From Deltaproteobacteria bacterium (lineage in GTDB: Bacteria; Desulfobacterota; Desulfomonilia; UBA1062), in the NCBI GenBank assembly GCA_029547185.1, contig JAKPPU010000125.1, positions 1-64,000 on the forward strand: a DNA stretch of 64,000 nt, in the 5' to 3' direction. The notes below the pieces were generated by a model. It ran no database searches and had not been told where the DNA came from. It saw only the letters and a list, made by a program, of their open reading frames with translations. A program made the translations under genes and the position numbers. Shown in pieces: positions 1 to 64,000 of this stretch (within the stretch, counting starts at the first letter, position 1; every line of letters begins with the position of its first letter).

Positions 1-222
1 AAGATCACCGGTTTGGAGATAGAGCGGAACAAGAAGATCTCGAAGGTGAGGTACAAGATCGAGCAGTACTTTGGGGTGACGGCATTACACCAGGGGGCAT
101 CCCGGGCGAGGTTCACTACCCTGGCGAGGGAGGGGTGGGACAGGATGTGCCAGGTTATTGCATTCAATATGAAGCGATCGTACCTTGCAGGGATGAAAAA
201 ACTGGTACCTGTTGCTGCCTGA
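1..222 (+). mobile_element. Transposase C-terminal fragment (IS4/IS5/IS1182-like DDE family), cut by the window edge
   Basis: The reading frame is open from base 1, so this is the 3' end of a gene that starts outside the window. The visible ~73 residues contain a K-VRYKIEQYFG stretch and end in a segment with IAFNMKR, which resembles the C-terminal end of DDE transposases of the IS4/IS5/IS1182 group, where the last catalytic Glu sits in a Y-x2-R/K-x3-E-type signature (here RYKIEQYFG). It stops with TGA at 220-222. Whether the element is intact cannot be seen, because the left end is missing and no terminal inverted repeat was recognised to the right of the stop. Confidence 0.75.
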
Positions 223-673
223 TCAAGGGACAGGTGTGTCCGGAGCAGGGAAATGCTGCCGGATACAAGGAAACTGAGGGTATTTCCGGCAAGAAATTGA
301 GCCTTCTCAACGAAGAAATTGATGAAAAATTACCAATCAACCTCGGAAGGACGCTTTTTGCCGGATTACGCAAAGGTCTCATGATATGCAGGCGGAAGCG
401 GCGGAGCCGCGCGACTGATGCCCGCGTCAGGCTGGATACGGCTGAATATTACAGAAAAAAACCATATTCAAGTAAAAATGAGGCTCATGAGTCAAATTGA
501 GAAATTGATACACCTCATACTGATTGAGTGGCATCTCTGATACGAATATAACTTTTAATGATCTGTGCCGGCACTTTAAGAGGCAGGGAATAAAATCCTG
601 CCTCTTTTTGCATGTTCACGGGAGTGACCGAGGGATTGATATTTTGGCTGATGAGCAATATCCGAGCGCAGGA
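223..673. other. Intergenic stretch after the transposase tail
   Basis: About 450 bases without a convincing gene. The open frames here are short and do not look like protein. The only clear element is the terminator-like hairpin at 579-609. The stretch may include the right end of the insertion sequence, but I found no repeat pair to prove it. Confidence 0.5.
579..609. terminator. Rho-independent terminator, probably bidirectional
   Basis: A 10-bp perfect stem (AAGAGGCAGG paired with CCTGCCTCTT) with a short A-rich loop is followed by a T-run on the plus strand and preceded by an A-rich flank. It lies past the stop of the minus-strand gene at 674-1036 and past the transposase tail, so it could serve both strands. 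Confidence 0.75.
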
Positions 674-1036
674 TTACGATTCCAGGATGACCATTGAAGA
701 GGGGAAGGTTTTCAAGAGCAGTTGCTCAACATCTCTGCGGATTGCAGGGTCGATGACCGGCTCGACGAGGCTTACCAGATTGCCTGACACCCTGTCTTTC
801 TTATGCTGCCAGGAGACGATCAGGCCGGGGACGTGGATGATCCGGCATTCGATTGCCCCGCAGCAGGCGCTTCCGGCGGTCATCACGCCTTCGATGTAGA
901 GGAGCTCCCGGTTTCCGCAGGGAAGCCTGCCTTCAGTCCTGACGGTATAGCTTCCCTGCGGGAAGATGACTTCCGAGCCGGGAAGGGCATGGACATGTTC
1001 TTTCATGAGAGGGCCGCCTTTATGCGTATGATACAT
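674..1036 (-). CDS. Small conserved hypothetical protein
   Basis: I do not recognise a family with certainty. The 120-residue product has a central part rich in Gly/Cys (GSACCGAIECR) and a predicted beta-rich middle, with no signal peptide or membrane segment. Two starts are possible: ATG at 1036 has no visible ribosome site, and an in-frame ATG at 1006 (giving 110 residues beginning MKEHVHALPG) follows an AAAGG-type sequence and may be the true one. It is divergent from the FAH-family gene starting at 1141, leaving about 100 bp for both promoters. The twin Cys could bind metal, but this is only a guess. Confidence 0.55.
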   Translation of the reverse strand: MYHTHKGGPLMKEHVHALPGSEVIFPQGSYTVRTEGRLPCGNRELLYIEGVMTAGSACCGAIECRIIHVPGLIVSWQHKKDRVSGNLVSLVEPVIDPAIRRDVEQLLLKTFPSSMVILES

Positions 1037-1140
1037 CAGGACGCTGCTGGATGAAACCTTGTTATTTATTCATCTTTCAATTATTAATATCCTCGTCTGT
1101 AATATGTAAAAAGATCCGTTCGTAAGGAGGTTCACCGGTC

Positions 1141-2133
1141 GTGAAGCTGCTCAATTTCCTGGCAGACGGGCAGGCGCATTTCGGGTTGGCAGTCGACGGC
1201 TACGCCGTGCCTTTCACAGCACTTCAGGCGCATGAGCGGACGAGCTTCCCGGAGCTCGAAAGCATCTACACCTACCTCGAGAGCCTTCCGGAGAGCTTCG
1301 AGCATGCGTCAATGCTGGCAGACCGTGTGCCCGGCCTCATAGAGCTGGGTGACACTCAAGGCATGTACCCCATCATCGGCGTCAGAATCCTTCCCCCGAT
1401 ACCGAAGCCTGCTGCCCTGCTCGATTTCGCCCTGACGCCCAGGCACCTCGTCAATTCGATGAGGACCATGCTCAGGCACGAGTTCGGGTCGCTCGCGAGC
1501 AGGCTCGTTTCTTCCCTCCTCGAGAAGAGGATGTACAGGATGAGCAGCTCTCCCACGCCTCCTTATTATAAAGGCAATCACCTCTCCGTGATCGGCGACC
1601 ATGACGAGATCGGCTGGCCTTCCTACACCTCTTATCCGGATATCGAGCCCGAGCTCGCCATCCTGACGGGCAGGCCGGGGCACAAGATCGCCGGATACAT
1701 GATCTTCAACGATGCCTCTGCCCGGGACGTGCAGTTTCCGGAAATGTTCGGGTCCGGACCGGCGCGCTCAAAGGATTTCTCCAAGGGAAACGGGCTGGGG
1801 CCGTTTCTCGTGACGCCGGATGAAATCCCCGATCCCCTGTCCCTGAACGTCATCGCCAGAGTCGGAGAGCGCTTCGTCTGGAAAGGCAGCACCTTGGAGT
1901 ACGCTGTGCGGCCGGAAAGGGTCGTCGATTACTTCGAAGGCATCTTCACCCTGGTCCCGGGCGTGGTCCTCGGCATGGGCACCATACCGGGATGCACGGG
2001 ACTCGACAACGACCAGTGGATAGAGCCGGGCGAGATAGTCGAGATCATGTTCGAGGGCCTGGGGACCCTGCATCAGAAGGTCCCGACCGTGCCGGCAGGG
2101 CTCGAGAAATCGCGCTGGGAGCAGCGGTTTTAA
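1141..2133 (+). CDS. Fumarylacetoacetate hydrolase (FAH) family protein
   Basis: Member of the FAH superfamily, metal-dependent enzymes that hydrolyse, isomerise or decarboxylate beta-diketo or 2-oxo-acid compounds in the cytoplasm, often in aromatic catabolism. The 330-residue length fits bacterial FAH-fold enzymes with an extended N-terminal part. Motifs seen are YYKGNHLSVIG near residue 140, the E-x-E metal ligands in IEPELAIL, and FNDASARD followed by SKDFSKGNGLGPFLV, all of them hallmarks. The start is GTG at 1141, ten bases after AAGGAGG (1124-1130). The MBL-fold hydrolase follows 18 bp later, so the two genes are probably one operon acting on the same substrate. The substrate cannot be read from sequence. 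Confidence 0.9.
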   Translation: MKLLNFLADGQAHFGLAVDGYAVPFTALQAHERTSFPELESIYTYLESLPESFEHASMLADRVPGLIELGDTQGMYPIIGVRILPPIPKPAALLDFALTPRHLVNSMRTMLRHEFGSLASRLVSSLLEKRMYRMSSSPTPPYYKGNHLSVIGDHDEIGWPSYTSYPDIEPELAILTGRPGHKIAGYMIFNDASARDVQFPEMFGSGPARSKDFSKGNGLGPFLVTPDEIPDPLSLNVIARVGERFVWKGSTLEYAVRPERVVDYFEGIFTLVPGVVLGMGTIPGCTGLDNDQWIEPGEIVEIMFEGLGTLHQKVPTVPAGLEKSRWEQRF

Positions 2134-2151
2134 TCCAATCAAGGGAGGGAG

Positions 2152-3102
2152 ATGATGAACGGAAAGGATGAGAATCTCGGCCTGGTGAGGCTGTCGGAGA
2201 GGTGTTACGGATACATGCAGAAGGATGAGGGACTCGGCTGGAGCAACTCGGGCCTGATCGCGGGCCACGACTCCGCGCTCCTCATCGACACCCTGTTCGA
2301 CCTGCCCCTCACCCGGAAGATGCTGGCCGAGATCGAAGACAAGGTGAGAAAGCCCGTCAGGCAACTGGTGAACACACACCACAACGGCGACCACTGGTGG
2401 GGCAATCAGCTCGTCGAGGGCGCCCAGATCATCGGACACCGCATGTTCCGCTCGGAGATGATGAAGATGACGCCGGAGACGGTACACGTCATCGACAGCC
2501 TGCCTTCGGACATGCCTGCGGTCGGGCTGCTCAAGAAGGCCATGGCGCCGTTCGATTTCTCCGGGATAAAGCTCACGCCCCCGACTCTCGTATTCGACGA
2601 CCGCCTGACCCTCTACATCGGCGATCAGGAGGTCGAGCTCATCCACGTGGGCCCTGCCCACACGGCCACGGACGTCATCGTGTTCTTCCCCGGAGAAAAG
2701 GTGCTCTATGCAGGAGACATCATCTTCCGCCTCTGCACGCCCATCGGCTGGGAGGGGACCTTCAAGAACTGGATATCCGCCCTCGACACCATCATCAGGC
2801 TCGCGCCCGAGAAGATCGTTCCCGGCCACGGGCCCCTGTGCGGCCTTGAAGGGGCAAAGGAGATGCGGGATTATCTCAATTATATCTACGCCGAGGCGAG
2901 ATCGTGCTTCGATCGCGGGCTCACAACGGCCGAGGCCTCGAAGGCAATAGACCCGGGCCCCTATGCCGGCTGGACAGAGCCGGAGCGCATCGTCTTCAGC
3001 GTGGCCCGTGCATACCGCGAGTTCCGCGGAGAGCCCTATGACGCCCCGTCCGATCCCTTCGAAATGGCGAACATCATGGCTGAGATAAGGCAGAGGCTCT
3101 GA
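2152..3102 (+). CDS. MBL-fold metallo-hydrolase with altered HxHxDH motif
   Basis: Metallo-beta-lactamase fold hydrolase, 316 residues, cytoplasmic. The first metal motif reads THHNGDHWWGN: relative to HxHxDH, H76, D80 and H81 are present but the second His is N78. Later fold motifs are HVGPAHTATDVIV (third His region), YAGDIIF (bridging Asp) and PGHGPL (last His), all present. The Asn/Asp variant with GDHxxGN is seen in a subset of MBL proteins, so the protein need not be dead, but its metal site differs from the standard glyoxalase II type. ATG at 2152 or 2155 can start; the GGGAGGG site (2143-2149) suits 2155 slightly better. It follows the FAH gene closely. Confidence 0.88.
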   Translation: MMNGKDENLGLVRLSERCYGYMQKDEGLGWSNSGLIAGHDSALLIDTLFDLPLTRKMLAEIEDKVRKPVRQLVNTHHNGDHWWGNQLVEGAQIIGHRMFRSEMMKMTPETVHVIDSLPSDMPAVGLLKKAMAPFDFSGIKLTPPTLVFDDRLTLYIGDQEVELIHVGPAHTATDVIVFFPGEKVLYAGDIIFRLCTPIGWEGTFKNWISALDTIIRLAPEKIVPGHGPLCGLEGAKEMRDYLNYIYAEARSCFDRGLTTAEASKAIDPGPYAGWTEPERIVFSVARAYREFRGEPYDAPSDPFEMANIMAEIRQRL

Positions 3103-3432
3103 CAGGAATAGATTTTGTTCAGATAGCGCTGGGGTCATAGTGCAATTTTAAAAAATAACAGGGGCAGCCGTATCGCGCATTGACGATAAAATGTAATTCT
3201 GATATTAGCGTGAAACTTACCGAGCAGATAATCTTTACACTAAGGTAACCATGATTCGACCTATGCGGCACCGGAGAGAGAAAGATTTATTCATTGGAAT
3301 ATCCTTTAAAAACATCTTACTCTCGTCTTTCGAGGATTGGTTCGTGATTTCTGGATCATGGTGCGGGTTTCCGGCTGCGGGAAAGTCCCTGAGCGACCCC
3401 GCAGGCTTGCCATCCGCGAAAGGAATGCTCAC
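3103..3432. other. Intergenic leader before the large secreted protein
   Basis: About 330 bases with no convincing gene. Near 3130-3165 there is a GGGGTCA, then an A/T-rich run, then AGGGGCA; similar GGGGTCA/AGGGGGCA motifs recur near 45400-45530. A start-like frame runs through the last 96 bases but the better start of the next gene is at 3433. Confidence 0.4.
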
Positions 3433-6400
3433 ATGAGAGACATCAGGACGAGAATTTATGAGTGGATCATCTGGGTGCTCGTATGGGTGTTCGGGTATGC
3501 GCCGCTGTGCTCGGCCCTCACGTTCAGCCCGCTCGACAGGGCACAGGTCATGGATTCCGCGAGGTCCGTTACCCCTGAAAAGTATCCCAATGCGGAGGTG
3601 GTGCAGCTCGATTCGAGGCAGTGGATCACCTACAAGACCGACGGCACGTACAGGCAGTGGTACGAGACGTACGCGAAGGTCATGACCGAAAAGGGAAGGC
3701 GCAGGTACAAGTCGGTCACCTCGTCGTACACCATCCCCTACAACGTCACCGAGTTCAAGCTCGTGGAGGTGATCCGCCCCGACGGATCGAGCCTGCAGGT
3801 CGACATCGAAAAGAACAGCAGCGACCTGATCGAGCAGTCCCAGATGGACGCGAACATCTACGACCCCAACAACAGGATCCTCCGCGTGAGCATTCCCGAG
3901 GTGAATGTCGGTGACACAGTGCATTTCATCGTATGTGACGAATTCAAGAAGACGCGCATGCCCGGCACCTTCAGCGATTACGTTCTCTTCGAGAGCACGG
4001 ACCCGATAAAACGGGCAGAATACACCGTGGTGGCGCCCAAGGAAAAGCCGCTGCAGAGCATGGCCCTCAAGGCCCAGATCCCGGGGACTGTCACGCACAC
4101 GAAAGAAGCCGTAAACGGCGAGATCGTCTACACGTGGGTTGCCAGAGACGTTCCCCAGACATACGAAGAACCCCAGATGCCGCCGCTCTATACCCAGGAG
4201 CAGCGGCTCCTCGTGAGCACGATACCCGACTGGGAGAGCGTGTCGAAGTGGTACTGGAGCCTCTGCAAGCCCAAGATCGAGAGCACGACGCCCGAGATGG
4301 AAAAGACCGTGAAGGACCTCGTGGCGGGCATCTCGAACCCGCAGAGAAAGATCGAGACGATCTTTTACTGGGTGTCCCAGGAGATCCGGTACATGGGCAT
4401 CACGGTCGAGAAAGACGCGCCCGGGTACGAGCCGCATCCCGTGAAAATGACCTTCGAGCGCAGGGCAGGCATCTGTCGGGACAAGGCCGCGCTCCTCGTC
4501 TCCATGCTGCGGCTTGCCGGCTTCGAGGCCTATCCCGTGCTCATCATGAACGGCCCGAAAAAGGATCCCGAAGTGCCCCAGCCGTTCTTCAACCATGCGA
4601 TCTCCTGCGTGCGCATGCCGGACGGGAAATACCTGCTCATGGATGCAACCGACGAGAATACGAAGGAGCTCTTCCCGGCATACCTGAACGACCAGAGCTA
4701 TCTCGTAGCCTCTCCCCACGGAGAGACGCTCCTCACGAGCCCCATCATCCCGGCAGAGCAGAACATGATGCACATCGAGACCACCGGGACCCTCGGGAAG
4801 CAGGGTGACCTCCACGCGAGCGTCAGGATGTTCTTCGAGGGGATCAACGATAACGTCTACCGCAGGTTCTTCTCGCAGCTCACCCCTGAAGAGCGGCGGC
4901 AGTACTTCGAGAAGATCGTCATGAGAACCGCGCCGGGAGGCATCCTCACCTCGTTCGATCTCCTGCCGGCCGACATGCTCGACACCTCCCAGAGGATCGA
5001 GGCCCGCTTCGGGTTCGAGGTCAAGGAGTGGGCGATTCCGGGCAAGGATACGGTCATTCTTCCCGTGGTGCACTTCAGCAAGAGCGTGGGAATGTCCAAC
5101 ATCCTCATCGGCAAGATGGGCCTCAAAAAACGGAAATACCCTTACGTCACCGACGTGGCCTGCGGAATCCAGGAATCGTTCAGGCTCGATGTGGGCGATT
5201 CTCTGGGCAAGGTCCTGAGCCTGCCGGAATCCACCCGGATCGACAACAAGGGCGCCACCTGGAAGTCGTCGATGTCGGTCAGGGGAGGGGGCTCTCTCAT
5301 CTTCGAGCAGACTTTCAAGATGAAGATCCCCGAGTATACGCCCGAGGAATACGGGGAGCTCCAGGAGACCATCAGGACGATCGAGGCGGACAACAAGAAG
5401 ATGCCCGTCTTCTCGACCGCGAGATCTCCCCTGCCCGTGTCCGAGCAGCAGTGGTACACCCCGTTCCAGTCGGATGCGCTGGTTATCGACGAGGTCCACG
5501 ATTACGACGTGATCGACAGGACGAGCTGGACGGAAACGAAGCACGTGAAGATGAAGGTGCTCACCTATGCGGGCAAGAAGAACTACAGCGATATCCGGAT
5601 CGCCTTCAACCCGAGCTGGGAAAAGGTCGAGCTGAAGAAGGCCGTGGTGACCTCGCCAGGTGGCATCAGGTCCACCATCGATGAAAAGGAAGTCAACATC
5701 ATGGACGCCGACTGGGTCGGCGACGCGCACCGCTACCCCGCATCGAAGATCATGGTCGTGAGCCTTCCCGGTGTGGAGGAGGGGAGCACGATCGAATACA
5801 CCCTCGTGAGGAAAAAGACCGGCAGGTCCTTCTTCTCTCTCCACGGCGAATCATGCTTCCTCGACAACAGGAGGATAGAGAGCCGCTCCCGTGAAGACCA
5901 GTCCCTCGTGACCATGGACGGGGTGTTCCGCTACCCCGAGCCCATCGAGAAGAAGACCGTCCGCATCCGGGTGCCCGAGGGCATGAAGCTCAACATTTCG
6001 GATTTCAGCGATCACGGCAAGCCTGTCGACCTTACGGGCAGGGGCATTCAGGTCAGGACAATGAACGAGAGGAACAAACGGGTCTATGAATTCAGCGCCG
6101 CCATGGTCCCGCCGGCGCGCCAGGAAGACTACATGCCTCCCTGGTACTACTTCAATCCCGTCCTGTTCGCCTCGTCCGGAAGCTGGAAGGACTATGCCCA
6201 CGAGGTGCAGACTCACCTGACCCGGGCGGCATCGAGCTGCGAAAAGGCTGCGAAGCTGACTGCCGGGCTCGTGAAGGACACGGACGAGAGCACCGCGAAG
6301 ATCAGGCTGATCCGCGATTTCGTCGCGAGAAATATCAAGGACATATTCAATGCCTGGCACGAGCTGCCATTGAGCTGCATCACGCCTGCCGACCGGGTCC

Positions 6401-7380
6401 TCTCCGACGGCTACGGAGGCTCGGCGGACCGCGCGGTACTGCTCTATGCAATGCTCAAATCGGCCGGATTCGAGCCCGAGCTCGTCCTGGCATCGTGGGT
6501 TTCGCCGGTCGATGAACTCAAGGAGCCGCTCTATGATTACCCGGCCCCCCACTGGTTCAAGTGCGTCCTCGTGAGGGTAAAGGAAGGAGACAGCTTCATC
6601 TATCTCAACGACACGGATGAATATGCCGAGCTGGGCTCGACCGGCAGCGCTCTGCACCCGGCCCTCGTGCTCTCCACCGGGAAATTCGAGACCATCCGCC
6701 CCCGTTCCGATCTCTTCGAGGACCGCACCGACGTCGACATCTCGATCAGGCTCTCCGAAGACGGCGACATCGTGATGAAGCAGAAGCGCACCTTCTTCGG
6801 GACCAACTATGCGGTGTTCCGCAAGCAGTTTTCTGAGATGCCGCCCGAAGAGCGCAAGCGCCATCACGAGCAGCTCGTCTCGTCCATCAGCCACGCCGCC
6901 AAGTCCGCCGGAGAGTATGTCACCCGCTATGACCTGTATCCCGGGGTCGAGGAGCTGAGCATCCGGGCCGATTCTTACGCCGTACGCCAGAACGAGTATC
7001 TCTATCTGAAGATCCCTGGACTGGTGAACATCCTCGAAGGCGTCACGAGCGACGACAGAAAGAGCCCCCTCTATCAGTACAGCCCGCGAAAGGCGCAGAT
7101 AACCGTGGATGTGACGCTGCCCGAAGGAATCGAAGCGTACGAGGTGCTCCCTCCCGACGGCCTACAGCTCGGAATCGGCAAGGAGGGCGGGGGAATCAGC
7201 CTGGAAACGTCCATGCGGGACGGGGGCCCGGGGTCCAGGACCAAGGTGGTCCGCGTGCGGCAGACTGTGGATATCAAGCCCGTCACCGTGCCGGCCGATG
7301 ACTATCCAGAGCTTCTCGATATCCAGCGCATCCTGTCCCATCCCAAAACCAACCTGCTCCTTCTGCGCATGAAGAAGTAG
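3433..7380 (+). CDS. Large secreted protein with tandem DUF3857-transglutaminase-like modules
   Basis: A 1315-residue protein with an N-terminal signal peptide (hydrophobic run WIIWVLVWVFGYAPLCSA), so it acts in the envelope. It holds two copies of DUF3857 followed by a transglutaminase-like (papain-fold) domain. In the first, the catalytic triad is visible: C348 in GICRDKA, H388 in NHAISC and D404 in LMDATDE. In the second, the equivalent positions are S997 in YGGSADRA, H1040 and D1060, so the nucleophile is Ser instead of Cys. A tandem duplication within one gene is evident from the repeated order. ATG 3433 is chosen because a GAAAGGA site lies eight bases upstream and the signal peptide begins there. 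The function of DUF3857 proteins is not established. Confidence 0.9.
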   Translation: MRDIRTRIYEWIIWVLVWVFGYAPLCSALTFSPLDRAQVMDSARSVTPEKYPNAEVVQLDSRQWITYKTDGTYRQWYETYAKVMTEKGRRRYKSVTSSYTIPYNVTEFKLVEVIRPDGSSLQVDIEKNSSDLIEQSQMDANIYDPNNRILRVSIPEVNVGDTVHFIVCDEFKKTRMPGTFSDYVLFESTDPIKRAEYTVVAPKEKPLQSMALKAQIPGTVTHTKEAVNGEIVYTWVARDVPQTYEEPQMPPLYTQEQRLLVSTIPDWESVSKWYWSLCKPKIESTTPEMEKTVKDLVAGISNPQRKIETIFYWVSQEIRYMGITVEKDAPGYEPHPVKMTFERRAGICRDKAALLVSMLRLAGFEAYPVLIMNGPKKDPEVPQPFFNHAISCVRMPDGKYLLMDATDENTKELFPAYLNDQSYLVASPHGETLLTSPIIPAEQNMMHIETTGTLGKQGDLHASVRMFFEGINDNVYRRFFSQLTPEERRQYFEKIVMRTAPGGILTSFDLLPADMLDTSQRIEARFGFEVKEWAIPGKDTVILPVVHFSKSVGMSNILIGKMGLKKRKYPYVTDVACGIQESFRLDVGDSLGKVLSLPESTRIDNKGATWKSSMSVRGGGSLIFEQTFKMKIPEYTPEEYGELQETIRTIEADNKKMPVFSTARSPLPVSEQQWYTPFQSDALVIDEVHDYDVIDRTSWTETKHVKMKVLTYAGKKNYSDIRIAFNPSWEKVELKKAVVTSPGGIRSTIDEKEVNIMDADWVGDAHRYPASKIMVVSLPGVEEGSTIEYTLVRKKTGRSFFSLHGESCFLDNRRIESRSREDQSLVTMDGVFRYPEPIEKKTVRIRVPEGMKLNISDFSDHGKPVDLTGRGIQVRTMNERNKRVYEFSAAMVPPARQEDYMPPWYYFNPVLFASSGSWKDYAHEVQTHLTRAASSCEKAAKLTAGLVKDTDESTAKIRLIRDFVARNIKDIFNAWHELPLSCITPADRVLSDGYGGSADRAVLLYAMLKSAGFEPELVLASWVSPVDELKEPLYDYPAPHWFKCVLVRVKEGDSFIYLNDTDEYAELGSTGSALHPALVLSTGKFETIRPRSDLFEDRTDVDISIRLSEDGDIVMKQKRTFFGTNYAVFRKQFSEMPPEERKRHHEQLVSSISHAAKSAGEYVTRYDLYPGVEELSIRADSYAVRQNEYLYLKIPGLVNILEGVTSDDRKSPLYQYSPRKAQITVDVTLPEGIEAYEVLPPDGLQLGIGKEGGGISLETSMRDGGPGSRTKVVRVRQTVDIKPVTVPADDYPELLDIQRILSHPKTNLLLLRMKK

Positions 7381-7624
7381 GCAGGGAAGCAGTTAATCAA
7401 AAGAGGGGGCGTGATGCCCCCTCCCGGTCCGGCTGCTCCGGGTGATGCAAACCTGAATACTGCCATGAAAAAACGGCGGGATCACCAGGGATCACCTCTC
7501 CTGACGATCTCTGCACGGTTCATCCTGTTGAAATATTCGTTGAATAATCCCTGCCGATCTAGTACGCATTGGTATGAACAGTCCACGCCGCATGAGCGGG
7601 CATACGGTTTTACTGGAGGAGTAC

Positions 7625-8965
7625 ATGAAAAAAGCCGGCACGGTAGTTACTTTCATCGTGGGGATCTTTCTGGTCGTTACCGCATCCGCCCTCGTCTACA
7701 ACTATCTCGAATGGGAGAAGCCCAAGGTCAAGATTACGGAGGCCTTCGATATGATCGGCCAGAAGAGGAACGTCACCATCAAGGTCGCTGATTCGCGCAG
7801 CGGGATTAGGAGAATCGCCGTCACACTCACACAGAAGCAGCATACGTTCAATGTCGCCTCCATCGACATCCCCGAGGAGGGGGTGTTCGAGAAGACGCTG
7901 CCGATAGAGGTGAGCCCGCGCAAGCTCAGGATGGTAAACGGGCCTGCCGTCCTCGAGGTGAAGGCAGTCGACTACTCTCCGCTGCACAATACCGTGATCG
8001 TAAAGAGAAACGTGACCATCGATATGGTGCCGCTCCGTGCTTCCCTCCTCTCCATGGCGCACAATGTCAATCCCGGCGGCACCTGCCTGGCGGTCTACTC
8101 CCTGACGAAACAGGCGACGAAGAGCGGCGTGATGAGCGGAAACATCTTCTTTCACGGTTATCCCGAGAAGACCGCTCAAGGAAAGACCTTCTACGTGTGT
8201 TACTTCGCCGTGCCCATCGATGTGACCAGGGCCACCGTGATGAGCGTGGTTGCTGAAGACAGGGCAGGGAACCGGGCAGTTGTCCCGATACCGTTCTACG
8301 TAAGATCGCAGCATACCTTCCGCGACGACACGCTTGCCATCAGCGCCGATTTCGTCGCCAGAAAGGCCGCCGAGTTCGCTCAGGATTACCCGGACCTCGA
8401 GGGGAAATCGGTCTTGGATGCCTTCACGTATATAAATTCCCAGATGCGCAAGTCAAACGAAAGCGCCATCCACACCCAGTGCCTCAAGACCGATCCCAAG
8501 CAGCTGTGGCAGGGCGAGTTCCTCATGATGAGAAACGGGGCTACCAAGGCGCGTTTCGGCGACAGGAGGACGTACGTGCTCAACGGCGTTTCCGCCGGGG
8601 CAAGCCTCCACCAGGGCATCGACCTCGCCTCCACTGAGCATGCCCCTATCGAGGCCTCGAACAGCGGGACCGTCACTTTTACCGGCAATCTCGGCATCTA
8701 CGGGAACACCGTCATCATCGACCACGGCCAGGGCATATCGAGCCTCTACGGGCACATGAGCGCGATCCAGGTCACCGAAGGGCAGAAGGTGACGAAAGGC
8801 CAGATCATCGGCAGCACCGGATCGACCGGCTGGGCCGGCGGCGACCACCTGCATTTCAGCATCCTGGTGAAAGGCGTCTTCGTCAATCCCATAGAATGGT
8901 GGGATTCGCACTGGATAAAGGACAACGTCACCCTCAAACTCCAGGACGCCCAAGCAGGACTGTAG
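7625..8965 (+). CDS. M23-family peptidoglycan endopeptidase, membrane-anchored
   Basis: Zinc metallopeptidase that cleaves peptide cross-bridges of peptidoglycan. The 446-residue protein starts with a single transmembrane segment (TVVTFIVGIFLVVTASALVY) and has a ~300-residue periplasmic part before the C-terminal LytM/M23 domain. Metal ligands are intact: HQGIDLAS (His and Asp) and GGDHLHFSI (the H-x-H pair), with SSLYGHMS between, so an active enzyme is expected. The start at 7625 follows GGAGGAG at 7615-7621; an upstream in-frame start at 7574 would add a non-hydrophobic tail. It lies 244 bp after the transglutaminase-like gene on the same strand and ends at a strong terminator. Confidence 0.92.
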   Translation: MKKAGTVVTFIVGIFLVVTASALVYNYLEWEKPKVKITEAFDMIGQKRNVTIKVADSRSGIRRIAVTLTQKQHTFNVASIDIPEEGVFEKTLPIEVSPRKLRMVNGPAVLEVKAVDYSPLHNTVIVKRNVTIDMVPLRASLLSMAHNVNPGGTCLAVYSLTKQATKSGVMSGNIFFHGYPEKTAQGKTFYVCYFAVPIDVTRATVMSVVAEDRAGNRAVVPIPFYVRSQHTFRDDTLAISADFVARKAAEFAQDYPDLEGKSVLDAFTYINSQMRKSNESAIHTQCLKTDPKQLWQGEFLMMRNGATKARFGDRRTYVLNGVSAGASLHQGIDLASTEHAPIEASNSGTVTFTGNLGIYGNTVIIDHGQGISSLYGHMSAIQVTEGQKVTKGQIIGSTGSTGWAGGDHLHFSILVKGVFVNPIEWWDSHWIKDNVTLKLQDAQAGL

Positions 8966-9010
8966 AGCTTAAGAAGGCTTCCGAAGAGCGTACGGACATT
9001 CCTCATGGAC

Positions 9011-9042
9011 AAAAAGGGGCGGGATTAAACCCGCCCCTTTTT
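9011..9042. terminator. Rho-independent terminator after the M23 gene
   Basis: A 13-bp perfect inverted repeat, AAAAAGGGGCGGG paired with CCCGCCCCTTTTT, with a six-base loop. The symmetric A and T runs make it usable on both strands. Confidence 0.9.
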
Positions 9043-9131
9043 CGCCCGTCTCTGCGTCATTCCAATGAATCAATCAGAAGCTAAAGGAATTCGGTATTTT
9101 ATCCGTATACGTCAATACGAGGACAGATGAG

Positions 9132-9752
9132 ATGGCAGAGACGAGCGAAAAACAGGAGTTTGATCAGTTCGTTGAAAAGGTGAAGACCTTAGCATCGATG
9201 ATGCAAACGCCGTTCGAGCACGAGGTTACGAATGCCGTCCTCCTGCTCAGGAGACTATTGGATGAGCACAGCATGGCCATGCTGGACCTCCAGCTTAAAA
9301 ACCTCGCTCCGGATCATGGAAAGACCAGGGCAGATATCGTTAACGAGGATATATCAGAGGTCATTTTCAAGCATTCCACCTATGAGCTGGAAGGCTGGCT
9401 CAAGACCATGATCGATGAAGTGACAAGAATCTATGGGGTGAAGACCGTACAGGACATGTACTCCAGCTATCTCAAGCTGATCGGGTTCCCGTCTCATCTT
9501 GCCGTTGTCAAATTCGTCATCTTCTACCTCCGCAAGTACATAGAGACGAATATCAAGAAGAACGGATATACGAAAGAGAGCTACATTGATGAATATGTCC
9601 TCGAGTTGATGCATAGGATCGTTCAGGACATCGAAGAGGACGTCGATCTGAGGGCTACCCCGCAAAGCAAGGCCCTCTATGAATCCAAGCTGCTGCGGTT
9701 ATCCGCATACATAAACAAACACTATACCAATCGTCTGCGGACATCAGAGTAA
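9132..9752 (+). CDS. Hypothetical protein, mostly alpha-helical
   Basis: I do not recognise this 206-residue protein. It is rich in charged residues and leucine/isoleucine with long predicted helices throughout, has no signal peptide and no Cys, and looks cytoplasmic. A GAGGA sequence lies upstream of the ATG at 9132. It is monocistronic, preceded by the terminator at 9011-9042, and its last nine bases overlap the end of the convergent feoB gene, so no terminator separates them. The overlap makes antisense interference between the two transcripts possible. Confidence 0.7.
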   Translation: MAETSEKQEFDQFVEKVKTLASMMQTPFEHEVTNAVLLLRRLLDEHSMAMLDLQLKNLAPDHGKTRADIVNEDISEVIFKHSTYELEGWLKTMIDEVTRIYGVKTVQDMYSSYLKLIGFPSHLAVVKFVIFYLRKYIETNIKKNGYTKESYIDEYVLELMHRIVQDIEEDVDLRATPQSKALYESKLLRLSAYINKHYTNRLRTSE

Positions 9753-11672
9753 GCGGGCAAGCATCCCGGACACGGCGATGGCTACTGTCGTGTTGAGTGC
9801 GACCGAGGCCAGTGCGACCTTCCACCCCCCCTCCTTCCACAACGTCGAGACCGTCGCGATGCAGGGGATATAGAGCACCGTGAAGACGACGAGGACGAGG
9901 ATCTGATTCGGAGTGAGGACTGAGGCGATATTCAGGGTGCTCAGGGCCGAGCTCAGCATGATGAGGGTGAGCTCCTTCCTGAAGATTCCGAAGAACAGGG
10001 TGATTCCGAGCTCCCGGGGAAGGTCGAGAATCCCTGACGTGATCGGGGAAAAGACAGCGTTGACGACACCGTCGATGCCCGCATGCGACATGAATGCCAG
10101 CACGATGCTCGAGACGGCTATCACCGGCCATGCAAAGGCGAGGAACTCATACGTCCGTATCCAGACCTTCTTCGCCACGATACGGAGATACGGCCTCCTC
10201 AAAGGGGGCACGTCCATGATGATCCCGGGCGACACGTCCGCCTTCAGGCGCGACAGGGCGAACGAGACCGCCAGGGCAATCGCGATGTTGCCCATGTAGA
10301 TGAGGGTCGTGGCAAAGGCCCCCAGGTACTTTCCCGCCAGGGCAAGGACCACGACCGTCCTGGCAGAGCACGAGATGAACGGCACGACGAGCATGGTGAG
10401 GATGCGGTCGCGCTCGTGCTCAAGGTTGCGCGCCGCCATGATAGCCGGGACATTGCAGCCGTACCCCAGGATAATGGGGACGACCGATTTCCCGTGCAGC
10501 CCGAACCGGTGAAGCAGTCCGTCCACCATGAAGGCGATCCGGGGGAGCAGCCCCGTGTCCTCGAGCAGGGACAGCAGGATCAAGAGCGGAACGAGATACG
10601 GCAGGACGATGCCCACTCCGGCAGTGAACCCGTCGTAGAATCCCGAAGTCAGAATCAGGGCACGGCCGCTCGCAAACCGGGGAAGAAGAGATCCGAGGGA
10701 GGCGAGAGGTCCTTCGAGAAGGCCGGATACGAGGTCGCCGAACCAGAACGAGGCATAGAACATGAAAAAAAGGATGGCGACCATGGTTATGAGCCCGCCT
10801 GCGGGATTGATGATGAAACTGTCGATGACCTCCCCGAGAGTCGGCTTTGGCCGGGACTTCACCACTGCCACCTGCTCGAACAGGTCGAGCACGATGGCGT
10901 GGCGGTGGGATGCGAACACGCCCGCTTCCGGCCAGCCGTGGACCTCCGCGAGGAGGCGCCTGTTCTCGATTACGTGCTCGAGGAATGCCGGATCGGCCTC
11001 GCCCACGATCCTTTCGAACTCCTCATCCATCTCGAGGAGCCGGATGATGACGAAGCGCTCGTCGATTTTCATCGTATCCCTCAAGGCCTGAGGGTAACGA
11101 TCCGCAATCCTGGCGATGCACTCCTCGACGTCCCTGTCGTACACGGGCCATACATGGCTGGAGCCATTCCGGGCAACTCTGAAGGCCGCATCGAAAAGCT
11201 CCTGGACCCCGCTTCCCTGGACAGCGACGATCGGATAGACCTCTACGCCGGTCAGGAAGGAGAGCCTTTTCAGATCGATCTCGATGCCCTTTTTCTGGGC
11301 CTCGTCGAACATGTTCAGCGCGATCACCATGGGGATGTTCATCTCGATGAGCTGGATGGAAAGCTCCAGCGACCTGGCCAGGATCGATGAGTCGAGCACG
11401 TTGATGATCACGTCCGCATTGCCGGAGAGGAGATAATCCCGCGCAACCTTCTCCGCGATGTCGTGCGCTGATATGGAGTACGTGCCGGGCAGGTCGATGA
11501 GCGTGACCGTCTGATCTCTCACATAGATGTTCGTCTCGGTATACGAGACCGTGGTCCCGGAAAAGTTTCCGGTGTTCACCTTGAATCCCGCCACAGCATT
11601 GAACAGGGTGGACTTCCCGCAATTCGGCTGGCCGGCCAGGGCGATGACGATCTCTCTACCTTCTTTGTTCAT
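9744..11672 (-). CDS. feoB: Ferrous iron transport protein B
   Basis: Inner-membrane Fe(II) transporter with an N-terminal G-protein domain. Seen: G1 GQPNCGKST (residues 14-22), the TTVSYTE switch region, G3 DLPGTYS, and NMFDEA in the G4 position. Then come an insertion/helical domain and a C-terminal membrane part with Gate-type motifs (PYLVPLLILLSLLEDTG; GYGCNVPAIMAARNLE). At 642 residues it is somewhat shorter than the Escherichia coli protein (773). It overlaps feoA by 17 bases upstream and is co-transcribed with it behind a Fur-family gene, which suggests iron control, although I found no classic Fur box in the short gaps. Confidence 0.97.
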   Translation of the reverse strand: MNKEGREIVIALAGQPNCGKSTLFNAVAGFKVNTGNFSGTTVSYTETNIYVRDQTVTLIDLPGTYSISAHDIAEKVARDYLLSGNADVIINVLDSSILARSLELSIQLIEMNIPMVIALNMFDEAQKKGIEIDLKRLSFLTGVEVYPIVAVQGSGVQELFDAAFRVARNGSSHVWPVYDRDVEECIARIADRYPQALRDTMKIDERFVIIRLLEMDEEFERIVGEADPAFLEHVIENRRLLAEVHGWPEAGVFASHRHAIVLDLFEQVAVVKSRPKPTLGEVIDSFIINPAGGLITMVAILFFMFYASFWFGDLVSGLLEGPLASLGSLLPRFASGRALILTSGFYDGFTAGVGIVLPYLVPLLILLSLLEDTGLLPRIAFMVDGLLHRFGLHGKSVVPIILGYGCNVPAIMAARNLEHERDRILTMLVVPFISCSARTVVVLALAGKYLGAFATTLIYMGNIAIALAVSFALSRLKADVSPGIIMDVPPLRRPYLRIVAKKVWIRTYEFLAFAWPVIAVSSIVLAFMSHAGIDGVVNAVFSPITSGILDLPRELGITLFFGIFRKELTLIMLSSALSTLNIASVLTPNQILVLVVFTVLYIPCIATVSTLWKEGGWKVALASVALNTTVAIAVSGMLARLL

Positions 11673-11895
11673 CCCGGATCTCTACCATTGATGCTATTTG
11701 CCGGCCTATCATGGTTCTCGTTCCCGACAGGAGGTCTTCGATGAGAAGCGGTCCCCGAAACGGGGCGGCCTGGATGATGCGGATCTTTTTCCCCGGATAC
11801 AAGCCGAGACCGGCCATCCGGGTGACCGTGCCCCGACCTCCGTCGATCCGGCTTATCGTCGCGACATCTCCCTCTTTTAGTTCCAGTAATTTCAA
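11656..11895 (-). CDS. feoA: FeoA-domain ferrous iron transport protein
   Basis: Small SH3-like cytoplasmic partner of FeoB. The frame can be opened at TTG 11949 (97 residues), but the family-typical start (LKLLELKEGD) is a TTG at 11895, six bases after a GGGAG site, giving 79 residues, the usual FeoA length. The remaining sequence has the family pattern GDVATISRIDGG, RMAGLGLYPGKKIRI and LIEDLLSGTRTMIGRQIA. It overlaps feoB by 17 bases, so translation of the two is probably coupled. Confidence 0.93.
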   Translation of the reverse strand: MKLLELKEGDVATISRIDGGRGTVTRMAGLGLYPGKKIRIIQAAPFRGPLLIEDLLSGTRTMIGRQIASMVEIRDEQRR

Positions 11896-12022
11896 CGATG
11901 TCTCCCGTTTGGCTCTGATGACCGGACTGTCTCCCGTAATCCCGGGCAAGGGTTCGTGATCGGTGCGTCTGATGCGGGATAGCCCGTCACAATTGCTCCA
12001 GGGCCTGTTTCCAGCGACACGA

Positions 12023-12532
12023 TCATGGTCTGCCGTCAGCGCCTTTCCTTTTTCTGCACTCCGGGCAGAGCCCTATCAGCTCGAGGTGATGGCGTTCGAG
12101 CTCGAACCCGTGCTCCTTCGCCACCGCTTCCTGGAGGACGTCGATGGCCGGATAGCTGAACTCGATCTTCACGCCGCAGCACGAGCAGACAAGGTGGTCG
12201 TGGTGCTCCCGCCCCCAGACATGCTCGTACCACGCCCCACCGGATCGCGTGTCCTCATGGACACTGGCTCTCCGGATCACCCCGGCCTCGATGAGAAGCG
12301 CCAGGTTCCGGTATACGGTGACGAGAGAGAGCTTGTAGCCCTGCTCCCTCAGGAGCTTCAGGAGGTGGTCGGCATGAAAATGGCCTTTTACATCGCAAGC
12401 AGTTTTCAACAGAACGATCCGTTCTTTTGTCAGCCGGCCGCCGTGGGATCGCAGGACGGACAAGAAATTATCGACGCAATATCCGTCTTGCGTGCAGTGG
12501 GAGCAATCCTTTTTCAGACAGTCTTGTTGCAT
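12023..12532 (-). CDS. Fur-family metal- or peroxide-responsive repressor
   Basis: Winged-helix regulator of the Fur/Zur/PerR family, 169 residues from ATG 12532 (a TTG at 12568 could add 12). Seen: recognition helix region LSLVTVYRNLALLIEAGVI, the HHDHLVCSCCG segment and a second CPECRKRKG pair that together form the structural zinc site. Unusual is an N-terminal Cys cluster (C-x4-C-x2-C-x6-C within the first 20 residues), absent in typical Fur. It lies upstream of feoAB on the same strand with a 127-bp gap and is the obvious candidate regulator. Whether it senses iron, zinc or peroxide is not decided by sequence. Confidence 0.92.
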   Translation of the reverse strand: MQQDCLKKDCSHCTQDGYCVDNFLSVLRSHGGRLTKERIVLLKTACDVKGHFHADHLLKLLREQGYKLSLVTVYRNLALLIEAGVIRRASVHEDTRSGGAWYEHVWGREHHDHLVCSCCGVKIEFSYPAIDVLQEAVAKEHGFELERHHLELIGLCPECRKRKGADGRP

Positions 12533-12670
12533 ATGATTGGCAATAGCAGGCCTTCTTCGACCTGTCAAGCCTTGCCCGGGGTATCGACCAATGGGTTAAA
12601 ATCTGCGGGTATTGCCCTGAGGGATTGTATTGCGGTTGAGCCTTGCCGAGAAAAGGCCGGGGCGGCGGGC

Positions 12671-13609
12671 TCAGCTTGGGCCGAGGAGCTTGATGAAGGC
12701 CGTGAAGATATCGAGGTCGAACTCGTGCGCCATTTCCGACTGCATGATCTTCAAAGCCTCGAACGGGGTCTTCGACTGCCTGAACGGCCGGGCAGAGGTG
12801 AGTGACTCGAAGGTGTCGGCGACGGCGCAGATCTTTGCATACAGGGGGATCTCGTCGCCCGACTTCCTGAAGGGATAGCCGTTCCTGTCGCATCTCTCGT
12901 GGTGGTAGAGCACGATGGCGTTCGCCTCGTCGCTTAAGTAGTTTGCCTTTACGAGCTTCTCATGGCCCCAGATGGGATGCCTTTTCAGGATATCCCATTC
13001 GCTGACCGTGAGAGGGTCCCTCTTGTCGAGGATTTTCTCGGGCACCTTTGCCATGCCGATATCGTGGAGAAAGAATGCCGTGCTCAGCTCGGCCATATTG
13101 TGCTCGTGTATCTTATCCTTGAAGAGGCTGAACGACAGGGCAGTTCCGTAGATGCCGACCTTCACCGAATGCTGGTAGGTGTAATGGTCGTGGCTCGTGA
13201 CACTGATGAGATCGTCCATGACCCTGCTGTCCGAGAGGATGAGCCTGGTCATGCTGCCGGACAATCTTTCCAGCTCCGTGATCGTCTTGATGTTCGTCGT
13301 TTCGAAAACCTTTCGTATGGAGTCCATCGACGATGAATAGATGATTTCCGCCTTTGCCTTCGTGTTCAGCTGGGGATCGGTCAGCGTGTCCAGGAGAAAG
13401 GACTCGAGAAGCTTGTCGGCGCTTTCATGGTCGCGGGCCGTGACAAAGAGCTTCAGGGCGGTTCTATCGAACATGCGGCAGTGCTCTGCGGTAAAGAGCG
13501 CACCCTTTGCCGCAAACAGCCGGTAATCCTCACGGACCTTGACGTAGACGTCCATGGGGCTCCTGACGTCCATGCGGACGATGGGATACGGTATCTCTCT
13601 ATACACCAT
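12671..13609 (-). CDS. HD-GYP domain protein (probable cyclic-di-GMP phosphodiesterase)
   Basis: About 312 residues. The C-terminal HD-GYP domain has the metal-binding histidines and the HD pair in FFLHDIGMAKVPEKIL, RHPIWGHEKL, YHHERCDRNGYP (HH-E-x2-D-x-x-GYP) and the CAVADTFESLTSARPFR motif, so it is expected to hydrolyse cyclic di-GMP or a related cyclic dinucleotide. The ~120-residue N-terminal part is not a receiver domain and is not recognised. Start chosen at ATG 13609 (GTG 13606 is equally possible, with GAGG just upstream); the frame is open further to 13663. No transmembrane segment is seen, so it is cytoplasmic. Confidence 0.9.
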   Translation of the reverse strand: MVYREIPYPIVRMDVRSPMDVYVKVREDYRLFAAKGALFTAEHCRMFDRTALKLFVTARDHESADKLLESFLLDTLTDPQLNTKAKAEIIYSSSMDSIRKVFETTNIKTITELERLSGSMTRLILSDSRVMDDLISVTSHDHYTYQHSVKVGIYGTALSFSLFKDKIHEHNMAELSTAFFLHDIGMAKVPEKILDKRDPLTVSEWDILKRHPIWGHEKLVKANYLSDEANAIVLYHHERCDRNGYPFRKSGDEIPLYAKICAVADTFESLTSARPFRQSKTPFEALKIMQSEMAHEFDLDIFTAFIKLLGPS

Positions 13610-13794
13610 GCCTCGATTCCTGCTTCGGCCGGAGTCTTTCCACGATCCGGCGACAGTGCGCATCTCTGCGGATATGTACCGATATTTGCATATTCCCCGT
13701 TATCGTCAAAGGGATCGCAAATATCAAATCGTGCATGAATCCTTCCGAGGCTTCACGGAAGGCGGGTCCGGGGCTTGGACGGAAGGCCGGTGCT

Positions 13795-14466
13795 TCAGGA
13801 CAGAGGCCACGCATCGGGGTACCGGGCACTCAGCTCGACAGGGGTTTTCTTCACCGGGTGGATGAATTCCATCTGTCTGTGATGAAGGGCGATCCCGTCC
13901 CCCGCGTATTTCTCGCGGCTCCCGTAGAGCGTGTCCCCGAGTATGGGACAGCCTGCAGCCGAGAGCTGTGCCCGTATCTGATGATAGCGGCCGGTCTCGA
14001 GGGTTACTTCGAGGAGGGTGAGTCTTCCCTCGCGCCTGAGGACCCGGAATTCGAGCACGGACCTCCTCGCGCCCGGGGCATCTTCGGCTGCGACGATCGA
14101 CTTTAGGTGGGAGTGCCTCAAGAAGTGTACGAGGGTTCCCTGGTCCCGGGGGGGTCGTCCGGCGATGACGGCGTGATAGATCCTCGTGACGAGGCGGCTT
14201 CGCATCTGCTCGTTCATCCTGCTCAGGGCCTTGTCCGTCAGCGCGAAGAGAGCGATGCCGCTGGCGACCTTGTCGAGCCTGTGGACTGCGTGGAGGAAAA
14301 CCTTTCCCGGCTTGCTGCGCGAAACCTTGATCCAGTGCGCGGCCCGGGCTTCGAGGCTGTCGGGGCAGCCCCGTGCCGGCTGGGTCAGGAGCCCCGGAGG
14401 CTTGTTCAGAGCGATGAGATGGTTGTCCTCATAGATGACTTCGACGTCGGCGGGAGCAGGGTCCAT
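13795..14466 (-). CDS. RluA-family RNA pseudouridine synthase
   Basis: Converts specific uridines in rRNA or tRNA to pseudouridine. The 223-residue protein shows the opening VIYEDNHLIALNKPPGLL, the catalytic HRLDKVASGIALFA motif with its Asp, RIYHAVIAGRP, and the C-terminal GRYHQIRAQLSAAGCPILGD motif. It lacks an S4 domain, as in short RluA-type enzymes. Its start codon directly abuts the stop of the upstream methyltransferase gene (14467), so the two RNA-modification genes form an operon. The target base is unknown. Confidence 0.93.
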   Translation of the reverse strand: MDPAPADVEVIYEDNHLIALNKPPGLLTQPARGCPDSLEARAAHWIKVSRSKPGKVFLHAVHRLDKVASGIALFALTDKALSRMNEQMRSRLVTRIYHAVIAGRPPRDQGTLVHFLRHSHLKSIVAAEDAPGARRSVLEFRVLRREGRLTLLEVTLETGRYHQIRAQLSAAGCPILGDTLYGSREKYAGDGIALHHRQMEFIHPVKKTPVELSARYPDAWPLS

Positions 14467-15426
14467 TTATGAGGAATTCTCCTTCGAATACGATTCAGGG
14501 AGCCACCTGGCATAGGTCCCGCTGGGTACGGGCAGAACGTCCGGGGCACCGGTGAGGAGCATCTCCCCGCATTCGATGCAGGAGCCGGTGAGGTCTTCGG
14601 TGATGCTCCGCAGGAAGTTTGTCAGGGCGACGGGCGTACAGTACGGGGTATGGGAGGACAGCAGGATGAAGACCGGCTCGTCGGACAGGAGCGCCCGGCA
14701 TTTCTCCAGGGTGGAGGAAAGCTCTTCATCAATTTTATATATCTCCTTGCGCCTGCCGTGGCCGAAAGTGGGCGGATCGAGTATAACGGCGTCATAGCGC
14801 CGGCCGCGCCTTATCTCGCGGTCGAGAAAGCGGTTCACGTCCTCGACGATCCAGTGGATCGGGGCGGAGCCGAGGCCGTTTTCTTCCGCATTCTCCCGGG
14901 CCCATTTCACCATGCCCTTCGATGCGTCGACGTGCCGCACCTGCGCGCCCGCCCTGGCAGCGGCCAGGGTGGAGCCGCCGGAGTAGGCGAAGAGGTTGAG
15001 GACCGAGACCCTGCCTTCCGTTTTGTCCCTTGCCTTTTCCAGCATGGACGTGATCCAGGTCCAGAGGCCCCTCTGCTCGGGGAAGATGCCGAGGTGGCCG
15101 AAATCCGTCGTAGAGAGCCTGAACCTCATTCCCGAGACTGTGACCTGCCAGTTTTCCGGGAGAGATGCATTCAGCCGCCAGCGGTTTCCCTCGAGCCGGT
15201 CGAAGGAGGCATCCGCCTCCCTCCAGAAGGACGGGTCCTTCCGGGGTCGCCATATGGCCTGGCTGCAGGGGCGGACGAGCCGGTATTCACCGAAGCGCTC
15301 GTACTTGCGGCCGTCTCCGCTGTCCAGGAGCTCATAGTCATCGCCGGCACCGGAAATTTTGGACGTGCTGCCTCTGCGCGATGAACACCTCCTGTCGATG
15401 CTGAGAGAGGGTTCGTGTCTTTTCAT
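14467..15426 (-). CDS. Class I SAM-dependent methyltransferase, RlmI/RlmK-like
   Basis: Probable 23S rRNA (cytosine-5 or similar) methyltransferase. The C-terminal half holds SAM motif I (VLNLFAYSGGSTLAAARAGA), an acidic HVDASKGMVKWARENAE helix, and motif IV DPPTFG, in the arrangement of the YccW/RlmI group; the N-terminal half (GEYRLVRPCSQAIWRP) is also typical. ATG 15426 is chosen because GGAG lies six bases upstream; the frame is open to 15504 but that extension is unlike the family. Cotranscribed with the pseudouridine synthase that follows. Confidence 0.88.
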   Translation of the reverse strand: MKRHEPSLSIDRRCSSRRGSTSKISGAGDDYELLDSGDGRKYERFGEYRLVRPCSQAIWRPRKDPSFWREADASFDRLEGNRWRLNASLPENWQVTVSGMRFRLSTTDFGHLGIFPEQRGLWTWITSMLEKARDKTEGRVSVLNLFAYSGGSTLAAARAGAQVRHVDASKGMVKWARENAEENGLGSAPIHWIVEDVNRFLDREIRRGRRYDAVILDPPTFGHGRRKEIYKIDEELSSTLEKCRALLSDEPVFILLSSHTPYCTPVALTNFLRSITEDLTGSCIECGEMLLTGAPDVLPVPSGTYARWLPESYSKENSS

Positions 15427-15708
15427 GCATGCTCCAGTCTTTTGCTCTCCGTACCCAACCAGTGAAACATACCATGATATAAGAAAAATACTCCAAGTCT
15501 TCATTCATCGCAACCGCATTAAATATCGGCAAACCACTCCCGAAGCCGATAATCGCCGCATCAGAGCTGCCTGGTTCCGGGAAATGATCTTTGGGAGAGA
15601 CAGGAGACATTGAAGATTCATAAAATCTGTTTACCAGTGCCCTCAGTTATGTTAGGATTGAATAATCAACACGAATTCCTTTTTGTCGCAGATTTTTCAA
15701 TACCTTTG

Positions 15709-15737
15709 TTGACTAACGTAAATCATCCTGGTAAAAT
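15709..15737 (+). promoter_or_regulatory. Sigma-70-type promoter of the fadN-fadA operon
   Basis: TTGACT (15709-15714) and TAAAAT (15732-15737) are separated by exactly 17 bp and sit about 65 bp upstream of the fadN start codon, preceding its GAGGAGG ribosome site. Confidence 0.75.
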
Positions 15738-15751
15738 GAATCACGATTCAT
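15736..15751. promoter_or_regulatory. Perfect palindrome overlapping the fad promoter, likely repressor operator
   Basis: ATGAATC and GATTCAT form a perfect 7-bp inverted repeat with a 2-bp spacer. It overlaps the end of the -10 box and the expected transcription start, the position of a repressor site. The shape recalls fatty-acid-responsive TetR-type operators (such as the TGAAT/ATTCA sites of Bacillus FadR), but the regulator is not in this window. Confidence 0.6.
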
Positions 15752-15802
15752 AAAACACACATGGGAAGTTAACCTAAATAACCCAATACGGAGGAGGTAG
15801 TA

Positions 15803-18208
15803 ATGGTCAGGAAAATCAGAAAGGCCGCTGTGATCGGGTCTGGTATCATGGGAGGGGGAATTGCCGCTCTCCTAGCCGGCGCTGGTGTTGACGTACTGCT
15901 GCTCGACATCGTGCCGTTCGACCTGAAAGAAGAAGAGAAAAAGGATCCCAAAGCCAGAAACCGGATCGTCACTGCCGGTCTGGAAGCAGCGATGAAGGCC
16001 AAACCGCCGCTTTTCTTCTCGAAGGCTGATGCAGCCCGCATTACGACCGGTAACCTGGAAGATGATTTCGACAAGCTCGCAGAGTGCGACTGGATCGTCG
16101 AGGTCGTCGTGGAGAACCTGAAGATCAAGAGGCAGCTCTTCGAGCGCATCGACAAGGTGCGCAAGGCCGACGCGATCGTGTCGTCGAACACTTCCGGCAT
16201 CCCGCTTAAGGACATGTCTGAGGGATTGAGCAAAGGGTTCAAAGAGCATTTCCTGGGGACCCACTTCTTCAACCCGGTCCGCTGGATGCACCTCCTGGAG
16301 ATCATCCCCGGCGCAGAGACCAAGCAGGAGATCCTCGACTTCGTCGCGGAATTCGGAGAGAAGCGCTTCGGTAAGGGCATCGTGTGGGCCAAGGACACGC
16401 CGAACTTCATCGGCAACCGTATCGGCATCCACGGGATCAGCCTGACCATCAACCAGATGCTCAAAGACGGGCTCACCGTTCCCGAGGTCGATGCCCTGTT
16501 CGGTCCCGCCCTCGGCCGTCCGAAGACCGCTATCTTCGCCACCGCCGACCTGGTCGGACTCGACACCATGACCCACGTCACCAAGGGCACGTATGACAAC
16601 TGCCCCAACGACGAAGAGCGCGATGTCTTCGTCGTTCCTCAGTTCATCAGCAACATGCTCGAGAAGAAGCTCCTGGGCAACAAGACCAAGGCCGGCTTCT
16701 ACAAGAAAGAGAAGACCCCTGAGATGAAGACCTTGAGAAAGGTCATCGATCCCACGACCGGCGAATACGTCGACCTGGTCAAGGGAACCTTCCCCTGCCT
16801 CGACGCCGCCAAGGCCGCCAAGACCCTGCCCGAGAAGCTCCAGGCAGTGCTCTATGCCGACGACAAAGGCGCCCAGTTCGCATGGAAGGTCACCGCAGGC
16901 GCATTCATCTATGCAGCCAACCGCATCCCCGAGATCTCCGACACCGTGGTCGAGATCGACAACGCCATGAAGTGGGGCTACAACTGGGAGCTCGGACCAT
17001 TCGAGTCCTGGGATGCCATCGGACTTGAGAAGTCGGTTGCCAAGATGAAGGCAGACGGCATGAAGGTCCCGGAAAAGATCGAAAAGATGCTCGCAAACGG
17101 AGCAAAGAGCTTCTACAAGACCGAGAAGGGCAAGAAGAAATACTACGATTTCGCCTCCGAGAGCTACAAGCCGGTCCGCAAGAGCGACACCGCCATCGAG
17201 CTCGCAGCGCTCAGGGCCGAGAAGAAGGTGGTCAAGACTTCTTCTTCCGCATCGCTGATCGACCTGGGCGACGGCGTATTCTGCATGGAATTCCATTCCA
17301 AGATGAACGCCATCAACAAGGCCATGGTGGACTTCATGTCCGAGGCAGCGGGATATGTGGAAGACAACGGCATCGGCCTCGTCATCGGCAACCAGACAGG
17401 CGGCATGCCCGGCTCATTCTCGGCCGGCGGCGACCTGGCCTACATGTTGAACGCGGCCCGTTCCGGCAACTTCGATGAGATCGACTCCTTCATTAAGAAC
17501 GTTCACACGGGCATCATGGGCCTCCGTTACGCCCCGTATCCGGTCGTGGCTGCTCCTTACGGCCTGACCCTGGGCGGCGGCTGCGAGGTCTGCCTGGCGT
17601 CTGACCGTATCGTTGCCCATATGGACCTGATCATGGGTCTGGTCGAGATCGGCGCAGGCCTGGTACCCGGCGGCTGCGGTATGATCAACCTGTGGCGCAA
17701 ATCCATCTCCGCGAAACCCGAGATCGCGAAGATCACCGACTGGGCAGGCTTCTTCATCCAGGCATTCATGCTCGTCGCACAGGCCAAGACGACCATGTCG
17801 GCAGCAGAAGCCAGGCAGCGCGGCTTCCTCAACGACAAGGACCGCATCGTCATGAACCGCGACAACCTCATCGGCGAGGCCAAGAAAGAGGTCTTGAGAA
17901 TGGTCGACGACGGCTATGCACCGCCGGTCAAGGCGAAGATCCCGGTCTTCGGGCGCGAGGCTCACGGTATGGTCTGGGCAGAGATGCTCAACATGAAGCA
18001 CGGCGGATACATCACTCCCCACATGGAGTTCATCGCAAAGAAGATCTGCGAGTGCATGTCGGGCGGTGACGTACCATCAGGTACCCTGGTGAGCGAGGAG
18101 TATCTCATGACGAACGAGCGCAATGCGTTCGTCGACCTGTGGAGAACCGAAAACACCCAGAAGATGGCCGAGAATATCATGAAGACCGGCAAGCCGCTGT
18201 TCCTGTAG
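15803..18208 (+). CDS. fadN: 3-hydroxyacyl-CoA dehydrogenase / enoyl-CoA hydratase fusion (FadN type)
   Basis: Bifunctional beta-oxidation enzyme, 801 residues. The N-terminal NAD-binding domain begins AAVIGSGIMGGGIAALLAGAG; the dehydrogenase His region is GTHFFNPVRWMHLLEIIPG. The enoyl-CoA hydratase domain starts near residue 490 and shows both expected glutamates, in LGGGCEVCLASD (near 591) and GLVEIGAGLVPGG (near 613). This order (dehydrogenase first) is that of Bacillus FadN rather than Escherichia coli FadB. Ribosome site GAGGAGG is at 15791-15797. Thiolase fadA follows after 31 bp, giving a two-gene operon for degrading (or, run backwards in a syntroph, making) fatty acyl-CoA. Confidence 0.96.
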   Translation: MVRKIRKAAVIGSGIMGGGIAALLAGAGVDVLLLDIVPFDLKEEEKKDPKARNRIVTAGLEAAMKAKPPLFFSKADAARITTGNLEDDFDKLAECDWIVEVVVENLKIKRQLFERIDKVRKADAIVSSNTSGIPLKDMSEGLSKGFKEHFLGTHFFNPVRWMHLLEIIPGAETKQEILDFVAEFGEKRFGKGIVWAKDTPNFIGNRIGIHGISLTINQMLKDGLTVPEVDALFGPALGRPKTAIFATADLVGLDTMTHVTKGTYDNCPNDEERDVFVVPQFISNMLEKKLLGNKTKAGFYKKEKTPEMKTLRKVIDPTTGEYVDLVKGTFPCLDAAKAAKTLPEKLQAVLYADDKGAQFAWKVTAGAFIYAANRIPEISDTVVEIDNAMKWGYNWELGPFESWDAIGLEKSVAKMKADGMKVPEKIEKMLANGAKSFYKTEKGKKKYYDFASESYKPVRKSDTAIELAALRAEKKVVKTSSSASLIDLGDGVFCMEFHSKMNAINKAMVDFMSEAAGYVEDNGIGLVIGNQTGGMPGSFSAGGDLAYMLNAARSGNFDEIDSFIKNVHTGIMGLRYAPYPVVAAPYGLTLGGGCEVCLASDRIVAHMDLIMGLVEIGAGLVPGGCGMINLWRKSISAKPEIAKITDWAGFFIQAFMLVAQAKTTMSAAEARQRGFLNDKDRIVMNRDNLIGEAKKEVLRMVDDGYAPPVKAKIPVFGREAHGMVWAEMLNMKHGGYITPHMEFIAKKICECMSGGDVPSGTLVSEEYLMTNERNAFVDLWRTENTQKMAENIMKTGKPLFL

Positions 18209-18239
18209 GCTGAAATTGTAGGATAGGAGGATAATAACA

Positions 18240-19463
18240 ATGAGAGATGCATATATTGTTCAGGCAGTAAGGACTCCCGGTTGCAGAAGGGGCAAAGGTG
18301 CATTCGCACAGACAAGGCCCGAAGATCTGCTCAAGGCCGCTCTCGACGGATTGATGGAGAGGGCCGGAGTCGATAAGGCAGAGGTAGAGGATATTCTGGT
18401 CGGCTGCGCATTCCCCGAAGCCGAGCAGGGTCTCAACATAGGCAGGATCATCGCCCAGATGTCAAAGTTCCCGGACACCACATGCGGAGCCACGGTCAAC
18501 AGGTTCTGCTCTTCCAGCCTCGAATCCATTGCCCTGCAGGCAATGCGCATAAAGAGCGGCTGGTGCGATGTTGCAATCGGCGCGGGCCTCGAGAGCATGT
18601 CCATCGTTCCGATGGGCGGCAATATGCCGAGGCCTCACCCGGACTGGGCCAAGGAAAACCCGGATGTCTACATGTCCATGGGCATCACCGCAGAGAACGT
18701 GGCACGCCGTTACGGCATCACCCGTGAGATGCAGGACGAGTTTGCCTATCATTCAAACATGAAGGCAGCCCAGGCCCAGAAAAACAAGGCCTTCAAAGAG
18801 ATCATCCCCACTCCGGCTGTCAAGTACGTCGAGAAAAAAGGCCAGATGGTCAAGACAACCTTCATCCAGGACTTTGATGACGGCGTACGCGCAGAAACCA
18901 CCATGGAAGGTCTGGCCAAGCTGAAAGGCGCATTTGCCTCAGCAAATCCGTGGGTGCCCAACCAGGGCTCGGTCACGGCAGGCAACTCCTCCCAGACCAC
19001 CGACGGCGCTGCTGCCACCCTGCTCATGAGCGAAGATGCCGTGAAGCGGCTGAACGTGAAACCCATCGCCAGAATCGTGGTCTACACCGTTGCCGGCTGC
19101 AAGGCCGACGAAATGGGTGTCGGCCCGGCCTACGCCGTCCCGAAGGCCCTCAAGATGGCCGGCCTCAAGGTCGAGGACATCAACCTCTGGGAACTCAACG
19201 AGGCCTTCGCCTCCCAGTGCATCTACGCTATGCAGAAGCTCGGCCTCTACGAGAATAAGGCCAACTGGACCAGCGACAGCGACAGCCGCATCGTCAACGT
19301 AAACGGCGGCGCCATCGCCCTGGGCCACCCGCTGGGATGCACCGGCGCGAAACTCTGCGCTCAGCTCATCACCCAGATGCAGGTCCGCAAGGCCAAGTAC
19401 GCTGCCGAGTCAATGTGCATCGGCGGCGGCATGGGTGCTGCAGCAATATTCGAGCTCTGCTAG
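18240..19463 (+). CDS. fadA: Acetyl-CoA C-acyltransferase (3-ketoacyl-CoA thiolase)
   Basis: Thiolase that cleaves 3-ketoacyl-CoA to acetyl-CoA plus a shortened acyl-CoA. All catalytic elements are present: nucleophile C90 in VNRFCSSSLE, NEAFA, the His in GHPLGCTGA, and the second Cys in SMCIGGGMGAA. Length (407) fits the family. It begins eight or so bases after AGGAGG and lies just behind fadN. The operon ends at the strong terminator at 19492-19524; no acyl-CoA dehydrogenase gene is attached, so that step must be encoded elsewhere. Confidence 0.97.
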   Translation: MRDAYIVQAVRTPGCRRGKGAFAQTRPEDLLKAALDGLMERAGVDKAEVEDILVGCAFPEAEQGLNIGRIIAQMSKFPDTTCGATVNRFCSSSLESIALQAMRIKSGWCDVAIGAGLESMSIVPMGGNMPRPHPDWAKENPDVYMSMGITAENVARRYGITREMQDEFAYHSNMKAAQAQKNKAFKEIIPTPAVKYVEKKGQMVKTTFIQDFDDGVRAETTMEGLAKLKGAFASANPWVPNQGSVTAGNSSQTTDGAAATLLMSEDAVKRLNVKPIARIVVYTVAGCKADEMGVGPAYAVPKALKMAGLKVEDINLWELNEAFASQCIYAMQKLGLYENKANWTSDSDSRIVNVNGGAIALGHPLGCTGAKLCAQLITQMQVRKAKYAAESMCIGGGMGAAAIFELC

Positions 19464-19491
19464 TACCCCTTTAAGCACTGCCAGGAAACAG

Positions 19492-19524
19492 AAAAGGGGC
19501 TGCCTTCAAAAGGCAGCCCCTTTT
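19492..19524. terminator. Strong rho-independent terminator of the fad operon
   Basis: A 15-bp perfect inverted repeat, AAAAGGGGCTGCCTT paired with AAGGCAGCCCCTTTT, with a three-base loop and a T-run. Confidence 0.92.
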
Positions 19525-19706
19525 CTTTGCCCCGTCCTTCCAACACCGGCTGATTTTTAAGTAGTTTTACACTATTCCCCGATCTCCTGTGGTATCCTCC
19601 TTTCAATGCATCGTTTTGATTTCGAGATGCCTTGGAGGTTTTCCCTCATGTTGCTGCGTGCTCCAGGTGAGCCGGGAGCACAGACTACGACGAAGCGGAG
19701 GAATAC

Positions 19707-20660
19707 ATGGACTCACACTCAATCGCCAGGCACATGCTCTCGTTCCTGAAAAGGGCCGTGCTCATCCTGCCCGAAGCAGCGATCGGTACGGTATCGTTCC
19801 TGCTCCTCATTGTGAATACCCTGTTCTGGGCGCTCTCCCTGTTTCCCCTGGCAGGCCTGAAGCTCGTCTACAAAAGCCGGTCGCGGCAGGACAGGTGCAA
19901 TGCGGTGCTCAACAGGATAGGCTTGAACTGGATCGGCTGCAACAACCTCATCCTGAGCGCCACCAAGAGGATCAAATGGCATACGAAAGGCATCGAAGGC
20001 CTGAACCCGAACGGGTGGTACCTCGTCATCTCGAACCATCAGACCTGGGTCGATATCCTCGTCCTGCAGAAGGTCTTTCACCGGCAGGTACCGTTCCTGA
20101 AGTTCTTCCTCAAGAAGGAGCTCATCTGGGTCCCCATCATGGGGCTTGCCTGGTGGGCCCTCGAGTTCCCCTTCATGAAACGCTACTCGGGCGAGTTCCT
20201 GAAGAGGAATCCCCACCTCAAGGGCAAGGACATGGAGATCACCAGGAAGGCGTGCGAGCGCTTCAAGAGGATGCCCATATCGGTCATGAACTTTGTCGAA
20301 GGCACCCGTTTCACCGCGGAAAAACACGAGAGGCAGAAGGCTCCCTTCAAGCACCTCCTGCGGCCCAAGGCAGGAGGGATATCCTTTGTCCTCTCCGCCA
20401 TGGGCGAGCAGCTCACCCACATCCTCAACGTGACCATCGTCTATCCCGACGGACCGAAGACCTTCTGGAAATTCCTCTGCACGAAGGAGTGCAGCATCTA
20501 CGTCAACGTGGAGGTGATTCCCATCACCCCGGACCTGATCGGCGATTACGAGAATGATGCCAGGTTCAAAGAGCGGATCCAGGCCTGGATCAACAATCTG
20601 TGGTTCGAGAAGGACCTGCTCGTCGAGAGCTTCTTCCGGGAAAGGAAACAGGCGGCATAG
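19707..20660 (+). CDS. PlsC/LPLAT-family acyltransferase, YihG-like
   Basis: Membrane acyltransferase of the lysophosphatidic-acid acyltransferase superfamily, 317 residues. Motif I is SNHQTWVDILVLQ (N-H-x4-D), motif III is NFVEGTRFT, and the part between (FLKKELIWVPIMGLAWWALEFPFMKR) matches the YihG subgroup of Escherichia coli. A hydrophobic N-terminal segment (IGTVSFLLLIVNTLFWALSLF) anchors it in the inner membrane. GGAGGAA precedes the ATG. It probably acylates position 2 of lysophospholipids. Stands between the fad terminator and mgtE and is likely transcribed alone. Confidence 0.9.
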   Translation: MDSHSIARHMLSFLKRAVLILPEAAIGTVSFLLLIVNTLFWALSLFPLAGLKLVYKSRSRQDRCNAVLNRIGLNWIGCNNLILSATKRIKWHTKGIEGLNPNGWYLVISNHQTWVDILVLQKVFHRQVPFLKFFLKKELIWVPIMGLAWWALEFPFMKRYSGEFLKRNPHLKGKDMEITRKACERFKRMPISVMNFVEGTRFTAEKHERQKAPFKHLLRPKAGGISFVLSAMGEQLTHILNVTIVYPDGPKTFWKFLCTKECSIYVNVEVIPITPDLIGDYENDARFKERIQAWINNLWFEKDLLVESFFRERKQAA

Positions 20661-20855
20661 GCAGGCTCCGGCGGACTCGCCGCCTTTCCTTCGCTGGTGA
20701 GGGTTGATAATTCCCGAAGTCGGCTCTATCTGATTGTTGATGAAATGATCGATCTTCCTGCCGTTCCGTGCGGTCTGTCCGGCAAAGACATGCCTCTGGA
20801 GATTGAGCGGCATGCTGCGACAAATCCACAAGGGAAAGGGATATGGGCCGGCTCA

Positions 20856-22151
20856 ATGAAAACGGAAGATGTGAAGAGATGCTTAGAAAGCATGGCCCCT
20901 GCCTCGGCTGCCGAAGAAATCAGCCGCCAGGAGCCAGATGAGCGGTTAGCCTCCTTCGGGAGCCTGCCCGAGGACAGGCGGACGGTAGTCTTCGGTCTCC
21001 TCGACAGGGCGTACCAGGAGGAGCTTCTCGGCAGGCTGCCCCCGGAAGAGGGATTGAAGCTCATGGAGTCTCTCGACCCCGACGACAGGGCTTACCTTCT
21101 GGAAGACCTGTCGGCCCCGATAGCCCGGAGACTGTTCCAGAGCCTGAGCCCGCGCGAGAGGAGGATGACGGAGCTGCTGCTGGCATTTCCGGACAGGTCT
21201 GCCGGCCGGGTGATGACCCCCGAGTTCATCAGCCTGGAACCCGGAATGACCGTGGGCAGGGCCCTCGACAGGGTTCGCCGTGATGGGGGAAAGGCCGAGA
21301 CGGTGTATGTCCTGCCCCTTTTGGGCGAGGACCTCACCCTGCTTGGTCTCGTCCACCTCAAGGACCTGGTCACCTCGCCGGAAGATGCACGCGTCGATGA
21401 GCTTGCAGATGTGGATGTGCGCTCCATAAGTGCACTGGAAGACCAGGAAACGGCGGCCAGGGTCATCCAGGCGACAGACACCCTTGCCGCCCCGGTCGTC
21501 GACAAGGAGAACCGGCTCCTCGGGCTGATCACGGTCGATGACGCCATGGATATCATCGACCGTGAGGATGAGGAGGATTTCGCGCGGGCAGGGGGCGGTT
21601 CGGAGCCCCTTGCGAGACCGTATCTCTCCGCCAGGGTGATCCAGCTCGCCCGGGCCCGTTTTCTCTGGCTCCTTCTCCTGTCGATCGCGGCCGTCCTCAC
21701 CGTAAACGTCCTGAACGTGTTCCAGGGCACTCTGGAGCAGATAGTCACGATAGCCCTTTTCATTCCGCTGCTGATCGGCATCGGAGGCAATACCGGGACA
21801 CAGTCGGCGACCACGGTGGTGAGGGCCCTCAGCATGGGCGAGATAAGCCCCGCCGACGCGATCCGCGTGCTCTCCCGGGAGATAACGGTCGGCCTGCTCC
21901 TGGGGACCATGCTGTCGACCATCGGCCTAGTCCCGGTGTGGCTTTTCGCTGGGAGAGACATGGCTCTGGTCGTGGCCCTCACGCTCATCACCATCTGCAC
22001 CCTGGCCACTCTTGTCGGTGCGGCCATCCCGCTTGTCCTGGAAAAGATCGGCATAGACCCTGCCGTGGCAAGCGCACCGTTCATATCGACCCTCATCGAT
22101 GCGACGGGCCTGCTGGTGTATTTTCTCGTGGCGCGTCTCGTGCTCTTCTGA
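20856..22151 (+). CDS. mgtE: MgtE-type magnesium transporter
   Basis: Mg2+ channel with a cytoplasmic MgtE N-domain (EDRAYLLEDLSAPIARRL-like helical repeats), two CBS domains, and about five C-terminal membrane helices including the signature GIGGNTGTQSATTVVRALS. The frame is open from 20697, but conservation begins near ATG 20856 (MKTEDVKRCLE), giving 431 residues, close to the family norm; the ribosome site there is weak (AGGGAAAGGG lies rather far upstream), so the start is not certain. No Mg riboswitch was recognised in the 195-bp leader. Confidence 0.92.
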   Translation: MKTEDVKRCLESMAPASAAEEISRQEPDERLASFGSLPEDRRTVVFGLLDRAYQEELLGRLPPEEGLKLMESLDPDDRAYLLEDLSAPIARRLFQSLSPRERRMTELLLAFPDRSAGRVMTPEFISLEPGMTVGRALDRVRRDGGKAETVYVLPLLGEDLTLLGLVHLKDLVTSPEDARVDELADVDVRSISALEDQETAARVIQATDTLAAPVVDKENRLLGLITVDDAMDIIDREDEEDFARAGGGSEPLARPYLSARVIQLARARFLWLLLLSIAAVLTVNVLNVFQGTLEQIVTIALFIPLLIGIGGNTGTQSATTVVRALSMGEISPADAIRVLSREITVGLLLGTMLSTIGLVPVWLFAGRDMALVVALTLITICTLATLVGAAIPLVLEKIGIDPAVASAPFISTLIDATGLLVYFLVARLVLF

Positions 22152-22254
22152 TCCAGGCGTCTTGCCCGCGGCCTGCCACAACTCGCGGGTTGCAATTTCA
22201 TCTGTTTCACACTAAAAGGAATGCACTGTTCTTATCAAAAAAGGGAGGAGCTTC

Positions 22255-23220
22255 ATGAAGATACAGGAGATTACCATCGACCGGCTCGACCCCGCCGCAT
22301 TCATCGATCACCAGGCAAAAGAGATTTCCGACAGGGTGGGGGAGGGGCTTGCCGTCAACGCCCTCTCCGGAGGCGTCGACTCGTCGGTGGTGACGGCCCT
22401 CGGGCACAAGGCGCTGGGCAGAAGGCTCAAGACATACTTCATCGACAGCGGGATCATGCGCAAGGACGAGCCCAGGCAGATCGCCGAGGCCTTCCGGGCC
22501 GTGGGCATCCCCATCGAGGTCGTCGATGCGAAGGACAGGTTTTTCGCCGCCCTCAAAGGGCTGAAAGACCCGGAAGAGAAGCGGGAGGCCATCACCCAGA
22601 CCTTCTACAAGGACGTTTTCGGCGACCTCGTGAAGAAGAGCGGCGCAGGGTACCTCCTCCAGGGCACCATCTTCACGGACGTGGAAGAGACCGTTGCCGG
22701 CGTCAAGAGGCAGCACAACATCTTAAGCCAGCTCGGCATCGATACGAAGGAGCAGTTCGGCTACGAGGTGATCGAGCCCCTCATCCAGCTGCGCAAGCCA
22801 GGCGTGAGAAAGGTGGGAGAGGCACTGGGCCTGCCCTATGAAATGTACAACAGGCCTCCGTTCCCCGGACCGGGGCTTGCGGCGAGGATAATCGGAGAGG
22901 TAACGCCGGAGCGCACCGCCCTGGTCCGCGAGGCAACCGCCATCGTCGAGGAGGAGCTTGCAGGGACCGGCGCATTCCAGTACCTCGCGATCCTTCACGA
23001 GGACAGGGTCACCGGCATCAGGAACGGCAGGAGAGACTACGGCTACCAGATCGAGGTCCGCTGCTGGGAGAGCAGGGACGCCAAGGTGGCCACCCCGACG
23101 AACCTCGGCTTCGACGTTCTGCAGAGGCTCGCGTCCCGCATGACCACGGAGGTGCCCGGGGTGGTGAGCGTGACGTACAACATCACCTCGAAGCCCACAT
23201 CGACCATCGAAGCGGTGTAG
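22255..23220 (+). CDS. guaA: GMP synthase ATP-pyrophosphatase subunit without glutaminase domain
   Basis: Adenylates XMP and aminates it to GMP. The 321-residue protein consists of only the ATP-PPase domain, with P-loop LSGGVDSSV near residue 39, and the GMP-synthase dimerisation domain (RPPFPGPGLAARIIGEVTPE; TYNITSKPTSTIEAV at the C-terminus). The usual ~200-residue N-terminal glutamine amidotransferase is absent, as in the split archaeal enzyme; no free-standing amidotransferase subunit is in this window. AAAGGGAGG precedes the ATG. The DnaG-like gene starts 62 bp downstream. Confidence 0.93.
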   Translation: MKIQEITIDRLDPAAFIDHQAKEISDRVGEGLAVNALSGGVDSSVVTALGHKALGRRLKTYFIDSGIMRKDEPRQIAEAFRAVGIPIEVVDAKDRFFAALKGLKDPEEKREAITQTFYKDVFGDLVKKSGAGYLLQGTIFTDVEETVAGVKRQHNILSQLGIDTKEQFGYEVIEPLIQLRKPGVRKVGEALGLPYEMYNRPPFPGPGLAARIIGEVTPERTALVREATAIVEEELAGTGAFQYLAILHEDRVTGIRNGRRDYGYQIEVRCWESRDAKVATPTNLGFDVLQRLASRMTTEVPGVVSVTYNITSKPTSTIEAV

Positions 23221-23282
23221 CATGATCCCTCTTGCGCTGAAGCCTGTCCCCCTCCTGAGGTGGTGACAAAAGGAGCTGCAGG

Positions 23283-24362
23283 ATGATCGGTCCCATCGAG
23301 CGGATATACGCCGGCCTGCTGGACAGGCAGTACGAGGTCGAGCTCTTCGGCGGTCTGCCCGGCTTCGAGCGGAAGGGCAGCGGATACATCGCCTGCTGCC
23401 CATTCCATGAGGACACCCTCCCGACCCTCGTCATCTACTCGGACAGGCCCGAATACTTCTGCTTCGCATGCAGCTGCCGGGGAGACTGGGTCAGGTACCT
23501 GCAGCTCAAAGAAGGCTTGAGCTTCGAGGATGCCCGGTCGCTCCTGAGCGGTCGGGCAGGGATCGAAGCGCGGGGCTACGGCAGGAGTCTCTGGGAGAGG
23601 GAGCTCGCAAGGACAGTCCTTCTGGAGAATGCTGCAAGCTTTTTCACTACGGAGCTCTTTGCACCGCCGGGCGAGGAGGTGCTCCGGTACCTCTACCGGA
23701 GGGGATATGCCATGGGCGAGGTCGAGGGCTCCGGCTTCGGGTTCTATCCCGGCTTTTCGCAGCTTAAGGAGTATCTGCTTTCCCAGGGCATGAACGACGT
23801 GCTTGCCAGTGAAGAGCCGGCAGGGATCTGGAGCAGGGATGCAGAGAGCTTCCGTCTCACCATCCCCTACCGCGATTTCTGCGGAAGGCTCATGGGCATC
23901 ATCGGACGGGATATCGCAAAGGCCGGCCCGGAGGCGTACCGACCCCTTACCGACCTCTCACCGCTTGTCGACACGCCTTTCCTCATCTACAAGGCGAGGG
24001 GGAGGGAGGAGATCATCATTGTCGAAGGCCTCTTCGACGCCCTGCTCGTGGACCAGATCGGGATCAAGCCGGCCATCGCGATCGGCAGATCGGGCCTGAG
24101 CACGGGCCGGCTCGATGCGATCGAGGCCTCCGGGATCAGGCGGTGCATCCTGGCCTTAGGAGGAGGCCTCGAGAAGAGGCAGAGGACGCTCCAAACGGCG
24201 AGGCTTATCGAATCCCGCGGGCTCGAGGCGGTGATACTGCCCATTCCGGACGAGTACGAAGACCTCGATCGGTTCATCCGCTCCACCGACCTTCACGACT
24301 TCAAGAAGCTCCTCAAAAAGGGTCGGAGCGTAGAGCAGTGGTCTGCAGGGATTTGCAACTGA
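23283..24362 (+). CDS. DnaG-like protein with CHC2 zinc finger and degenerate TOPRIM domain
   Basis: 359 residues resembling the N-terminal two thirds of DnaG primase. The CHC2 zinc finger is clear: C39-PF-H42 and C60-FA-C63. A TOPRIM-like fold follows, with the catalytic Glu kept in IIIVEGLFDALL (E248), but the D-x-D motif that binds metal (expected in an LALDxDxAG-type segment) reads LALGGGLEK at about 290-298, so both aspartates are missing. The helicase-binding C-terminal domain is absent. It is therefore unlikely to be the replicative primase. No phage or plasmid genes surround it; AAGGAG lies upstream of the ATG. Role unknown. Confidence 0.78.
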   Translation: MIGPIERIYAGLLDRQYEVELFGGLPGFERKGSGYIACCPFHEDTLPTLVIYSDRPEYFCFACSCRGDWVRYLQLKEGLSFEDARSLLSGRAGIEARGYGRSLWERELARTVLLENAASFFTTELFAPPGEEVLRYLYRRGYAMGEVEGSGFGFYPGFSQLKEYLLSQGMNDVLASEEPAGIWSRDAESFRLTIPYRDFCGRLMGIIGRDIAKAGPEAYRPLTDLSPLVDTPFLIYKARGREEIIIVEGLFDALLVDQIGIKPAIAIGRSGLSTGRLDAIEASGIRRCILALGGGLEKRQRTLQTARLIESRGLEAVILPIPDEYEDLDRFIRSTDLHDFKKLLKKGRSVEQWSAGICN

Positions 24363-24386
24363 AGCCCTTCTTATCTGGTTAAAATC

Positions 24387-24395
24387 TGCTATAAT
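24387..24395 (+). promoter_or_regulatory. Extended -10 promoter before the FAD oxidoreductase gene
   Basis: TGCTATAAT gives a consensus TATAAT (24390-24395) with the TGn extension; no good -35 box. About 120 bp of leader follow, including a small GATGGAG/CTCCATC hairpin (24407-24424) shortly before a run of five T, which could attenuate. Confidence 0.5.
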
Positions 24396-24517
24396 AGCCT
24401 GCGGTTCGATGGAGCGGACTCCATCAGAGCCTTTTTGCCTCGGCATCGCGGGCTTGAGGGGATCGAAAACGAATTCCATTCTCCCGGCAAGGGAGTGCAG
24501 AAAAAGGGAGGAAAGCC

Positions 24518-25648
24518 ATGGGGAGCACGTTCTTCTCTGACGCCATTGTCATAGGAGCTGGCCCGGCAGGTCTGGGAACCGCGCTGGGCCTTGCCAGGGA
24601 GGGTGTCGACGTCATCGTTCTCGACAAGCAGGACAGGATCGGATCGGTCAGGAGAGGGGAGACCGTCCGCTTCGATAAGGAGATGGACGATATCCTCGGA
24701 GGCGGCTTCTTCGAGAAGCAGTCCATCAGGAAGATCTGCAAGAGGACCTATTTCTCGCACACCGGGACCAGCCATGTGGACCGGGTGATCAGGAATCCCA
24801 ACAACATCATCTCCTGGCCCGATTTCATCCAGGGGCTGGCTGACGTCGTTTCGGCATCGGGTGCACGGATCTGGCCTGCCTCGAACGTGGTGGACCTCAT
24901 CGAGCGGGACGGAGGCATTCGAGGCGTCAGGGCCACGGTGAGCGGGCATATGGAAGAAGAGCTCACGTGCAGGGCGGTGTTCTCGTGCGGAGGCTTCGAC
25001 GATCCCGCGTCCCGCATGCTCGGCATCGACCGTTCGAAGATCGATCTTCCGGTCACGAAGCAGCTCGTGAAGGGATACAAAGCCCTCGACGACCGGCTCG
25101 AGTACCATTTCCACGTCGGTGAAGGCGTTCTCGCTGTCTGTGCCGTCTTTCCCCGAGGCAATGAAGAGGCCGAGATCATCCTCATGAGCCTCCCGAAAGA
25201 CGGAAAGCCGGCCAGGCTCTCGTTCGAGAGGTTTTCCGAAGAGCACCCTCTCTTCAGGAAGAGGATCAGGGGTTCGGAATCGGTCTATACGCTCAATACC
25301 ATGATACCCATGGGCGGGATGATCTTCCCCGTCTGCCGCAAACCCGGCCTCGTCATGGCAGGCGATGCCCTGGGCCACGTCCAGGCACGGGGAGGGAGCG
25401 GCATCAGAACCTCGTTCCTCATCGGGTATGCAGCCGGCAGGCTCGGCGCCCAGGCGATCAGGGCCGGCGAATGGACCGGGGAGACGGTAAGCATCTACGA
25501 GCGCCACATCCGGAAATCGCCCCACGTGCGATCCTTGAGGCTCCACAACTTTGTCTATTCGACGCTTCGCTCGAAGATCTTCGGACGCATAGGGAGCCCG
25601 GAAGAGATGGACGGGCACTGGCACATCCTGCAGCATGCCCTGAGGTAG
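24518..25648 (+). CDS. FAD-dependent oxidoreductase, geranylgeranyl-reductase/digeranylglycerophospholipid reductase-like
   Basis: Flavoprotein of the p-hydroxybenzoate hydroxylase-like/geranylgeranyl reductase group, 376 residues. The N-terminal Rossmann motif is DAIVIGAGPAGLGTALGLA with VIVLDKQ, and the second FAD motif GLVMAGDALGHVQARGGSGI is near residue 285. Such enzymes reduce isoprenoid double bonds or act on polyketide or menaquinone-like substrates; the true substrate here is not readable. GGGAGGAAAG precedes the ATG. It has its own promoter and no obvious pathway partner, the next gene being an ABC-F ATPase. Confidence 0.82.
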   Translation: MGSTFFSDAIVIGAGPAGLGTALGLAREGVDVIVLDKQDRIGSVRRGETVRFDKEMDDILGGGFFEKQSIRKICKRTYFSHTGTSHVDRVIRNPNNIISWPDFIQGLADVVSASGARIWPASNVVDLIERDGGIRGVRATVSGHMEEELTCRAVFSCGGFDDPASRMLGIDRSKIDLPVTKQLVKGYKALDDRLEYHFHVGEGVLAVCAVFPRGNEEAEIILMSLPKDGKPARLSFERFSEEHPLFRKRIRGSESVYTLNTMIPMGGMIFPVCRKPGLVMAGDALGHVQARGGSGIRTSFLIGYAAGRLGAQAIRAGEWTGETVSIYERHIRKSPHVRSLRLHNFVYSTLRSKIFGRIGSPEEMDGHWHILQHALR

Positions 25649-25665
25649 GCGGTCCGAATTCATTC

Positions 25666-25700
25666 TTGACGTAAGGCGAGAATGTTATAAGTTACTTCGC
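25666..25700 (+). promoter_or_regulatory. Promoter placed so that the ABC-F mRNA would be leaderless
   Basis: TATAAG at 25686-25691 ends nine bases before the ATG at 25701, so transcription would start at or within about three bases of the start codon. TTGACG at 25666-25671 is a -35 candidate although the 14-bp spacing is short. No Shine-Dalgarno sequence is present before the ATG. Confidence 0.45.
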
Positions 25701-27572
25701 ATGATCAGCGCGGAAAACCTCAGCAAGAGCTATGCACGTCAGGTGCTTTTCGAAGGGATCAGCTTCAAGATCAACCCCAAGGAGCGCGTCGGCCTCGTGG
25801 GCAGGAACGGCCACGGCAAGACCACGCTCTTGCGGATGATCGTGGGCGAGGAGACCCCGGACGAGGGCTCGATCATCATCCCCAGGAACTACCGGATCGG
25901 ATACGTCAGGCAGCACCTCGACTTCACCGAGGACACGGTCCTCAAAGAGGGGATGAAGGGCCTGACCGCAAACCAGAAGGAGCAGCACTGGAAGGTCGAG
26001 AAGGTGCTGGCAGGCCTCGGGTTCGCTCAGGAGGACATCGAAAGGAGCCCATACGAGTTCTCCGGCGGGTACCAGGTAAGGCTGAACCTCGCCAAGGTGC
26101 TCGTCTCCGAGCCCGACCTCCTGCTCCTCGACGAGCCCACGAACTATCTCGACATCACCTCGATCCGCTGGATAGAGCGCTTCCTCGTGGGCTGGCCGGG
26201 TGAGCTCGTCCTCATCACCCATGACAGGACCTTCATGGACAGGATCGTCACCCACACCATGGGGATCCATAGGAAGAAGGTCAAGAAGATCGAGGGCGAC
26301 ACGGGCAAGTACTACACGCAGATAGCCCAGGAAGAGGAGATCTACGAGAAGACGCGCCTCAACGACGAGCGCAGGAGGAAGGAGGTCGAGCACTTCATCA
26401 CCCAGTTCCGGGCAAAGGCCAGGCTCGTGGGCCTCGTTCAGTCGAGGATCAAGACCCTGGAGAAGATGGAGAAGAAGGAAAAGCTCGAGAAGATCAAGAC
26501 CCTCGACTTCTCCTTCAGGTATGCCCCGTTCGTGGGCAAGTACGTGCTCCAGGCCACCGACCTCGAGTTCTCGTACGACCCGTCTGTCGAGCTCATCAGA
26601 GACTTCACCTTTACGCTCCGGCCCGGGGAGAAGGTCTGCGTCATAGGCCCGAACGGCAAGGGCAAGACCACGCTCTTGAAGCTCCTGTCCGGCCGGCTCG
26701 TCCCACAAAGGGGCGGGATCACCCCGAACCCCAAGACGGTGAGCGGCACCTTCGACCAGACCAATGTCTCTACCCTCATCGACAGCAGGTCCGTCGAGGA
26801 GGAGATCATGTACGCCTATCCCGACATCGACAGGCAGAAGGCGCGGGACATCTGCGGGGCCATGATGTTCGAGGGCGACTATGCCCTCAAGAAGATCGAG
26901 GTCCTCTCGGGCGGCGAGAAGAGCAGGGTGATGCTGGGCAAGCTCCTGGCGACGCCCGTGAACCTCCTCTTCCTGGACGAGCCCACGAACCACCTCGACA
27001 TGGAGTCGAGCGACGCGCTCCTGGCAGCCGTCGATTCCTTCGAGGGTGCCGTCGTCATGGTGACCCACAACGAGATGTTCCTCCATGCCCTGGCAGAGAG
27101 GCTCATCATCTTCTACCACGACTCTATCGAGATCTTCGAGGGGGGATACCAGCGCTTCCTCGAAAAAGGGGGCTGGGGAGACGAAGAGGAGACCATTGCC
27201 ATCGGCAAAAAGGCAAAGGCGGAGAGGGAGGGAAGCGAGAAGCTCGACAGGAAGGAGCTTCGGAAAAAGCGCGCAGAGATCATCACCGAGCGCTCACGGG
27301 TGATGGGTCCGATCGAAAAGGGCATTGCCCGGGCAGAGCACGGGATCGATGCACGGGAGAAGCGGATCAAGGAGCTGCACCACGCCATGCAGGAAGCAGC
27401 CCATGCCAAGGACGGCAAGAGGATTACCGCAATCTCGATGGAGATTCACGCCTGTGAGGAGGAGATCGAGTCCCTGTTCAAGGAGCTCGAAGACCTCACC
27501 CACAGGTTCGAGCATCACAACGCCGTATTCGAGGAGCGGCTGACCCAGGTCGAGCAGCTCAAGGATTATTAG
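25701..27572 (+). CDS. ABC-F family ATPase (ribosome-associated, Uup/YheS/EttA group)
   Basis: Soluble tandem ABC ATPase, 623 residues, that likely acts on the ribosome and not in transport, since there is no membrane part. First cassette: Walker A GRNGHGKTTLL, signature FSGGYQVRL, Walker B LLLLDEPTNYLD. Second: Walker A GPNGKGKTTLL, signature LSGGEKSR, LLFLDEPTNHLD. A charged linker (about residues 200-260) and a C-terminal coiled coil (KLDRKELRKKRAEI onward) are typical of the Uup-like branch. The gene has no Shine-Dalgarno site and may be leaderless (see promoter). Subfamily and target site on the ribosome cannot be fixed here. Confidence 0.93.
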   Translation: MISAENLSKSYARQVLFEGISFKINPKERVGLVGRNGHGKTTLLRMIVGEETPDEGSIIIPRNYRIGYVRQHLDFTEDTVLKEGMKGLTANQKEQHWKVEKVLAGLGFAQEDIERSPYEFSGGYQVRLNLAKVLVSEPDLLLLDEPTNYLDITSIRWIERFLVGWPGELVLITHDRTFMDRIVTHTMGIHRKKVKKIEGDTGKYYTQIAQEEEIYEKTRLNDERRRKEVEHFITQFRAKARLVGLVQSRIKTLEKMEKKEKLEKIKTLDFSFRYAPFVGKYVLQATDLEFSYDPSVELIRDFTFTLRPGEKVCVIGPNGKGKTTLLKLLSGRLVPQRGGITPNPKTVSGTFDQTNVSTLIDSRSVEEEIMYAYPDIDRQKARDICGAMMFEGDYALKKIEVLSGGEKSRVMLGKLLATPVNLLFLDEPTNHLDMESSDALLAAVDSFEGAVVMVTHNEMFLHALAERLIIFYHDSIEIFEGGYQRFLEKGGWGDEEETIAIGKKAKAEREGSEKLDRKELRKKRAEIITERSRVMGPIEKGIARAEHGIDAREKRIKELHHAMQEAAHAKDGKRITAISMEIHACEEEIESLFKELEDLTHRFEHHNAVFEERLTQVEQLKDY

Positions 27573-27642
27573 GCAAAGCCTCGCTCCACACGCGTTGGCT
27601 TTAAGCCCTGATCCTGGAGAATGCCTTGGGCGGATCCGGATC

Positions 27643-28131
27643 TTAACGGTCGGTATATTTTCTCAAGAGGCTTGAGATACCGAGGAGCACGATGCCTCCG
27701 AGTATCAGGAAGCTCACTCCCGTGAAATCGAAGGTTTCGTAATCGGAAGTCGATATAAAGCAACCCCCGCCGCCGCCACCGCCGCCGGAGTCGGTCCCCG
27801 GAGGGAGTATCTCGCTTGCATCGGCAGGGATGGCTACCTGAACCTCATCGGAAAAGTCGCTTTCATTTCCCTGATCGTCATAAGCTGTGACTGCGATATA
27901 ATACGTATTTCCCGGAGTGAGGCCATCGATTTCTATGGAGGTGAAATCGCCTGCATCGAGGGAACTCTCGTAGTCCCTGGAGGCGGTTCCATAGTAGACC
28001 CTGTATCCGGCGAGATCGCTTTCAGAGTTTTCAGCCCAACTCACCATAACCCCGGCTGCGTACGCAAACTGGGCAAAAAAGGTGATTGCCATGACCAGAA
28101 TTGAGATTCTTATCTGTTTACATACTTTCAT
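27643..28131 (-). CDS. Secreted fibronectin type III protein with Gly8-Cys and C-terminal membrane anchor
   Basis: 162 residues. A signal peptide ends near AYA (residue 25); one fibronectin type III domain fills residues ~27-101 (YRVYYGTAS, GLTPGNTYYIAVTAYDDQGNESDFSD). Then comes a run of eight Gly (116-123) and CFISTSDYE, followed by one hydrophobic helix (138-155) and a short basic tail, LRKYTDR. Gly-run plus CFI(A/S)T is like the CFI-box C-terminal motif of secreted proteins in related bacteria, while the helix plus Arg/Lys tail is like sorting tails; the combination suggests surface display with processing at or near Cys124. Family knowledge of the motif's function is thin. Confidence 0.8.
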   Translation of the reverse strand: MKVCKQIRISILVMAITFFAQFAYAAGVMVSWAENSESDLAGYRVYYGTASRDYESSLDAGDFTSIEIDGLTPGNTYYIAVTAYDDQGNESDFSDEVQVAIPADASEILPPGTDSGGGGGGGGCFISTSDYETFDFTGVSFLILGGIVLLGISSLLRKYTDR

Positions 28132-28147
28132 AGGCTGAAGTGTACAA

Positions 28148-28182
28148 GACAGGTGCCAAGATTACCTGTCCAGCAATCTTGG
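28148..28182 (-). promoter_or_regulatory. Interleaved inverted repeats (possible pseudoknot) just upstream of the FN3 gene start
   Basis: Two perfect inverted repeats interlock: GACAGGT (28148-28154) with ACCTGTC (28164-28170), and CCAAGATT (28156-28163) with AATCTTGG (28175-28182). The second repeat's first arm lies in the loop of the first, the geometry of an H-type pseudoknot or of two mutually exclusive hairpins. The block ends 16 bases before the start codon at 28131, where no clear ribosome site is visible. Confidence 0.45.
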
Positions 28183-28381
28183 TGAGTTACGCAAAGGGAG
28201 TTTTTCAGGTCAGGTAAAAATCGTACATGGCGGTTACGATATCGTTGATATTATATCATTGAAGAGGGAAAATTTGTCCCCTTGAAGAGGAGCTGAAAGG
28301 GCGGTGCCGGGCTCAGGGGCATGGCACCTCCAGGCAATGCCCATGGAGCTGTAAACAAACGCCTCAAGAACGGATACATTA

Positions 28382-28405
28382 TCAAGATAATAGATATTAT
28401 CTTGA
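28382..28405. promoter_or_regulatory. 24-bp palindrome upstream of the Fe-alcohol dehydrogenase, likely operator
   Basis: Perfect 11-bp arms, TCAAGATAATA and TATTATCTTGA, separated by GA. It is 49 bp upstream of the start codon at 28455 and just before the GGAGGTGATC ribosome site. Too AT-rich and without the right T-run to be a terminator; best read as a binding site for a dimeric repressor. Confidence 0.65.
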
Positions 28406-28454
28406 CGTTATGCTAAAAGGTCCGCAGAGAAACCAAACCTCGGAGGTGATCATC

Positions 28455-29690
28455 ATGTGGGCATTGAAGAAAGCGTATTACCGGATATATCAGTTCGTCC
28501 TGGGCTTCAGTCTGAACTTCCTTCCCTGGATCGAGCCTGAAATCATCGACGGCGCGGACAGCGTCAAGAGGCTTCCTGTAGTTATCAAGAAGAAGGGCAT
28601 CTCGAACGTTCTCGTCGTCACCGACCCCGGCCTCATGGGCCTTCACCTTCTCGATTCTCTCTTCGATGCCCTCGATGCTGCAGGGGTGAAGTACTCGCTC
28701 TATGACCAGGTGCAGCCCAACCCTACGATCGACAATATCGAGGCGGCGCTCGGTGTCTATAAGGCGAACAAATGCCAGGCCATCGTGGCCTTCGGCGGCG
28801 GCTCGCCTATGGACTGCGCAAAGGCGACAGGGGCCCGGGTCGCCAGGCCGAATCGTTCGATCACCCAGATGAGGGGATTATTCAAGGTATCCCCTCCTGC
28901 CCTGAAAATGGGGTCTCTCCTTCCTCCGATTCTTTTCGCGGTTCCGACGACAGCCGGCACCGGCTCCGAGACGACCGTGGCGGCAGTCGTATCGAACCCG
29001 GAGACCCATGAGAAGTTTGCGATCAACGACATGATCATCCGCCCGAGATACGCGGTTCTCGACCCCGTGCTTACGGTCGGTCTTCCGCCGCACATCACGT
29101 CGACGACGGGCATGGATGCCCTGACGCATGCCGTCGAGTCCTACATCGGCAGGTTCTACAACAGCGCGGACACCAGGATAAAAGCCATCCTGGCGGTCGA
29201 GATGATCTTCAGGAACCTCGAGAAGGCCTACAAGGACGGCAAGGACCTCGAGGCCCGCGGTCAGATGCTGCGAGCCTCATATTACGCTGGATTCTCCTTC
29301 ACGCGCGGATGCGTGGGCTACGTTCACGGGATCGGCCACAACCTCGGCGGCATGTACGGCGTTCCCCACGGTCTTGCGATGTCGGTCATCCTGCCCTATG
29401 TCCTCGAGTGGTACGGAGAAGCGGCGCACAAACCGCTTGCCGAGCTCGCGGAGGTCGCCGGCGTCTCCACGTTCGGCATGAGCCGGTCGCAGAAGGCCAG
29501 GGCCTTTATCGAGGCCATTAAAGATATGAACAGCAGAATGAACATTCCGAGCAAGTTCGATCTCATCAAGGACGGGGACATCCCGACCCTCGCGGAACGC
29601 GCCTTGAACGAATGCAACCCCTTCTATCCCGTTCCCAGGATCATGAACAAGGAGGAGTGCATGGCGATCATCAGGTCTCTCAAGGCATAG
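28455..29690 (+). CDS. Iron-containing alcohol dehydrogenase
   Basis: Group III (iron-dependent) alcohol dehydrogenase, 411 residues, NAD(P)-linked. Seen: the cofactor motif GGGSPMDCAKATGA, GTGSETT, the MDALTHAVESY helix and metal-binding histidines in GYVHGIGHNLGGMYGVPHGLA. ATG 28455 is preceded by a perfect GGAGGTGATC (28442-28451); an upstream in-frame ATG at 28410 lacks one. The enzyme probably interconverts an aldehyde and alcohol for redox balance. A strong palindrome upstream points to a dedicated repressor. It converges with the CoA-transferase gene, with only 4 bp between the stops. Confidence 0.93.
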   Translation: MWALKKAYYRIYQFVLGFSLNFLPWIEPEIIDGADSVKRLPVVIKKKGISNVLVVTDPGLMGLHLLDSLFDALDAAGVKYSLYDQVQPNPTIDNIEAALGVYKANKCQAIVAFGGGSPMDCAKATGARVARPNRSITQMRGLFKVSPPALKMGSLLPPILFAVPTTAGTGSETTVAAVVSNPETHEKFAINDMIIRPRYAVLDPVLTVGLPPHITSTTGMDALTHAVESYIGRFYNSADTRIKAILAVEMIFRNLEKAYKDGKDLEARGQMLRASYYAGFSFTRGCVGYVHGIGHNLGGMYGVPHGLAMSVILPYVLEWYGEAAHKPLAELAEVAGVSTFGMSRSQKARAFIEAIKDMNSRMNIPSKFDLIKDGDIPTLAERALNECNPFYPVPRIMNKEECMAIIRSLKA

Positions 29691-29694
29691 CGCC

Positions 29695-31536
29695 CTAGTC
29701 GTTGAACGTGATCGTGAGCTCGTAGGCGCCCTGGGCGAGGTTGGCCCGGACCGGGTATTTGCCCTTTTCGAACACCTTGAGCATCTGCTTGTTCGAGGCG
29801 AGGACGTCTGCCAAAAAGCCGTGGAGGCCGCGCTCCTTTGCCAGTCGGATGAGCATCTGGTAGAGGAAGCTCGCGATGCCTATGCCCTGGTACTTTTCCT
29901 CGACCACGAAGGCCACGTCGGCATAGGGCCTCTTCTTGTCCTTGACGAAGCGGGCCTCGGCGATGATGTGCTCCTGCTCGGGCGGACCCACGAGGCCGAC
30001 GATGGAGAGGGTGTTGTTGTAGTCGATGTTCACATACTGCTGCATCTTGGCGTGCGGCATCACCTTGATGGGGCTGAAATACCGGTAGTAGACCGTCCTG
30101 TCCGAGAAGCGGTAGAAGAGCCGACGCATCTCCTCCTCGTCCGAAGGCTTGATGGCCCTGAACTTGACCTCGATGCCTCCCTTGAAGACGTGCCTGACGG
30201 AAAGCTCCATGGGATAGAGGCAGGCAGACTCCTGGAGAAAGATCTGGTCCTGGTAGATGATCTTGTTCGCCTTGGCCTGCTCGAAGAGATCTTTCCTGTC
30301 ATCGGGATGGGCGATGTCGATGAGGGCCTGGGCCCGCTCCCGCACGGACCGTCCCCGCATGTTGGCGACCCCGTAGTCGGTTATGACCATGTCCACGGAT
30401 TCCTTGAGGTTGAACTGGTTGGGCAGGTCCTCGACGGAAAGCCTGATGTTCGGCTCGTTTCTGAGGTTCCGGCTGGGCAGGGCAAAGATGGTCGATCCCC
30501 CTTCGGAGAGCTCGGCGCCGTTGACGAAATCGAGGGCCTCGCCGGGGCTCGCAGCCACATTGCCCTTGCCGATGTGCATGGCGATCCTGCCCGAGAGGTC
30601 CACCTTCCGTGCCGGGAGCACGGCCACACACTTCGGGTTGCGGCCGATCTGGACAGGGCTGAACACCGTGTCGATGCCCTGGAACTCGACGAGAGGGTTC
30701 CGGTCGAGCCAGCTCAAGAGCTCTTTCGAGCCGAAGGCGTACGAGGTGAGGGTCTTCCCCCGACAGACGCCTTTTCTCCGGTTCGTCACCGCCCCGCTCT
30801 TCACGAGGTCCATGAGCGGGTCCGTGAAAAACGGGGAGTGGATGCCGAGGTCCTTTTTCTGGACGAGGTGCCGTGCGAGGGCTTCGTACAGGGACCCTAG
30901 GGAGAAGCAGATGCAGCTTCCGTCCTCGATGACCGAGGCGACATTTGCCGCCACCTGGTCGATGACGTTGTCTACGGGCCATCGGATGAAGGTGATGGGA
31001 GGATCTGTCGAGCGGACGAGGAAGTCGAACTCGGAGACCGGAACAAAGGTATCCCCGAAGGTGCGGGGAACCTGATCGTTGATCTCGCCGATGACGATCG
31101 TGGCCTGCTCCATGGCCTGGCGGGCCACGTCGACGGCCGTACCGAGGCTGCAGTACCCGGCCTCGTCGGGCGGGGTGATCTGGATGAACGCGGCGTCGAT
31201 GGGGAGCATCTGAGATTCGATGAGGGAGGGAATCTGCGAGAACCGGCTCGGGATCAGGTCTACATAACCCTGCGTGATGGCGTCGCTGGCCACCCAGCCC
31301 GAGAAAAAGGTCTTCAATCTGTATTTCTGGGACTGGAGCTCCTGCACGGTGATCGCATCGCCCAGGCTCACGAGCTGGATCAGCTCGAGGTCCTGGAGGT
31401 TGGGCTCGTTCGATGCCATGAGGTGCTTCACCAGGGTCCGCGGCTCGGCGATCCCGGTGCCTATGAAGATCTTCATGCCGGGCTCGATCTTCTCGAGCGC
31501 CTCTTTGGGGGTAACGATGATATCTTCCAGCTTCAT
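29695..31536 (-). CDS. Acetyl-CoA hydrolase/transferase-family protein fused to a GNAT acetyltransferase
   Basis: 613 residues. The N-terminal ~440 residues are an acetyl-CoA hydrolase/4-hydroxybutyrate-CoA-transferase-type module (VTPKEALEKIEPGMKIFIGTGIAEP; LVEFQGIDTVFSPVQIGRN, with the Glu expected to form the CoA thioester). The last ~170 residues are a GNAT N-acetyltransferase (VVEEKYQGIGIASFLYQMLI is the acetyl-CoA loop). Such fusions could let a lysine acetyltransferase respond to acyl-CoA or autoregulate the transferase. ATG 31536 has GGGAG ten bases upstream and a family-typical N-terminus; the frame is open to 31656. It follows the polysaccharide operon by 150 bp. Confidence 0.9.
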   Translation of the reverse strand: MKLEDIIVTPKEALEKIEPGMKIFIGTGIAEPRTLVKHLMASNEPNLQDLELIQLVSLGDAITVQELQSQKYRLKTFFSGWVASDAITQGYVDLIPSRFSQIPSLIESQMLPIDAAFIQITPPDEAGYCSLGTAVDVARQAMEQATIVIGEINDQVPRTFGDTFVPVSEFDFLVRSTDPPITFIRWPVDNVIDQVAANVASVIEDGSCICFSLGSLYEALARHLVQKKDLGIHSPFFTDPLMDLVKSGAVTNRRKGVCRGKTLTSYAFGSKELLSWLDRNPLVEFQGIDTVFSPVQIGRNPKCVAVLPARKVDLSGRIAMHIGKGNVAASPGEALDFVNGAELSEGGSTIFALPSRNLRNEPNIRLSVEDLPNQFNLKESVDMVITDYGVANMRGRSVRERAQALIDIAHPDDRKDLFEQAKANKIIYQDQIFLQESACLYPMELSVRHVFKGGIEVKFRAIKPSDEEEMRRLFYRFSDRTVYYRYFSPIKVMPHAKMQQYVNIDYNNTLSIVGLVGPPEQEHIIAEARFVKDKKRPYADVAFVVEEKYQGIGIASFLYQMLIRLAKERGLHGFLADVLASNKQMLKVFEKGKYPVRANLAQGAYELTITFND

Positions 31537-31685
31537 GCTGTCTGCCGCTCCCAGTGCATAGCGTCTGCCGAATCCGAACAGCCCTGCAGGAAAAGACTCC
31601 CACGGGATATGCGAGCTTGCACACCTTTCTTTATCTTCCATGGACATGTTTTTCAAGAGGGAAACGACGGAAGAGCCGTAAGGGA

Positions 31686-32912
31686 TCAGGCGGTGAGAGA
31701 ATGGTCGGGCGTGCCCGCAGCGAGGTCCCGTGTCCGATAGAACTCACGGATATATCTGCATACCGTGAGAACCTGATCTCTGCGGATGTCGGGGAAAAGG
31801 GGCAGGGAGAGTGCCTGGGCGGCATGCTTTTCGGCTACAGGATACTCGGCCGAAGAAAACTCGTAAGGGACCATACAGCTCTGCCTGTGGAGAGGGACCG
31901 GACAATGCAGCCCTGTGGCGATGCCGTTTGAATGCAAGAAGGCCTTCACCCGGTCCCGGTATGCAGTACGGACAACGAAGAGGTGGCAGGCGCTGATGCT
32001 GTCCATGGGCTCGCACTGGGAAGCGAGATGATCGATGTTCTTCAGCAGCTCCTTATACCAGGAGGCGGCTCTCCTCCGGCATGTATTCCAGTGCACGAGG
32101 TATCTGAGCTTGACGGTGAGGAACCCTACCTGGAGTGCGTCAAGCCTTCGATTGCAGTCTTCATTGGCATGCAGATGCCCTTCTGACTGCTCATGGTCCC
32201 GGAGCATCCGCACCCTCGAGGCGATATCATCCGAGTTTGTCGTCACTGCGCCGGCGTCCCCGCAGGCACCGAGGTTCCTGCCCGGGGCGAAGCTGAAGGC
32301 AGCAGCATGGCCCATGGAGCCTGCCGTCTCCCACTGCCCTGTCCTCTTTGAATAGTACCTGGCGCCGTGGGCCTGACAGGCATCTTCGATGACAGCGAGA
32401 CCGTACCTGGATGCAAGGTCGAGAACAGCGTCCATGTTCACCATGAGACCATAGAGATGTACGGGAACAACGGCCCGGACCGGTCGCCTCGTCTTCCTGT
32501 GGAGGAGGACAGCGTCCGGCCCATCGCATTCGCACAAGGTAGCGAGGTACTCATCGAGCTTCCTCACGTCCATGAGCCATGTCTTGCCGTCCACGTCCAC
32601 GAAATCCGGGAATGCCCCTGATCGTATGACTGCCTCTGCTGTCGCCGCAGAGGCATTGGGGACCGTGATCACCACATCGCCCGGCTGTACTCCTGACGCT
32701 CGCAGCGCAAATTGCAGGGCATCCGCACCGCTCGATACGCCGATGCAGTGCCTGGTCCTGCAAAAGAGGGCGAACTCCCTTTCAAAGGTTTCGACCATTT
32801 CACCGCCGGTGAATCCGGCGCCCCTGATGATCTTCTGCACGACATCGATGAGCTCTGTATCGAGCTTCATGTGCGGTGCGACGAGATCGAGAGACGGTAT
32901 GGATTCATTCAT
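31686..32912 (-). CDS. DegT/DnrJ/EryC1-family aminotransferase-like protein with Arg in place of the PLP lysine
   Basis: Fold-type I sugar aminotransferase family, 408 residues. The family landmarks are clear: GVSSGADALQFALRA, the VIEDACQAHGA motif with the PLP-binding Asp, and FSFAPGRNLGACGDAGA. In the last one the usual Lys that binds PLP (PGKNLG) is Arg212, codon AGG. Without that lysine normal transamination is not expected. Other members have lost the lysine to His and act as dehydratases; Arg is not a variant I know to be active. It sits in the exopolysaccharide operon as last gene and might be structural, regulatory or decayed. Confidence 0.88.
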   Translation of the reverse strand: MNESIPSLDLVAPHMKLDTELIDVVQKIIRGAGFTGGEMVETFEREFALFCRTRHCIGVSSGADALQFALRASGVQPGDVVITVPNASAATAEAVIRSGAFPDFVDVDGKTWLMDVRKLDEYLATLCECDGPDAVLLHRKTRRPVRAVVPVHLYGLMVNMDAVLDLASRYGLAVIEDACQAHGARYYSKRTGQWETAGSMGHAAAFSFAPGRNLGACGDAGAVTTNSDDIASRVRMLRDHEQSEGHLHANEDCNRRLDALQVGFLTVKLRYLVHWNTCRRRAASWYKELLKNIDHLASQCEPMDSISACHLFVVRTAYRDRVKAFLHSNGIATGLHCPVPLHRQSCMVPYEFSSAEYPVAEKHAAQALSLPLFPDIRRDQVLTVCRYIREFYRTRDLAAGTPDHSLTA

Positions 32913-32945
32913 GGGCAGTGCACTTCATTCATCTTCTGCCGGCCG

Positions 32946-33662
32946 CTAGAGCCTGGAATAGATCCAATCGGGGATGTATGTCTTTCTCCGGTTCAGGACG
33001 GTCCCGGTGATCGGCGCGTTGATGCCCGCAAGCCTGTCTCTCGCGCATTGAACGACCTCCCATCTGGTCTTCTCCGCCTGGATGACGAGGATGACTCCAT
33101 CCACAAGGCCGGCAAGCGACAGGGCATCGTTGAAGTCGTTGACTGCCGAGGTCTCGAACAGGACCCAGCCGGCCATCGTGCGCAGCTCATCGACTACCGG
33201 CTTCAGACGCTTGGAATCGAAGAGGCAGTAGGGGTTCGAGTCAGAGCCTCCGCTCGTGATGATGGAGAGGCCCTTCAGCTTTGTAGGCTTTGCGGCCTCC
33301 CGTGCAGAGCATGCGAGCACAGCGAGATCGGAGAAGCCGCATTCCTTCACGAGCTGAAAGCGGGAATGGAGGGCGGGGTGCCTCAGGTTTGCATCGACGA
33401 GGAGGACGTTGTCGCCGCTGTCCGCCAGGACGATGGCGAATTGAGAGGCGATCGTCGTCGTTCCCTCGCCGCTCGACGAACTTGCAAACAAGAGTGTGCG
33501 TGCCGCACCTTCCGATAGCGCGGTGCTCAGGGTCTGCCTCATCCTTAAGAATTCTTCACGATGCCTTCCCGGCACCTGGTAGGAGTCGAGCTCATCCAGA
33601 GCCCTTATCGGTGCTGCTGTCTGCCGGACCTGCAGAGTTTGCTTCTGTATTGCCGGCCTCAC
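32946..33662 (-). CDS. CpsD/CapB-type BY-kinase-like ATPase with degenerate Walker A
   Basis: Cytoplasmic partner of the polysaccharide co-polymerase, 238 residues, with a MinD/ParA-like fold. The Walker A segment reads SSSGEGTTTIASQ: the essential Lys of GEGKT/S is Thr68 (codon ACG). The Walker A' segment is LLVDANLRHPALH with Asn where a second Asp is usual. The C-terminus (NRRKTYIPDWIYSRL) has no tyrosine cluster. It overlaps the upstream Wzz-like gene by 4 bases, so it must be made together with it, but kinase activity is doubtful. Confidence 0.88.
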   Translation of the reverse strand: MRPAIQKQTLQVRQTAAPIRALDELDSYQVPGRHREEFLRMRQTLSTALSEGAARTLLFASSSSGEGTTTIASQFAIVLADSGDNVLLVDANLRHPALHSRFQLVKECGFSDLAVLACSAREAAKPTKLKGLSIITSGGSDSNPYCLFDSKRLKPVVDELRTMAGWVLFETSAVNDFNDALSLAGLVDGVILVIQAEKTRWEVVQCARDRLAGINAPITGTVLNRRKTYIPDWIYSRL

Positions 33663-35119
33663 TTCGTCTCTTTGTGAACGGCATTCTGTTCAAGTTCGGC
33701 AATGGAGGCCAGGACGGGCAGATCGAGGTGATTCTGGATATCCTCGGCATTGCGGAAGTTACGGCTGAAGGAGGAAACCAGGAACACCGTGCCCACGCTG
33801 AAGATAATCCCCAATATCCCCGACAGGAGGAGATTGACCCCGAGGATCGGCTTGACAGGCTTGATGGGGGGGAGCGCCTCCTCGACGATGCCGATATCCG
33901 CAAGCTTCTGGCTGTCCAGGGCATTCGATATCCTTGCCTCCTCCATATGCCTGACATGGAGCTGGTAGTTGGACTCGTCAATCTCCACCTGGCGCTTGAG
34001 CTCCTTATATCTCTGGTCGAGGGCGTTGAGCCTGTCCATCTCGGAACGATACCGGCGCATCTGGCTCAGCTGGCTCGCCTCCTTGCCCTTCAAGGCGCTC
34101 AACGTATGCTCGATGCTGTTCACGGCCTTGTCATGGTAGGCCTTCTCCTCCTTGTCGAGGAGATCTTGAGCCTTCTTCATCTCTTTTCTGATATTGATCA
34201 CGAGGCCGGAACTCGGGGGATACTTGTTAAGGAGATCCTCCTCCTGGAGCTTCAGCTCCGTGAGCTTGTTCCTCAGGGTGCTGATGACGGCCGGATTGAG
34301 GTCGGTCTCCTCACCGAGGGCCTCCGATGCCTGCCGTGTTCCCCCGCTTCCCTTGAGGGCGGTCAGCTTGCCGGTATTCCAGCTGATGTCGCTGCGGGTT
34401 CTGCTGCCTTCGATCTCCAGAGAGGAAATCTGCTGGAGCAGGAAGGTCTTCTGCTCATCGAGGGAGACGATGCTGTTCTGTTTGCAGAAGGCCTCGAGAG
34501 CGGCTTCGGATGCACTGAGCTTGGCTTTGAGGAACCTGACCTGCTCATCGAGAAAATCGAATTCACTCAGCTGGTTGTACACGTTCACGTGGTGCCGGAG
34601 ATAAGCCTTTACGAACTTGTTCACCACCTCGGCGGCAATGACGGGATTCTCGTGGGCGAATCGTATCTCTATGATATCCGATTTCCGGATCCTCTGGACG
34701 CTCAGGTCTTTCTCGCTGATGAGGCAGACAGCCTTCTCGAAAGGCGTAAGCGATCTGAGGAAGGGGCTGAAGGAAAAGAGCCCCCTGTCTCCGAGAGAGG
34801 GGAAGATATGGCCTACGCCGAGATCCTTCAGCACCTGCTCGACGAGGTGCCTGCTCCTGATGATCTCCACCTCGGAATCGATGCGCTCGTCTCTGGAGGT
34901 GTCGTATACGACGGGAACCTGCGCGGCCTGCGGGCCCCTGGGAATGGAGACGTCCTCCCTGCCGATCCTGACGAGGACTTTTGCCGATGCCTCGTATACC
35001 GGCTTCATGAGCAGAGTGCACACGGTTCCTGCCGCCATGATGAGAACGAATATCAGGATCATCATGGTCTTGTACTTGAAGACGGTATGAAGGAAATCGC
35101 GAAGTGTGCCCTGCCTCAT
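33659..35119 (-). CDS. Wzz/GumC-type polysaccharide chain-length determinant (polysaccharide co-polymerase)
   Basis: Inner-membrane protein of 486 residues that controls polysaccharide chain length and contacts the Wza exporter. One N-terminal transmembrane segment (TMMILIFVLIMAAGTVCTLLM), the Wzz domain (KPVYEASAKVLVRIGRED), a long periplasmic coiled coil (about residues 160-410) and a second transmembrane helix (VNLLLSGILGIIFSVGTVFLV) with the Pro-rich PPIKPVKP entry are present. No kinase domain is attached; it is encoded by the next gene, with an ATGA-type 4-bp overlap. Confidence 0.93.
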   Translation of the reverse strand: MRQGTLRDFLHTVFKYKTMMILIFVLIMAAGTVCTLLMKPVYEASAKVLVRIGREDVSIPRGPQAAQVPVVYDTSRDERIDSEVEIIRSRHLVEQVLKDLGVGHIFPSLGDRGLFSFSPFLRSLTPFEKAVCLISEKDLSVQRIRKSDIIEIRFAHENPVIAAEVVNKFVKAYLRHHVNVYNQLSEFDFLDEQVRFLKAKLSASEAALEAFCKQNSIVSLDEQKTFLLQQISSLEIEGSRTRSDISWNTGKLTALKGSGGTRQASEALGEETDLNPAVISTLRNKLTELKLQEEDLLNKYPPSSGLVINIRKEMKKAQDLLDKEEKAYHDKAVNSIEHTLSALKGKEASQLSQMRRYRSEMDRLNALDQRYKELKRQVEIDESNYQLHVRHMEEARISNALDSQKLADIGIVEEALPPIKPVKPILGVNLLLSGILGIIFSVGTVFLVSSFSRNFRNAEDIQNHLDLPVLASIAELEQNAVHKETK

Positions 35120-35179
35120 TGCGCCCCCGAAGGAGATGCCCTCCTGCCTGTTTTCAAGACACCTGTGGGAAAACCCTCC

Positions 35180-35917
35180 TCAATCGTCCGGGTCGTCCGA
35201 GTGGACCTCATACGTGAACCCGAATCCGACCTGCGGGGGTATGAACCGGTAGATGTGGCTCAGGAACTGGTCGATGCTGGCGATCCGGGTTCGAGGAACA
35301 TAGACGATATCGAAGGGCTTGAGACGGTATTCCTCGAAATCCATCTCGCCGCTGATCGCCTTTTTGAGATTCACCTCGCGTGCTATGGGCCTGTTGTCGG
35401 GACCCCTGCTCACGATGATGACATCCGAGATCTTTGCATCGGGCTTGAACCCTCCTGCGAGGAACACGGCCTGGAGCGCATTCATCCTCCCGGTCAGGGT
35501 CACAACCTGCGGGAGGAAGACCTCGCCCCCCACATACACCTTCTGGTCCGTGAACGTCCGCACGATCACCGTGATCATGACCCGGTTGAGCAGGAGGCCG
35601 TATTTCTGGGTGAGAAGGTCATCGAGCTGCGCCGGAGTGAGCCCTGCCGCACGCACCTCGTCGATCATCTGGAGGGAGATCTTACCGTCGGGCCTGATCG
35701 TGACCGTATCGTTGAGCTCGGGATTGTAAAAGAACTTGATCTCCAGAGAGTCATATGGCTGGAGGACATACTCGTCGGTCACGACCGGAGGAAGGGCGGG
35801 CGGCGATATGTTCTGCGGCCGGACAGGCTTATGGGCGCATCCTGCCAGGAAAAGGAGGAAAAGCGAAAACAGCACGGCGGTCGATCCGGAACGTGCCGCT
35901 CTCCGGAAATGCCTCAT
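35180..35917 (-). CDS. Wza-type polysaccharide export lipoprotein
   Basis: Outer-membrane polysaccharide channel of the Wza/GumB family, 245 residues. ATG 35917 gives a proper lipoprotein signal peptide ending in LFLAGC; upstream in-frame starts to 36010 would spoil it. Then the poly-export motif YVLQPYDSLEIKFFYNPELNDTVTIRPDGKI and one SLBB domain (VYVGGEVFLPQVVTLTGRMNALQAVFLAGG) follow. It is the first gene of the operon Wza-Wzz-kinase-like-aminotransferase-like. Confidence 0.94.
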   Translation of the reverse strand: MRHFRRAARSGSTAVLFSLFLLFLAGCAHKPVRPQNISPPALPPVVTDEYVLQPYDSLEIKFFYNPELNDTVTIRPDGKISLQMIDEVRAAGLTPAQLDDLLTQKYGLLLNRVMITVIVRTFTDQKVYVGGEVFLPQVVTLTGRMNALQAVFLAGGFKPDAKISDVIIVSRGPDNRPIAREVNLKKAISGEMDFEEYRLKPFDIVYVPRTRIASIDQFLSHIYRFIPPQVGFGFTYEVHSDDPDD

Positions 35918-36589
35918 ACTACCCTTGCATACGCATCTCATACTGGTCCCTCTCCATGATCTTTGTTTGACCGTATCACCCCATAAGCCTCCTCGATGAC
36001 CCAAAGTCATTCCCTAAAAAATCCCACGATCGAGAAACCTGCCTGTAACCGGGCCGTTTCCTGCTCCAGGGTCTCCCCATCACCTGAAGAGAGAGCGAAC
36101 GGCAGCGTGCATGATCGGCATAAAGCTCCGCTCTTCGAGGTGAGAAGCTTCTTTTTTCACGTATGTGACGCCCGGGCCGGAACGCAGGTAAAGCAAACGG
36201 TCATTCCATGCTCAGCATGCGGTGTATCGGTTTTCATGGTCGCCCTGAATGCATTCCAGTGATGATAACCATCACGCTATCAACCAATGGATATCTCCAT
36301 TCGTCAATGAGTATATTCCTGTAAGTATAATGTGAGCCCTTTCATAAATCTCAATGACAGGTAGAGAAAAAATAAGACCGGAAAATCACCAGGGTAGCAC
36401 ATGCACCTCTAGACGAGCCTGCCGAGCCCATCCAGGACTGAAATGCACGCTCGGCAATGACAAAGATTCCAGAGGATTCCGGCCGTGCATCCCGTCATGT
36501 ATTCACGTTGGGCAGATTCCCCGCAGCCTGCTGCGAATGGCCTGCTCAAAGGAGAAGGCCCTCACTGCCCTGCTGGCTTCCGGGATGCT
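35918..36589. other. Long intergenic region upstream of the polysaccharide operon
   Basis: About 670 bases without a convincing gene between two minus-strand genes; the open frames lack codon structure and ribosome sites. Small inverted repeats occur: ATGAC-CCAAA-GTCAT (35996-36010, about 80 bp upstream of the Wza start) and AATGGA-TATC-TCCATT (36286-36301). The first is a candidate operator. No terminator with T-run was found for the LarA-like gene. Confidence 0.45.
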
Positions 36590-37837
36590 TTATTGGCCGG
36601 GCATCTTCATGTACTGCATGGTGCCGTCCTGGATGACGGCCACCTTCGCGCCCCCGGGATGGTCCTGCTCCAGGACCCGCAGCACCTCTTCCCAGGTCTT
36701 GACGATCACGGCGTCGTCTACGTGGCAGACGAGATCGAGGCTCGTTCGGTCAGGATAGGGGTTGAGGACGATGAGCTTCTTCATGAGGAGGGGAATGAAC
36801 CCCGGGCCTTTCGGGCTGTAGTGCCGTCCGCCGTAATCGCTCCCCCACGCGCGCATGACGTAGTGCGGGACCTGTCCTTCCGGGGCATCGGAGATGAGAA
36901 CTGCCGTACCCTGGCCGCCGGGCTTCATGGTCATGAGCGCGAGCAGGAGCGCGATGGCGGATTCGTTCGCCTTTCCATAGGCATTGCTCACGACGATGTC
37001 ATAGCCCGAGGCGAAGGGGATGCCGTAGTGCTCCTTGCCTTCCGCTGCGCCTGCCGCATGAGTCGCCCTGAAGGGGCCGGCATAGAGACTCGCGATCTGC
37101 CCTTTGCGGTTGATGAGGCAGTCGACCTTGAAGTCGAGCTTCACCATATCGCCTGCGGCATCGCATTCGAGGCGCATGATGTTGTTGTCGAAGTTCCCGA
37201 GCCCGGTCCTTCCCTGGTCGCGGTAGAGCTGGTTGTGGAACTGGTTGATCGTCTCGATCCCGGCCACTCCCGGCAGGATGAGCTTTGCCCCGCCGCCGAA
37301 GCCGACGTGGACGTGGGCGGTTATGCAGCCGATCCCGATCTTCAGGTCGCACGCCATGAACTCCCGGTTGAACCAGAGCTCGACCCCGGTCGGGGTGCGG
37401 CCCGCCCTCACCGTGTTCTGGAACGGATCGTGATTGTAGACGGCGTAATTCTCGACGATCTCGGGCCCGAGCTTCTTGCGGGCGCTGATCATGTCATAGG
37501 CACCGTGGGAGCCGAGCGCCCAGATGAACCTGATCTGGTCCTTCTTCATGCCTGCCTTGTGGAGCGCTTCGAGAACGTACGGTGCGACGTCCCTGACCGG
37601 CGTGGGCCTGGTCATGTCGTCGAATACGATGACCGCCTGCTTCCTGCCCCTCGCGAGCTCCTCGAGGGAGGGGCCTTCAATGGGGCTCAGCACCCTGCTC
37701 CTGATCTCGTCAGGCTTAAGCCCGGGCTTGTCGAACCCAGGGGAGGTGAGGTTGTCGATCTCCCACCTCTCGGGAAAGCTCAGGAGCGTTTCCGTATTTT
37801 CGTACCAGAGCCTTGATGGGACGGAAACCGTTTTCAT
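36590..37837 (-). CDS. LarA-like nickel-dependent racemase/epimerase family protein (DUF2088)
   Basis: 415 residues. Members of this family use a nickel-pincer nucleotide to racemise or epimerise 2-hydroxy acids (lactate racemase LarA and relatives). Motifs: VIVFDDMTRPTPV, WALGSHGAYDMI, and HVHVGFGGGAKLILPGVAG, where the Lys matches the residue that carries the pincer cofactor and the His matches a nickel ligand region. GGAGG lies five bases before ATG 37837. It is divergent from the dehydratase cluster, so a 2-hydroxyacid substrate feeding a 2-hydroxyacyl-CoA dehydratase is attractive but inferred. The cofactor genes larB, larC and larE are not in the window. Confidence 0.88.
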   Translation of the reverse strand: MKTVSVPSRLWYENTETLLSFPERWEIDNLTSPGFDKPGLKPDEIRSRVLSPIEGPSLEELARGRKQAVIVFDDMTRPTPVRDVAPYVLEALHKAGMKKDQIRFIWALGSHGAYDMISARKKLGPEIVENYAVYNHDPFQNTVRAGRTPTGVELWFNREFMACDLKIGIGCITAHVHVGFGGGAKLILPGVAGIETINQFHNQLYRDQGRTGLGNFDNNIMRLECDAAGDMVKLDFKVDCLINRKGQIASLYAGPFRATHAAGAAEGKEHYGIPFASGYDIVVSNAYGKANESAIALLLALMTMKPGGQGTAVLISDAPEGQVPHYVMRAWGSDYGGRHYSPKGPGFIPLLMKKLIVLNPYPDRTSLDLVCHVDDAVIVKTWEEVLRVLEQDHPGGAKVAVIQDGTMQYMKMPGQ

Positions 37838-37948
37838 GCTATCCTCCAGCAGACGAAAGGTAATATGGTATTATCCTATTATAAGCCGATTTTCATTGAA
37901 AGAAATATCTTTCTCCTGGTATAGTTTTCGTAATGGGAGGTTTTTTAA

Positions 37949-39061
37949 ATGGAAAACATAAACGATCTGATCGAAATATCGAGAAATCCCATTGCTTATG
38001 CCCGCACCATGAAGAGCTCGGGCAGAAAGATCATCGGCTATTTCTGCTCGTACATGCCCGAAGAGATCGTCCATGCCGCAGGCCTCCATCCCATGAGGCT
38101 CTTCGGCACGAAAGGCGACACCAGCCCTGCGGACAGGCACCTCCAGTCCTACTGCTGCTCGCTCGTGCGGGGGGCTCTCACGGAGTCCATGGCCGGAGAC
38201 CTCGACTTCCTCGACGGCACCGTTTTTCCCCATACCTGCGACTCCATCCAGAGGCTCTCTGACATCTGGAGGATGAACACGGACCATGGCTTCTTCGCGG
38301 ATGTCGTTCTCCCGGTCAAGCTCACCACGCCATCCGCCAGGCAGTACATGATCGAGGTCATGGCGAGGTTCAAGGGCGACATCGAGAGGCATTTCGGCAG
38401 GCCCATAACCGACGACGACCTCGGCCGCTCGATCTCGCTCTACAACCGGATACGGAGCCTGCTCAAGGAGATTTACGAGATGAGATCGAAGGCACCGTCG
38501 ATCTTCCCGGGCAGCGAACTCTGCTCCCTGATGAAGGCATCCGTGACGGTCGACCGGAACATCCTGCCGGAGGCCCTCGAAGGCCTCGTCAGCGAGCTCA
38601 GGGCAAAGGCGCCGTCTCCCGGCTCGAACGTGAAGCGGCTCATGCTCGTGGGCAGCGTGTGCGACCATCCGGACATCCATTCGATCATCGAGCGCTCCGG
38701 CGGGAGCGTCGTATGGGACGATCTCTGCACCGGCACGAGGCATCTCGGTGCGATCGAAGAGGGCAAAGACCCCCTTATCGCCATTGCCGACAGGTATTTC
38801 GAGAGGCCGATCTGTCCGGCAAAGCACAAGTCGCCCACGGCCCGCGGCGACCACATCACGGCGCAGGCAAAAGAGCACGGGGTCGAAGGCGTCATCTTCC
38901 TCTACCTCAAGTTCTGCGATCCCCACAGCTTCGACTATCCGTGCATAAAGGAATCCCTCGAGAAGGCTCACGTTCCGAGCATGCTCCTCGAGATCGAGGA
39001 TCGGCTCCCGCCTGAGGGTCAACTGCTCACCAGGCTCGAAACCTTCATCCAGATGCTGTAG
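37949..39061 (+). CDS. 2-hydroxyacyl-CoA dehydratase / benzoyl-CoA reductase-type subunit (HgdB/BcrC family)
   Basis: Iron-sulfur subunit, 370 residues, of an enzyme that uses ATP-driven low-potential electrons either to dehydrate 2-hydroxyacyl-CoA or to reduce an aromatic ring. Likely [4Fe-4S] ligands are C33 in GYFCSYMPEEIVHAAG, C69/C70 in SYCCSLVRG and C97 in PHTCDSIQ; further Cys occur in LKFCDPHSFDYPC. GGGAGG lies upstream of the ATG. The partner subunit follows after 20 bp, then an SDR and, past a repeat element, the activase. Confidence 0.9.
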   Translation: MENINDLIEISRNPIAYARTMKSSGRKIIGYFCSYMPEEIVHAAGLHPMRLFGTKGDTSPADRHLQSYCCSLVRGALTESMAGDLDFLDGTVFPHTCDSIQRLSDIWRMNTDHGFFADVVLPVKLTTPSARQYMIEVMARFKGDIERHFGRPITDDDLGRSISLYNRIRSLLKEIYEMRSKAPSIFPGSELCSLMKASVTVDRNILPEALEGLVSELRAKAPSPGSNVKRLMLVGSVCDHPDIHSIIERSGGSVVWDDLCTGTRHLGAIEEGKDPLIAIADRYFERPICPAKHKSPTARGDHITAQAKEHGVEGVIFLYLKFCDPHSFDYPCIKESLEKAHVPSMLLEIEDRLPPEGQLLTRLETFIQML

Positions 39062-39081
39062 GGATGACAAGGGGTCAAACT

Positions 39082-40311
39082 ATGGATCAGACAAAAGACG
39101 ATAAAAAGAAACGGTCGTTCAGGTCGGCCAAGAGGATGCGGGAGATCATGACCGAGTACTACATCGAGGCCAAGTCTGCCGCCATCTCCGGGAAGAAGGT
39201 AGCGTGGATCACGAGCGGGGGTCCGGTGGAGCCGCTCATCGTCATGGACGTGATCCCGGTCTACCCGGAAAACTACGGGGCCATGATCGGCGCCTCCCAC
39301 ATGGGAGGCGACCTCTGTGCGAAGGCCGAGGCCATGGGCTACAGCACGGACCTGTGCTCCTATGCCCGGGCGGACATCGCCTGCGCGCCGATAGACGGGG
39401 GACCCATCGGAGGCCTGCCGAAGCCCGACATGCTCGTCTGCTGCAACAACATCTGCGGGACCGTCATGAAGTGGTACGAGGTCCACGCGCGCTATTTCAA
39501 CGTGCCGCTGTTCATCTTCGACACCCCCTTCTGTCACACCGGGTTCGCACCGGAGGCGAGGCAGTACGTCAGGAACCAGCTGAATGAATACATCGAGTTC
39601 CTCGAGGGGGTGTGCGGCAAGAAGTTCGACTATGACAGAAGCATCGAGGTGGGGAAGCTCTCCATGGAGGGACAGAGGCTCTGGGCGAAAGTCCTCGATA
39701 CGGCCGCCCACAGGCCCGCGCCCATGAGCGCCTTCGACGCCTTCTTCTTCCTCGCGCTCATCGTTACTTTAAGGGGCACGAAGACGGTCGTGGACTTCTA
39801 CACCGAGCTCCTCGAAGAGGTGAAGGAGCGGGTGAAGAACGGCATCAGCGCAGTCGAGAACGAAAAATACCGGCTCCTGTGGGACAACCTGCCGGTGTGG
39901 TACCGCCTGAAGTGGCTCTCTGACAAGTTCGCCTCGCACGACGCCTGCCTCGTCGCGGATACCTACACCACGGCCTGGTGCGGCTCCATGAAGTACATCG
40001 ACGAGAACAACTTCATCGATTCCATGGCCGAGGCGTACACGAGGATCTACCTCAACATCGGCGTGGACGAGATGGCGAAGACCATCTTCGAGATGATCGA
40101 CAAGTACGACGTCGACGGCCTCGTCATGCACTCGAACCGGAGCTGCAAACCGTATTCGTTCGGCCAGTACGACATCCAGCGCATGGTCCAGGAAAAGAAG
40201 GGGATCCCGTGCATGATGCTCGAATCGCACATGACCGACGAGCGGAGCTTTTCCGAAAGCCAGACCGCCACGAGGATAGACGCCTTCATGGAGGTCATCA
40301 AGTCGCGCTGA
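39082..40311 (+). CDS. 2-hydroxyacyl-CoA dehydratase / benzoyl-CoA reductase-type second subunit (HgdA/BcrB family)
   Basis: Second subunit of the same heterodimer, 409 residues. Landmarks are VAWITSGGPVEPLIVMDVIPVYPENY, the Cys-bearing STDLCSYARADIAC and CCNNICGTVMKWYE, PLFIFDTPF, and the C-terminal MHSNRSCKPYSFGQYDIQR. The start at 39082 follows AAGGGG by seven bases; ATG 39064 is in frame but lacks a good site. Which acyl-CoA is used is not visible: only one activase is encoded nearby, which fits dehydratases or BzdQ-type systems better than the four-gene Bcr complex. Confidence 0.9.
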   Translation: MDQTKDDKKKRSFRSAKRMREIMTEYYIEAKSAAISGKKVAWITSGGPVEPLIVMDVIPVYPENYGAMIGASHMGGDLCAKAEAMGYSTDLCSYARADIACAPIDGGPIGGLPKPDMLVCCNNICGTVMKWYEVHARYFNVPLFIFDTPFCHTGFAPEARQYVRNQLNEYIEFLEGVCGKKFDYDRSIEVGKLSMEGQRLWAKVLDTAAHRPAPMSAFDAFFFLALIVTLRGTKTVVDFYTELLEEVKERVKNGISAVENEKYRLLWDNLPVWYRLKWLSDKFASHDACLVADTYTTAWCGSMKYIDENNFIDSMAEAYTRIYLNIGVDEMAKTIFEMIDKYDVDGLVMHSNRSCKPYSFGQYDIQRMVQEKKGIPCMMLESHMTDERSFSESQTATRIDAFMEVIKSR

Positions 40312-40368
40312 AAGATACGCCTTCCTTCATCGACAGGTGAAGGATCGCCTGCAGTAAGGAGGAATGTC

Positions 40369-41127
40369 ATGGGTACGATAAGCTACGGACTCGAAGGCAA
40401 GGTCGTCGTCGTAACCGGCGGGAGCAGAGGCATCGGCCTCGAGATAGCGAAGGAGCTCGTCAGGGAGAAGGCAAAGGTTGTCATCTGCGGCCGGAAGAAG
40501 GACAACCTCGATGCGGCCTGCACCATGCTCGGAAGCGGCGCCGTTTCCTGCCAGGCCCACATCGCCAGGGAAGACGAGGTCGAGAATATGTTCAAGGCGG
40601 TCCTCGACGCCCACTCCCGCATCGACGTCCTCATCAATAACGTGGGCATGAACCTCATGACCCCCTCAATCCCCGACACCGACTTCACTCTGTGGCAGAA
40701 GATCCTCGAGACGAACCTGAACGGCACCTACCTGTGCTCGCGGGCTGCCTCGCGGATCATGCGGCAGCAGAAAGCGGGCGCCATCGTGAACGTCTCGTCG
40801 GTCGCAGGCAGAAAGGCATCCCCGGCCATGGGCATCTACGGGATCGCCAAGGCAGGCGTCGAGATGCTGACGAAGGTAATGGCGAGCGAGCTCGCCCAGT
40901 ATAACGTCCGGGTCAACGCGGTGGCGCCGGGCATGGTGCGGACCGACTTCAGCAAGCCCTTCTGGTCCAACCCCGATCTGCTCGCCCACATCGTGAAGGC
41001 CGTGCCCATGGGAAGAATCGCAGAGCCCATCGAGGTCGTGCACCCGGTTCTCTTCCTTGCATCCGACGCATCGTCCTTCATGACCGGCCAGACCATCCTC
41101 GTCGACGGCGGGGCGACGGCAATATAA
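40369..41127 (+). CDS. SDR-family oxidoreductase, FabG-like
   Basis: Classical short-chain dehydrogenase/reductase of 252 residues: VVVTGGSRGIGLEIA (NAD(P) binding), NNVGMN, NVSSVAG and the catalytic YGIAKAG (Y-x3-K), ending with FMTGQTILVDGGA. Probably oxidises or reduces a 3-hydroxyacyl-CoA or ring alcohol in the dehydratase pathway. TAAGGAGG lies upstream of the ATG. It is followed 18 bp later by the structured repeat element at 41145. Confidence 0.9.
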   Translation: MGTISYGLEGKVVVVTGGSRGIGLEIAKELVREKAKVVICGRKKDNLDAACTMLGSGAVSCQAHIAREDEVENMFKAVLDAHSRIDVLINNVGMNLMTPSIPDTDFTLWQKILETNLNGTYLCSRAASRIMRQQKAGAIVNVSSVAGRKASPAMGIYGIAKAGVEMLTKVMASELAQYNVRVNAVAPGMVRTDFSKPFWSNPDLLAHIVKAVPMGRIAEPIEVVHPVLFLASDASSFMTGQTILVDGGATAI

Positions 41128-41144
41128 GTTGGAAACGCATTTTT

Positions 41145-41371
41145 GAAGAAAACAGTTTGGAGGAGGGGAGCAGGAGGGTTCCCTTCCTTCACCGAAACCG
41201 CCTTTTGATGCATCCACGACCTGCGTCTTAAGGCCGACCCCGTAAACTCACCTCACTTCGTGAGGTTCAGACAGTACGGGGTCAAGAGGCCTTAAGCCTT
41301 CGGTCGGGCTGCTTTAGCAAAAGGCGCTTGACGGTTCATCCAGGAAACCCTCCTGCTCCCTCGGCACGCTC
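41145..41371 (+). repeat. Structured dispersed repeat, copy A (inverted relative to copy B at 50020-50246)
   Basis: A 195-bp core (41166-41360) is bounded by a 15-bp perfect inverted repeat (GGGAGCAGGAGGGTT / AACCCTCCTGCTCCC) and folds into one nested hairpin: CGCCTTTTG (41199) with CAAAAGGCG (41318), CGACC (41217) with GGTCG (41302), CTTAAGGCC (41227) with GGCCTTAAG (41288), GACCCCGTA (41236) with TACGGGGTC (41275), and an apical ACCTCAC-TTC-GTGAGGT (41250-41266). Homology to copy B runs over the whole core and ~10-20 bp on each side. It lies directly after an SDR gene in the same orientation. No coding frame. MITE-like element or structured RNA. Confidence 0.85.
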
Positions 41372-41391
41372 AGCAAGATTAGTAATGTGTT

Positions 41392-41411
41392 ATTCCCGCG
41401 CAAGCGGGAAT
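41392..41411 (+). repeat. ATTCCC-type palindromic repeat, copy 1
   Basis: ATTCCCGC-GCAA-GCGGGAAT, followed by CCAGG. The same unit, with altered loop, occurs at 49959-49978, in both cases just beyond the large structured repeat and in the same relative orientation. Short repeats of this kind (ATTCCC-N8-GGGAAT) are widespread in bacterial genomes. Confidence 0.8.
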
Positions 41412-41526
41412 CCAGGGGATCTCGGGCCTGCTTGAGCTGCTTCTGCCGTGATGATAAGGGAGCATTTGCAGCACAAAAAGAGTATAAGAGCACGAGCAGA
41501 CACCACGTGAAGAAAGGTCAGTGAAC

Positions 41527-42294
41527 ATGAGAACGGCAGGGATCGATATCGGCTCCATCACGACGAAGGCAGCGGTCCTCGAGGATGGGAAGGTCCTCGG
41601 GACAAAGGTCGGGTTCACCGGATACAATGCGGGAAACGCGGGCAAAAAGATATACGAGGAACTCCTGCAAGAGATCGGCATCGCCTCGGATTCTATAGAA
41701 AAGATCATCGCGACCGGCTACGGCAGGAACAGCGTTCAATTCGCGAACAAGGCCATGACCGAGATCATCTGCCACGGGGCAGGGGCCCACTATCTCGATC
41801 CCGAGATCCGGACCGTCATCGACGTGGGGGGTCAGGACAGCAAGGCCCTCGTCATGGATGCAAAGGGCAAGGTCACGGATTTCGTCATGAACGACAAGTG
41901 CGCCGCAGGCACGGGCAGGTTCCTCGAGGTCATGGCGCGCGCGCTCGAGGTGGACCTCGACGTGTTCGGAGAGCTCTCCCTCAAGTCCGAGAAGCCCGCG
42001 AAGATCAGTAGCATCTGCACGGTGTTCGCAGAGTCGGAAGTCATATCCCTCATCTCGAAGGGAGAGGAGAGGGTGAACATCATAGCGGGCATCCACGAGT
42101 CGGTCGCCTCGCGCATCTATGCCATGGCCCAGAGGCTCCCCTTGAGCCCGCCCTTCATGATGACCGGAGGCGGGGCGAAGAACAAGGGTCTCGTGAAGGT
42201 CCTCGAGAAGAGGTTCAATACGGCGATCAGAATCAACGACTATGCGCAGGCCAACGGCGCCATCGGCGCTGCGGTCCTGGCGATGGGGATATAG
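41527..42294 (+). CDS. 2-hydroxyacyl-CoA dehydratase activase / BcrA-BadF-type ATPase
   Basis: ATP-dependent electron donor (archerase), 255 residues, ASKHA fold: AGIDIGSITTKAAVLEDG (phosphate loop 1), VIDVGGQDSKAL (loop 2) and MMTGGGAKNKGLV (adenosine). The two Cys that hold the bridging [4Fe-4S] cluster of the homodimer are C125 in NDKCAAGTGRF and C164 in SICTVFAESEV. ATG 41527 is nine bases after AAAGG; a GTG at 41521 would be too close. It is cut off from its dehydratase subunits by the SDR gene and repeat copy A but clearly serves them. Confidence 0.95.
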   Translation: MRTAGIDIGSITTKAAVLEDGKVLGTKVGFTGYNAGNAGKKIYEELLQEIGIASDSIEKIIATGYGRNSVQFANKAMTEIICHGAGAHYLDPEIRTVIDVGGQDSKALVMDAKGKVTDFVMNDKCAAGTGRFLEVMARALEVDLDVFGELSLKSEKPAKISSICTVFAESEVISLISKGEERVNIIAGIHESVASRIYAMAQRLPLSPPFMMTGGGAKNKGLVKVLEKRFNTAIRINDYAQANGAIGAAVLAMGI

Positions 42295-42356
42295 GAACCG
42301 AGAGATCCGTCAGCATCGAGAAACCCCTCCAGAATGATGCAAAGGGGGTAAAGACG

Positions 42357-43187
42357 ATGAAGAGCTTCGAAGGAAGGATGATCTACATTACCGGAGGATC
42401 CAGCGGGATCGGGCTCGAGATGGGCAGGATCTTCGCTGCTGAAGGGGCAGGCCTGCTCCTCCTGGCACGCAAAGCGGAAAAGCTGGATAATGCGGCCCGG
42501 TCCATGGAAAAAGTCAGGCGGAGCCGGGAGCAGAAGATCGGCGCCCTGTCCGTGGACGTCTCGGACATCGCGGACGTGGAACAGAAGATGGGCATCGCGC
42601 TCAAGCAGTACGGGCCTCCGGATGTCCTCGTGTGCAGCGCCGGCATCAACAAGTGGGCGGACCGCTTCGAGAACATCACCTATGCCATGTTCGACGAGGT
42701 CATCAAGACAAACCTCTACGGTCCGCGCAACATGATCCACACCCTCATGCCTGCGATGAAGGAGAGGAGGGGGCACATCGTGATCCTCTCATCTGCCGCC
42801 GGTCTCTTCGGGATGTTCGGCTACACGGCATACGGAACATCGAAGGCGGGCCTCATCGGCTTTGCCGACAGCCTCCGCTACGAGATCAGGCCCATGGGCA
42901 TGAAGCTCACCATCGTTTGTCCGCCTGAGGTCGACACCCCCATGAACATCGACGAGGCGAAAACCCTGCCAGAGGAAGGCAGGGCCGTGAAGAGCCTGGC
43001 CGGGATGCTGACCCCCGAGTTTGCGGCCCGCGCCATCGTGAAGGCCATAGCCAGAGAGCAGTACCTGTGCATCCCGGACTTCCAGACGAGGTTCCTCTAT
43101 CTCCTTCACCGGCTGACAAACGGGATCGCCACCCGGATGACATCCGATGCGGTGATCAAGATGACTCAGAGAAAGATGGGGAAGTGA
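42357..43187 (+). CDS. SDR-family oxidoreductase related to 3-ketodihydrosphingosine reductase
   Basis: 276 residues: ITGGSSGIGLEMG, CSAGINKWADRF, ILSSAAGLFG and catalytic YGTSKAG. After the active site it has CPPEVDTPMNIDEAKTLPEEG, the C-P-P-x-x-D-T-P segment typical of the KDSR branch, and a hydrophobic C-terminal part (FQTRFLYLLHRLTNG) that could be membrane-peripheral. AGGGGG lies upstream of the ATG. In this cluster a hydroxyacyl or ketoacyl substrate is more likely than a sphingoid base. A second, closer KDSR relative is at 55637-56464. Confidence 0.85.
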   Translation: MKSFEGRMIYITGGSSGIGLEMGRIFAAEGAGLLLLARKAEKLDNAARSMEKVRRSREQKIGALSVDVSDIADVEQKMGIALKQYGPPDVLVCSAGINKWADRFENITYAMFDEVIKTNLYGPRNMIHTLMPAMKERRGHIVILSSAAGLFGMFGYTAYGTSKAGLIGFADSLRYEIRPMGMKLTIVCPPEVDTPMNIDEAKTLPEEGRAVKSLAGMLTPEFAARAIVKAIAREQYLCIPDFQTRFLYLLHRLTNGIATRMTSDAVIKMTQRKMGK

Positions 43188-43292
43188 AGCGTCACTGTGA
43201 GACAGGGATCATCCCGTGAAAGTTTCAAACCTTGTGAAGTCTTGACGAGAAAAGCTATTTGTAATTGAGATATCTTTAAAAATACGCTAGAC

Positions 43293-43330
43293 TTCACCTA
43301 AACCGGCTTTTGCCGCATCCACCACACCTG
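43293..43330 (+). repeat. Truncated remnant of the structured repeat (copy C)
   Basis: TTCACC-TAAACCG, CTTTTG and GCATCCAC occur in the same order and spacing as in copies A (from 41189) and B, about 31 of 36 positions alike by eye. Only this inner left part is present; the terminal arms are missing. It lies in the leader of the acyl-CoA ligase gene. Confidence 0.5.
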
Positions 43331-43363
43331 AGACGAGCAGAGCATCCCAAGAGGAGGGGCAGA

Positions 43364-45184
43364 ATGAGCACATTCACACCATACGATGAAACAACCATTC
43401 CCGGCATTTTCAGGAACCAGGTCGAAAAATCCCGCAACGTCGTCTTTCTCAAAATCCGTGACGAGAGCAGGAAATGGAAAGAGTACTCGTACGGGGATAT
43501 CAGCGGACACGTCGACGCACTGGCTTCTTACTTTCTGAAAAAAGGCATCGAGTTTAAGGACAAGATCGCCATCTATTCCAACAACCGGCCCGAATGGGTC
43601 GTGTCGGACATCGCCGCCCTGATTATCGGAGCGGCCGATGTTACCGTATACCCGACGAACTCCGGCCCGGAAGCGGAATACATCCTCAACGATTCCGGCT
43701 CGAAGATCTGCATGTGCGCCGGAAAGTTCCAGGTCGACAACCTCTTGAAGGAGAGAGAGCGCCTGGGTAATCTGCAGGAGATCATCGTCTTCGACGATCT
43801 CGAATACACCGACCCGATGGTCGTCAAGTTTTCGAAGGCCCTCGAGATCGGCAGGGAAAACCTCGACCTCGAAGAGATCGACAGGCGCCTGAGGAAGATC
43901 GACCCGGCAGAGACGGCAACCCTGATCTACACTTCGGGCACGACGGGAAATCCCAAAGGGGCCATGCTGACCCACACCAACCTGGTGTCAAACGTGAAGC
44001 AGTTCGTCGAACATCACCCGTTCCCCAGGAGAGGGACGTGCGTATCCCTCCTCCCCCTGTCCCATGCGCTGGAGCGCACGGTGGGCTACAATTCCATGAT
44101 GCACGAAGGGGGCACCATCGCCTATACGAAAGGGGCCGATACCCTCCTCGAGGACCTCAAGGACATCAGGCCCACGCTCGCCGTCTATGTGCCTCGCGTG
44201 CTCGAGAAGATCTACGAGGGGGTCATGAGCCAGGTGGGAAACGCTCCGGCGGGCAAGAAGGCCATGTTCAACGCGGCCATGAGCGTGGGCAGAAAGTCTC
44301 TGCCCTACATTCTTTCCAACAGGCCGGTACCCTTCCCCCTGGGACAGGTCTACAGCCTCTTCGACAAGCTCATCTATTCGAAGCTTCGCAAGGCCCTGGG
44401 ACTCGACCACATGCTGACCATCGGGGTCGGCGGCGCGCCACTCTCGAACGATATCAACGCGTTCTTCCAGATCATTGGCGTTGAAATCCACGTGGGCTAC
44501 GGGCTCACCGAGACATCGCCGATGACGCACGTGCACACGTTCAAGTATCTCAGGCCGATCAAGCTCGGCACCTGCGGCCCCGCGCTCCCGCGCACGGAAT
44601 GCAAGATCGCGGAAGACGGCGAGATCATGGTCCGCGGACCGCAGATCATGAAGGGATACTACAAAAAGCCCGAGGACACGAAGACGGTTCTTACGGATGA
44701 AGGGTGGTTTTATACCGGCGACATCGGCACGATCGACCAAGACGGGTATCTGACGATAACGGACCGCAAGAAAGACATCCTGATCACCGCGGGCGGCAAA
44801 AATGTTTCGCCACAGGTCATCGAGGTGGCGTTTGCGCTCCACCCGCTCATCGAGCAGATCGCCATCATAGGCGACCAGAAGAAATACCTCGTGGCCCTCA
44901 TCGTGCCCTGCTTCCCCGAGTTGATCAAGTGGGCCGAATCGAAGAACATAACCGAGGCCGACCCGAAGAAGCTCATCGCCCACCCGGAGGTGGTCAGGAA
45001 GTACACCGAGACGGTCGAGGAGCTGAACAGACCGCTGGGCCGCGTCGAGCAGATCAAGCGCTTCACCCTCATCGACCGCGCCTTCAGCCAGGAGACCGGC
45101 GAGCTCACTCCCACTCTCAAGGTGAAGCGGAAGGTCGTTATGGAACACTACAGCGCCGTCATCGAAGAGATGTACAGAGAGTAA
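43364..45184 (+). CDS. Long-chain acyl-CoA synthetase (AMP-forming)
   Basis: Adenylate-forming CoA ligase of the FadD15/long-chain group, 606 residues. Seen: P-loop TLIYTSGTTGNPKGAMLTH, the GYGLTETSPMTH motif, GWFYTGDIGTIDQDGYLTITDRKKD hinge and the C-terminal catalytic-lysine region LTPTLKVKRKVV. The ATG at 43364 follows GGAGGGG by five bases; the frame is open to 43310 without a site. It activates a fatty or aromatic acid to its CoA ester, the likely entry step for the dehydratase/SDR cluster before it. Confidence 0.93.
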   Translation: MSTFTPYDETTIPGIFRNQVEKSRNVVFLKIRDESRKWKEYSYGDISGHVDALASYFLKKGIEFKDKIAIYSNNRPEWVVSDIAALIIGAADVTVYPTNSGPEAEYILNDSGSKICMCAGKFQVDNLLKERERLGNLQEIIVFDDLEYTDPMVVKFSKALEIGRENLDLEEIDRRLRKIDPAETATLIYTSGTTGNPKGAMLTHTNLVSNVKQFVEHHPFPRRGTCVSLLPLSHALERTVGYNSMMHEGGTIAYTKGADTLLEDLKDIRPTLAVYVPRVLEKIYEGVMSQVGNAPAGKKAMFNAAMSVGRKSLPYILSNRPVPFPLGQVYSLFDKLIYSKLRKALGLDHMLTIGVGGAPLSNDINAFFQIIGVEIHVGYGLTETSPMTHVHTFKYLRPIKLGTCGPALPRTECKIAEDGEIMVRGPQIMKGYYKKPEDTKTVLTDEGWFYTGDIGTIDQDGYLTITDRKKDILITAGGKNVSPQVIEVAFALHPLIEQIAIIGDQKKYLVALIVPCFPELIKWAESKNITEADPKKLIAHPEVVRKYTETVEELNRPLGRVEQIKRFTLIDRAFSQETGELTPTLKVKRKVVMEHYSAVIEEMYRE

Positions 45185-45834
45185 GATCGATACGCTGGTG
45201 CATCAGGGGTCGGACCAGGCTGAGTCATGCGGATCATCCCGGTCGGGCCCCATAGGTTAACGGATGTATCCGTCCTTGACGAGCTGCTCGATGATCGCCT
45301 TCGAGAAATGTTTCTCGTATTGGATCCGGTTGACATTGCTTTTGCCCTTTCCGACGATCATGATCTTACCCAGGTGACCGCCGGAATATTGCAGCAAAAT
45401 GGGGTCAGGCCAAGGCAAGCGACCGATATTGCAGAAGTTGATCTGAAAAAAGCCGGTTTTTTTCCTAAGAGTGTCATTTTCTGCCCCCTGAATTTGCGGC
45501 TTAAGAAAAAGGGTCATGCCCCCTGTTTCAGTTTTGTCTCATCGTGATTCCATTCTTCGTCCTGAAAACGGCATTTCAAGAGCAGACCGATCCTATACGT
45601 TATACCTGTTTCATTTCATCCCGATTGCTTGCCCTGGCCGGATCACGTGCAATTTTCCATTATTGGAAACCTTGGCCTGGCATTACGATCCGGATTCCAT
45701 TACATTGACCAAAAGTTTTCAGAGCATGCCGGTTCATGAGGGAGCGGGTTATACGACGGGATGCCGGCATGAGGAACCGGCCTGGTTTTTGCTATTACCG
45801 GGGACATCATATAAAAGAATATGAGAAGGATGCC
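45185..45834. other. 650-base region with gene debris and short repeats
   Basis: No intact gene. It holds a possible gene remnant on the minus strand (45257-45382) and, near 45400-45530, repeats of GGGGTCAGG/AGGGGGCA type that resemble REP-like debris. The frame of the following lipoprotein gene is open from 45736 but the proper start is 45835. Confidence 0.45.
45257..45382 (-). pseudogene. Possible C-terminal remnant of a dehydrogenase/reductase gene
   Basis: About 41 codons ending in a natural stop encode HLGKIMIVGKGKSN and KHFSKAIIEQLVKDGYIR; the first resembles the HxGKIVI strand near the end of zinc-type alcohol dehydrogenase/quinone reductase proteins. The frame upstream turns into non-coding-like sequence and no start or domain is left. 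Assignment is weak. Confidence 0.3.
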
Positions 45835-46761
45835 ATGGGTAGAAAGCACAGTGTGACAGGTGGGCACGGCTACCTTTTCTTTGCCTGCATCATCATGACG
45901 CTCATATGCGGGTGCGCTCAGCTCCAGACCGGGTCAGCCCTCAAAGAAGCGAACGATCTCTTCAGCCGGGGAGACTACAGGGCATCGTTGAGCGCCTATG
46001 AACGAATCATGGAGAAGCATCCCTCCGCGGGAGACAGGGTTCTTTTCGAGATGGGCATCATATACGCGTATCCCAGAAACGAGCAGAAAGATTACGACAA
46101 GTCATTGCAATGTTTCGAGAAGCTCATACGGGATTACCCGGACAGCATGTACCGGCATGTCAGCGAGAGGATGATCTTTCAAATCAACAATGTCATGTTG
46201 AAGGACAGGATGGTTGCCGTACAGCAAACGCTGATCAAGGCCCTCCAGCAGGAGGGTGAAAGAAAGAGCAACGAGATCATTGCCCTGAGGAAGAAAAAAG
46301 AAGCGCTCGAGCAAAAGATATTTGTCATGGAGAAGGGACCGGCTGAGAAGGTCCTGATAGAGAAGAGTAAACGGCGGCTGACGCTGATCTCGAAAGGCAG
46401 CGTCATCAAGACCTACAAGATAGCCCTGGGCGGCAACCCGAATGGTCCGAAGGTAATGCAGGGCGACAACAAAACCCCTGAAGGAACCTATATCATCGAT
46501 TCAAGAAACAAGGACAGCCGTTATCACATGTCTCTCCACATTTCCTATCCGAACGAGAAAGACAAAAAGCGGGCAAGAGAGCTCGGCGTTTCTCCAGGTG
46601 GAGACATCATGATCCACGGCCTCAAGAACGGATTTTCCAAGGTCGGCGGCCTGCATACCGGATTTGACTGGACCAAAGGGTGCATTGCCGTTACGGATGA
46701 AGAGATAGAGGAAATCGAGATGCTGGTGCCCAACGGCACGATTGTTGAGATACGGCCTTGA
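45835..46761 (+). CDS. L,D-transpeptidase (YkuD) lipoprotein with N-terminal TPR-like region
   Basis: 308 residues from ATG 45835 (AGAAGG upstream). The signal peptide ends in lipobox LICGC (C27). Residues ~35-110 form TPR-like helices of the outer-membrane assembly type (ANDLFSRGDYRASLSAYERI), followed by a coiled coil (KSNEIIALRKKKEALEQKI) and a C-terminal YkuD domain with the active-site pair IMIHGLKNG and WTKGCIAV (C283). It would make 3-3 cross-links or attach a lipoprotein to peptidoglycan in the periplasm. Next to a second YkuD gene and an Lpp-like gene. Confidence 0.92.
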   Translation: MGRKHSVTGGHGYLFFACIIMTLICGCAQLQTGSALKEANDLFSRGDYRASLSAYERIMEKHPSAGDRVLFEMGIIYAYPRNEQKDYDKSLQCFEKLIRDYPDSMYRHVSERMIFQINNVMLKDRMVAVQQTLIKALQQEGERKSNEIIALRKKKEALEQKIFVMEKGPAEKVLIEKSKRRLTLISKGSVIKTYKIALGGNPNGPKVMQGDNKTPEGTYIIDSRNKDSRYHMSLHISYPNEKDKKRARELGVSPGGDIMIHGLKNGFSKVGGLHTGFDWTKGCIAVTDEEIEEIEMLVPNGTIVEIRP

Positions 46762-46840
46762 GCGGCCATATATAGTATCGTTCACCGGTGCACCAGGAAA
46801 TAATGGTTTATTATTTTATATTCATAGGATAAAACACCGC

Positions 46841-48166
46841 ATGAGAACCATGTGCCGGACAGTCGAGCTCTCACTATTGCCGCGTAGGCTTTGCCTCATC
46901 GTCATGTGTCTGGTCGTCTCGTTTCTCCAGGCATGCGCTGTAACGAAAGTTATTCAGGAGGAGATAGCCCCGCCTTATGAGGTGCATCCTGAAAGCCGTC
47001 TCGAGCGGAACAGATTTCCGGTTGTCAAAGGAAGCGACGTCATCGGCAGACCGGCCGTCATCAGGCTCGAAAAGGGTGATACCCTGCCGGACATTGCACG
47101 GCACTTCAGCCTGGGGATCAACCAGCTCAGTAAAGCCAATCCGGGGGTCGACATATGGGTGCCCAAGGCCGGGGAGCGCATCGTGCTGCCTCTGAGGTTC
47201 ATCCTGCCCGATGCTCCCAGGAAGGGCATCGTGATCAACCTGGCTGCCATGAGGCTCTTCCAGTACAAGAAAGAGCGCACGTCGCTCGTGGTGATGACCT
47301 ATCCGGTCGGTATCGGCACCGCAGAGCGGCCCACGCCCACGGGTCGGATGCATGTGGTGCGCAAGGTGAGCCGGCCGGTCTGGTATGTGCCTGCCTCGAT
47401 TGCCGAAGATCATCGAAAGAAAGGAGATCCTCTGCCCGATGCAGTTCTGCCCGGACCCTTAAATCCCCTGGGAGAATATGCACTCTATTTAAGCAAGTCG
47501 ACGTACCTGATCCACGGAACGAACAAGCCGTCGAGCATCGGCCTCGATGCAACCAACGGCTGCCTGAGGCTCTATCCGGAGGATATCGAGAGGCTCTACG
47601 AGAATACGCCGGTCAAAACCACTGTCTGCATCGTCAATCAGCCGTATCTGGTAGGTCAGCGGAATGGAATCGTGTACCTGGAGGTTCATGCCCCCCGGGA
47701 AGCCCCGGATGCTGACGAGCTGGAGAAGATGTATGCAAAATTGAAGAAGATCGAAAAGAGCTACGGGTGTACGTTCGACCGGGCAAGGATCGAGAAAGTT
47801 CTGGCAGAGGCCCGGGGGATTCCGGTACCCATATTCGAGATCGACCAGAACAGGTGGGTCGAGCCGACGATAGAGGTCAGGCACCCGGAAAAGTTATACG
47901 GCAGACCGGAGATCCCGGAGATCATAACAGGAGCCTGGTACGTCTGGGCTGCCGACCTGGATGATAAGATCGAAGCCCTGAGGACAGCGGCCATTATCAA
48001 TCATCAGGGTCCGCAGATACCGGCACGGGTGCTGTCGAAGGGCAAGGGCTACCGTGTTGTGGCCGGTCCTTTCAAGGATGCCTTCGAGGCCCAGGATGCA
48101 GCCAGGCGCTTGAAATTCGATCTGGAAATCGATGGCGTGTTGATCGAACCTGCCAAAGGGAAATAA
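46841..48166 (+). CDS. L,D-transpeptidase lipoprotein with LysM, YkuD and SPOR domains (ErfK/YcfS-like)
   Basis: 441 residues. Lipoprotein signal ends in SFLQAC (C32). A LysM domain (IRLEKGDTLPDIARHFSLG) binds glycan; the YkuD domain has IHGTNKPSSIGLDATNGCLRL with catalytic C241; the last ~70 residues (YRVVAGPFKDAFEAQDAARRL) form a SPOR domain, which binds denuded glycan strands. LysM-YkuD order is that of the Escherichia coli ErfK/YcfS/YbiS enzymes that fix Braun lipoprotein to the wall; the SPOR addition is unusual. The start is uncertain between 46841 and 46850; the frame is open to 46742 and overlaps the gene before. Confidence 0.92.
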   Translation: MRTMCRTVELSLLPRRLCLIVMCLVVSFLQACAVTKVIQEEIAPPYEVHPESRLERNRFPVVKGSDVIGRPAVIRLEKGDTLPDIARHFSLGINQLSKANPGVDIWVPKAGERIVLPLRFILPDAPRKGIVINLAAMRLFQYKKERTSLVVMTYPVGIGTAERPTPTGRMHVVRKVSRPVWYVPASIAEDHRKKGDPLPDAVLPGPLNPLGEYALYLSKSTYLIHGTNKPSSIGLDATNGCLRLYPEDIERLYENTPVKTTVCIVNQPYLVGQRNGIVYLEVHAPREAPDADELEKMYAKLKKIEKSYGCTFDRARIEKVLAEARGIPVPIFEIDQNRWVEPTIEVRHPEKLYGRPEIPEIITGAWYVWAADLDDKIEALRTAAIINHQGPQIPARVLSKGKGYRVVAGPFKDAFEAQDAARRLKFDLEIDGVLIEPAKGK

Positions 48167-48456
48167 CCCGTGCGGATCCGGTTACAAAAAGGGATGCCGG
48201 GGTGTGCGAACCTGTACATCCGGCAAAGGACAACGGAGGGAATTGTCATCCAAACTCTTGATTTTTAAAGGCTGCTATTGCTGGCCTGCATATTGCTTCA
48301 TGAATATCAATCATTTGATATATTGAAGACCGCGATTATGAAAACGGATGCCGCCGAGGGCTTAAGTCATTCGAAGGGTTTGAAACAGGACAAGGTATGG
48401 CTAACACACAGGAATAATTCGTGTTAAGATAATCAAAGAAGGACAGAAAGGGGGTT

Positions 48457-48756
48457 ATGATGAAAAAGGTTCTACTGGGGATTTCAATGGTGTTCGCTTT
48501 TGGTTTGTGGGGCTGTGCAACAACCGCTGATCTTGAGAGGGTCGAGGCGCAGGACAAGGTGATCGATGCGAAGGCCGATCAGGCAATTCAGGATGCTCAG
48601 GCTGCCAAGGCGGCCGCTCAGGAGGCCCAGGCGAAGGCAGATGCCGCTGCTGCCCGTGCCGAGGAAGCTCTCAGGAAGGCAGAGGAAAGGGAGCAGATTG
48701 CAGCGGAAAAGGAAAGGCAGGCCGAGGCCCTTTTCCAGAAATCCATGAAGAAATAG
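48457..48756 (+). CDS. Small Lpp-like alanine-rich lipoprotein
   Basis: 99 residues. Lipobox GLWGC makes C20 the lipid-bearing residue; the mature ~80 residues are one long Ala/Glu/Lys heptad-type helix (DAKADQAIQDAQAAKAAAQE) ending in SMKK. This is the design of Lpp/OprI: a trimeric coiled-coil rod in the periplasm with lipid at one end and a C-terminal Lys that L,D-transpeptidases can join to peptidoglycan. Two such enzymes lie directly upstream. AAAGGGGG precedes the ATG and a strong terminator follows, in keeping with a highly expressed gene. Wall attachment is inferred. Confidence 0.85.
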   Translation: MMKKVLLGISMVFAFGLWGCATTADLERVEAQDKVIDAKADQAIQDAQAAKAAAQEAQAKADAAAARAEEALRKAEEREQIAAEKERQAEALFQKSMKK

Positions 48757-48799
48757 GTCGATTTTTTACAGAGCCATTCTTTTCTTTCAGGGCTCAAAC

Positions 48800-48840
48800 A
48801 AAGAAGTGGCCGGGATGTGTGATCCCGCCACTTCTTTGTT
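48800..48840. terminator. Bidirectional terminator between the Lpp-like gene and the convergent gene
   Basis: AAAGAAGTGGC plus GGGAT pairs with ATCCC plus GCCACTTCTTT around a short loop; one unpaired base on the left arm. A-run on one side and T-run on the other serve both strands. Confidence 0.85.
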
Positions 48841-48850
48841 CTTCCGCCAT

Positions 48851-49909
48851 CTACCTGTCTGCAAATCCTGCCAGGAGCATGCCCAGCATCCGGCCCACGC
48901 GCTTGAGGATATCGGCGGTGAGATCGTCGAGAGCCTTCAGGTGGGGGCGGTGGGAATCCTCGAAGATGACCCGTGCCGCATTTGCGGCGCACTTCTTGGT
49001 CTGGGCGGCAACGTCTTCCTCGTGATCCTTGTGCACGTCGCCGTACGCCTCGACGAGGCCTGTGCCGAACCGGTCGAGCATGAAGGAGAAGACCGGCTTC
49101 ACCAGCCTTTCAGCTTCACGGACATACCCGTCCAGCTCCGCATCGAGGTCCCCCCCGATTGTCCGGCCTTGCCTTGCTCCATCCATCAATGAGTCTTTGA
49201 ACGGCCGGCACTCCTCGCGGAACCGGCGCTCCACGTAGAGCTCGTAACCGGTGTGGATCGCGGAAGCGGTTCGGAAGAGCTCGTGGGAGGACAGGATTTT
49301 CCGTATCACGTACCCGTCGGGCGCCGCCTTGACGTGAAAGGGGCTGCCGAGGTCCGCCAGGTAGTGCGTACAGCGGGAGAGCATGCGCCAGCCCCAGTAG
49401 TCGTTGCCCTCCTGAAAGGCCTTCACGGCCATCTGTCTGTGGTGGCGGAAGGACTCGGGTGCCATTCCGATCCTGTAGCCCAGGATCCTGAAGCGCATGT
49501 GCCTCCACCCGTGGGAGCCTCCCATGATCTTCTGCCGCTTGTGGAGGGAAAGGTCGCAGTCGAGGTTCAGATCGGGCTCGGTGGTGTAGACGACGAGCAC
49601 CTTCCAGGGATCGGCTGTCCTGTCCAAGGGAGGATCGGGCGAGAAGTCGCCGTTGCGGTGTCCATAGTCGAAGGCGAGGAGGGGATCGATCTTCCTGGCC
49701 TCCCTGTAGTCCTCCTTGTACAGGTCGATGTGACCGGGTCCGACAGGCCACTGCGTGTCATCGATGAAGGGATTCGGCTTCACGGGAACGGGCGGCAGGC
49801 CCATAATCCGGTCGAATGCCTGGACAGCGAAATAGGTGATGTACTCGTGCGAGAACCACGGCCCCCATGCCGCATGCATCCGCGGGTCATCGTGCAGATA
49901 GTATTCCAA
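48851..49909 (-). CDS. Zinc-dependent phospholipase C / P1-nuclease-like protein
   Basis: 352 residues, all helical. The motif HYLADLGSPFHVK near the middle is the metal-binding helix of the zinc PLC/S1-P1 nuclease fold, and further His/Asp residues (FSHEYITYFAVQAFD near the start; GHRNGDFSPD; HRQMAVKAF) could supply the other ligands. The secreted enzymes of this family begin with a Trp/His after a cleaved signal peptide; here no signal peptide is visible, so it is probably cytoplasmic and its substrate is unknown. No clear ribosome site. It is convergent with the Lpp-like gene. Confidence 0.7.
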   Translation of the reverse strand: MEYYLHDDPRMHAAWGPWFSHEYITYFAVQAFDRIMGLPPVPVKPNPFIDDTQWPVGPGHIDLYKEDYREARKIDPLLAFDYGHRNGDFSPDPPLDRTADPWKVLVVYTTEPDLNLDCDLSLHKRQKIMGGSHGWRHMRFRILGYRIGMAPESFRHHRQMAVKAFQEGNDYWGWRMLSRCTHYLADLGSPFHVKAAPDGYVIRKILSSHELFRTASAIHTGYELYVERRFREECRPFKDSLMDGARQGRTIGGDLDAELDGYVREAERLVKPVFSFMLDRFGTGLVEAYGDVHKDHEEDVAAQTKKCAANAARVIFEDSHRPHLKALDDLTADILKRVGRMLGMLLAGFADR

Positions 49910-49958
49910 GTTTACAGTCCCTTTACTGTTTTTGTTCCAGCACGCTCAAGGCTCCTGG

Positions 49959-49978
49959 ATTCCCGCCTTCGTGGGAAT
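49959..49978 (-). repeat. ATTCCC-type palindromic repeat, copy 2
   Basis: ATTCCC-N8-GGGAAT flanked by CCTGG, the counterpart of 41392-41411. It lies beyond the end of structured repeat copy B in the same relative position as copy 1 does to copy A. Confidence 0.8.
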
Positions 49979-50019
49979 GACAGATGCTTCCCTTTAACCG
50001 AACGGGCTACAACGATGAA

Positions 50020-50246
50020 AGCGTGCCCAGGGGAGCCGGAGGGTTTCCTGGATGAACCGTCAAGCGCCTTTTGCTAAAGCAGCCCGACCGAAGGCTTAAG
50101 GCCTCTTGGACCCGTACTGTTTGAGCCTCCCAAAGGGAGGCGAGTTTACGGGGCCGGCCTTAAGATGCAGGTCGTGGATGCTTCAAAAGGCGGTTTCGGT
50201 GAAGGAAGGAAACCCTCCGGCTCCCCCTCCACCGAACCGTTTCTTC
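50020..50246 (-). repeat. Structured dispersed repeat, copy B (inverted relative to copy A)
   Basis: Core 50031-50225 is 195 bp, the same length as copy A, and bounded by a 19-bp perfect inverted repeat (GGGAGCCGGAGGGTTTCCT / AGGAAACCCTCCGGCTCCC). The apical hairpin is GCCTCCC-N3-GGGAGGC (50125-50141). Compared with copy A several changes fall on both sides of a stem and keep the pair: A-T to C-G in the outer arm, A-T to G-C and A-T to C-G in the apical hairpin, and A-T to G-C in the GACCCCGTA stem. It starts right after the stop of the RuBisCO-like gene, in that gene's orientation, as copy A does after the SDR gene. Confidence 0.85.
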
Positions 50247-50259
50247 TCTTCATACTTCC

Positions 50260-51564
50260 TTAAATCTTGAACTCGGTCTTTTTCTTCCAGGTGCCGAGCG
50301 CTATCCCGAGGGCCTCGTGCTCCTGCGAGTACTGCTCGATCGGGATGCCCTTCAAGACTGCGTCGATAGCCTCTCTGAAGGCCTTCGTGCCGGCGGTCGG
50401 GCCCTGCGGATGCGCGTGGATGCCGCCGCCGGAGCCGATCATGATGTCCCGCCCGAGTGCGTTGACGATGTCGGGCACGTTCGCCGGGGTGATGCCGCCG
50501 GACGGCATGGGCAATGTGGGCTTCAGGCTGCCGAACGGATAGGTCAGGTTGCGGCAGGTCGCCATGAAGCGGTCGTGCATGTAGATGCCCTTGCCGCCCA
50601 GGGAGAAGGGCAGCACGATAGAGTCCGCCCCGCACAGCCGCGCGAACTTTCCGAAGACCACGGGCGATGCGATGCCCTGCACAGGGGACATGAAGTACAC
50701 GCCTGCCACGTCCATGTGGGCCAGGATGGGCACGTTGATGTAGGGATCTTCGGCCAGGGCCCGCATGGCCTCGGGGCCCACGGCGAGGTAGTTCACCATC
50801 ATGGCGTTCGCGCCGGCGTCGATGCAGCGCTTCGCCAGGTCGAACATGCGCGGCAGCCGGTCGGTGACGTTCACGGTATAGAGCGTGTGCTCGCCGGTCT
50901 CTTCATACACCTGCTTCTCGATCGCCATGTAGGTTTTGACGCGCTCTACCGCATCGTTGTAGCGCATGTTGGCGATGAGCTCGTCGTCCTTGATCACGTC
51001 GCAGCCGCCCATGGCCACGTCCCGGAAGAGCTTTGCACCGACCTCGAGGGGATAGCCGCTGCAGGGCTTGATCATGTTGTTGAGCAGGGGCCTGCCCTTC
51101 TCGATGCCCAGCGCCTTGTACCACCCGTCCACGCCGAACTTGGGGCCCTGGTACTGGTCGAGGGTGGCCCTGGGCATGCGCAGGTCGAGGAGCTTGAAGT
51201 TCGGCACCAGCGAGATGTTGCCGATGGTGGCGGTGAGCAGCATCGGGAGCTGGTCCTCCACGTTGGCGGAGGGGAAGGCGATCTGGATGATGTACTGCCT
51301 CTCCTTGACGTCCTCAGGGATCCCGTACTCATAGGATGGGATCTCGAATACGCCGATGACCTTGGCGACGTGCTTGGCGCGCACCTCGGGCGTCTCTCCG
51401 GGTACGGGCACCCAGGTGCCGGTCGTCTGCTCGATGGCCAGGATCTGGCCCATGAGCGCCATGTCCATGTTCTTGTCTGCCTTGACCAGGTACGTGGCGA
51501 CCACGTGGTTCTCCATGTCGATGCCCTCGGGCAGCGCTATGGGCTTGTCTGCAAAAGCGTCCAT
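50260..51564 (-). CDS. RuBisCO-like protein (form IV-type large-subunit homologue)
   Basis: 434 residues with the full RuBisCO large-chain fold. Kept relative to the true enzyme: E45 and T50 (AIEQTTGTW), N116 (TIGNIS), K166 (MIKPC), the metal/carbamate triad K192-D194-E195 (GGCDVIKDDE), H283, and phosphate-binding S355-GG and G379-GGG. Lost: second lysine of KPK is C168; Arg and His of the HRxxH region are M284 and A287; the HIH histidine is V317. It should therefore bind metal and a phosphorylated ketose-type ligand and form an enolate, but not carboxylate ribulose bisphosphate. AGGAGG is eight bases before ATG 51564. Last gene of a five-gene operon. Confidence 0.9.
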   Translation of the reverse strand: MDAFADKPIALPEGIDMENHVVATYLVKADKNMDMALMGQILAIEQTTGTWVPVPGETPEVRAKHVAKVIGVFEIPSYEYGIPEDVKERQYIIQIAFPSANVEDQLPMLLTATIGNISLVPNFKLLDLRMPRATLDQYQGPKFGVDGWYKALGIEKGRPLLNNMIKPCSGYPLEVGAKLFRDVAMGGCDVIKDDELIANMRYNDAVERVKTYMAIEKQVYEETGEHTLYTVNVTDRLPRMFDLAKRCIDAGANAMMVNYLAVGPEAMRALAEDPYINVPILAHMDVAGVYFMSPVQGIASPVVFGKFARLCGADSIVLPFSLGGKGIYMHDRFMATCRNLTYPFGSLKPTLPMPSGGITPANVPDIVNALGRDIMIGSGGGIHAHPQGPTAGTKAFREAIDAVLKGIPIEQYSQEHEALGIALGTWKKKTEFKI

Positions 51565-51596
51565 TTCCGTTCCTCCTTGCTCAAGGATTTGATTTT

Positions 51597-53009
51597 TTAT
51601 GCGTCCTTCGGGATCAGGGAAAGGAGATACTCCCATACCGAAAGGGTTTTGTTCAACGCTTCATCGTCGTGCTGCATGCAGGAGTACATGCGGGTTCCCG
51701 CCAGGGAGCAGATGCCGTGGGCCATGGTGACGATCTGGTAGTCGTCGGCTACCTGCTTGCGGGTGAGGATCTCCATGAAGGCTTCCGGCGCGCTCAGGTC
51801 GAGGGAAAAGAACGACGTGGTCACGTAGTGCATGATGGGTCCATAGTTGTAGACGAAGAACCCGAGGTCGGGCCTCGTCGAGAAGAGGTCGTTGAGCGCA
51901 TTCGTCAGCCTATCCGCATACCGCGTGGCCTTCCCGACGGCGTCGTGCTCTTCCATGAGCTTCAGGGCGTGGTAGCACGCTGCCGTGGAGATGGGGTTGG
52001 CCGCCAGGGTGCCTCCGATGTAGATCTTCTCGCCCAGGCCGCCGTGGCATACGGCCATCACGTCCTTCCTGCCGGCCACCGCGCCTGCCGAAGGATAGCC
52101 GTGGGCGATGATCTTTCCGAGCACAGTGAGGTCGGGCATGATGCCCAGGTATTTCTGGGCGCCGCCCATGTCGAGCCTGAAGCCTGTCACCACCTCGTCG
52201 AAGATGAGGAGCGAGCCGTAGGCGTCGCAGAGCTCGCGCATCCGTCTGTTCCAGTCGGGATGAACCGGGTGGGTGCCCGACTCGCCTCCGATGGGCTCCA
52301 CTATGGCGCCGGCCACTCCTCCCTTGTCCTTATTGTCCTCGAAGGCCTTCTCGAGCGCGTCGAAGTCGTTGGGCGGGACGTCCACGATATGGGCGTAGGA
52401 CTCGCTCGTGATGCCCTTCGAGTTGAGCGGCCCGGTGCCCGGGATGTGCAGGGCGTACACCATCTGGTCCGACCACCCGTGGTAGCTCCCTCCTATCTTG
52501 ATGATCTTCTGCTTCCCGGTGAACGCCCGCGCGATGCGGATCGCGGCCATATCGGCCTCGGTCCCGGACTGGAGGAACCTCACCATCTCCACCGACGGCA
52601 TGTGCCTGATGATCTCTTCTGCCGCGAGGAGCTCGTACTCGGATGTGAGCCCGGTGGCAGGGCCTTTGTCCCGGATGATTTCGATGATCTTCTCGTCGAG
52701 CGGTGTGAAGGCGTGGCCTAAGATGATGGGCGCGCCGGACATGAGGTAGTCGATATACTCGTTTCCGTCGACGTCCCACATCCGGTATCCCTTCCCCCTG
52801 TCCATGGCAAGGGGAAAGGGCTTGCTCTGGCTCAGGTTATGCTCCACGCCTCCAGGGATGAGCCCCTTGGCCCTCTCGAATATCTCGAGCGACTTCCTGT
52901 TTCGCTCCGTGAAGAGCGTGCGCTCCTTCTCGAGCCTGTCTGCCGGCACGGGACGGACCGGCTTCGAGAGGATCTCCTGTCTCCGTGATATGATCTCCTG
53001 ATATTCCAC
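51597..53009 (-). CDS. Class III aminotransferase, glutamate-1-semialdehyde aminomutase-like
   Basis: PLP enzyme of 470 residues. Landmarks: GGVEHNLSQSKPFPLAMDRGKGYRM at the entry (shortened pattern GGV..N), LQSGTEADMAAIRIARAFTGK, GSYHGWSD, the DEVVTGFR motif with the PLP Asp, and VLGKIIAHGYPSAGAVAGR with the Schiff-base Lys. The GSA-aminomutase-like branch includes transaminases and mutases acting on amino-keto or amino-sugar-like substrates. The start is GTG 53009 with GGGGAGAG upstream. It lies 32 bp before the RuBisCO-like gene and 22 bp after the kinase gene. It is not the tetrapyrrole gene hemL, judging from context. Confidence 0.9.
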   Translation of the reverse strand: MEYQEIISRRQEILSKPVRPVPADRLEKERTLFTERNRKSLEIFERAKGLIPGGVEHNLSQSKPFPLAMDRGKGYRMWDVDGNEYIDYLMSGAPIILGHAFTPLDEKIIEIIRDKGPATGLTSEYELLAAEEIIRHMPSVEMVRFLQSGTEADMAAIRIARAFTGKQKIIKIGGSYHGWSDQMVYALHIPGTGPLNSKGITSESYAHIVDVPPNDFDALEKAFEDNKDKGGVAGAIVEPIGGESGTHPVHPDWNRRMRELCDAYGSLLIFDEVVTGFRLDMGGAQKYLGIMPDLTVLGKIIAHGYPSAGAVAGRKDVMAVCHGGLGEKIYIGGTLAANPISTAACYHALKLMEEHDAVGKATRYADRLTNALNDLFSTRPDLGFFVYNYGPIMHYVTTSFFSLDLSAPEAFMEILTRKQVADDYQIVTMAHGICSLAGTRMYSCMQHDDEALNKTLSVWEYLLSLIPKDA

Positions 53010-53031
53010 TTCGCTCTCTCCCCTTTCTTTC

Positions 53032-54648
53032 TCAGTTTCCCTGCGCGGGAAGCGCGCACGTGTTCGAGCTTCTCCTGTTCATCCGGCAGCAGATCTTCCT
53101 GTGGATCCTGTAGAGGTTCAGGAACTCGGCATATATCTCGTCGTAGACCTTCCTGTTCGTGGGGTCGGGGCGGTATTCAGCCTTGATCCGGATGCATTTC
53201 GGGATGTCCTCGACGGTGATGTGCCGCAGGGCGATCGCGGCCAGGAACGCAGCGCCGCGGACATTGGCGTAGATGGGTCCCTCGACCTGCCGGATGGGCC
53301 TGTCGAGGACGTCGGCCATGATCTGCGACCAGACGTCGGAATTGGCGCCGCCGCCGATGAAGTTCAGATATTCGAACCTCCTGCCCATGAATTTCTCCAC
53401 CGGGCCGAGGAGCCATCTCTGGTTGTAGGCCACGCCCTCGAACACGGCGCGGGCAATGTCCTCACGGGTGTTCTCGAGCGACAGGTTGAAGATCGACGAC
53501 CGGATGTGACAGTCCTCGACGGGCGTGCGCTCGCCGTAGAGCCACGGGGTGAAGATCACGTCGTTCGAGCCTGCCGGCACCCTCGAGACGATCGCGTCGA
53601 GGAACTTGAAGATGTCCGGGGCGTTCTCCTCCTGCATGAGCTCGTCCTTGTGGTAGAGGACGTTGTCGCGGAGCCATGTGAGGCATTTTCCGGCGCACTC
53701 CTGCTCGTCGAGGATCATGTACCTGCCCGGGATCGGGCTCGGGAACGACCCCAAGGAGTGCAGCAGGTCGGTCTTCTTGAAGGGAACGTGGGCGGATATC
53801 CACGAAGAGGTGCCGATGTAGAGGTGGCCCTCGTAGTCCCTCACGGCACCCGAGCCCACGCACGCGGAAGGCACGTCGGGCGTGCCGCCGATCACCGGCG
53901 TGTCGGGCGGGAGACCGAGCTCTGCCGCCACGTCCTTCTTCACCGGGCCGAGCACGTCGATCGCCCGGATGAGGTCCGGGAGCTTGTCCCTCTCGATCCC
54001 GGCCATCTTCAGGAGCTTGGGGTGGTAGGCCACGAGGAACGGGTCGCGGTTGTCCGTGACCCAGTGGAGCAGGATCGAGTCGAACGTGGCCGCGAACCTG
54101 CCGGTGAGCATCAAGTTGATGTAGTCCTTGGGCTCGAGGAACTTGTACGTCTTCCTGTAGATGTCCGGGCGCTCCTTTTTCAGCCAGAGGATGTGGGCGA
54201 TGGGGTCCTTGCCCGACGATGCGGGTGCCCCGCCGGTGAATTTAAGCCAGTTCATGAGCATGAGCGGAGGATACCCCTCTATCTTGACAGGACCCTTGAG
54301 CGCCTCCTTGAGGGCCTCGCTTCCCCGGCAGTCCATCCAGATGATGGCGTTCATGAGGTTCCTGCCCTCCCTGTCCACCGGGACCGTTCCCGACCACTGG
54401 GTGGTCACGCTCACGGCCGCGATGTCGGAAGCCTTCACGATCCCCTTTTCAAGCACCTTTTTCGCCGTGGACATGATGGTCTTCCACCAGACTGCCGGGT
54501 CCTGCTCGGCTCCGCCGCCCGGAAGGAGGATGAGCGGGGTCGGCTCGAACTCACTGCATGCCACCTCACCGCACACCGATACGAGAGCGGTTTTCGGGCC
54601 CGACGTGCCCAGGTCGATGGACAGGATGTACTTGTCGCTCGTGCTCAT
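53032..54648 (-). CDS. FGGY-family carbohydrate kinase
   Basis: ATP-dependent sugar or polyol kinase, 538 residues, of the xylulokinase/gluconokinase/glycerol kinase superfamily. Seen: LSIDLGTSGPKTALV, the substrate-side TTQWSGTVPVDREGR, IIWMDCRG, GGTPDVPSACVGSGA (catalytic Asp), YIGTSSWISAHVPF and the C-terminal GGGANSDVWSQIMADVLDRP. The ATG at 54648 overlaps the stop of the epimerase-like gene by 4 bases and has GAGGTGA upstream. It would supply the phosphorylated ketose that the RuBisCO-like protein is expected to bind. The sugar is not deducible. Confidence 0.93.
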   Translation of the reverse strand: MSTSDKYILSIDLGTSGPKTALVSVCGEVACSEFEPTPLILLPGGGAEQDPAVWWKTIMSTAKKVLEKGIVKASDIAAVSVTTQWSGTVPVDREGRNLMNAIIWMDCRGSEALKEALKGPVKIEGYPPLMLMNWLKFTGGAPASSGKDPIAHILWLKKERPDIYRKTYKFLEPKDYINLMLTGRFAATFDSILLHWVTDNRDPFLVAYHPKLLKMAGIERDKLPDLIRAIDVLGPVKKDVAAELGLPPDTPVIGGTPDVPSACVGSGAVRDYEGHLYIGTSSWISAHVPFKKTDLLHSLGSFPSPIPGRYMILDEQECAGKCLTWLRDNVLYHKDELMQEENAPDIFKFLDAIVSRVPAGSNDVIFTPWLYGERTPVEDCHIRSSIFNLSLENTREDIARAVFEGVAYNQRWLLGPVEKFMGRRFEYLNFIGGGANSDVWSQIMADVLDRPIRQVEGPIYANVRGAAFLAAIALRHITVEDIPKCIRIKAEYRPDPTNRKVYDEIYAEFLNLYRIHRKICCRMNRRSSNTCALPAQGN

Positions 54649-55637
54649 TTCGTCACCTCGATGAATCCGTTTTCCGTATACCATGTGTAGGCGTCGTTTA
54701 CCATTTCGCTCAATGTCCGGATGCGGTAGCCGAGCTCACGAACGGCCTTCGACGAGTCGTAGTATGCCTTCACTGACATGAAGCGCGCCTGGCCCGGATT
54801 CATGTCCGGGGCCTTGCCCGTGAACGTCGAGAGGAGCTCCATCACGTATCCGTACGCCGTGAGCATCCATCCGGGCATGTCGAGCCAGGGTGCTGATTTC
54901 CCGAACTTCGACGCGATCAGCCTGCAGAGCTCCCGGTAGGTCGCGTTCACGCCGGCGCAGATGTATCCCTGTCCAGGTACCCCTTTCGTGAGGGCTGCCA
55001 CGTGGGCGCGGGCCACCTCGGTGACGTGGCCGAAGGCAATCCCTCCGCAGGGGACCGCCGGGACCTTGCCGTCGCGGAGATCGAAGAACAGGCGGCCGAA
55101 CTGGAGCGTGAAGTCGTAGGGCCCGACCATGGAGCCGGGATAGATGACGACGACCTCGAGGCCCTTGTCCGCATAGGAGAGGACCCGCCTCTGCCCCTCG
55201 TGCTTCGTGTCCCCGTAGTTGTAACCTGTCCCGGCATAGTTGTAATGCGGCCAGGACTCGTCGGCCAGCCCGCCGGGATTACAGCCCAGGGCATCGATGG
55301 TGCTCGTGTGGACCATCCTCTTCACCCCGTGTTTGAGGCAGGCTTCGGCCACGTTGGCAGGGCCTTCGACATTGATCTTCCGCTGCCTCTCGAAGCGCCT
55401 CTTCCAGAACGACGTGTCGCCGGCGCAGTGGATCACCGCATCCGTGCCTGCCACCGCAGAGTCGACATCGGCCGGGTTCGTCACGTCGCCGAAGAGGATC
55501 TCTTCGCACACATCCTCTATGTACCGCGTCTCCGACCCGGGAAGGCCGAAGGCCCGGACATCATACCCGGCGCGGGCGAGCTCGTGCACGACGTTCGTCC
55601 CCAGGAAGCCGGTCGCACCGGTAACGAGGCATTTCAT
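54645..55637 (-). CDS. NAD(P)-dependent epimerase/dehydratase-family (extended SDR) protein
   Basis: 330 residues from ATG 55637: CLVTGATGFLGTNVV nucleotide motif, the long FGDVTNPADVDSAVAGTDAVIH segment, catalytic YNYGDTKHEGQR (Y-x3-K) and PGSMVGPYDF. It resembles dihydroflavonol-reductase/3-beta-HSD-like and hopanoid-sugar-epimerase-like members, which reduce or oxidise a hydroxyl group or epimerise sugars. The stop of the preceding SDR and this ATG share a base (TAATG), so translation is coupled. Confidence 0.9.
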   Translation of the reverse strand: MKCLVTGATGFLGTNVVHELARAGYDVRAFGLPGSETRYIEDVCEEILFGDVTNPADVDSAVAGTDAVIHCAGDTSFWKRRFERQRKINVEGPANVAEACLKHGVKRMVHTSTIDALGCNPGGLADESWPHYNYAGTGYNYGDTKHEGQRRVLSYADKGLEVVVIYPGSMVGPYDFTLQFGRLFFDLRDGKVPAVPCGGIAFGHVTEVARAHVAALTKGVPGQGYICAGVNATYRELCRLIASKFGKSAPWLDMPGWMLTAYGYVMELLSTFTGKAPDMNPGQARFMSVKAYYDSSKAVRELGYRIRTLSEMVNDAYTWYTENGFIEVTK

Positions 55638-56464
55638 TATTGACGGCCCCTCTTTTTCCTGACGGATGCGATCTGCCTGTCCATCACCCATTCCACCAGG
55701 GAAGGGACAAACCTCTTGGCAGTGCATGATATCCTGGCTTCGAGCCCCGGAACGATGAGAAACCGGTTCGTTTGCATCCCGCTGATCAGGGCCGACGCCA
55801 CCTGCTCTGCGGTCAGGACCCTGACGGTCTTCGAGATCTGCTTCGTTTCTTCGGGCTTTGTCATGTTCTCTACCGCGTATCCGGGGGTGTCGGTATCGGG
55901 AGGACAGAGCACCTGCACCTTGATGCCGCAGGATTTCAGCTCGCTCCGGAGCGCCTCGGAGAAGCCGATGATCCCGAACTTCGAGGCGCAGTAATCGGTA
56001 AACCCGAAGACGCCGACGAGCCCGGCCACGGAGGACGTGTTCACGATGATGCCCCCTTTCTCCTTCATAAAAGGGGTCAAAGCGACGGTCGTGTAGATGC
56101 TTCCCATGAGGTTGACCTGTATCGTCTCTTCGAACTGGTCGATCGCGATGTCTTCAAAACGGCCGGGGTAGGCGCGGCCGGCGCAGTTGATGAGGATGTC
56201 AGGCACCCCGAAGCCAGCCACTGTCCGCTGCATGGCGTCCTTCACAGCCTGCCGGCAGGATACGTCCATAGAGACCGACAGCAGGCGCTGGCTCTCGTTC
56301 TTCCGGCATGCCGAGATATCGCCGAGGGCCTTCGCAAGGCGTTTTTCATCACGGGCAAAGACGGCGACATGGGCGCCGAGGCGAGCCAGCCCTTTCGCCG
56401 CCGCAAGACCGATCCCGCTGGATCCGCCCACGCAGTATACGATCTTGTCCTGAAAAGCTCCCAT
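55637..56464 (-). CDS. SDR-family oxidoreductase close to 3-ketodihydrosphingosine reductase
   Basis: 276 residues; first gene of the RuBisCO-like operon. SDR motifs: VGGSSGIGLAAAKGLA, NCAGRAYPGRFED, NTSSVAG, YCASKFG. The segment CPPDTDTPGYAVENMTKPEE is strikingly like the PPDTDTPG...EN.TKP.ET signature of eukaryotic KDSR. No serine palmitoyltransferase or ceramide synthase is nearby, so sphingolipid work is possible but unsupported; oxidation of a polyol in the same operon is an alternative. Hydrophobic C-terminus (FVPSLVEWVMDRQ) may associate with the membrane. Confidence 0.88.
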   Translation of the reverse strand: MGAFQDKIVYCVGGSSGIGLAAAKGLARLGAHVAVFARDEKRLAKALGDISACRKNESQRLLSVSMDVSCRQAVKDAMQRTVAGFGVPDILINCAGRAYPGRFEDIAIDQFEETIQVNLMGSIYTTVALTPFMKEKGGIIVNTSSVAGLVGVFGFTDYCASKFGIIGFSEALRSELKSCGIKVQVLCPPDTDTPGYAVENMTKPEETKQISKTVRVLTAEQVASALISGMQTNRFLIVPGLEARISCTAKRFVPSLVEWVMDRQIASVRKKRGRQ

Positions 56465-56647
56465 TCCATACCCCCGATATGCTCGGGCTCACTGCCCCTG
56501 GAAAATCTCCATTATGCTACAATAATCGAAGCGACCCGGGGAATGCTAGTGCCGAACCGGTCAAAAAGATGAGAAATCCGGCCAAAAGCCATGGGCCGAC
56601 CTCTTCATGCGCCTGTCCGGACCTGCCCGTACGGCGCGTCCGCACGT

Positions 56648-56684
56648 TTGACTTGCCGGAGAAAACATTATAAAATTTGCCGGA
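56648..56684 (+). promoter_or_regulatory. araC-type gene promoter with two direct repeats (probable autoregulatory sites)
   Basis: TTGACT (56648-56653) and TAAAAT (56671-56676) with a 17-bp spacer. Two identical TTGCCGGA octamers (56653-56660 and 56677-56684), 24 bp apart and in direct orientation, bracket the -10 box. Direct repeats at about two helical turns are the usual layout of AraC-family binding sites. Confidence 0.7.
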
Positions 56685-56727
56685 CGTAACGCTTGGATGA
56701 TCGTGCAATCTTGAAAAGGGGGACAGC

Positions 56728-57735
56728 GTGGCAAAGGGTCGGATCTCTTCGGACAGCGCCAAGTGGCTGGTGAGGCAAGTCCTCTCCATGGACGTGCCGC
56801 TCGACCGCATCCTCAGAGGCACGGGGCTTTCCAGGACATGGCTCCGCGACGAGCACGCCCTCATTACGCCCGAGCAGTACCTCACCATCGTGGGCAATGC
56901 ACTCGATGAAACGCACGATCCCGCGCTCGGCCTCAATATCGGGCCGCTCCAGTACCTCGGCGACCTGGGGTTCCTCGGATATGCGATCATCTCGAGCCCG
57001 AGCCTGAGAGAGGCGAGCCAGACCGCTTTGCAGTTCTGGGAGCTCAACGGCTCCCTCGTGACGCTGTCCTATCGGGAAGACGATGAGCACAGCATATGGG
57101 ACATCTCTCCCGCCTTTCCCATGAAAGACCTCAGGCTGTGGATCTATGCGGTGGAAGAGCTGCTCACGACCTTCAGTACGACCGCGGGCTTTCTCTCGAA
57201 CCGTGCCTTCCGCTATGCCGATATCACCCTGTCGTATCCTGACCCGGGGCACGGCCGTCTCTATCGGGAGCTCTTTTCATGCCCGGTATTTTTCGGCAGA
57301 GAGGCCGACCGCTTCAGGGTCGCGGCAAAATACTCCGATATGCCCACCTTCACCGGGCATCCCCGGATGGCCCACATCTGCCAGCAGCAGTGCCAGGAGC
57401 TGCAGGCCAGGCTGAGGGATGACGACGACCTTACCGCCTCCATCCGGGAGATCATCATTGCCTCGATGGGGCAGATCCCCCATCTGCCGGACGTGGCGAA
57501 GAAGCTCGCCATGAGCTCCCGCACACTGCGCCGGCGCCTGCAGGAACGGAACACTACATACCAGCGCATCCTCGACGAGGTCAGACAGGAGCTCGCCAAG
57601 GAATACGTCGCAGGGACGAACCTGAGCGTCGATCAGATCGCGGGCAGGGTAGGGTTCAGCGAGGCGGCGACGTTCCGGAAGGCCTTCAAGAAGTGGACAG
57701 GCATGAACATCGGGGAGTTCAAGCGCAGGGAGTAA
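56728..57735 (+). CDS. AraC-family transcriptional regulator
   Basis: 335 residues, GTG start after GGGGG. The N-terminal ~220 residues match the arabinose-binding/OruR-ArgR-like ligand domain (DPALGLNIGPLQYLGDLGFLGYAI; VFFGREADRFRV), and the C-terminal ~95 residues are two helix-turn-helix units (LPDVAKKLAMSSRTLRRRLQ and VDQIAGRVGFSEAATFRKAFKKWTGM). It is divergent from the RuBisCO-like operon with 263 bp between, so it is the likely ligand-dependent regulator of that operon and, through the TTGCCGGA repeats, of itself. Confidence 0.93.
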   Translation: MAKGRISSDSAKWLVRQVLSMDVPLDRILRGTGLSRTWLRDEHALITPEQYLTIVGNALDETHDPALGLNIGPLQYLGDLGFLGYAIISSPSLREASQTALQFWELNGSLVTLSYREDDEHSIWDISPAFPMKDLRLWIYAVEELLTTFSTTAGFLSNRAFRYADITLSYPDPGHGRLYRELFSCPVFFGREADRFRVAAKYSDMPTFTGHPRMAHICQQQCQELQARLRDDDDLTASIREIIIASMGQIPHLPDVAKKLAMSSRTLRRRLQERNTTYQRILDEVRQELAKEYVAGTNLSVDQIAGRVGFSEAATFRKAFKKWTGMNIGEFKRRE

Positions 57736-57849
57736 AGGCCGCATCTCATGGAAAAGAGAAGCCCTCTTCAAGAGGGCGTGTAAGCCCTTCGCCGTGGCGA
57801 TCTCCCTGCCTGAGACCGATGAAGCCCTCTTTCGCGACGATTTCCCGGC

Positions 57850-58089
57850 CTTCCGTCCGCCGAGCCCTGCCCGGTTTGATATCCTGCCCGTATAGACGGC
57901 CTTGATCTTCTCCCTCGTCAGTCTGCTCACCGGGTTCGAAGGATGCACCACGGCGATTCCATCCAAGGAAATTGTATTTTCATAAGGATTCACCCCTGCT
58001 GCCTTTGCCTTCCCGATCTCCCCGTCCTTGATCTTGAGGGAAGAGTCGGCCGCGTCAGCTGTCCTGTCGAGCAGGGATGCAAAGATCAT
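57850..58089 (-). pseudogene. pstS: pstS remnant (phosphate ABC transporter substrate-binding protein fragment)
   Basis: About 80 codons encode SSLKIKDGEIGKAKAAG, then LDGIAVVHPSNPVSRLTRE and AVYTGRISN-GLGG, the central part of PstS proteins. There is no signal peptide or N-terminal lobe before it, and after GLGG the frame loses similarity. The gene is therefore truncated at both ends. It lies next to the Pho box and the Pit-PhoBR genes, which suggests that a high-affinity Pst system was once encoded here. Confidence 0.7.
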
Positions 58090-58132
58090 CTGTAGTCCCG
58101 CAAGGCAGCAGAGGCGTTAACATAGGGGAGAT

Positions 58133-58171
58133 TTCATAAAAAATTAACTGAAACTTCATCAAATATTAACA
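58133..58171. promoter_or_regulatory. Pho box: four direct hexamer repeats at 11-bp spacing
   Basis: TTCATA (58133), TTAACT (58144), TTCATC (58155) and TTAACA (58166) repeat at exactly 11 bp with A-rich 5-bp spacers. This is the layout of PhoB/PhoP sites. It lies 108 bp upstream of the Pit transporter gene and 44 bp from the pstS remnant on the other side, with phoB-phoR downstream. Confidence 0.75.
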
Positions 58172-58278
58172 ATTTCACCTTATGAGGGCCATGAGGCCGG
58201 CAAGTTTTTAAAAAATCATGAGATATTTATCATAAGACATAGAGATGAAATCCTTACCGGCGCATAAGGCTTGAAGAG

Positions 58279-59265
58279 ATGACTGCTTATATAATTTTCC
58301 TCATTTCGCTCGCGCTGCTGTTCGATTTCCTGAACGGGTTCCATGACTCGGCAAATTCAATCGCCACAGTGGTATCGACAAGGGTCCTCACCCCGAGACA
58401 GGCAGTGATCTGGGCCGCATTCTTCAACTTCATAGCATTTCTGTTCCTGGGGCTGCACGTGGCCGACACCATAGGCAAGGGCATCATAGATGCGGGCGTC
58501 ATGGACTCGAATATCATCCTCGCCACACTCGTGGGCGCATGTGTGTGGGACATCCTCACCTGGTATCTGGGTCTGCCCACGAGCTCTTCCCATGCGCTCA
58601 TCGGAGGTATGGTCGGCGCCGCGCTGGTAAAGGCCGGACCGGATGCACTCGTTGCCAAAGGCATCATAAAGACCGTGACCTTCATCTTCATCTCTCCCAC
58701 AGTGGGGCTGCTCCTCGGTCTTGCCATCGGCATCGCAGTCTACTGGGCCTTCAGAAAGGCCTCTCCACGGGAGGTCGATCATATCTTCCGCAGGGGGCAG
58801 CTCGTGTCGGCTGCTCTCTACAGCCTTGGCCACGGCGGGAACGACGCCCAGAAGACCATGGGGATCATCGCTGGCCTGCTCTTTTCCGCAGGACTCCTGG
58901 GCGACACGTTCTACATCCCGTTCTGGGTGATCGTATCCTGCCAGGCAGCCATAGCAGCGGGCACCATGTTCGGAGGCTGGAGGATCGTGAAGACCATGGG
59001 CCAGAAAATCGCCAAGCTCAAACCGGTCGACGGGTTCTGCGCGGAAACCGGCGCGGCAATCACGCTCTTTTTCTCGACCATGATGGGAATACCGGTAAGC
59101 ACGACTCACACCATCACCGGGGCCATCATGGGAGTAGGGTCGCTGCGGCGATTGAGCGCTGTGCGATGGGGAGTTGCCGGAAGGATCGTATGGGCGTGGA
59201 TCCTCACAATCCCCGGAGCCGCAGCCATTTCCGCTGTAACGTTCTTCCTGGCAACAAGGATATGA
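58279..59265 (+). CDS. Pit-family low-affinity inorganic phosphate transporter
   Basis: Inner-membrane phosphate:cation symporter of 328 residues with about ten membrane helices. The duplicated family signatures are present: FDFLNGFHDSANSIATVVSTR near the N-terminus and GHGGNDAQKTMGIIAGLL in the middle, plus the PVSTTHTITGAIMGVGS motif near the end. It lacks the long central loop of E. coli PitA. The Pho box upstream suggests induction or repression by phosphate; response regulator and kinase genes follow after 79 bp. Confidence 0.95.
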   Translation: MTAYIIFLISLALLFDFLNGFHDSANSIATVVSTRVLTPRQAVIWAAFFNFIAFLFLGLHVADTIGKGIIDAGVMDSNIILATLVGACVWDILTWYLGLPTSSSHALIGGMVGAALVKAGPDALVAKGIIKTVTFIFISPTVGLLLGLAIGIAVYWAFRKASPREVDHIFRRGQLVSAALYSLGHGGNDAQKTMGIIAGLLFSAGLLGDTFYIPFWVIVSCQAAIAAGTMFGGWRIVKTMGQKIAKLKPVDGFCAETGAAITLFFSTMMGIPVSTTHTITGAIMGVGSLRRLSAVRWGVAGRIVWAWILTIPGAAAISAVTFFLATRI

Positions 59266-59344
59266 GGCCTGCAGCTTCCCGGGACAAGGCGACAATCATC
59301 TTCCATTTTTACTCTAAACTGATTAAAATGCGTTATGCTTTCTT

Positions 59345-60055
59345 ATGATCAAAGACCCCCGGATGGAGACAGGTGATACAGCGATGCACATAACCGTTCT
59401 GGACGACGAGCCGGATATCCTCCACCTCGTCACGCTTCACCTCGAGAAGGCAGGCTTCTCTGTCGAAGGATATACGGACGCCAAGGGCTTCATGCGTTCG
59501 CTGGACAGGAGCAGGCCGGATCTCATTCTTCTCGATCTCATGCTCCCCGATGCGGACGGGTTCGAGATATGCAGCTCCCTGAAGAGGGAGCCCCGCTTTT
59601 CGGCAATACCCATCATCATCCTCACGGCGAAAGGACAGGAGACGGACAAGGTTACCGGACTCGATCTCGGGGCGGACGACTACATCACCAAGCCGTTTTC
59701 CCCGAGGGAATTCGTCGCCAGGGTCAGGGCCGTCCTCAGGAGAAGCGGGCATGAAGAGCAGGGGACCATCACCATAGGCGGCAACCTCGTGATCGATCCC
59801 GAGCGGTTCGAGGTAAGGTCCGGCCCTGAGCTCATCACGCTCACCCAGGCCGAGTTCAGGATCCTCCACCTGCTTGCCTCGAACAGGGGCAGGGTGTTCA
59901 CCAGGGAAAAGATCCTCGACCATCTCTGGGGCACCGAAAAGGCCGTGCTCGACAGAACCGTCGATGTTCACATCAAGAACCTCAGGGACAAGCTCGGGAG
60001 CTGCGGAAAGCTCATCACGAATATCCGCGGGGTCGGGTACAAGATGGAAGCATGA
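59345..60055 (+). CDS. phoB: OmpR/PhoB-family response regulator
   Basis: Receiver domain with DDE acidic pocket (VLDDEPD), phospho-acceptor Asp in LILLDLMLPD, Thr in IILTAKG and Lys in YITKPF, followed by a winged-helix DNA-binding domain (LTQAEFRILHLLASNRGRVFTREKILDHLWG; RTVDVHIKNLRDKL; IRGVGYKME). Starts at 59345, 59363 or 59384 are all in frame; 59384 (MHITVLDDEP) begins the conserved part and gives 223 residues. Named PhoB from the Pho box, Pit and the PhoR-like kinase that overlaps it by 4 bases; the assignment rests on context. Confidence 0.9.
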   Translation: MIKDPRMETGDTAMHITVLDDEPDILHLVTLHLEKAGFSVEGYTDAKGFMRSLDRSRPDLILLDLMLPDADGFEICSSLKREPRFSAIPIIILTAKGQETDKVTGLDLGADDYITKPFSPREFVARVRAVLRRSGHEEQGTITIGGNLVIDPERFEVRSGPELITLTQAEFRILHLLASNRGRVFTREKILDHLWGTEKAVLDRTVDVHIKNLRDKLGSCGKLITNIRGVGYKMEA

Positions 60056-61776
60056 AGAAGCCCATCATCTTCAAGCTCTTTATCAGTTACCTGCTCCTGA
60101 TCCTGGTGCTCTCGGGCATCATCCTCGCATTCGTGTTCCATGCGTTCAGCACCCACGCCCTCGATACCGCGACCGGCTATCTCCAACGCCTCGGCTCTGC
60201 CCTGGAATACACGGCGAAGCCGCTTCTGGAACAAAGAGACATCAGCAGCCTGAATTCATTCATCAGGAAGGTCGGGTCCGACACCAGCGTCAGGATCACC
60301 GTCATCGACAGGCAGGGCGTCGTCATGGCAGACTCCGAGCACGCGTCAGCATCGATGGAAAACCATCGGAGCAGGCCGGAAGTCGCTTCGGCCATGAACG
60401 GTGAGCCGGGCCGGTCCACTCGCTACAGCACGACCCTCCACCACGACATGCTCTACATCGCCCTTCCCATGAGGTACGGGAACCAGGAGTCGGCCGTCAT
60501 GCGCCTGAGCATGCCGATCGAGAACCTCGACCCTCTGCTTGCCAGGGTAAAGAAGCACACCCTCGAGCTCGCATCCATCATCATCGTCTCTTCCCTCCTC
60601 GTTGCCCTGCTGTTCTCCCATATCATATCAACCCCCATACGAAAGCTCGGCAGGGCCTCGAAACGTCTCGCTCTCGGAGAGTTCAAGACACGGGTCCCGC
60701 TTCATGGAGACGACGAGATCCAGGAGCTTTCAAGAAGCTTCAACGAGATGGCGGAAAACCTAGAGAAATCGTTTGCCGAGGTGTCCAGCAGCAAAGAGGA
60801 GCTCGAGAGCATCATCTCTTCCATGAAAGAGGGGCTCATCGTCATCGATTCCGAAGGCAGGATCCTTCTCATGAACAAAAGCGCCCAGGCCCTCATCGAT
60901 TCGGGAAAGGCAGCCGGGAGACACTACTGGGAACTCATCAGGTCACCGAAGCTGAACAGCCTCGTGGACGAGGCGGCGAAGGCCCCCCTGACAGGCGAGA
61001 TCAGTCTCGACGACAAGAGCTACCTCTGCAGCATAACGCCCATCCGTACGGGCAGGGAGAAGATCGTCATCCTTCACGACGTGACGGAGATGAGGAGGCT
61101 CGAAGACATCAAGAAGGACCTCGTGGTGAACGTCTCTCACGAACTGCGCACCCCCCTGACGGCGATAAAGGGGTTTACCGAAACCATGCTCGAAGAGCGG
61201 AGCGATCACGATCGTGAGTACCTCGAGATCATCAAACGACATACCGATAGGCTCATGAACATCATCAACGATCTCATCGATCTCTCCGAGCTGGAGGCCG
61301 GGGAAACGGCGATCAGTTGTGAAGACATAAACGCACGAAACCTGATCGAGGGAGTGCTCGCCATGTTCTCTCAGAAGATCAAGGCGAAGAACCTGAAAGC
61401 CGGGATAGAGGAAGCGGATGGAGATATCCTCATCAGGGGCGATCCTTTCAGGCTCGAGCAGCTCATTATCAACCTCGTAGACAACGCCGTCAAGTATACC
61501 GAGCAGGGCGGCATCACCATCCGCCTGGAGAAGACCCGGGGCGATGTCATCATAAGGATATCGGACACCGGCATCGGCATTCCGAAGGAGCACCTCGGCA
61601 GGATCTTCGAGCGCTTCTACGTTGTGGACAAATCGAGATCGAGGAAGCTCGGGGGAACGGGGCTCGGACTGGCCATCGTCAAACACATCGTCACCCTCCA
61701 CAAGGGGACCATCTCCGTATCGAGCAAGCCGTACGGCGGCACCACCTTCACCGTTGCCTTCCCGCAACCGGCATGA
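60052..61776 (+). CDS. phoR: PhoR-like sensor histidine kinase
   Basis: 574 residues. Two transmembrane segments (IFKLFISYLLLILVLSGIIL and ASIIIVSSLLVALLFSHII) bracket a ~130-residue periplasmic sensor; then HAMP (STPIRKLGRASKRLALGEF), a PAS domain (IISSMKEGLIVIDSEGRIL), HisKA with the phospho-His in VNVSHELRTPLTAIKGF, and HATPase with NLVDNAVKYTEQGG, SDTGIGIPKEHLGRIFERFY and GGTGLGLAIVKHI. Overlaps phoB by 4 bases. A large periplasmic domain is seen in many Gram-positive PhoR proteins but not in Escherichia coli PhoR, so the input may differ. Confidence 0.92.
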   Translation: MKKPIIFKLFISYLLLILVLSGIILAFVFHAFSTHALDTATGYLQRLGSALEYTAKPLLEQRDISSLNSFIRKVGSDTSVRITVIDRQGVVMADSEHASASMENHRSRPEVASAMNGEPGRSTRYSTTLHHDMLYIALPMRYGNQESAVMRLSMPIENLDPLLARVKKHTLELASIIIVSSLLVALLFSHIISTPIRKLGRASKRLALGEFKTRVPLHGDDEIQELSRSFNEMAENLEKSFAEVSSSKEELESIISSMKEGLIVIDSEGRILLMNKSAQALIDSGKAAGRHYWELIRSPKLNSLVDEAAKAPLTGEISLDDKSYLCSITPIRTGREKIVILHDVTEMRRLEDIKKDLVVNVSHELRTPLTAIKGFTETMLEERSDHDREYLEIIKRHTDRLMNIINDLIDLSELEAGETAISCEDINARNLIEGVLAMFSQKIKAKNLKAGIEEADGDILIRGDPFRLEQLIINLVDNAVKYTEQGGITIRLEKTRGDVIIRISDTGIGIPKEHLGRIFERFYVVDKSRSRKLGGTGLGLAIVKHIVTLHKGTISVSSKPYGGTTFTVAFPQPA

Positions 61777-61933
61777 GAGGGCACTTTCCTTCTAAGTGAG
61801 CCCGCAGCTCTTCTCACGGCGCCGGGCAGTCATGTCCGGACCGTGCCGACAGTGTCCGTTATTGTTCATTCTTGACGATGGGGACGCCCCTTGTTCATTG
61901 AGGCCGGTCCCGCCCCATCTCTGCTGCGCCTTT

Positions 61934-63121
61934 TCATTTTTTGAACAGGTGGATGACGCAGACGCCGCCTGCGCCGACCATATGGGCCAGGGCATAGTTG
62001 ACGGGCTTTTCGATCTGCCGTCCGCCGCACTGCCCCCGCATCTGCCAGAGGATCTCGGCCACCTGGCCAACGCCCGTGGGCCCTACGGGATGGCCCATGG
62101 AAATGAGGCCGCCGCTCGCATTGACGGGATGCTTCCCGGTGATGGCCGTCACGCCGTCCTGGACGAGCTTCCCTCCCCGGCCGGTCTCACATAAGCCAAG
62201 GGCTTCCAGATAGATGATCTCTTCGATCGTGAAGGCGTCGTGCAGCTCGATGAGGTCCAGGTCTTCCGGACCGATCCCGGCCTTATGGTAAGCTTCCTGT
62301 GAGGCCAGCCTGGTCAGGGTGACAAAGAAATCGCCGTCCGGGGGCGTGCTCTTGTTCACTGACGCGGCGACGGTCGGACACGGTTTGTCGGTATATTTCT
62401 TCGCCAGCTCCTTTGCGCAGACGATGACCGCTGCAGCCCCGTCATCCATCGGGCAGCAGTGGAGCACGGTCAGGGGATCCACTACCATGCGGGCATTATT
62501 GGCCTGCTCCAGCGTGCATGGCTTCTGGAAGTGCGCGTAAGGGTTCAGGCCGGCGTTGAAATGGCTCTTGACCGAAACTTGGCCCAGCTGTTCCCGGGTG
62601 ACGCCGTATTCTTTCATGTAGTGCCTGGCCAGGGCTGCAAAGTACTGGACCGGCAGCACCTTTCTGAACTTCGAATCCACCCTTTCGTCGTTTTCCGGCT
62701 CCGGCAGAGACGGTGAGGGCTCTGGCGCCGCATTTTCCGGCTTCGGCTGCGGCTGACCGGATACGGGAGGCGGTGCCAGGAGCTGCGAGCCGAGCTTATC
62801 GACGCCGAAGGCAAGCACGATATCGTTTTCTCCGGAGGCCACGGACAGGTAAGCCTCCCTGAATGCGGACGATCCGCTGGCGGACGCATTTTCCACAAGG
62901 GTGATGCCCAGGCCCGTATATCCCATCTTGTTGCAGATGGCATGCCCCCCGGATACACCCGGCTGCACCGTGCCGCAGTAAGCGGCCTCGATGTCTTTCC
63001 AGGCCATGCCTGCATCCTTGAGCGCCAGAGAAATCGCCTCCGTGCCCATGTCAATGGTGGTTTTATCGGGAAACATCCCGTAGCGGTGAAGCCCGGCGCC
63101 GATGACAACAACATCTCTCAT
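61934..63121 (-). CDS. Thiolase-family (SCP2-like) protein with Ser replacing the nucleophilic Cys
   Basis: 395 residues. SCP2-thiolase-like pattern: VVIGAGLHRYGMFPDKTT, then VENASASGSSAFREA, where the nucleophile normally in ENACASGS is Ser80 (codon TCC), LIELHDAFTIEE, and GGLISMGHPVGPTGVGQ, with a late Cys in GAGGVCVIHLF. A Pro-rich insert (about 116-143, PPPVSGQPQPKPEN) interrupts the core. Such proteins often need a DUF35 zinc-ribbon partner; none is in the window. Loss of Cys argues against ordinary thiolysis; a Claisen/decarboxylase or binding role is open. Confidence 0.88.
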   Translation of the reverse strand: MRDVVVIGAGLHRYGMFPDKTTIDMGTEAISLALKDAGMAWKDIEAAYCGTVQPGVSGGHAICNKMGYTGLGITLVENASASGSSAFREAYLSVASGENDIVLAFGVDKLGSQLLAPPPVSGQPQPKPENAAPEPSPSLPEPENDERVDSKFRKVLPVQYFAALARHYMKEYGVTREQLGQVSVKSHFNAGLNPYAHFQKPCTLEQANNARMVVDPLTVLHCCPMDDGAAAVIVCAKELAKKYTDKPCPTVAASVNKSTPPDGDFFVTLTRLASQEAYHKAGIGPEDLDLIELHDAFTIEEIIYLEALGLCETGRGGKLVQDGVTAITGKHPVNASGGLISMGHPVGPTGVGQVAEILWQMRGQCGGRQIEKPVNYALAHMVGAGGVCVIHLFKK

Positions 63122-63472
63122 GATGGACCCCTCCCTGGTGCAATGATGTTTAACTTACAAAAAAACAACTTTAAAAAAAGAACCGCACTTTTCCCTACGG
63201 TTCAGTGAGACACCGTTGAGAAAACGGTCTCCGGCCGGATTTGCTCGGCATTCTCAATTAAGACCGTGATGCCCCTGCAGTATATCGGGATATGTTCTGT
63301 ATGACAAGAGCATGATGGCAGAGAAGGGTGATAGTGCATGAATGAACCTTATTCTCATTCCCTTTTTCCCTTGAAACATTTTTCACGAATCCCCTTGTTT
63401 GCTATTAACAACGGGTGAAAAGACGGGTAAGATGATGGCGCGGTCAAACCGAAATTGTTAAAGAGGAGCAGC
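63122..63472. other. Intergenic region between divergent thiolase-like and LysM genes
   Basis: 351 bases without a gene. An imperfect long hairpin (TTTTCAC at 63380 with GTGAAAA at 63415, inner TTGTT at 63395 with AACAA at 63407) lies ~50 bp upstream of the LysM gene start and may be in its leader. Otherwise AT-rich promoter-like DNA. Confidence 0.4.
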
Positions 63473-64000
63473 ATGAAAAGAAAGCTTATTGCGGTCATTT
63501 CCATAGCTTTTTGCTCAATGATTCTCATGGGTGCAGCCGTGAAGATCGAACCGGTGTACACGGTCCAGAAAGGTGACACCTTGGGCAGGATCGCGGCCAG
63601 GTACATGCCGTACACCGCTGCGTACACCAAGAAGGAGCTCATAAACAGCATCAAGTTCGTCAACAAGATCGACGGTCCCCTGTCGCTGGGACAGACCCTG
63701 ATCATACCGGTCGCATGGAAAGAGCCGCTCAAGCCCAGGACCGTCTCGAAATCCAGGGATTATGTCGCCAAGGGCCTCTACATGAATACGTCCTCGTCGG
63801 GGACCCGCTTCATCTTCGAATCTGCCTCCAAGCTCAGAAAGCTGGACGGGAACACCATCGTGTTCGACGCCAAGGACGACATGGGGGCCATCACCTATCC
63901 GAGCCCCCTGCCGGCGAAGTACTGCCCGAACGAGCACTATACCCCGAACATCGAGGAGCTCCCCAAGCTGGTCGATTACCTCCACCGCCAGGGGGTTCAC
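63473..64000 (+). CDS. Secreted LysM protein with putative glycoside hydrolase (DUF4015) domain, cut by the window edge
   Basis: The frame opens at ATG 63473 after AGAGGAG and runs off the right edge with no stop, so only the first 176 residues are seen. Residues 1-24 form a signal peptide (LIAVISIAFCSMILMGAA). A LysM domain (YTVQKGDTLGRIAARYM ... SLGQTLIIP) follows, and from about residue 100 the sequence VAKGLYMNTSSSG, NTIVFDAKDDMGAITYPSPLP matches the start of the DUF4015 putative glycosyl-hydrolase barrel. It probably binds and perhaps cuts cell-wall or exopolysaccharide glycan. Confidence 0.85.
   Translation, partial: MKRKLIAVISIAFCSMILMGAAVKIEPVYTVQKGDTLGRIAARYMPYTAAYTKKELINSIKFVNKIDGPLSLGQTLIIPVAWKEPLKPRTVSKSRDYVAKGLYMNTSSSGTRFIFESASKLRKLDGNTIVFDAKDDMGAITYPSPLPAKYCPNEHYTPNIEELPKLVDYLHRQGVH

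Follow-up and report, generated by a model that had tools for sequence, protein, structure and literature searches.

What does a RuBisCO-like protein (RLP) do when it is encoded together with an FGGY kinase and an aminotransferase? The question arises from the window, a 64,000-nucleotide stretch of DNA from a Deltaproteobacteria bacterium. A preliminary description reported five tightly coupled minus-strand genes opposite an AraC regulator, and the ORF coordinates, overlaps and gaps were reproduced (Table 1). Pfam and NCBIfam profiles agree with the protein families named there. All five genes of the proposed operon are present; a sixth, encoding a phosphoesterase, had been overlooked. We infer co-transcription of the operon from gene spacing and conservation. 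No Rfam match to an RNA regulator was found between positions 44000 and 62000, and scans for promoters and terminators yielded about as many hits as expected from shuffled sequence.

Table 1. Coordinates of the operon genes and the divergent regulator in the window
Feature	Coordinates	Strand	Remarks
Classical SDR	55637-56464	-	ketosphinganine-reductase-like per preliminary description; genus-restricted accessory
Extended SDR (HpnA / 3beta-HSD-like)	54645-55637	-	likely start 55637, TAATG overlap; genus-restricted accessory
FGGY kinase	53032-54648	-	likely start 54648, ATGA overlap; subfamily also pairs with sphingosine-1-phosphate (S1P) lyase
Class III PLP aminotransferase	51597-53009	-	22-nt gap; GSA-aminomutase-like, below HemL cut-off
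RLP, 434 aa	50260-51564	-	32-nt gap; PF00016 E 5.3e-40
Phosphoesterase, Zn phospholipase C / P1-nuclease fold	48851-49909	-	fold match; no Pfam/NCBIfam match
Divergent AraC regulator	56728-57735	+	N-terminal Arabinose_bd domain

In trees, the RLP belongs to a clade (support 99/96) that is separate from MtnW (100/100), OiaX, DeepYkr and Photo RLPs, and that lies on the MtnW/DeepYkr side, away from OiaX. The RLP with structure 3qfw, which we take to be R. palustris RLP1, forms a separate 100/100 pair with an Ensifer RLP on a long branch, and the window RLP is not grouped with it. The closest named family is MtnW; the RLP scores below the cut-offs of both MtnW models (289.6 vs 513.6 bits for TIGR03332 and 330.1 vs 409 bits for NF007095) and of the OiaX model (NF042437; 179.6 vs 700). 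The tree placement among form IV clades proposed in the preliminary description puts the RLP outside every clade of known function, including any whose standard operon has these same genes. A known methionine-salvage or apionate operon is ruled out by model cut-offs, trees and partners.

The active site is nearly that of RuBisCO in one half and altered in the other. The metal/carbamate triad (K192, D194 and E195) and K166 of the window RLP are present as first described, and M284 and V317 are confirmed in place of Arg/His in the second phosphate site. Across 56 RLP sequences of the clade, E60, T65, N123, K175, K201, D203, E204, H294, K334, S379, G380, G381 and G403 (RuBisCO numbering) are invariant, and W66 and G404 are present in nearly all; the CO2-handling residues and the C1-phosphate site are kept in all 56. 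Fixed changes are K177C (55/56), R295M (56/56) and A296D (56/56). Specifically, the window RLP has C168, M284 and V317 at the lower-half positions K177, R295 and H327, and thus has the CO2- and C1-phosphate-handling residues of a bona fide RuBisCO without these three. The equivalents of E60, N123 and K334, on which the preliminary description was silent, matter for the mechanism. At the position of N123, Asn is found in 56/56 RLPs and Lys in 5/5 MtnW-clade references; the latter residue, presumably Lys98 of the Geobacillus enzyme, was reportedly identified as catalytic by Imker in 2007. Because one phosphate site is kept and the other is lost, the ligand is probably monophosphorylated, which supports the ketose-type monophosphate suggested earlier. 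The retained C1-phosphate, metal/carbamate and C3-enolising residues, together with the changes at R295, K177 and H327, would fit a ketose-1-phosphate.

A search of genome neighbourhoods for the same five genes found that the kinase, aminotransferase and RLP recur, while both SDRs occur mainly in the window's genus and lie upstream of the kinase only there. Since the SDRs are lineage-specific, SDR oxidation, part of the pathway first proposed, is unsupported as a core step. SDRx lies downstream as well in locus L031. The conserved core in Thermodesulfobacteriota and Spirochaetota is kinase, aminotransferase and RLP. Asgard archaea have the RLP-aminotransferase pair, often with no adjacent kinase, and Actinomycetota and some others have a saccharopine-dehydrogenase-like enzyme in the aminotransferase's place. 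In 45/60 homologous loci from several phyla (with two identical pairs among the loci), an FGGY kinase precedes the RLP on the same strand by at most 4.5 kb, and over 43 loci the distances of kinase and RLP are correlated at r=0.94 (shared phylogeny ignored); the pairing therefore exceeds chance. Comparison of partners bears out the earlier claim that they are unlike those of described RLP pathways.

The best clue to the substrate comes from other kinases of this subfamily, which stand beside a genuine S1P lyase in at least seven other loci. Specifically, kinases 41-58% identical to the window's adjoin the lyase in L112/L034, L113, L114, L127, L131, L132, L154 and, partially, L155, and the two genes are a few genes apart in L121. 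The L034 lyase matches the Symbiobacterium S1P lyase structure 3mad with 630 bits. The kinase is present in 4/4 cases where close lyase orthologs (at least 61% identical, or the query itself) have upstream sequence. In a midpoint-rooted tree, the lyase-linked kinases fall within a 100/99 clade that holds the window's kinase, and the RLP-linked Actinomycetota kinases fall outside it. Across 35 lyase loci only 8 have the kinase nearby, the lyase stands beside an RLP in one locus only, and it is absent from the window's own genome and from most genomes with a clade RLP. The kinase's best NCBIfam match is XylB, below the cut-off (271 vs 380.25 bits). An autoinducer-2 kinase was rejected (LsrK 151.6 vs 528).

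The aminotransferase scores 302.5 against the HemL cut-off of 527.3, its PLP lysine K299 is invariant in a 22-sequence alignment, and a second GSA-aminomutase-type gene (39% identical) lies elsewhere in the window genome. Its nearest solved relatives are GSA aminomutases; 6hbs, which we take to be FumI, is a weaker match. FumI is a class III aminotransferase that takes the C2 amine off a sphingoid analogue. The aminotransferase is found in 31/60 loci, the saccharopine-dehydrogenase-like enzyme in 12/60 and both in 0/60, with four changes on the tree, an exclusivity that is not significant on independent pairs; at the genome level, four aminotransferase genomes also hold a saccharopine-dehydrogenase paralog (47-53%). 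That the two never share a locus is consistent with their being interchangeable. A suspected in-frame TGA in saccharopine-dehydrogenase homologs was discarded: for the homologs read at full length (L108 and L109) the alignment has no internal stop, and the reported stop lies past its end. Amination after the RLP, as first proposed, is disfavoured; deamination before the RLP better fits the S1P-lyase-linked kinases.

For the sixth gene, a sequence-only structure search was empty and a fold search succeeded. The AF2 model (pLDDT 80.5) aligns by VIA-align to PC-PLC with Z 13.3 (rmsd ~3.3 over ~210 residues; best unrelated row Z 4.3), which identifies the Zn phospholipase C / P1 nuclease fold. The zinc-ligand pattern H182xxxD186x5H192...H219xxxE223 is invariant; both the fold and the HxxxD...H...HxxxE pattern are those of this superfamily. 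The PLC-fold gene follows the RLP in 21/55 fetched homologous loci, and the enzyme is present in 23/60.

We tentatively propose, with somewhat less than even confidence and from sequence comparison, that the operon encodes an undescribed, oxygen-independent and probably catabolic route for a sphingoid-base-like 2-amino-1,3-diol. The FGGY kinase would phosphorylate the C1 hydroxyl, and the aminotransferase, or the saccharopine-dehydrogenase-like enzyme in other lineages, would remove the C2 amine to give P-O-CH2-C(=O)-CH(OH)-R. This product is a ketose-1-phosphate whose lower half is an alkyl chain or some other unphosphorylated group; the RLP would turn it into a 2,3-enediolate and most likely move the carbonyl, a 1,3-isomerisation like that of DeepYkr RLPs. 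Breakdown may then be completed by a FucA-like aldolase, by a phosphatase (PLC-fold or, in one lineage, MtnX-like) or by both. The bacterial S1P lyase pathway (e.g. Symbiobacterium) has the same kinase subfamily adjacent and shares the proposed 2-amino-3-hydroxy-1-phosphate intermediate; here the aminotransferase or its counterpart and the RLP replace the lyase. The lipid-type neighbours, namely the PLC-fold enzyme and an SCP2 protein (L045/L050/L083), count for the sphingoid-like route, and a FucA/ribulose-1-P-aldolase-like gene in 15/60 loci fits a ketose-1-phosphate intermediate. Against it stand the scarcity of the lyase, the GSA-aminomutase likeness of the aminotransferase, MFS neighbours that are weakly sugar-acid-transporter-like, Asgard loci often without the kinase, and the invariant Asp285, which lies close to the lower-half site and is no obvious partner for an alkyl chain.

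DeepYkr RLPs of R. rubrum and R. palustris are 5-methylthioribulose-1-P 1,3-isomerases (PMC5893883). Like them, the clade is expected to use a ketose-1-phosphate, keeps E60 and N123 and would be oxygen-independent; unlike them, it forms a separate clade, has E204 and K334 where DeepYkr (3qfw) has His and Arg, and has an FGGY kinase and aminotransferase in place of MtnP/MtnA/cupin partners. The same precedent (PMC5893883) would serve ordinary deoxy- or amino-sugar catabolism, in which the xylulokinase-like kinase supplies a ketose phosphate, a 1,3-carbonyl shift by the RLP follows, the FucA-like aldolase yields DHAP and an aldehyde, and the aminotransferase or saccharopine-dehydrogenase-like enzyme deals with the aldehyde or amine. 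The XylB match, the aldolase gene and distant relatives (L079/L080, 40-41%) near two FGGY kinases and an ABC sugar transporter favour this somewhat unlikely route; however, the kinase is far below the XylB cut-off, and the kinase-S1P lyase pairing, PLC-fold phosphatase and SCP2 neighbour would go unexplained.

A less likely module resembles OiaK/OiaX: after phosphorylation of a sugar or beta-amino acid, the aminotransferase or a dehydrogenase would produce the 3-oxo acid that the RLP decarboxylates. The residues that handle the carboxylate in RuBisCO (E60, N123 and K334) persist here as in DUF1537-linked RLPs, a kinase adjoins the RLP in both, a relative (L078, 43%) has a DUF1537 kinase next after it and a class III aminotransferase beyond that, and beta-transaminases are among the aminotransferase's PDB matches. 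However, the OiaX score and the separate clades argue otherwise, the kinase here is FGGY, and R295, kept in DUF1537-linked RLPs, is Met.

It is improbable that the RLP is a true carboxylase of a monophosphate (P-O-CH2-CO-CHOH-R + CO2 + H2O -> 3-phosphoglycerate + the fatty acid R-COOH), which would make it an anaerobes' RuBisCO for a deaminated sphingoid phosphate; isomerisation is more likely. The kept residues map to the upper half of ribulose bisphosphate and the lost ones to the lower half; relative to RuBisCO forms I-III, the RLP has the Cys, Met and Val replacements and no C5-phosphate site. Similarly improbable is a methionine-salvage-type enolase with a 2,3-diketo-1-phosphate as its substrate and an MtnX-like phosphatase as the next enzyme. 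MtnW (DK-MTP-1-P enolase, form IV-YkrW) is the most similar to the window RLP and shares one phosphate site and the triad, and in L081 an MtnX-like HAD phosphatase separates the kinase from the RLP; however, both cut-offs are missed, the clade and the kinase and aminotransferase partners differ, Lys98 is Asn, E60 and K334 are retained whereas MtnW lacks them, and the known MtnW route requires O2 downstream. Very improbable is conversion of 5-deoxyribulose-1-P (from MtnA) to 1-deoxyxylulose-5-P, a 5'-deoxyadenosine counterpart of the MTA-isoprenoid shunt: the chemistry is analogous to the DeepYkr reaction and MtnA-family genes occur in 25/25 genomes, but the kinase and aminotransferase are both unexplained, the window genome's copy is ~22 kb away in an unrelated cluster, and, to our knowledge, Asgard archaea do not make isoprenoids via DXP.

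An RLP of unknown function has been noted in related Actinobacteria (PMC7325909). The literature consulted, mostly papers outside subscription, held no account of the operon, the kinase-S1P lyase pairing or an RLP in sphingolipid metabolism. Known RLP functions cover only a few clades. The present clade extends across Thermodesulfobacteriota, Spirochaetota, Actinomycetota and Asgard archaea, with uncultured anaerobes among its hosts, and this span, the near-whole RuBisCO active site and the fixed substitutions make it relevant to the diversification of RuBisCO chemistry. Should the proposed substrate prove true, anaerobic sediments and digesters would harbour an S1P-lyase-independent route for long-chain bases, and a bacterial kinase family for long-chain bases would be named.

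Gene calls on the window bear out the preliminary description, with all five minus-strand genes and the divergent AraC gene in place and spaced as claimed. Pfam and NCBIfam uphold its family assignments (two SDRs, FGGY kinase, GSA-aminomutase-like PLP aminotransferase and RuBisCO-like protein, RLP), and sequence alignment confirms the active-site residues that it named. A sixth gene follows the RLP gene. Its product has no match in Pfam, NCBIfam or PDB sequence searches; its AlphaFold2 model (pLDDT 80.5) resembles Bacillus cereus phospholipase C (PLC) and P1-type nucleases in fold comparison (Z 10-13.3; top unrelated row 4.3). The zinc-ligand spacing H182xxxD186x5H192...H219xxxE223 is unchanged in 20 sequences compared. 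Because inspection by eye shows no evident signal peptide, the protein is a putative cytoplasmic phosphoesterase. About 350 nt separate the RLP and PLC-fold genes in the window, compared with roughly 50-110 nt in most relatives.

Coordinates of features in the window and in two other loci
Feature	Location	Positions	Strand	Remarks
PLC-fold gene	window	48851-49909	-	
RLP-to-PLC gap	window	49910-50259		repeat-like stretch CATTCCCACGAAGGCGGGAATCCAG
RLP gene	window	50260-51564	-	434 aa
Sulfatase gene	L031	13150-14940		near RLP or S1P-lyase locus
MtnA-like gene	L110 (G000:C99:68001-80000)	5324-6391		about 22 kb from operon

The RLP occurs in 16 of 395 sampled genomes of the phylum (E<=1e-60; relatives down to about 41% identity counted) and, within the window's family, in 8 of 24. 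Searching 84,980 species genomes yields 55 RLP loci, in Thermodesulfobacteriota, Spirochaetota, Actinomycetota (Geothermincolaceae), Lokiarchaeota, Helarchaeota and Heimdallarchaeota, with an additional match (44%) on one Eubacterium contig. Two maximum-likelihood trees place the RLP clade (support 99/96) apart from MtnW, DeepYkr, OiaX/DUF1537-linked, Photo and form I sequences. RLPs of 40-49% identity (L075-L080) are not part of it and lie amid other catabolic genes. Specifically, L078 (G279) has a 43%-identical RLP, then an overlapping DUF1537 kinase, a class III aminotransferase and a TRAP substrate-binding gene, so that the kinase type differs though the RLP is related; L079 and L080 (40-41%) have two tandem FGGY kinases, a VOC protein and a MalK-type ABC sugar transporter; the RLPs of L076 and L077 (46-47%) adjoin PEP-hydrolase-like TIM barrels, a ThDP enzyme, a cupin and a TRAP binding protein.

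Sixty loci reach far enough upstream for comparison, two pairs of them identical. In 45 of the 60 a same-strand FGGY kinase lies directly upstream of the RLP; the aminotransferase is present at 31, the PLC-fold gene at 23, a FucA-like class II aldolase at 15 and a saccharopine-dehydrogenase-like gene at 12. The last never accompanies the aminotransferase (0/60) and holds its place in Actinomycetota, L061, L046 and L082, the latter nested among aminotransferase loci on the RLP tree. The swap takes four changes on that tree, and an independent-pairs test is not significant. Genome-wide, the saccharopine-dehydrogenase-like gene (>=46% identity) is found in 10 of 11 genomes without an aminotransferase ortholog vs 4 of 14 with one, a raw count that ignores phylogeny. 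Its solved relatives include carboxyspermidine dehydrogenase, an enzyme handling C-N bonds. The two SDRs precede the kinase in no genus but the window's. In L081, whose RLP is 69% identical to the window's, an MtnX-like HAD phosphatase lies between kinase and RLP. L035, L050 and L083 carry an FGGY kinase of another type, in opposite orientation, downstream of RLP-PLC, preceded in L050 and L083 by a GlpD-like dehydrogenase. Sulfatase genes also lie near RLP or S1P-lyase loci in L082 and L121 (with L031, from a Spirochaetes genome and G083). The MtnA-like gene of L110 adjoins gatA, gatB and an NAPRTase-like gene, then a radical-SAM sulfatase-maturase-like gene and a sulfatase.

E60, T65, N123, K175, K201, D203, E204, H294, K334, S379, G380, G381 and G403 (RuBisCO positions) are unchanged in all 56 clade RLPs. 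G404 is retained in 55 and W66 in 49 (Phe in the other 7), while K177 is replaced by Cys in 55, and R295 by Met and A296 by Asp in all 56; the H327 position is V317 in the window RLP. By the roles of these residues in RuBisCO, the RLP is predicted to retain the upper half of the RuBP site and to have lost the lower-half phosphate site, which supports a ketose-1-phosphate-type ligand. In contrast, E60 and K334 are missing from MtnW, whose N123 position is Lys, and DeepYkr has His at E204; the residue pattern thus argues against MtnW enolase chemistry. Among isomerase, carboxylase, decarboxylase and enolase, isomerase would be the leading candidate, since the trees put the clade on the DeepYkr/MtnW side, although their root is uncertain and they contain long branches.

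The kinase subfamily links the module by gene neighbourhood to sphingosine-1-phosphate (S1P) lyase, a clue to the substrate. Locus L034 encodes a second FGGY kinase (58% identity to the window's), whose gene lies directly upstream of one for a protein scoring 630 bits against Symbiobacterium S1P lyase. A lyase search with flanks places the same kinase subfamily next to S1P lyase in at least seven further loci (41-58% identity), including 4 of 4 close lyase orthologs with upstream sequence; the majority of S1P-lyase loci are without the kinase, and the window's genome itself has no lyase. Lyase-linked and RLP-linked kinases form one clade (100/99; midpoint-rooted tree), with the RLP-linked Actinomycetota kinases outside. 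Given this pairing and shared clade, the simplest reading is that the kinase subfamily would phosphorylate a 2-amino-1,3-diol at its C1 hydroxyl, and that the product would go either to S1P lyase or to the aminotransferase and RLP. C2 deamination would give P-O-CH2-CO-CHOH-R, the motif enolised by RuBisCO-type enzymes. Two further features agree with this reading: the phospholipase-type fold and, in L045, L050 and L083, an SCP2 lipid-carrier gene adjoining a different class III aminotransferase beside the RLP. The window aminotransferase weakly matches FumI in a structure-database search; FumI, the fumonisin aminopentol aminotransferase, belongs to class III and deaminates a sphingoid analogue at C2. 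A sugar as substrate, instead of a sphingoid-like diol, is a serious rival, and we propose the sphingoid-like pathway with low to moderate confidence. The RLP module itself is real and conserved, and is apparently new to the literature.
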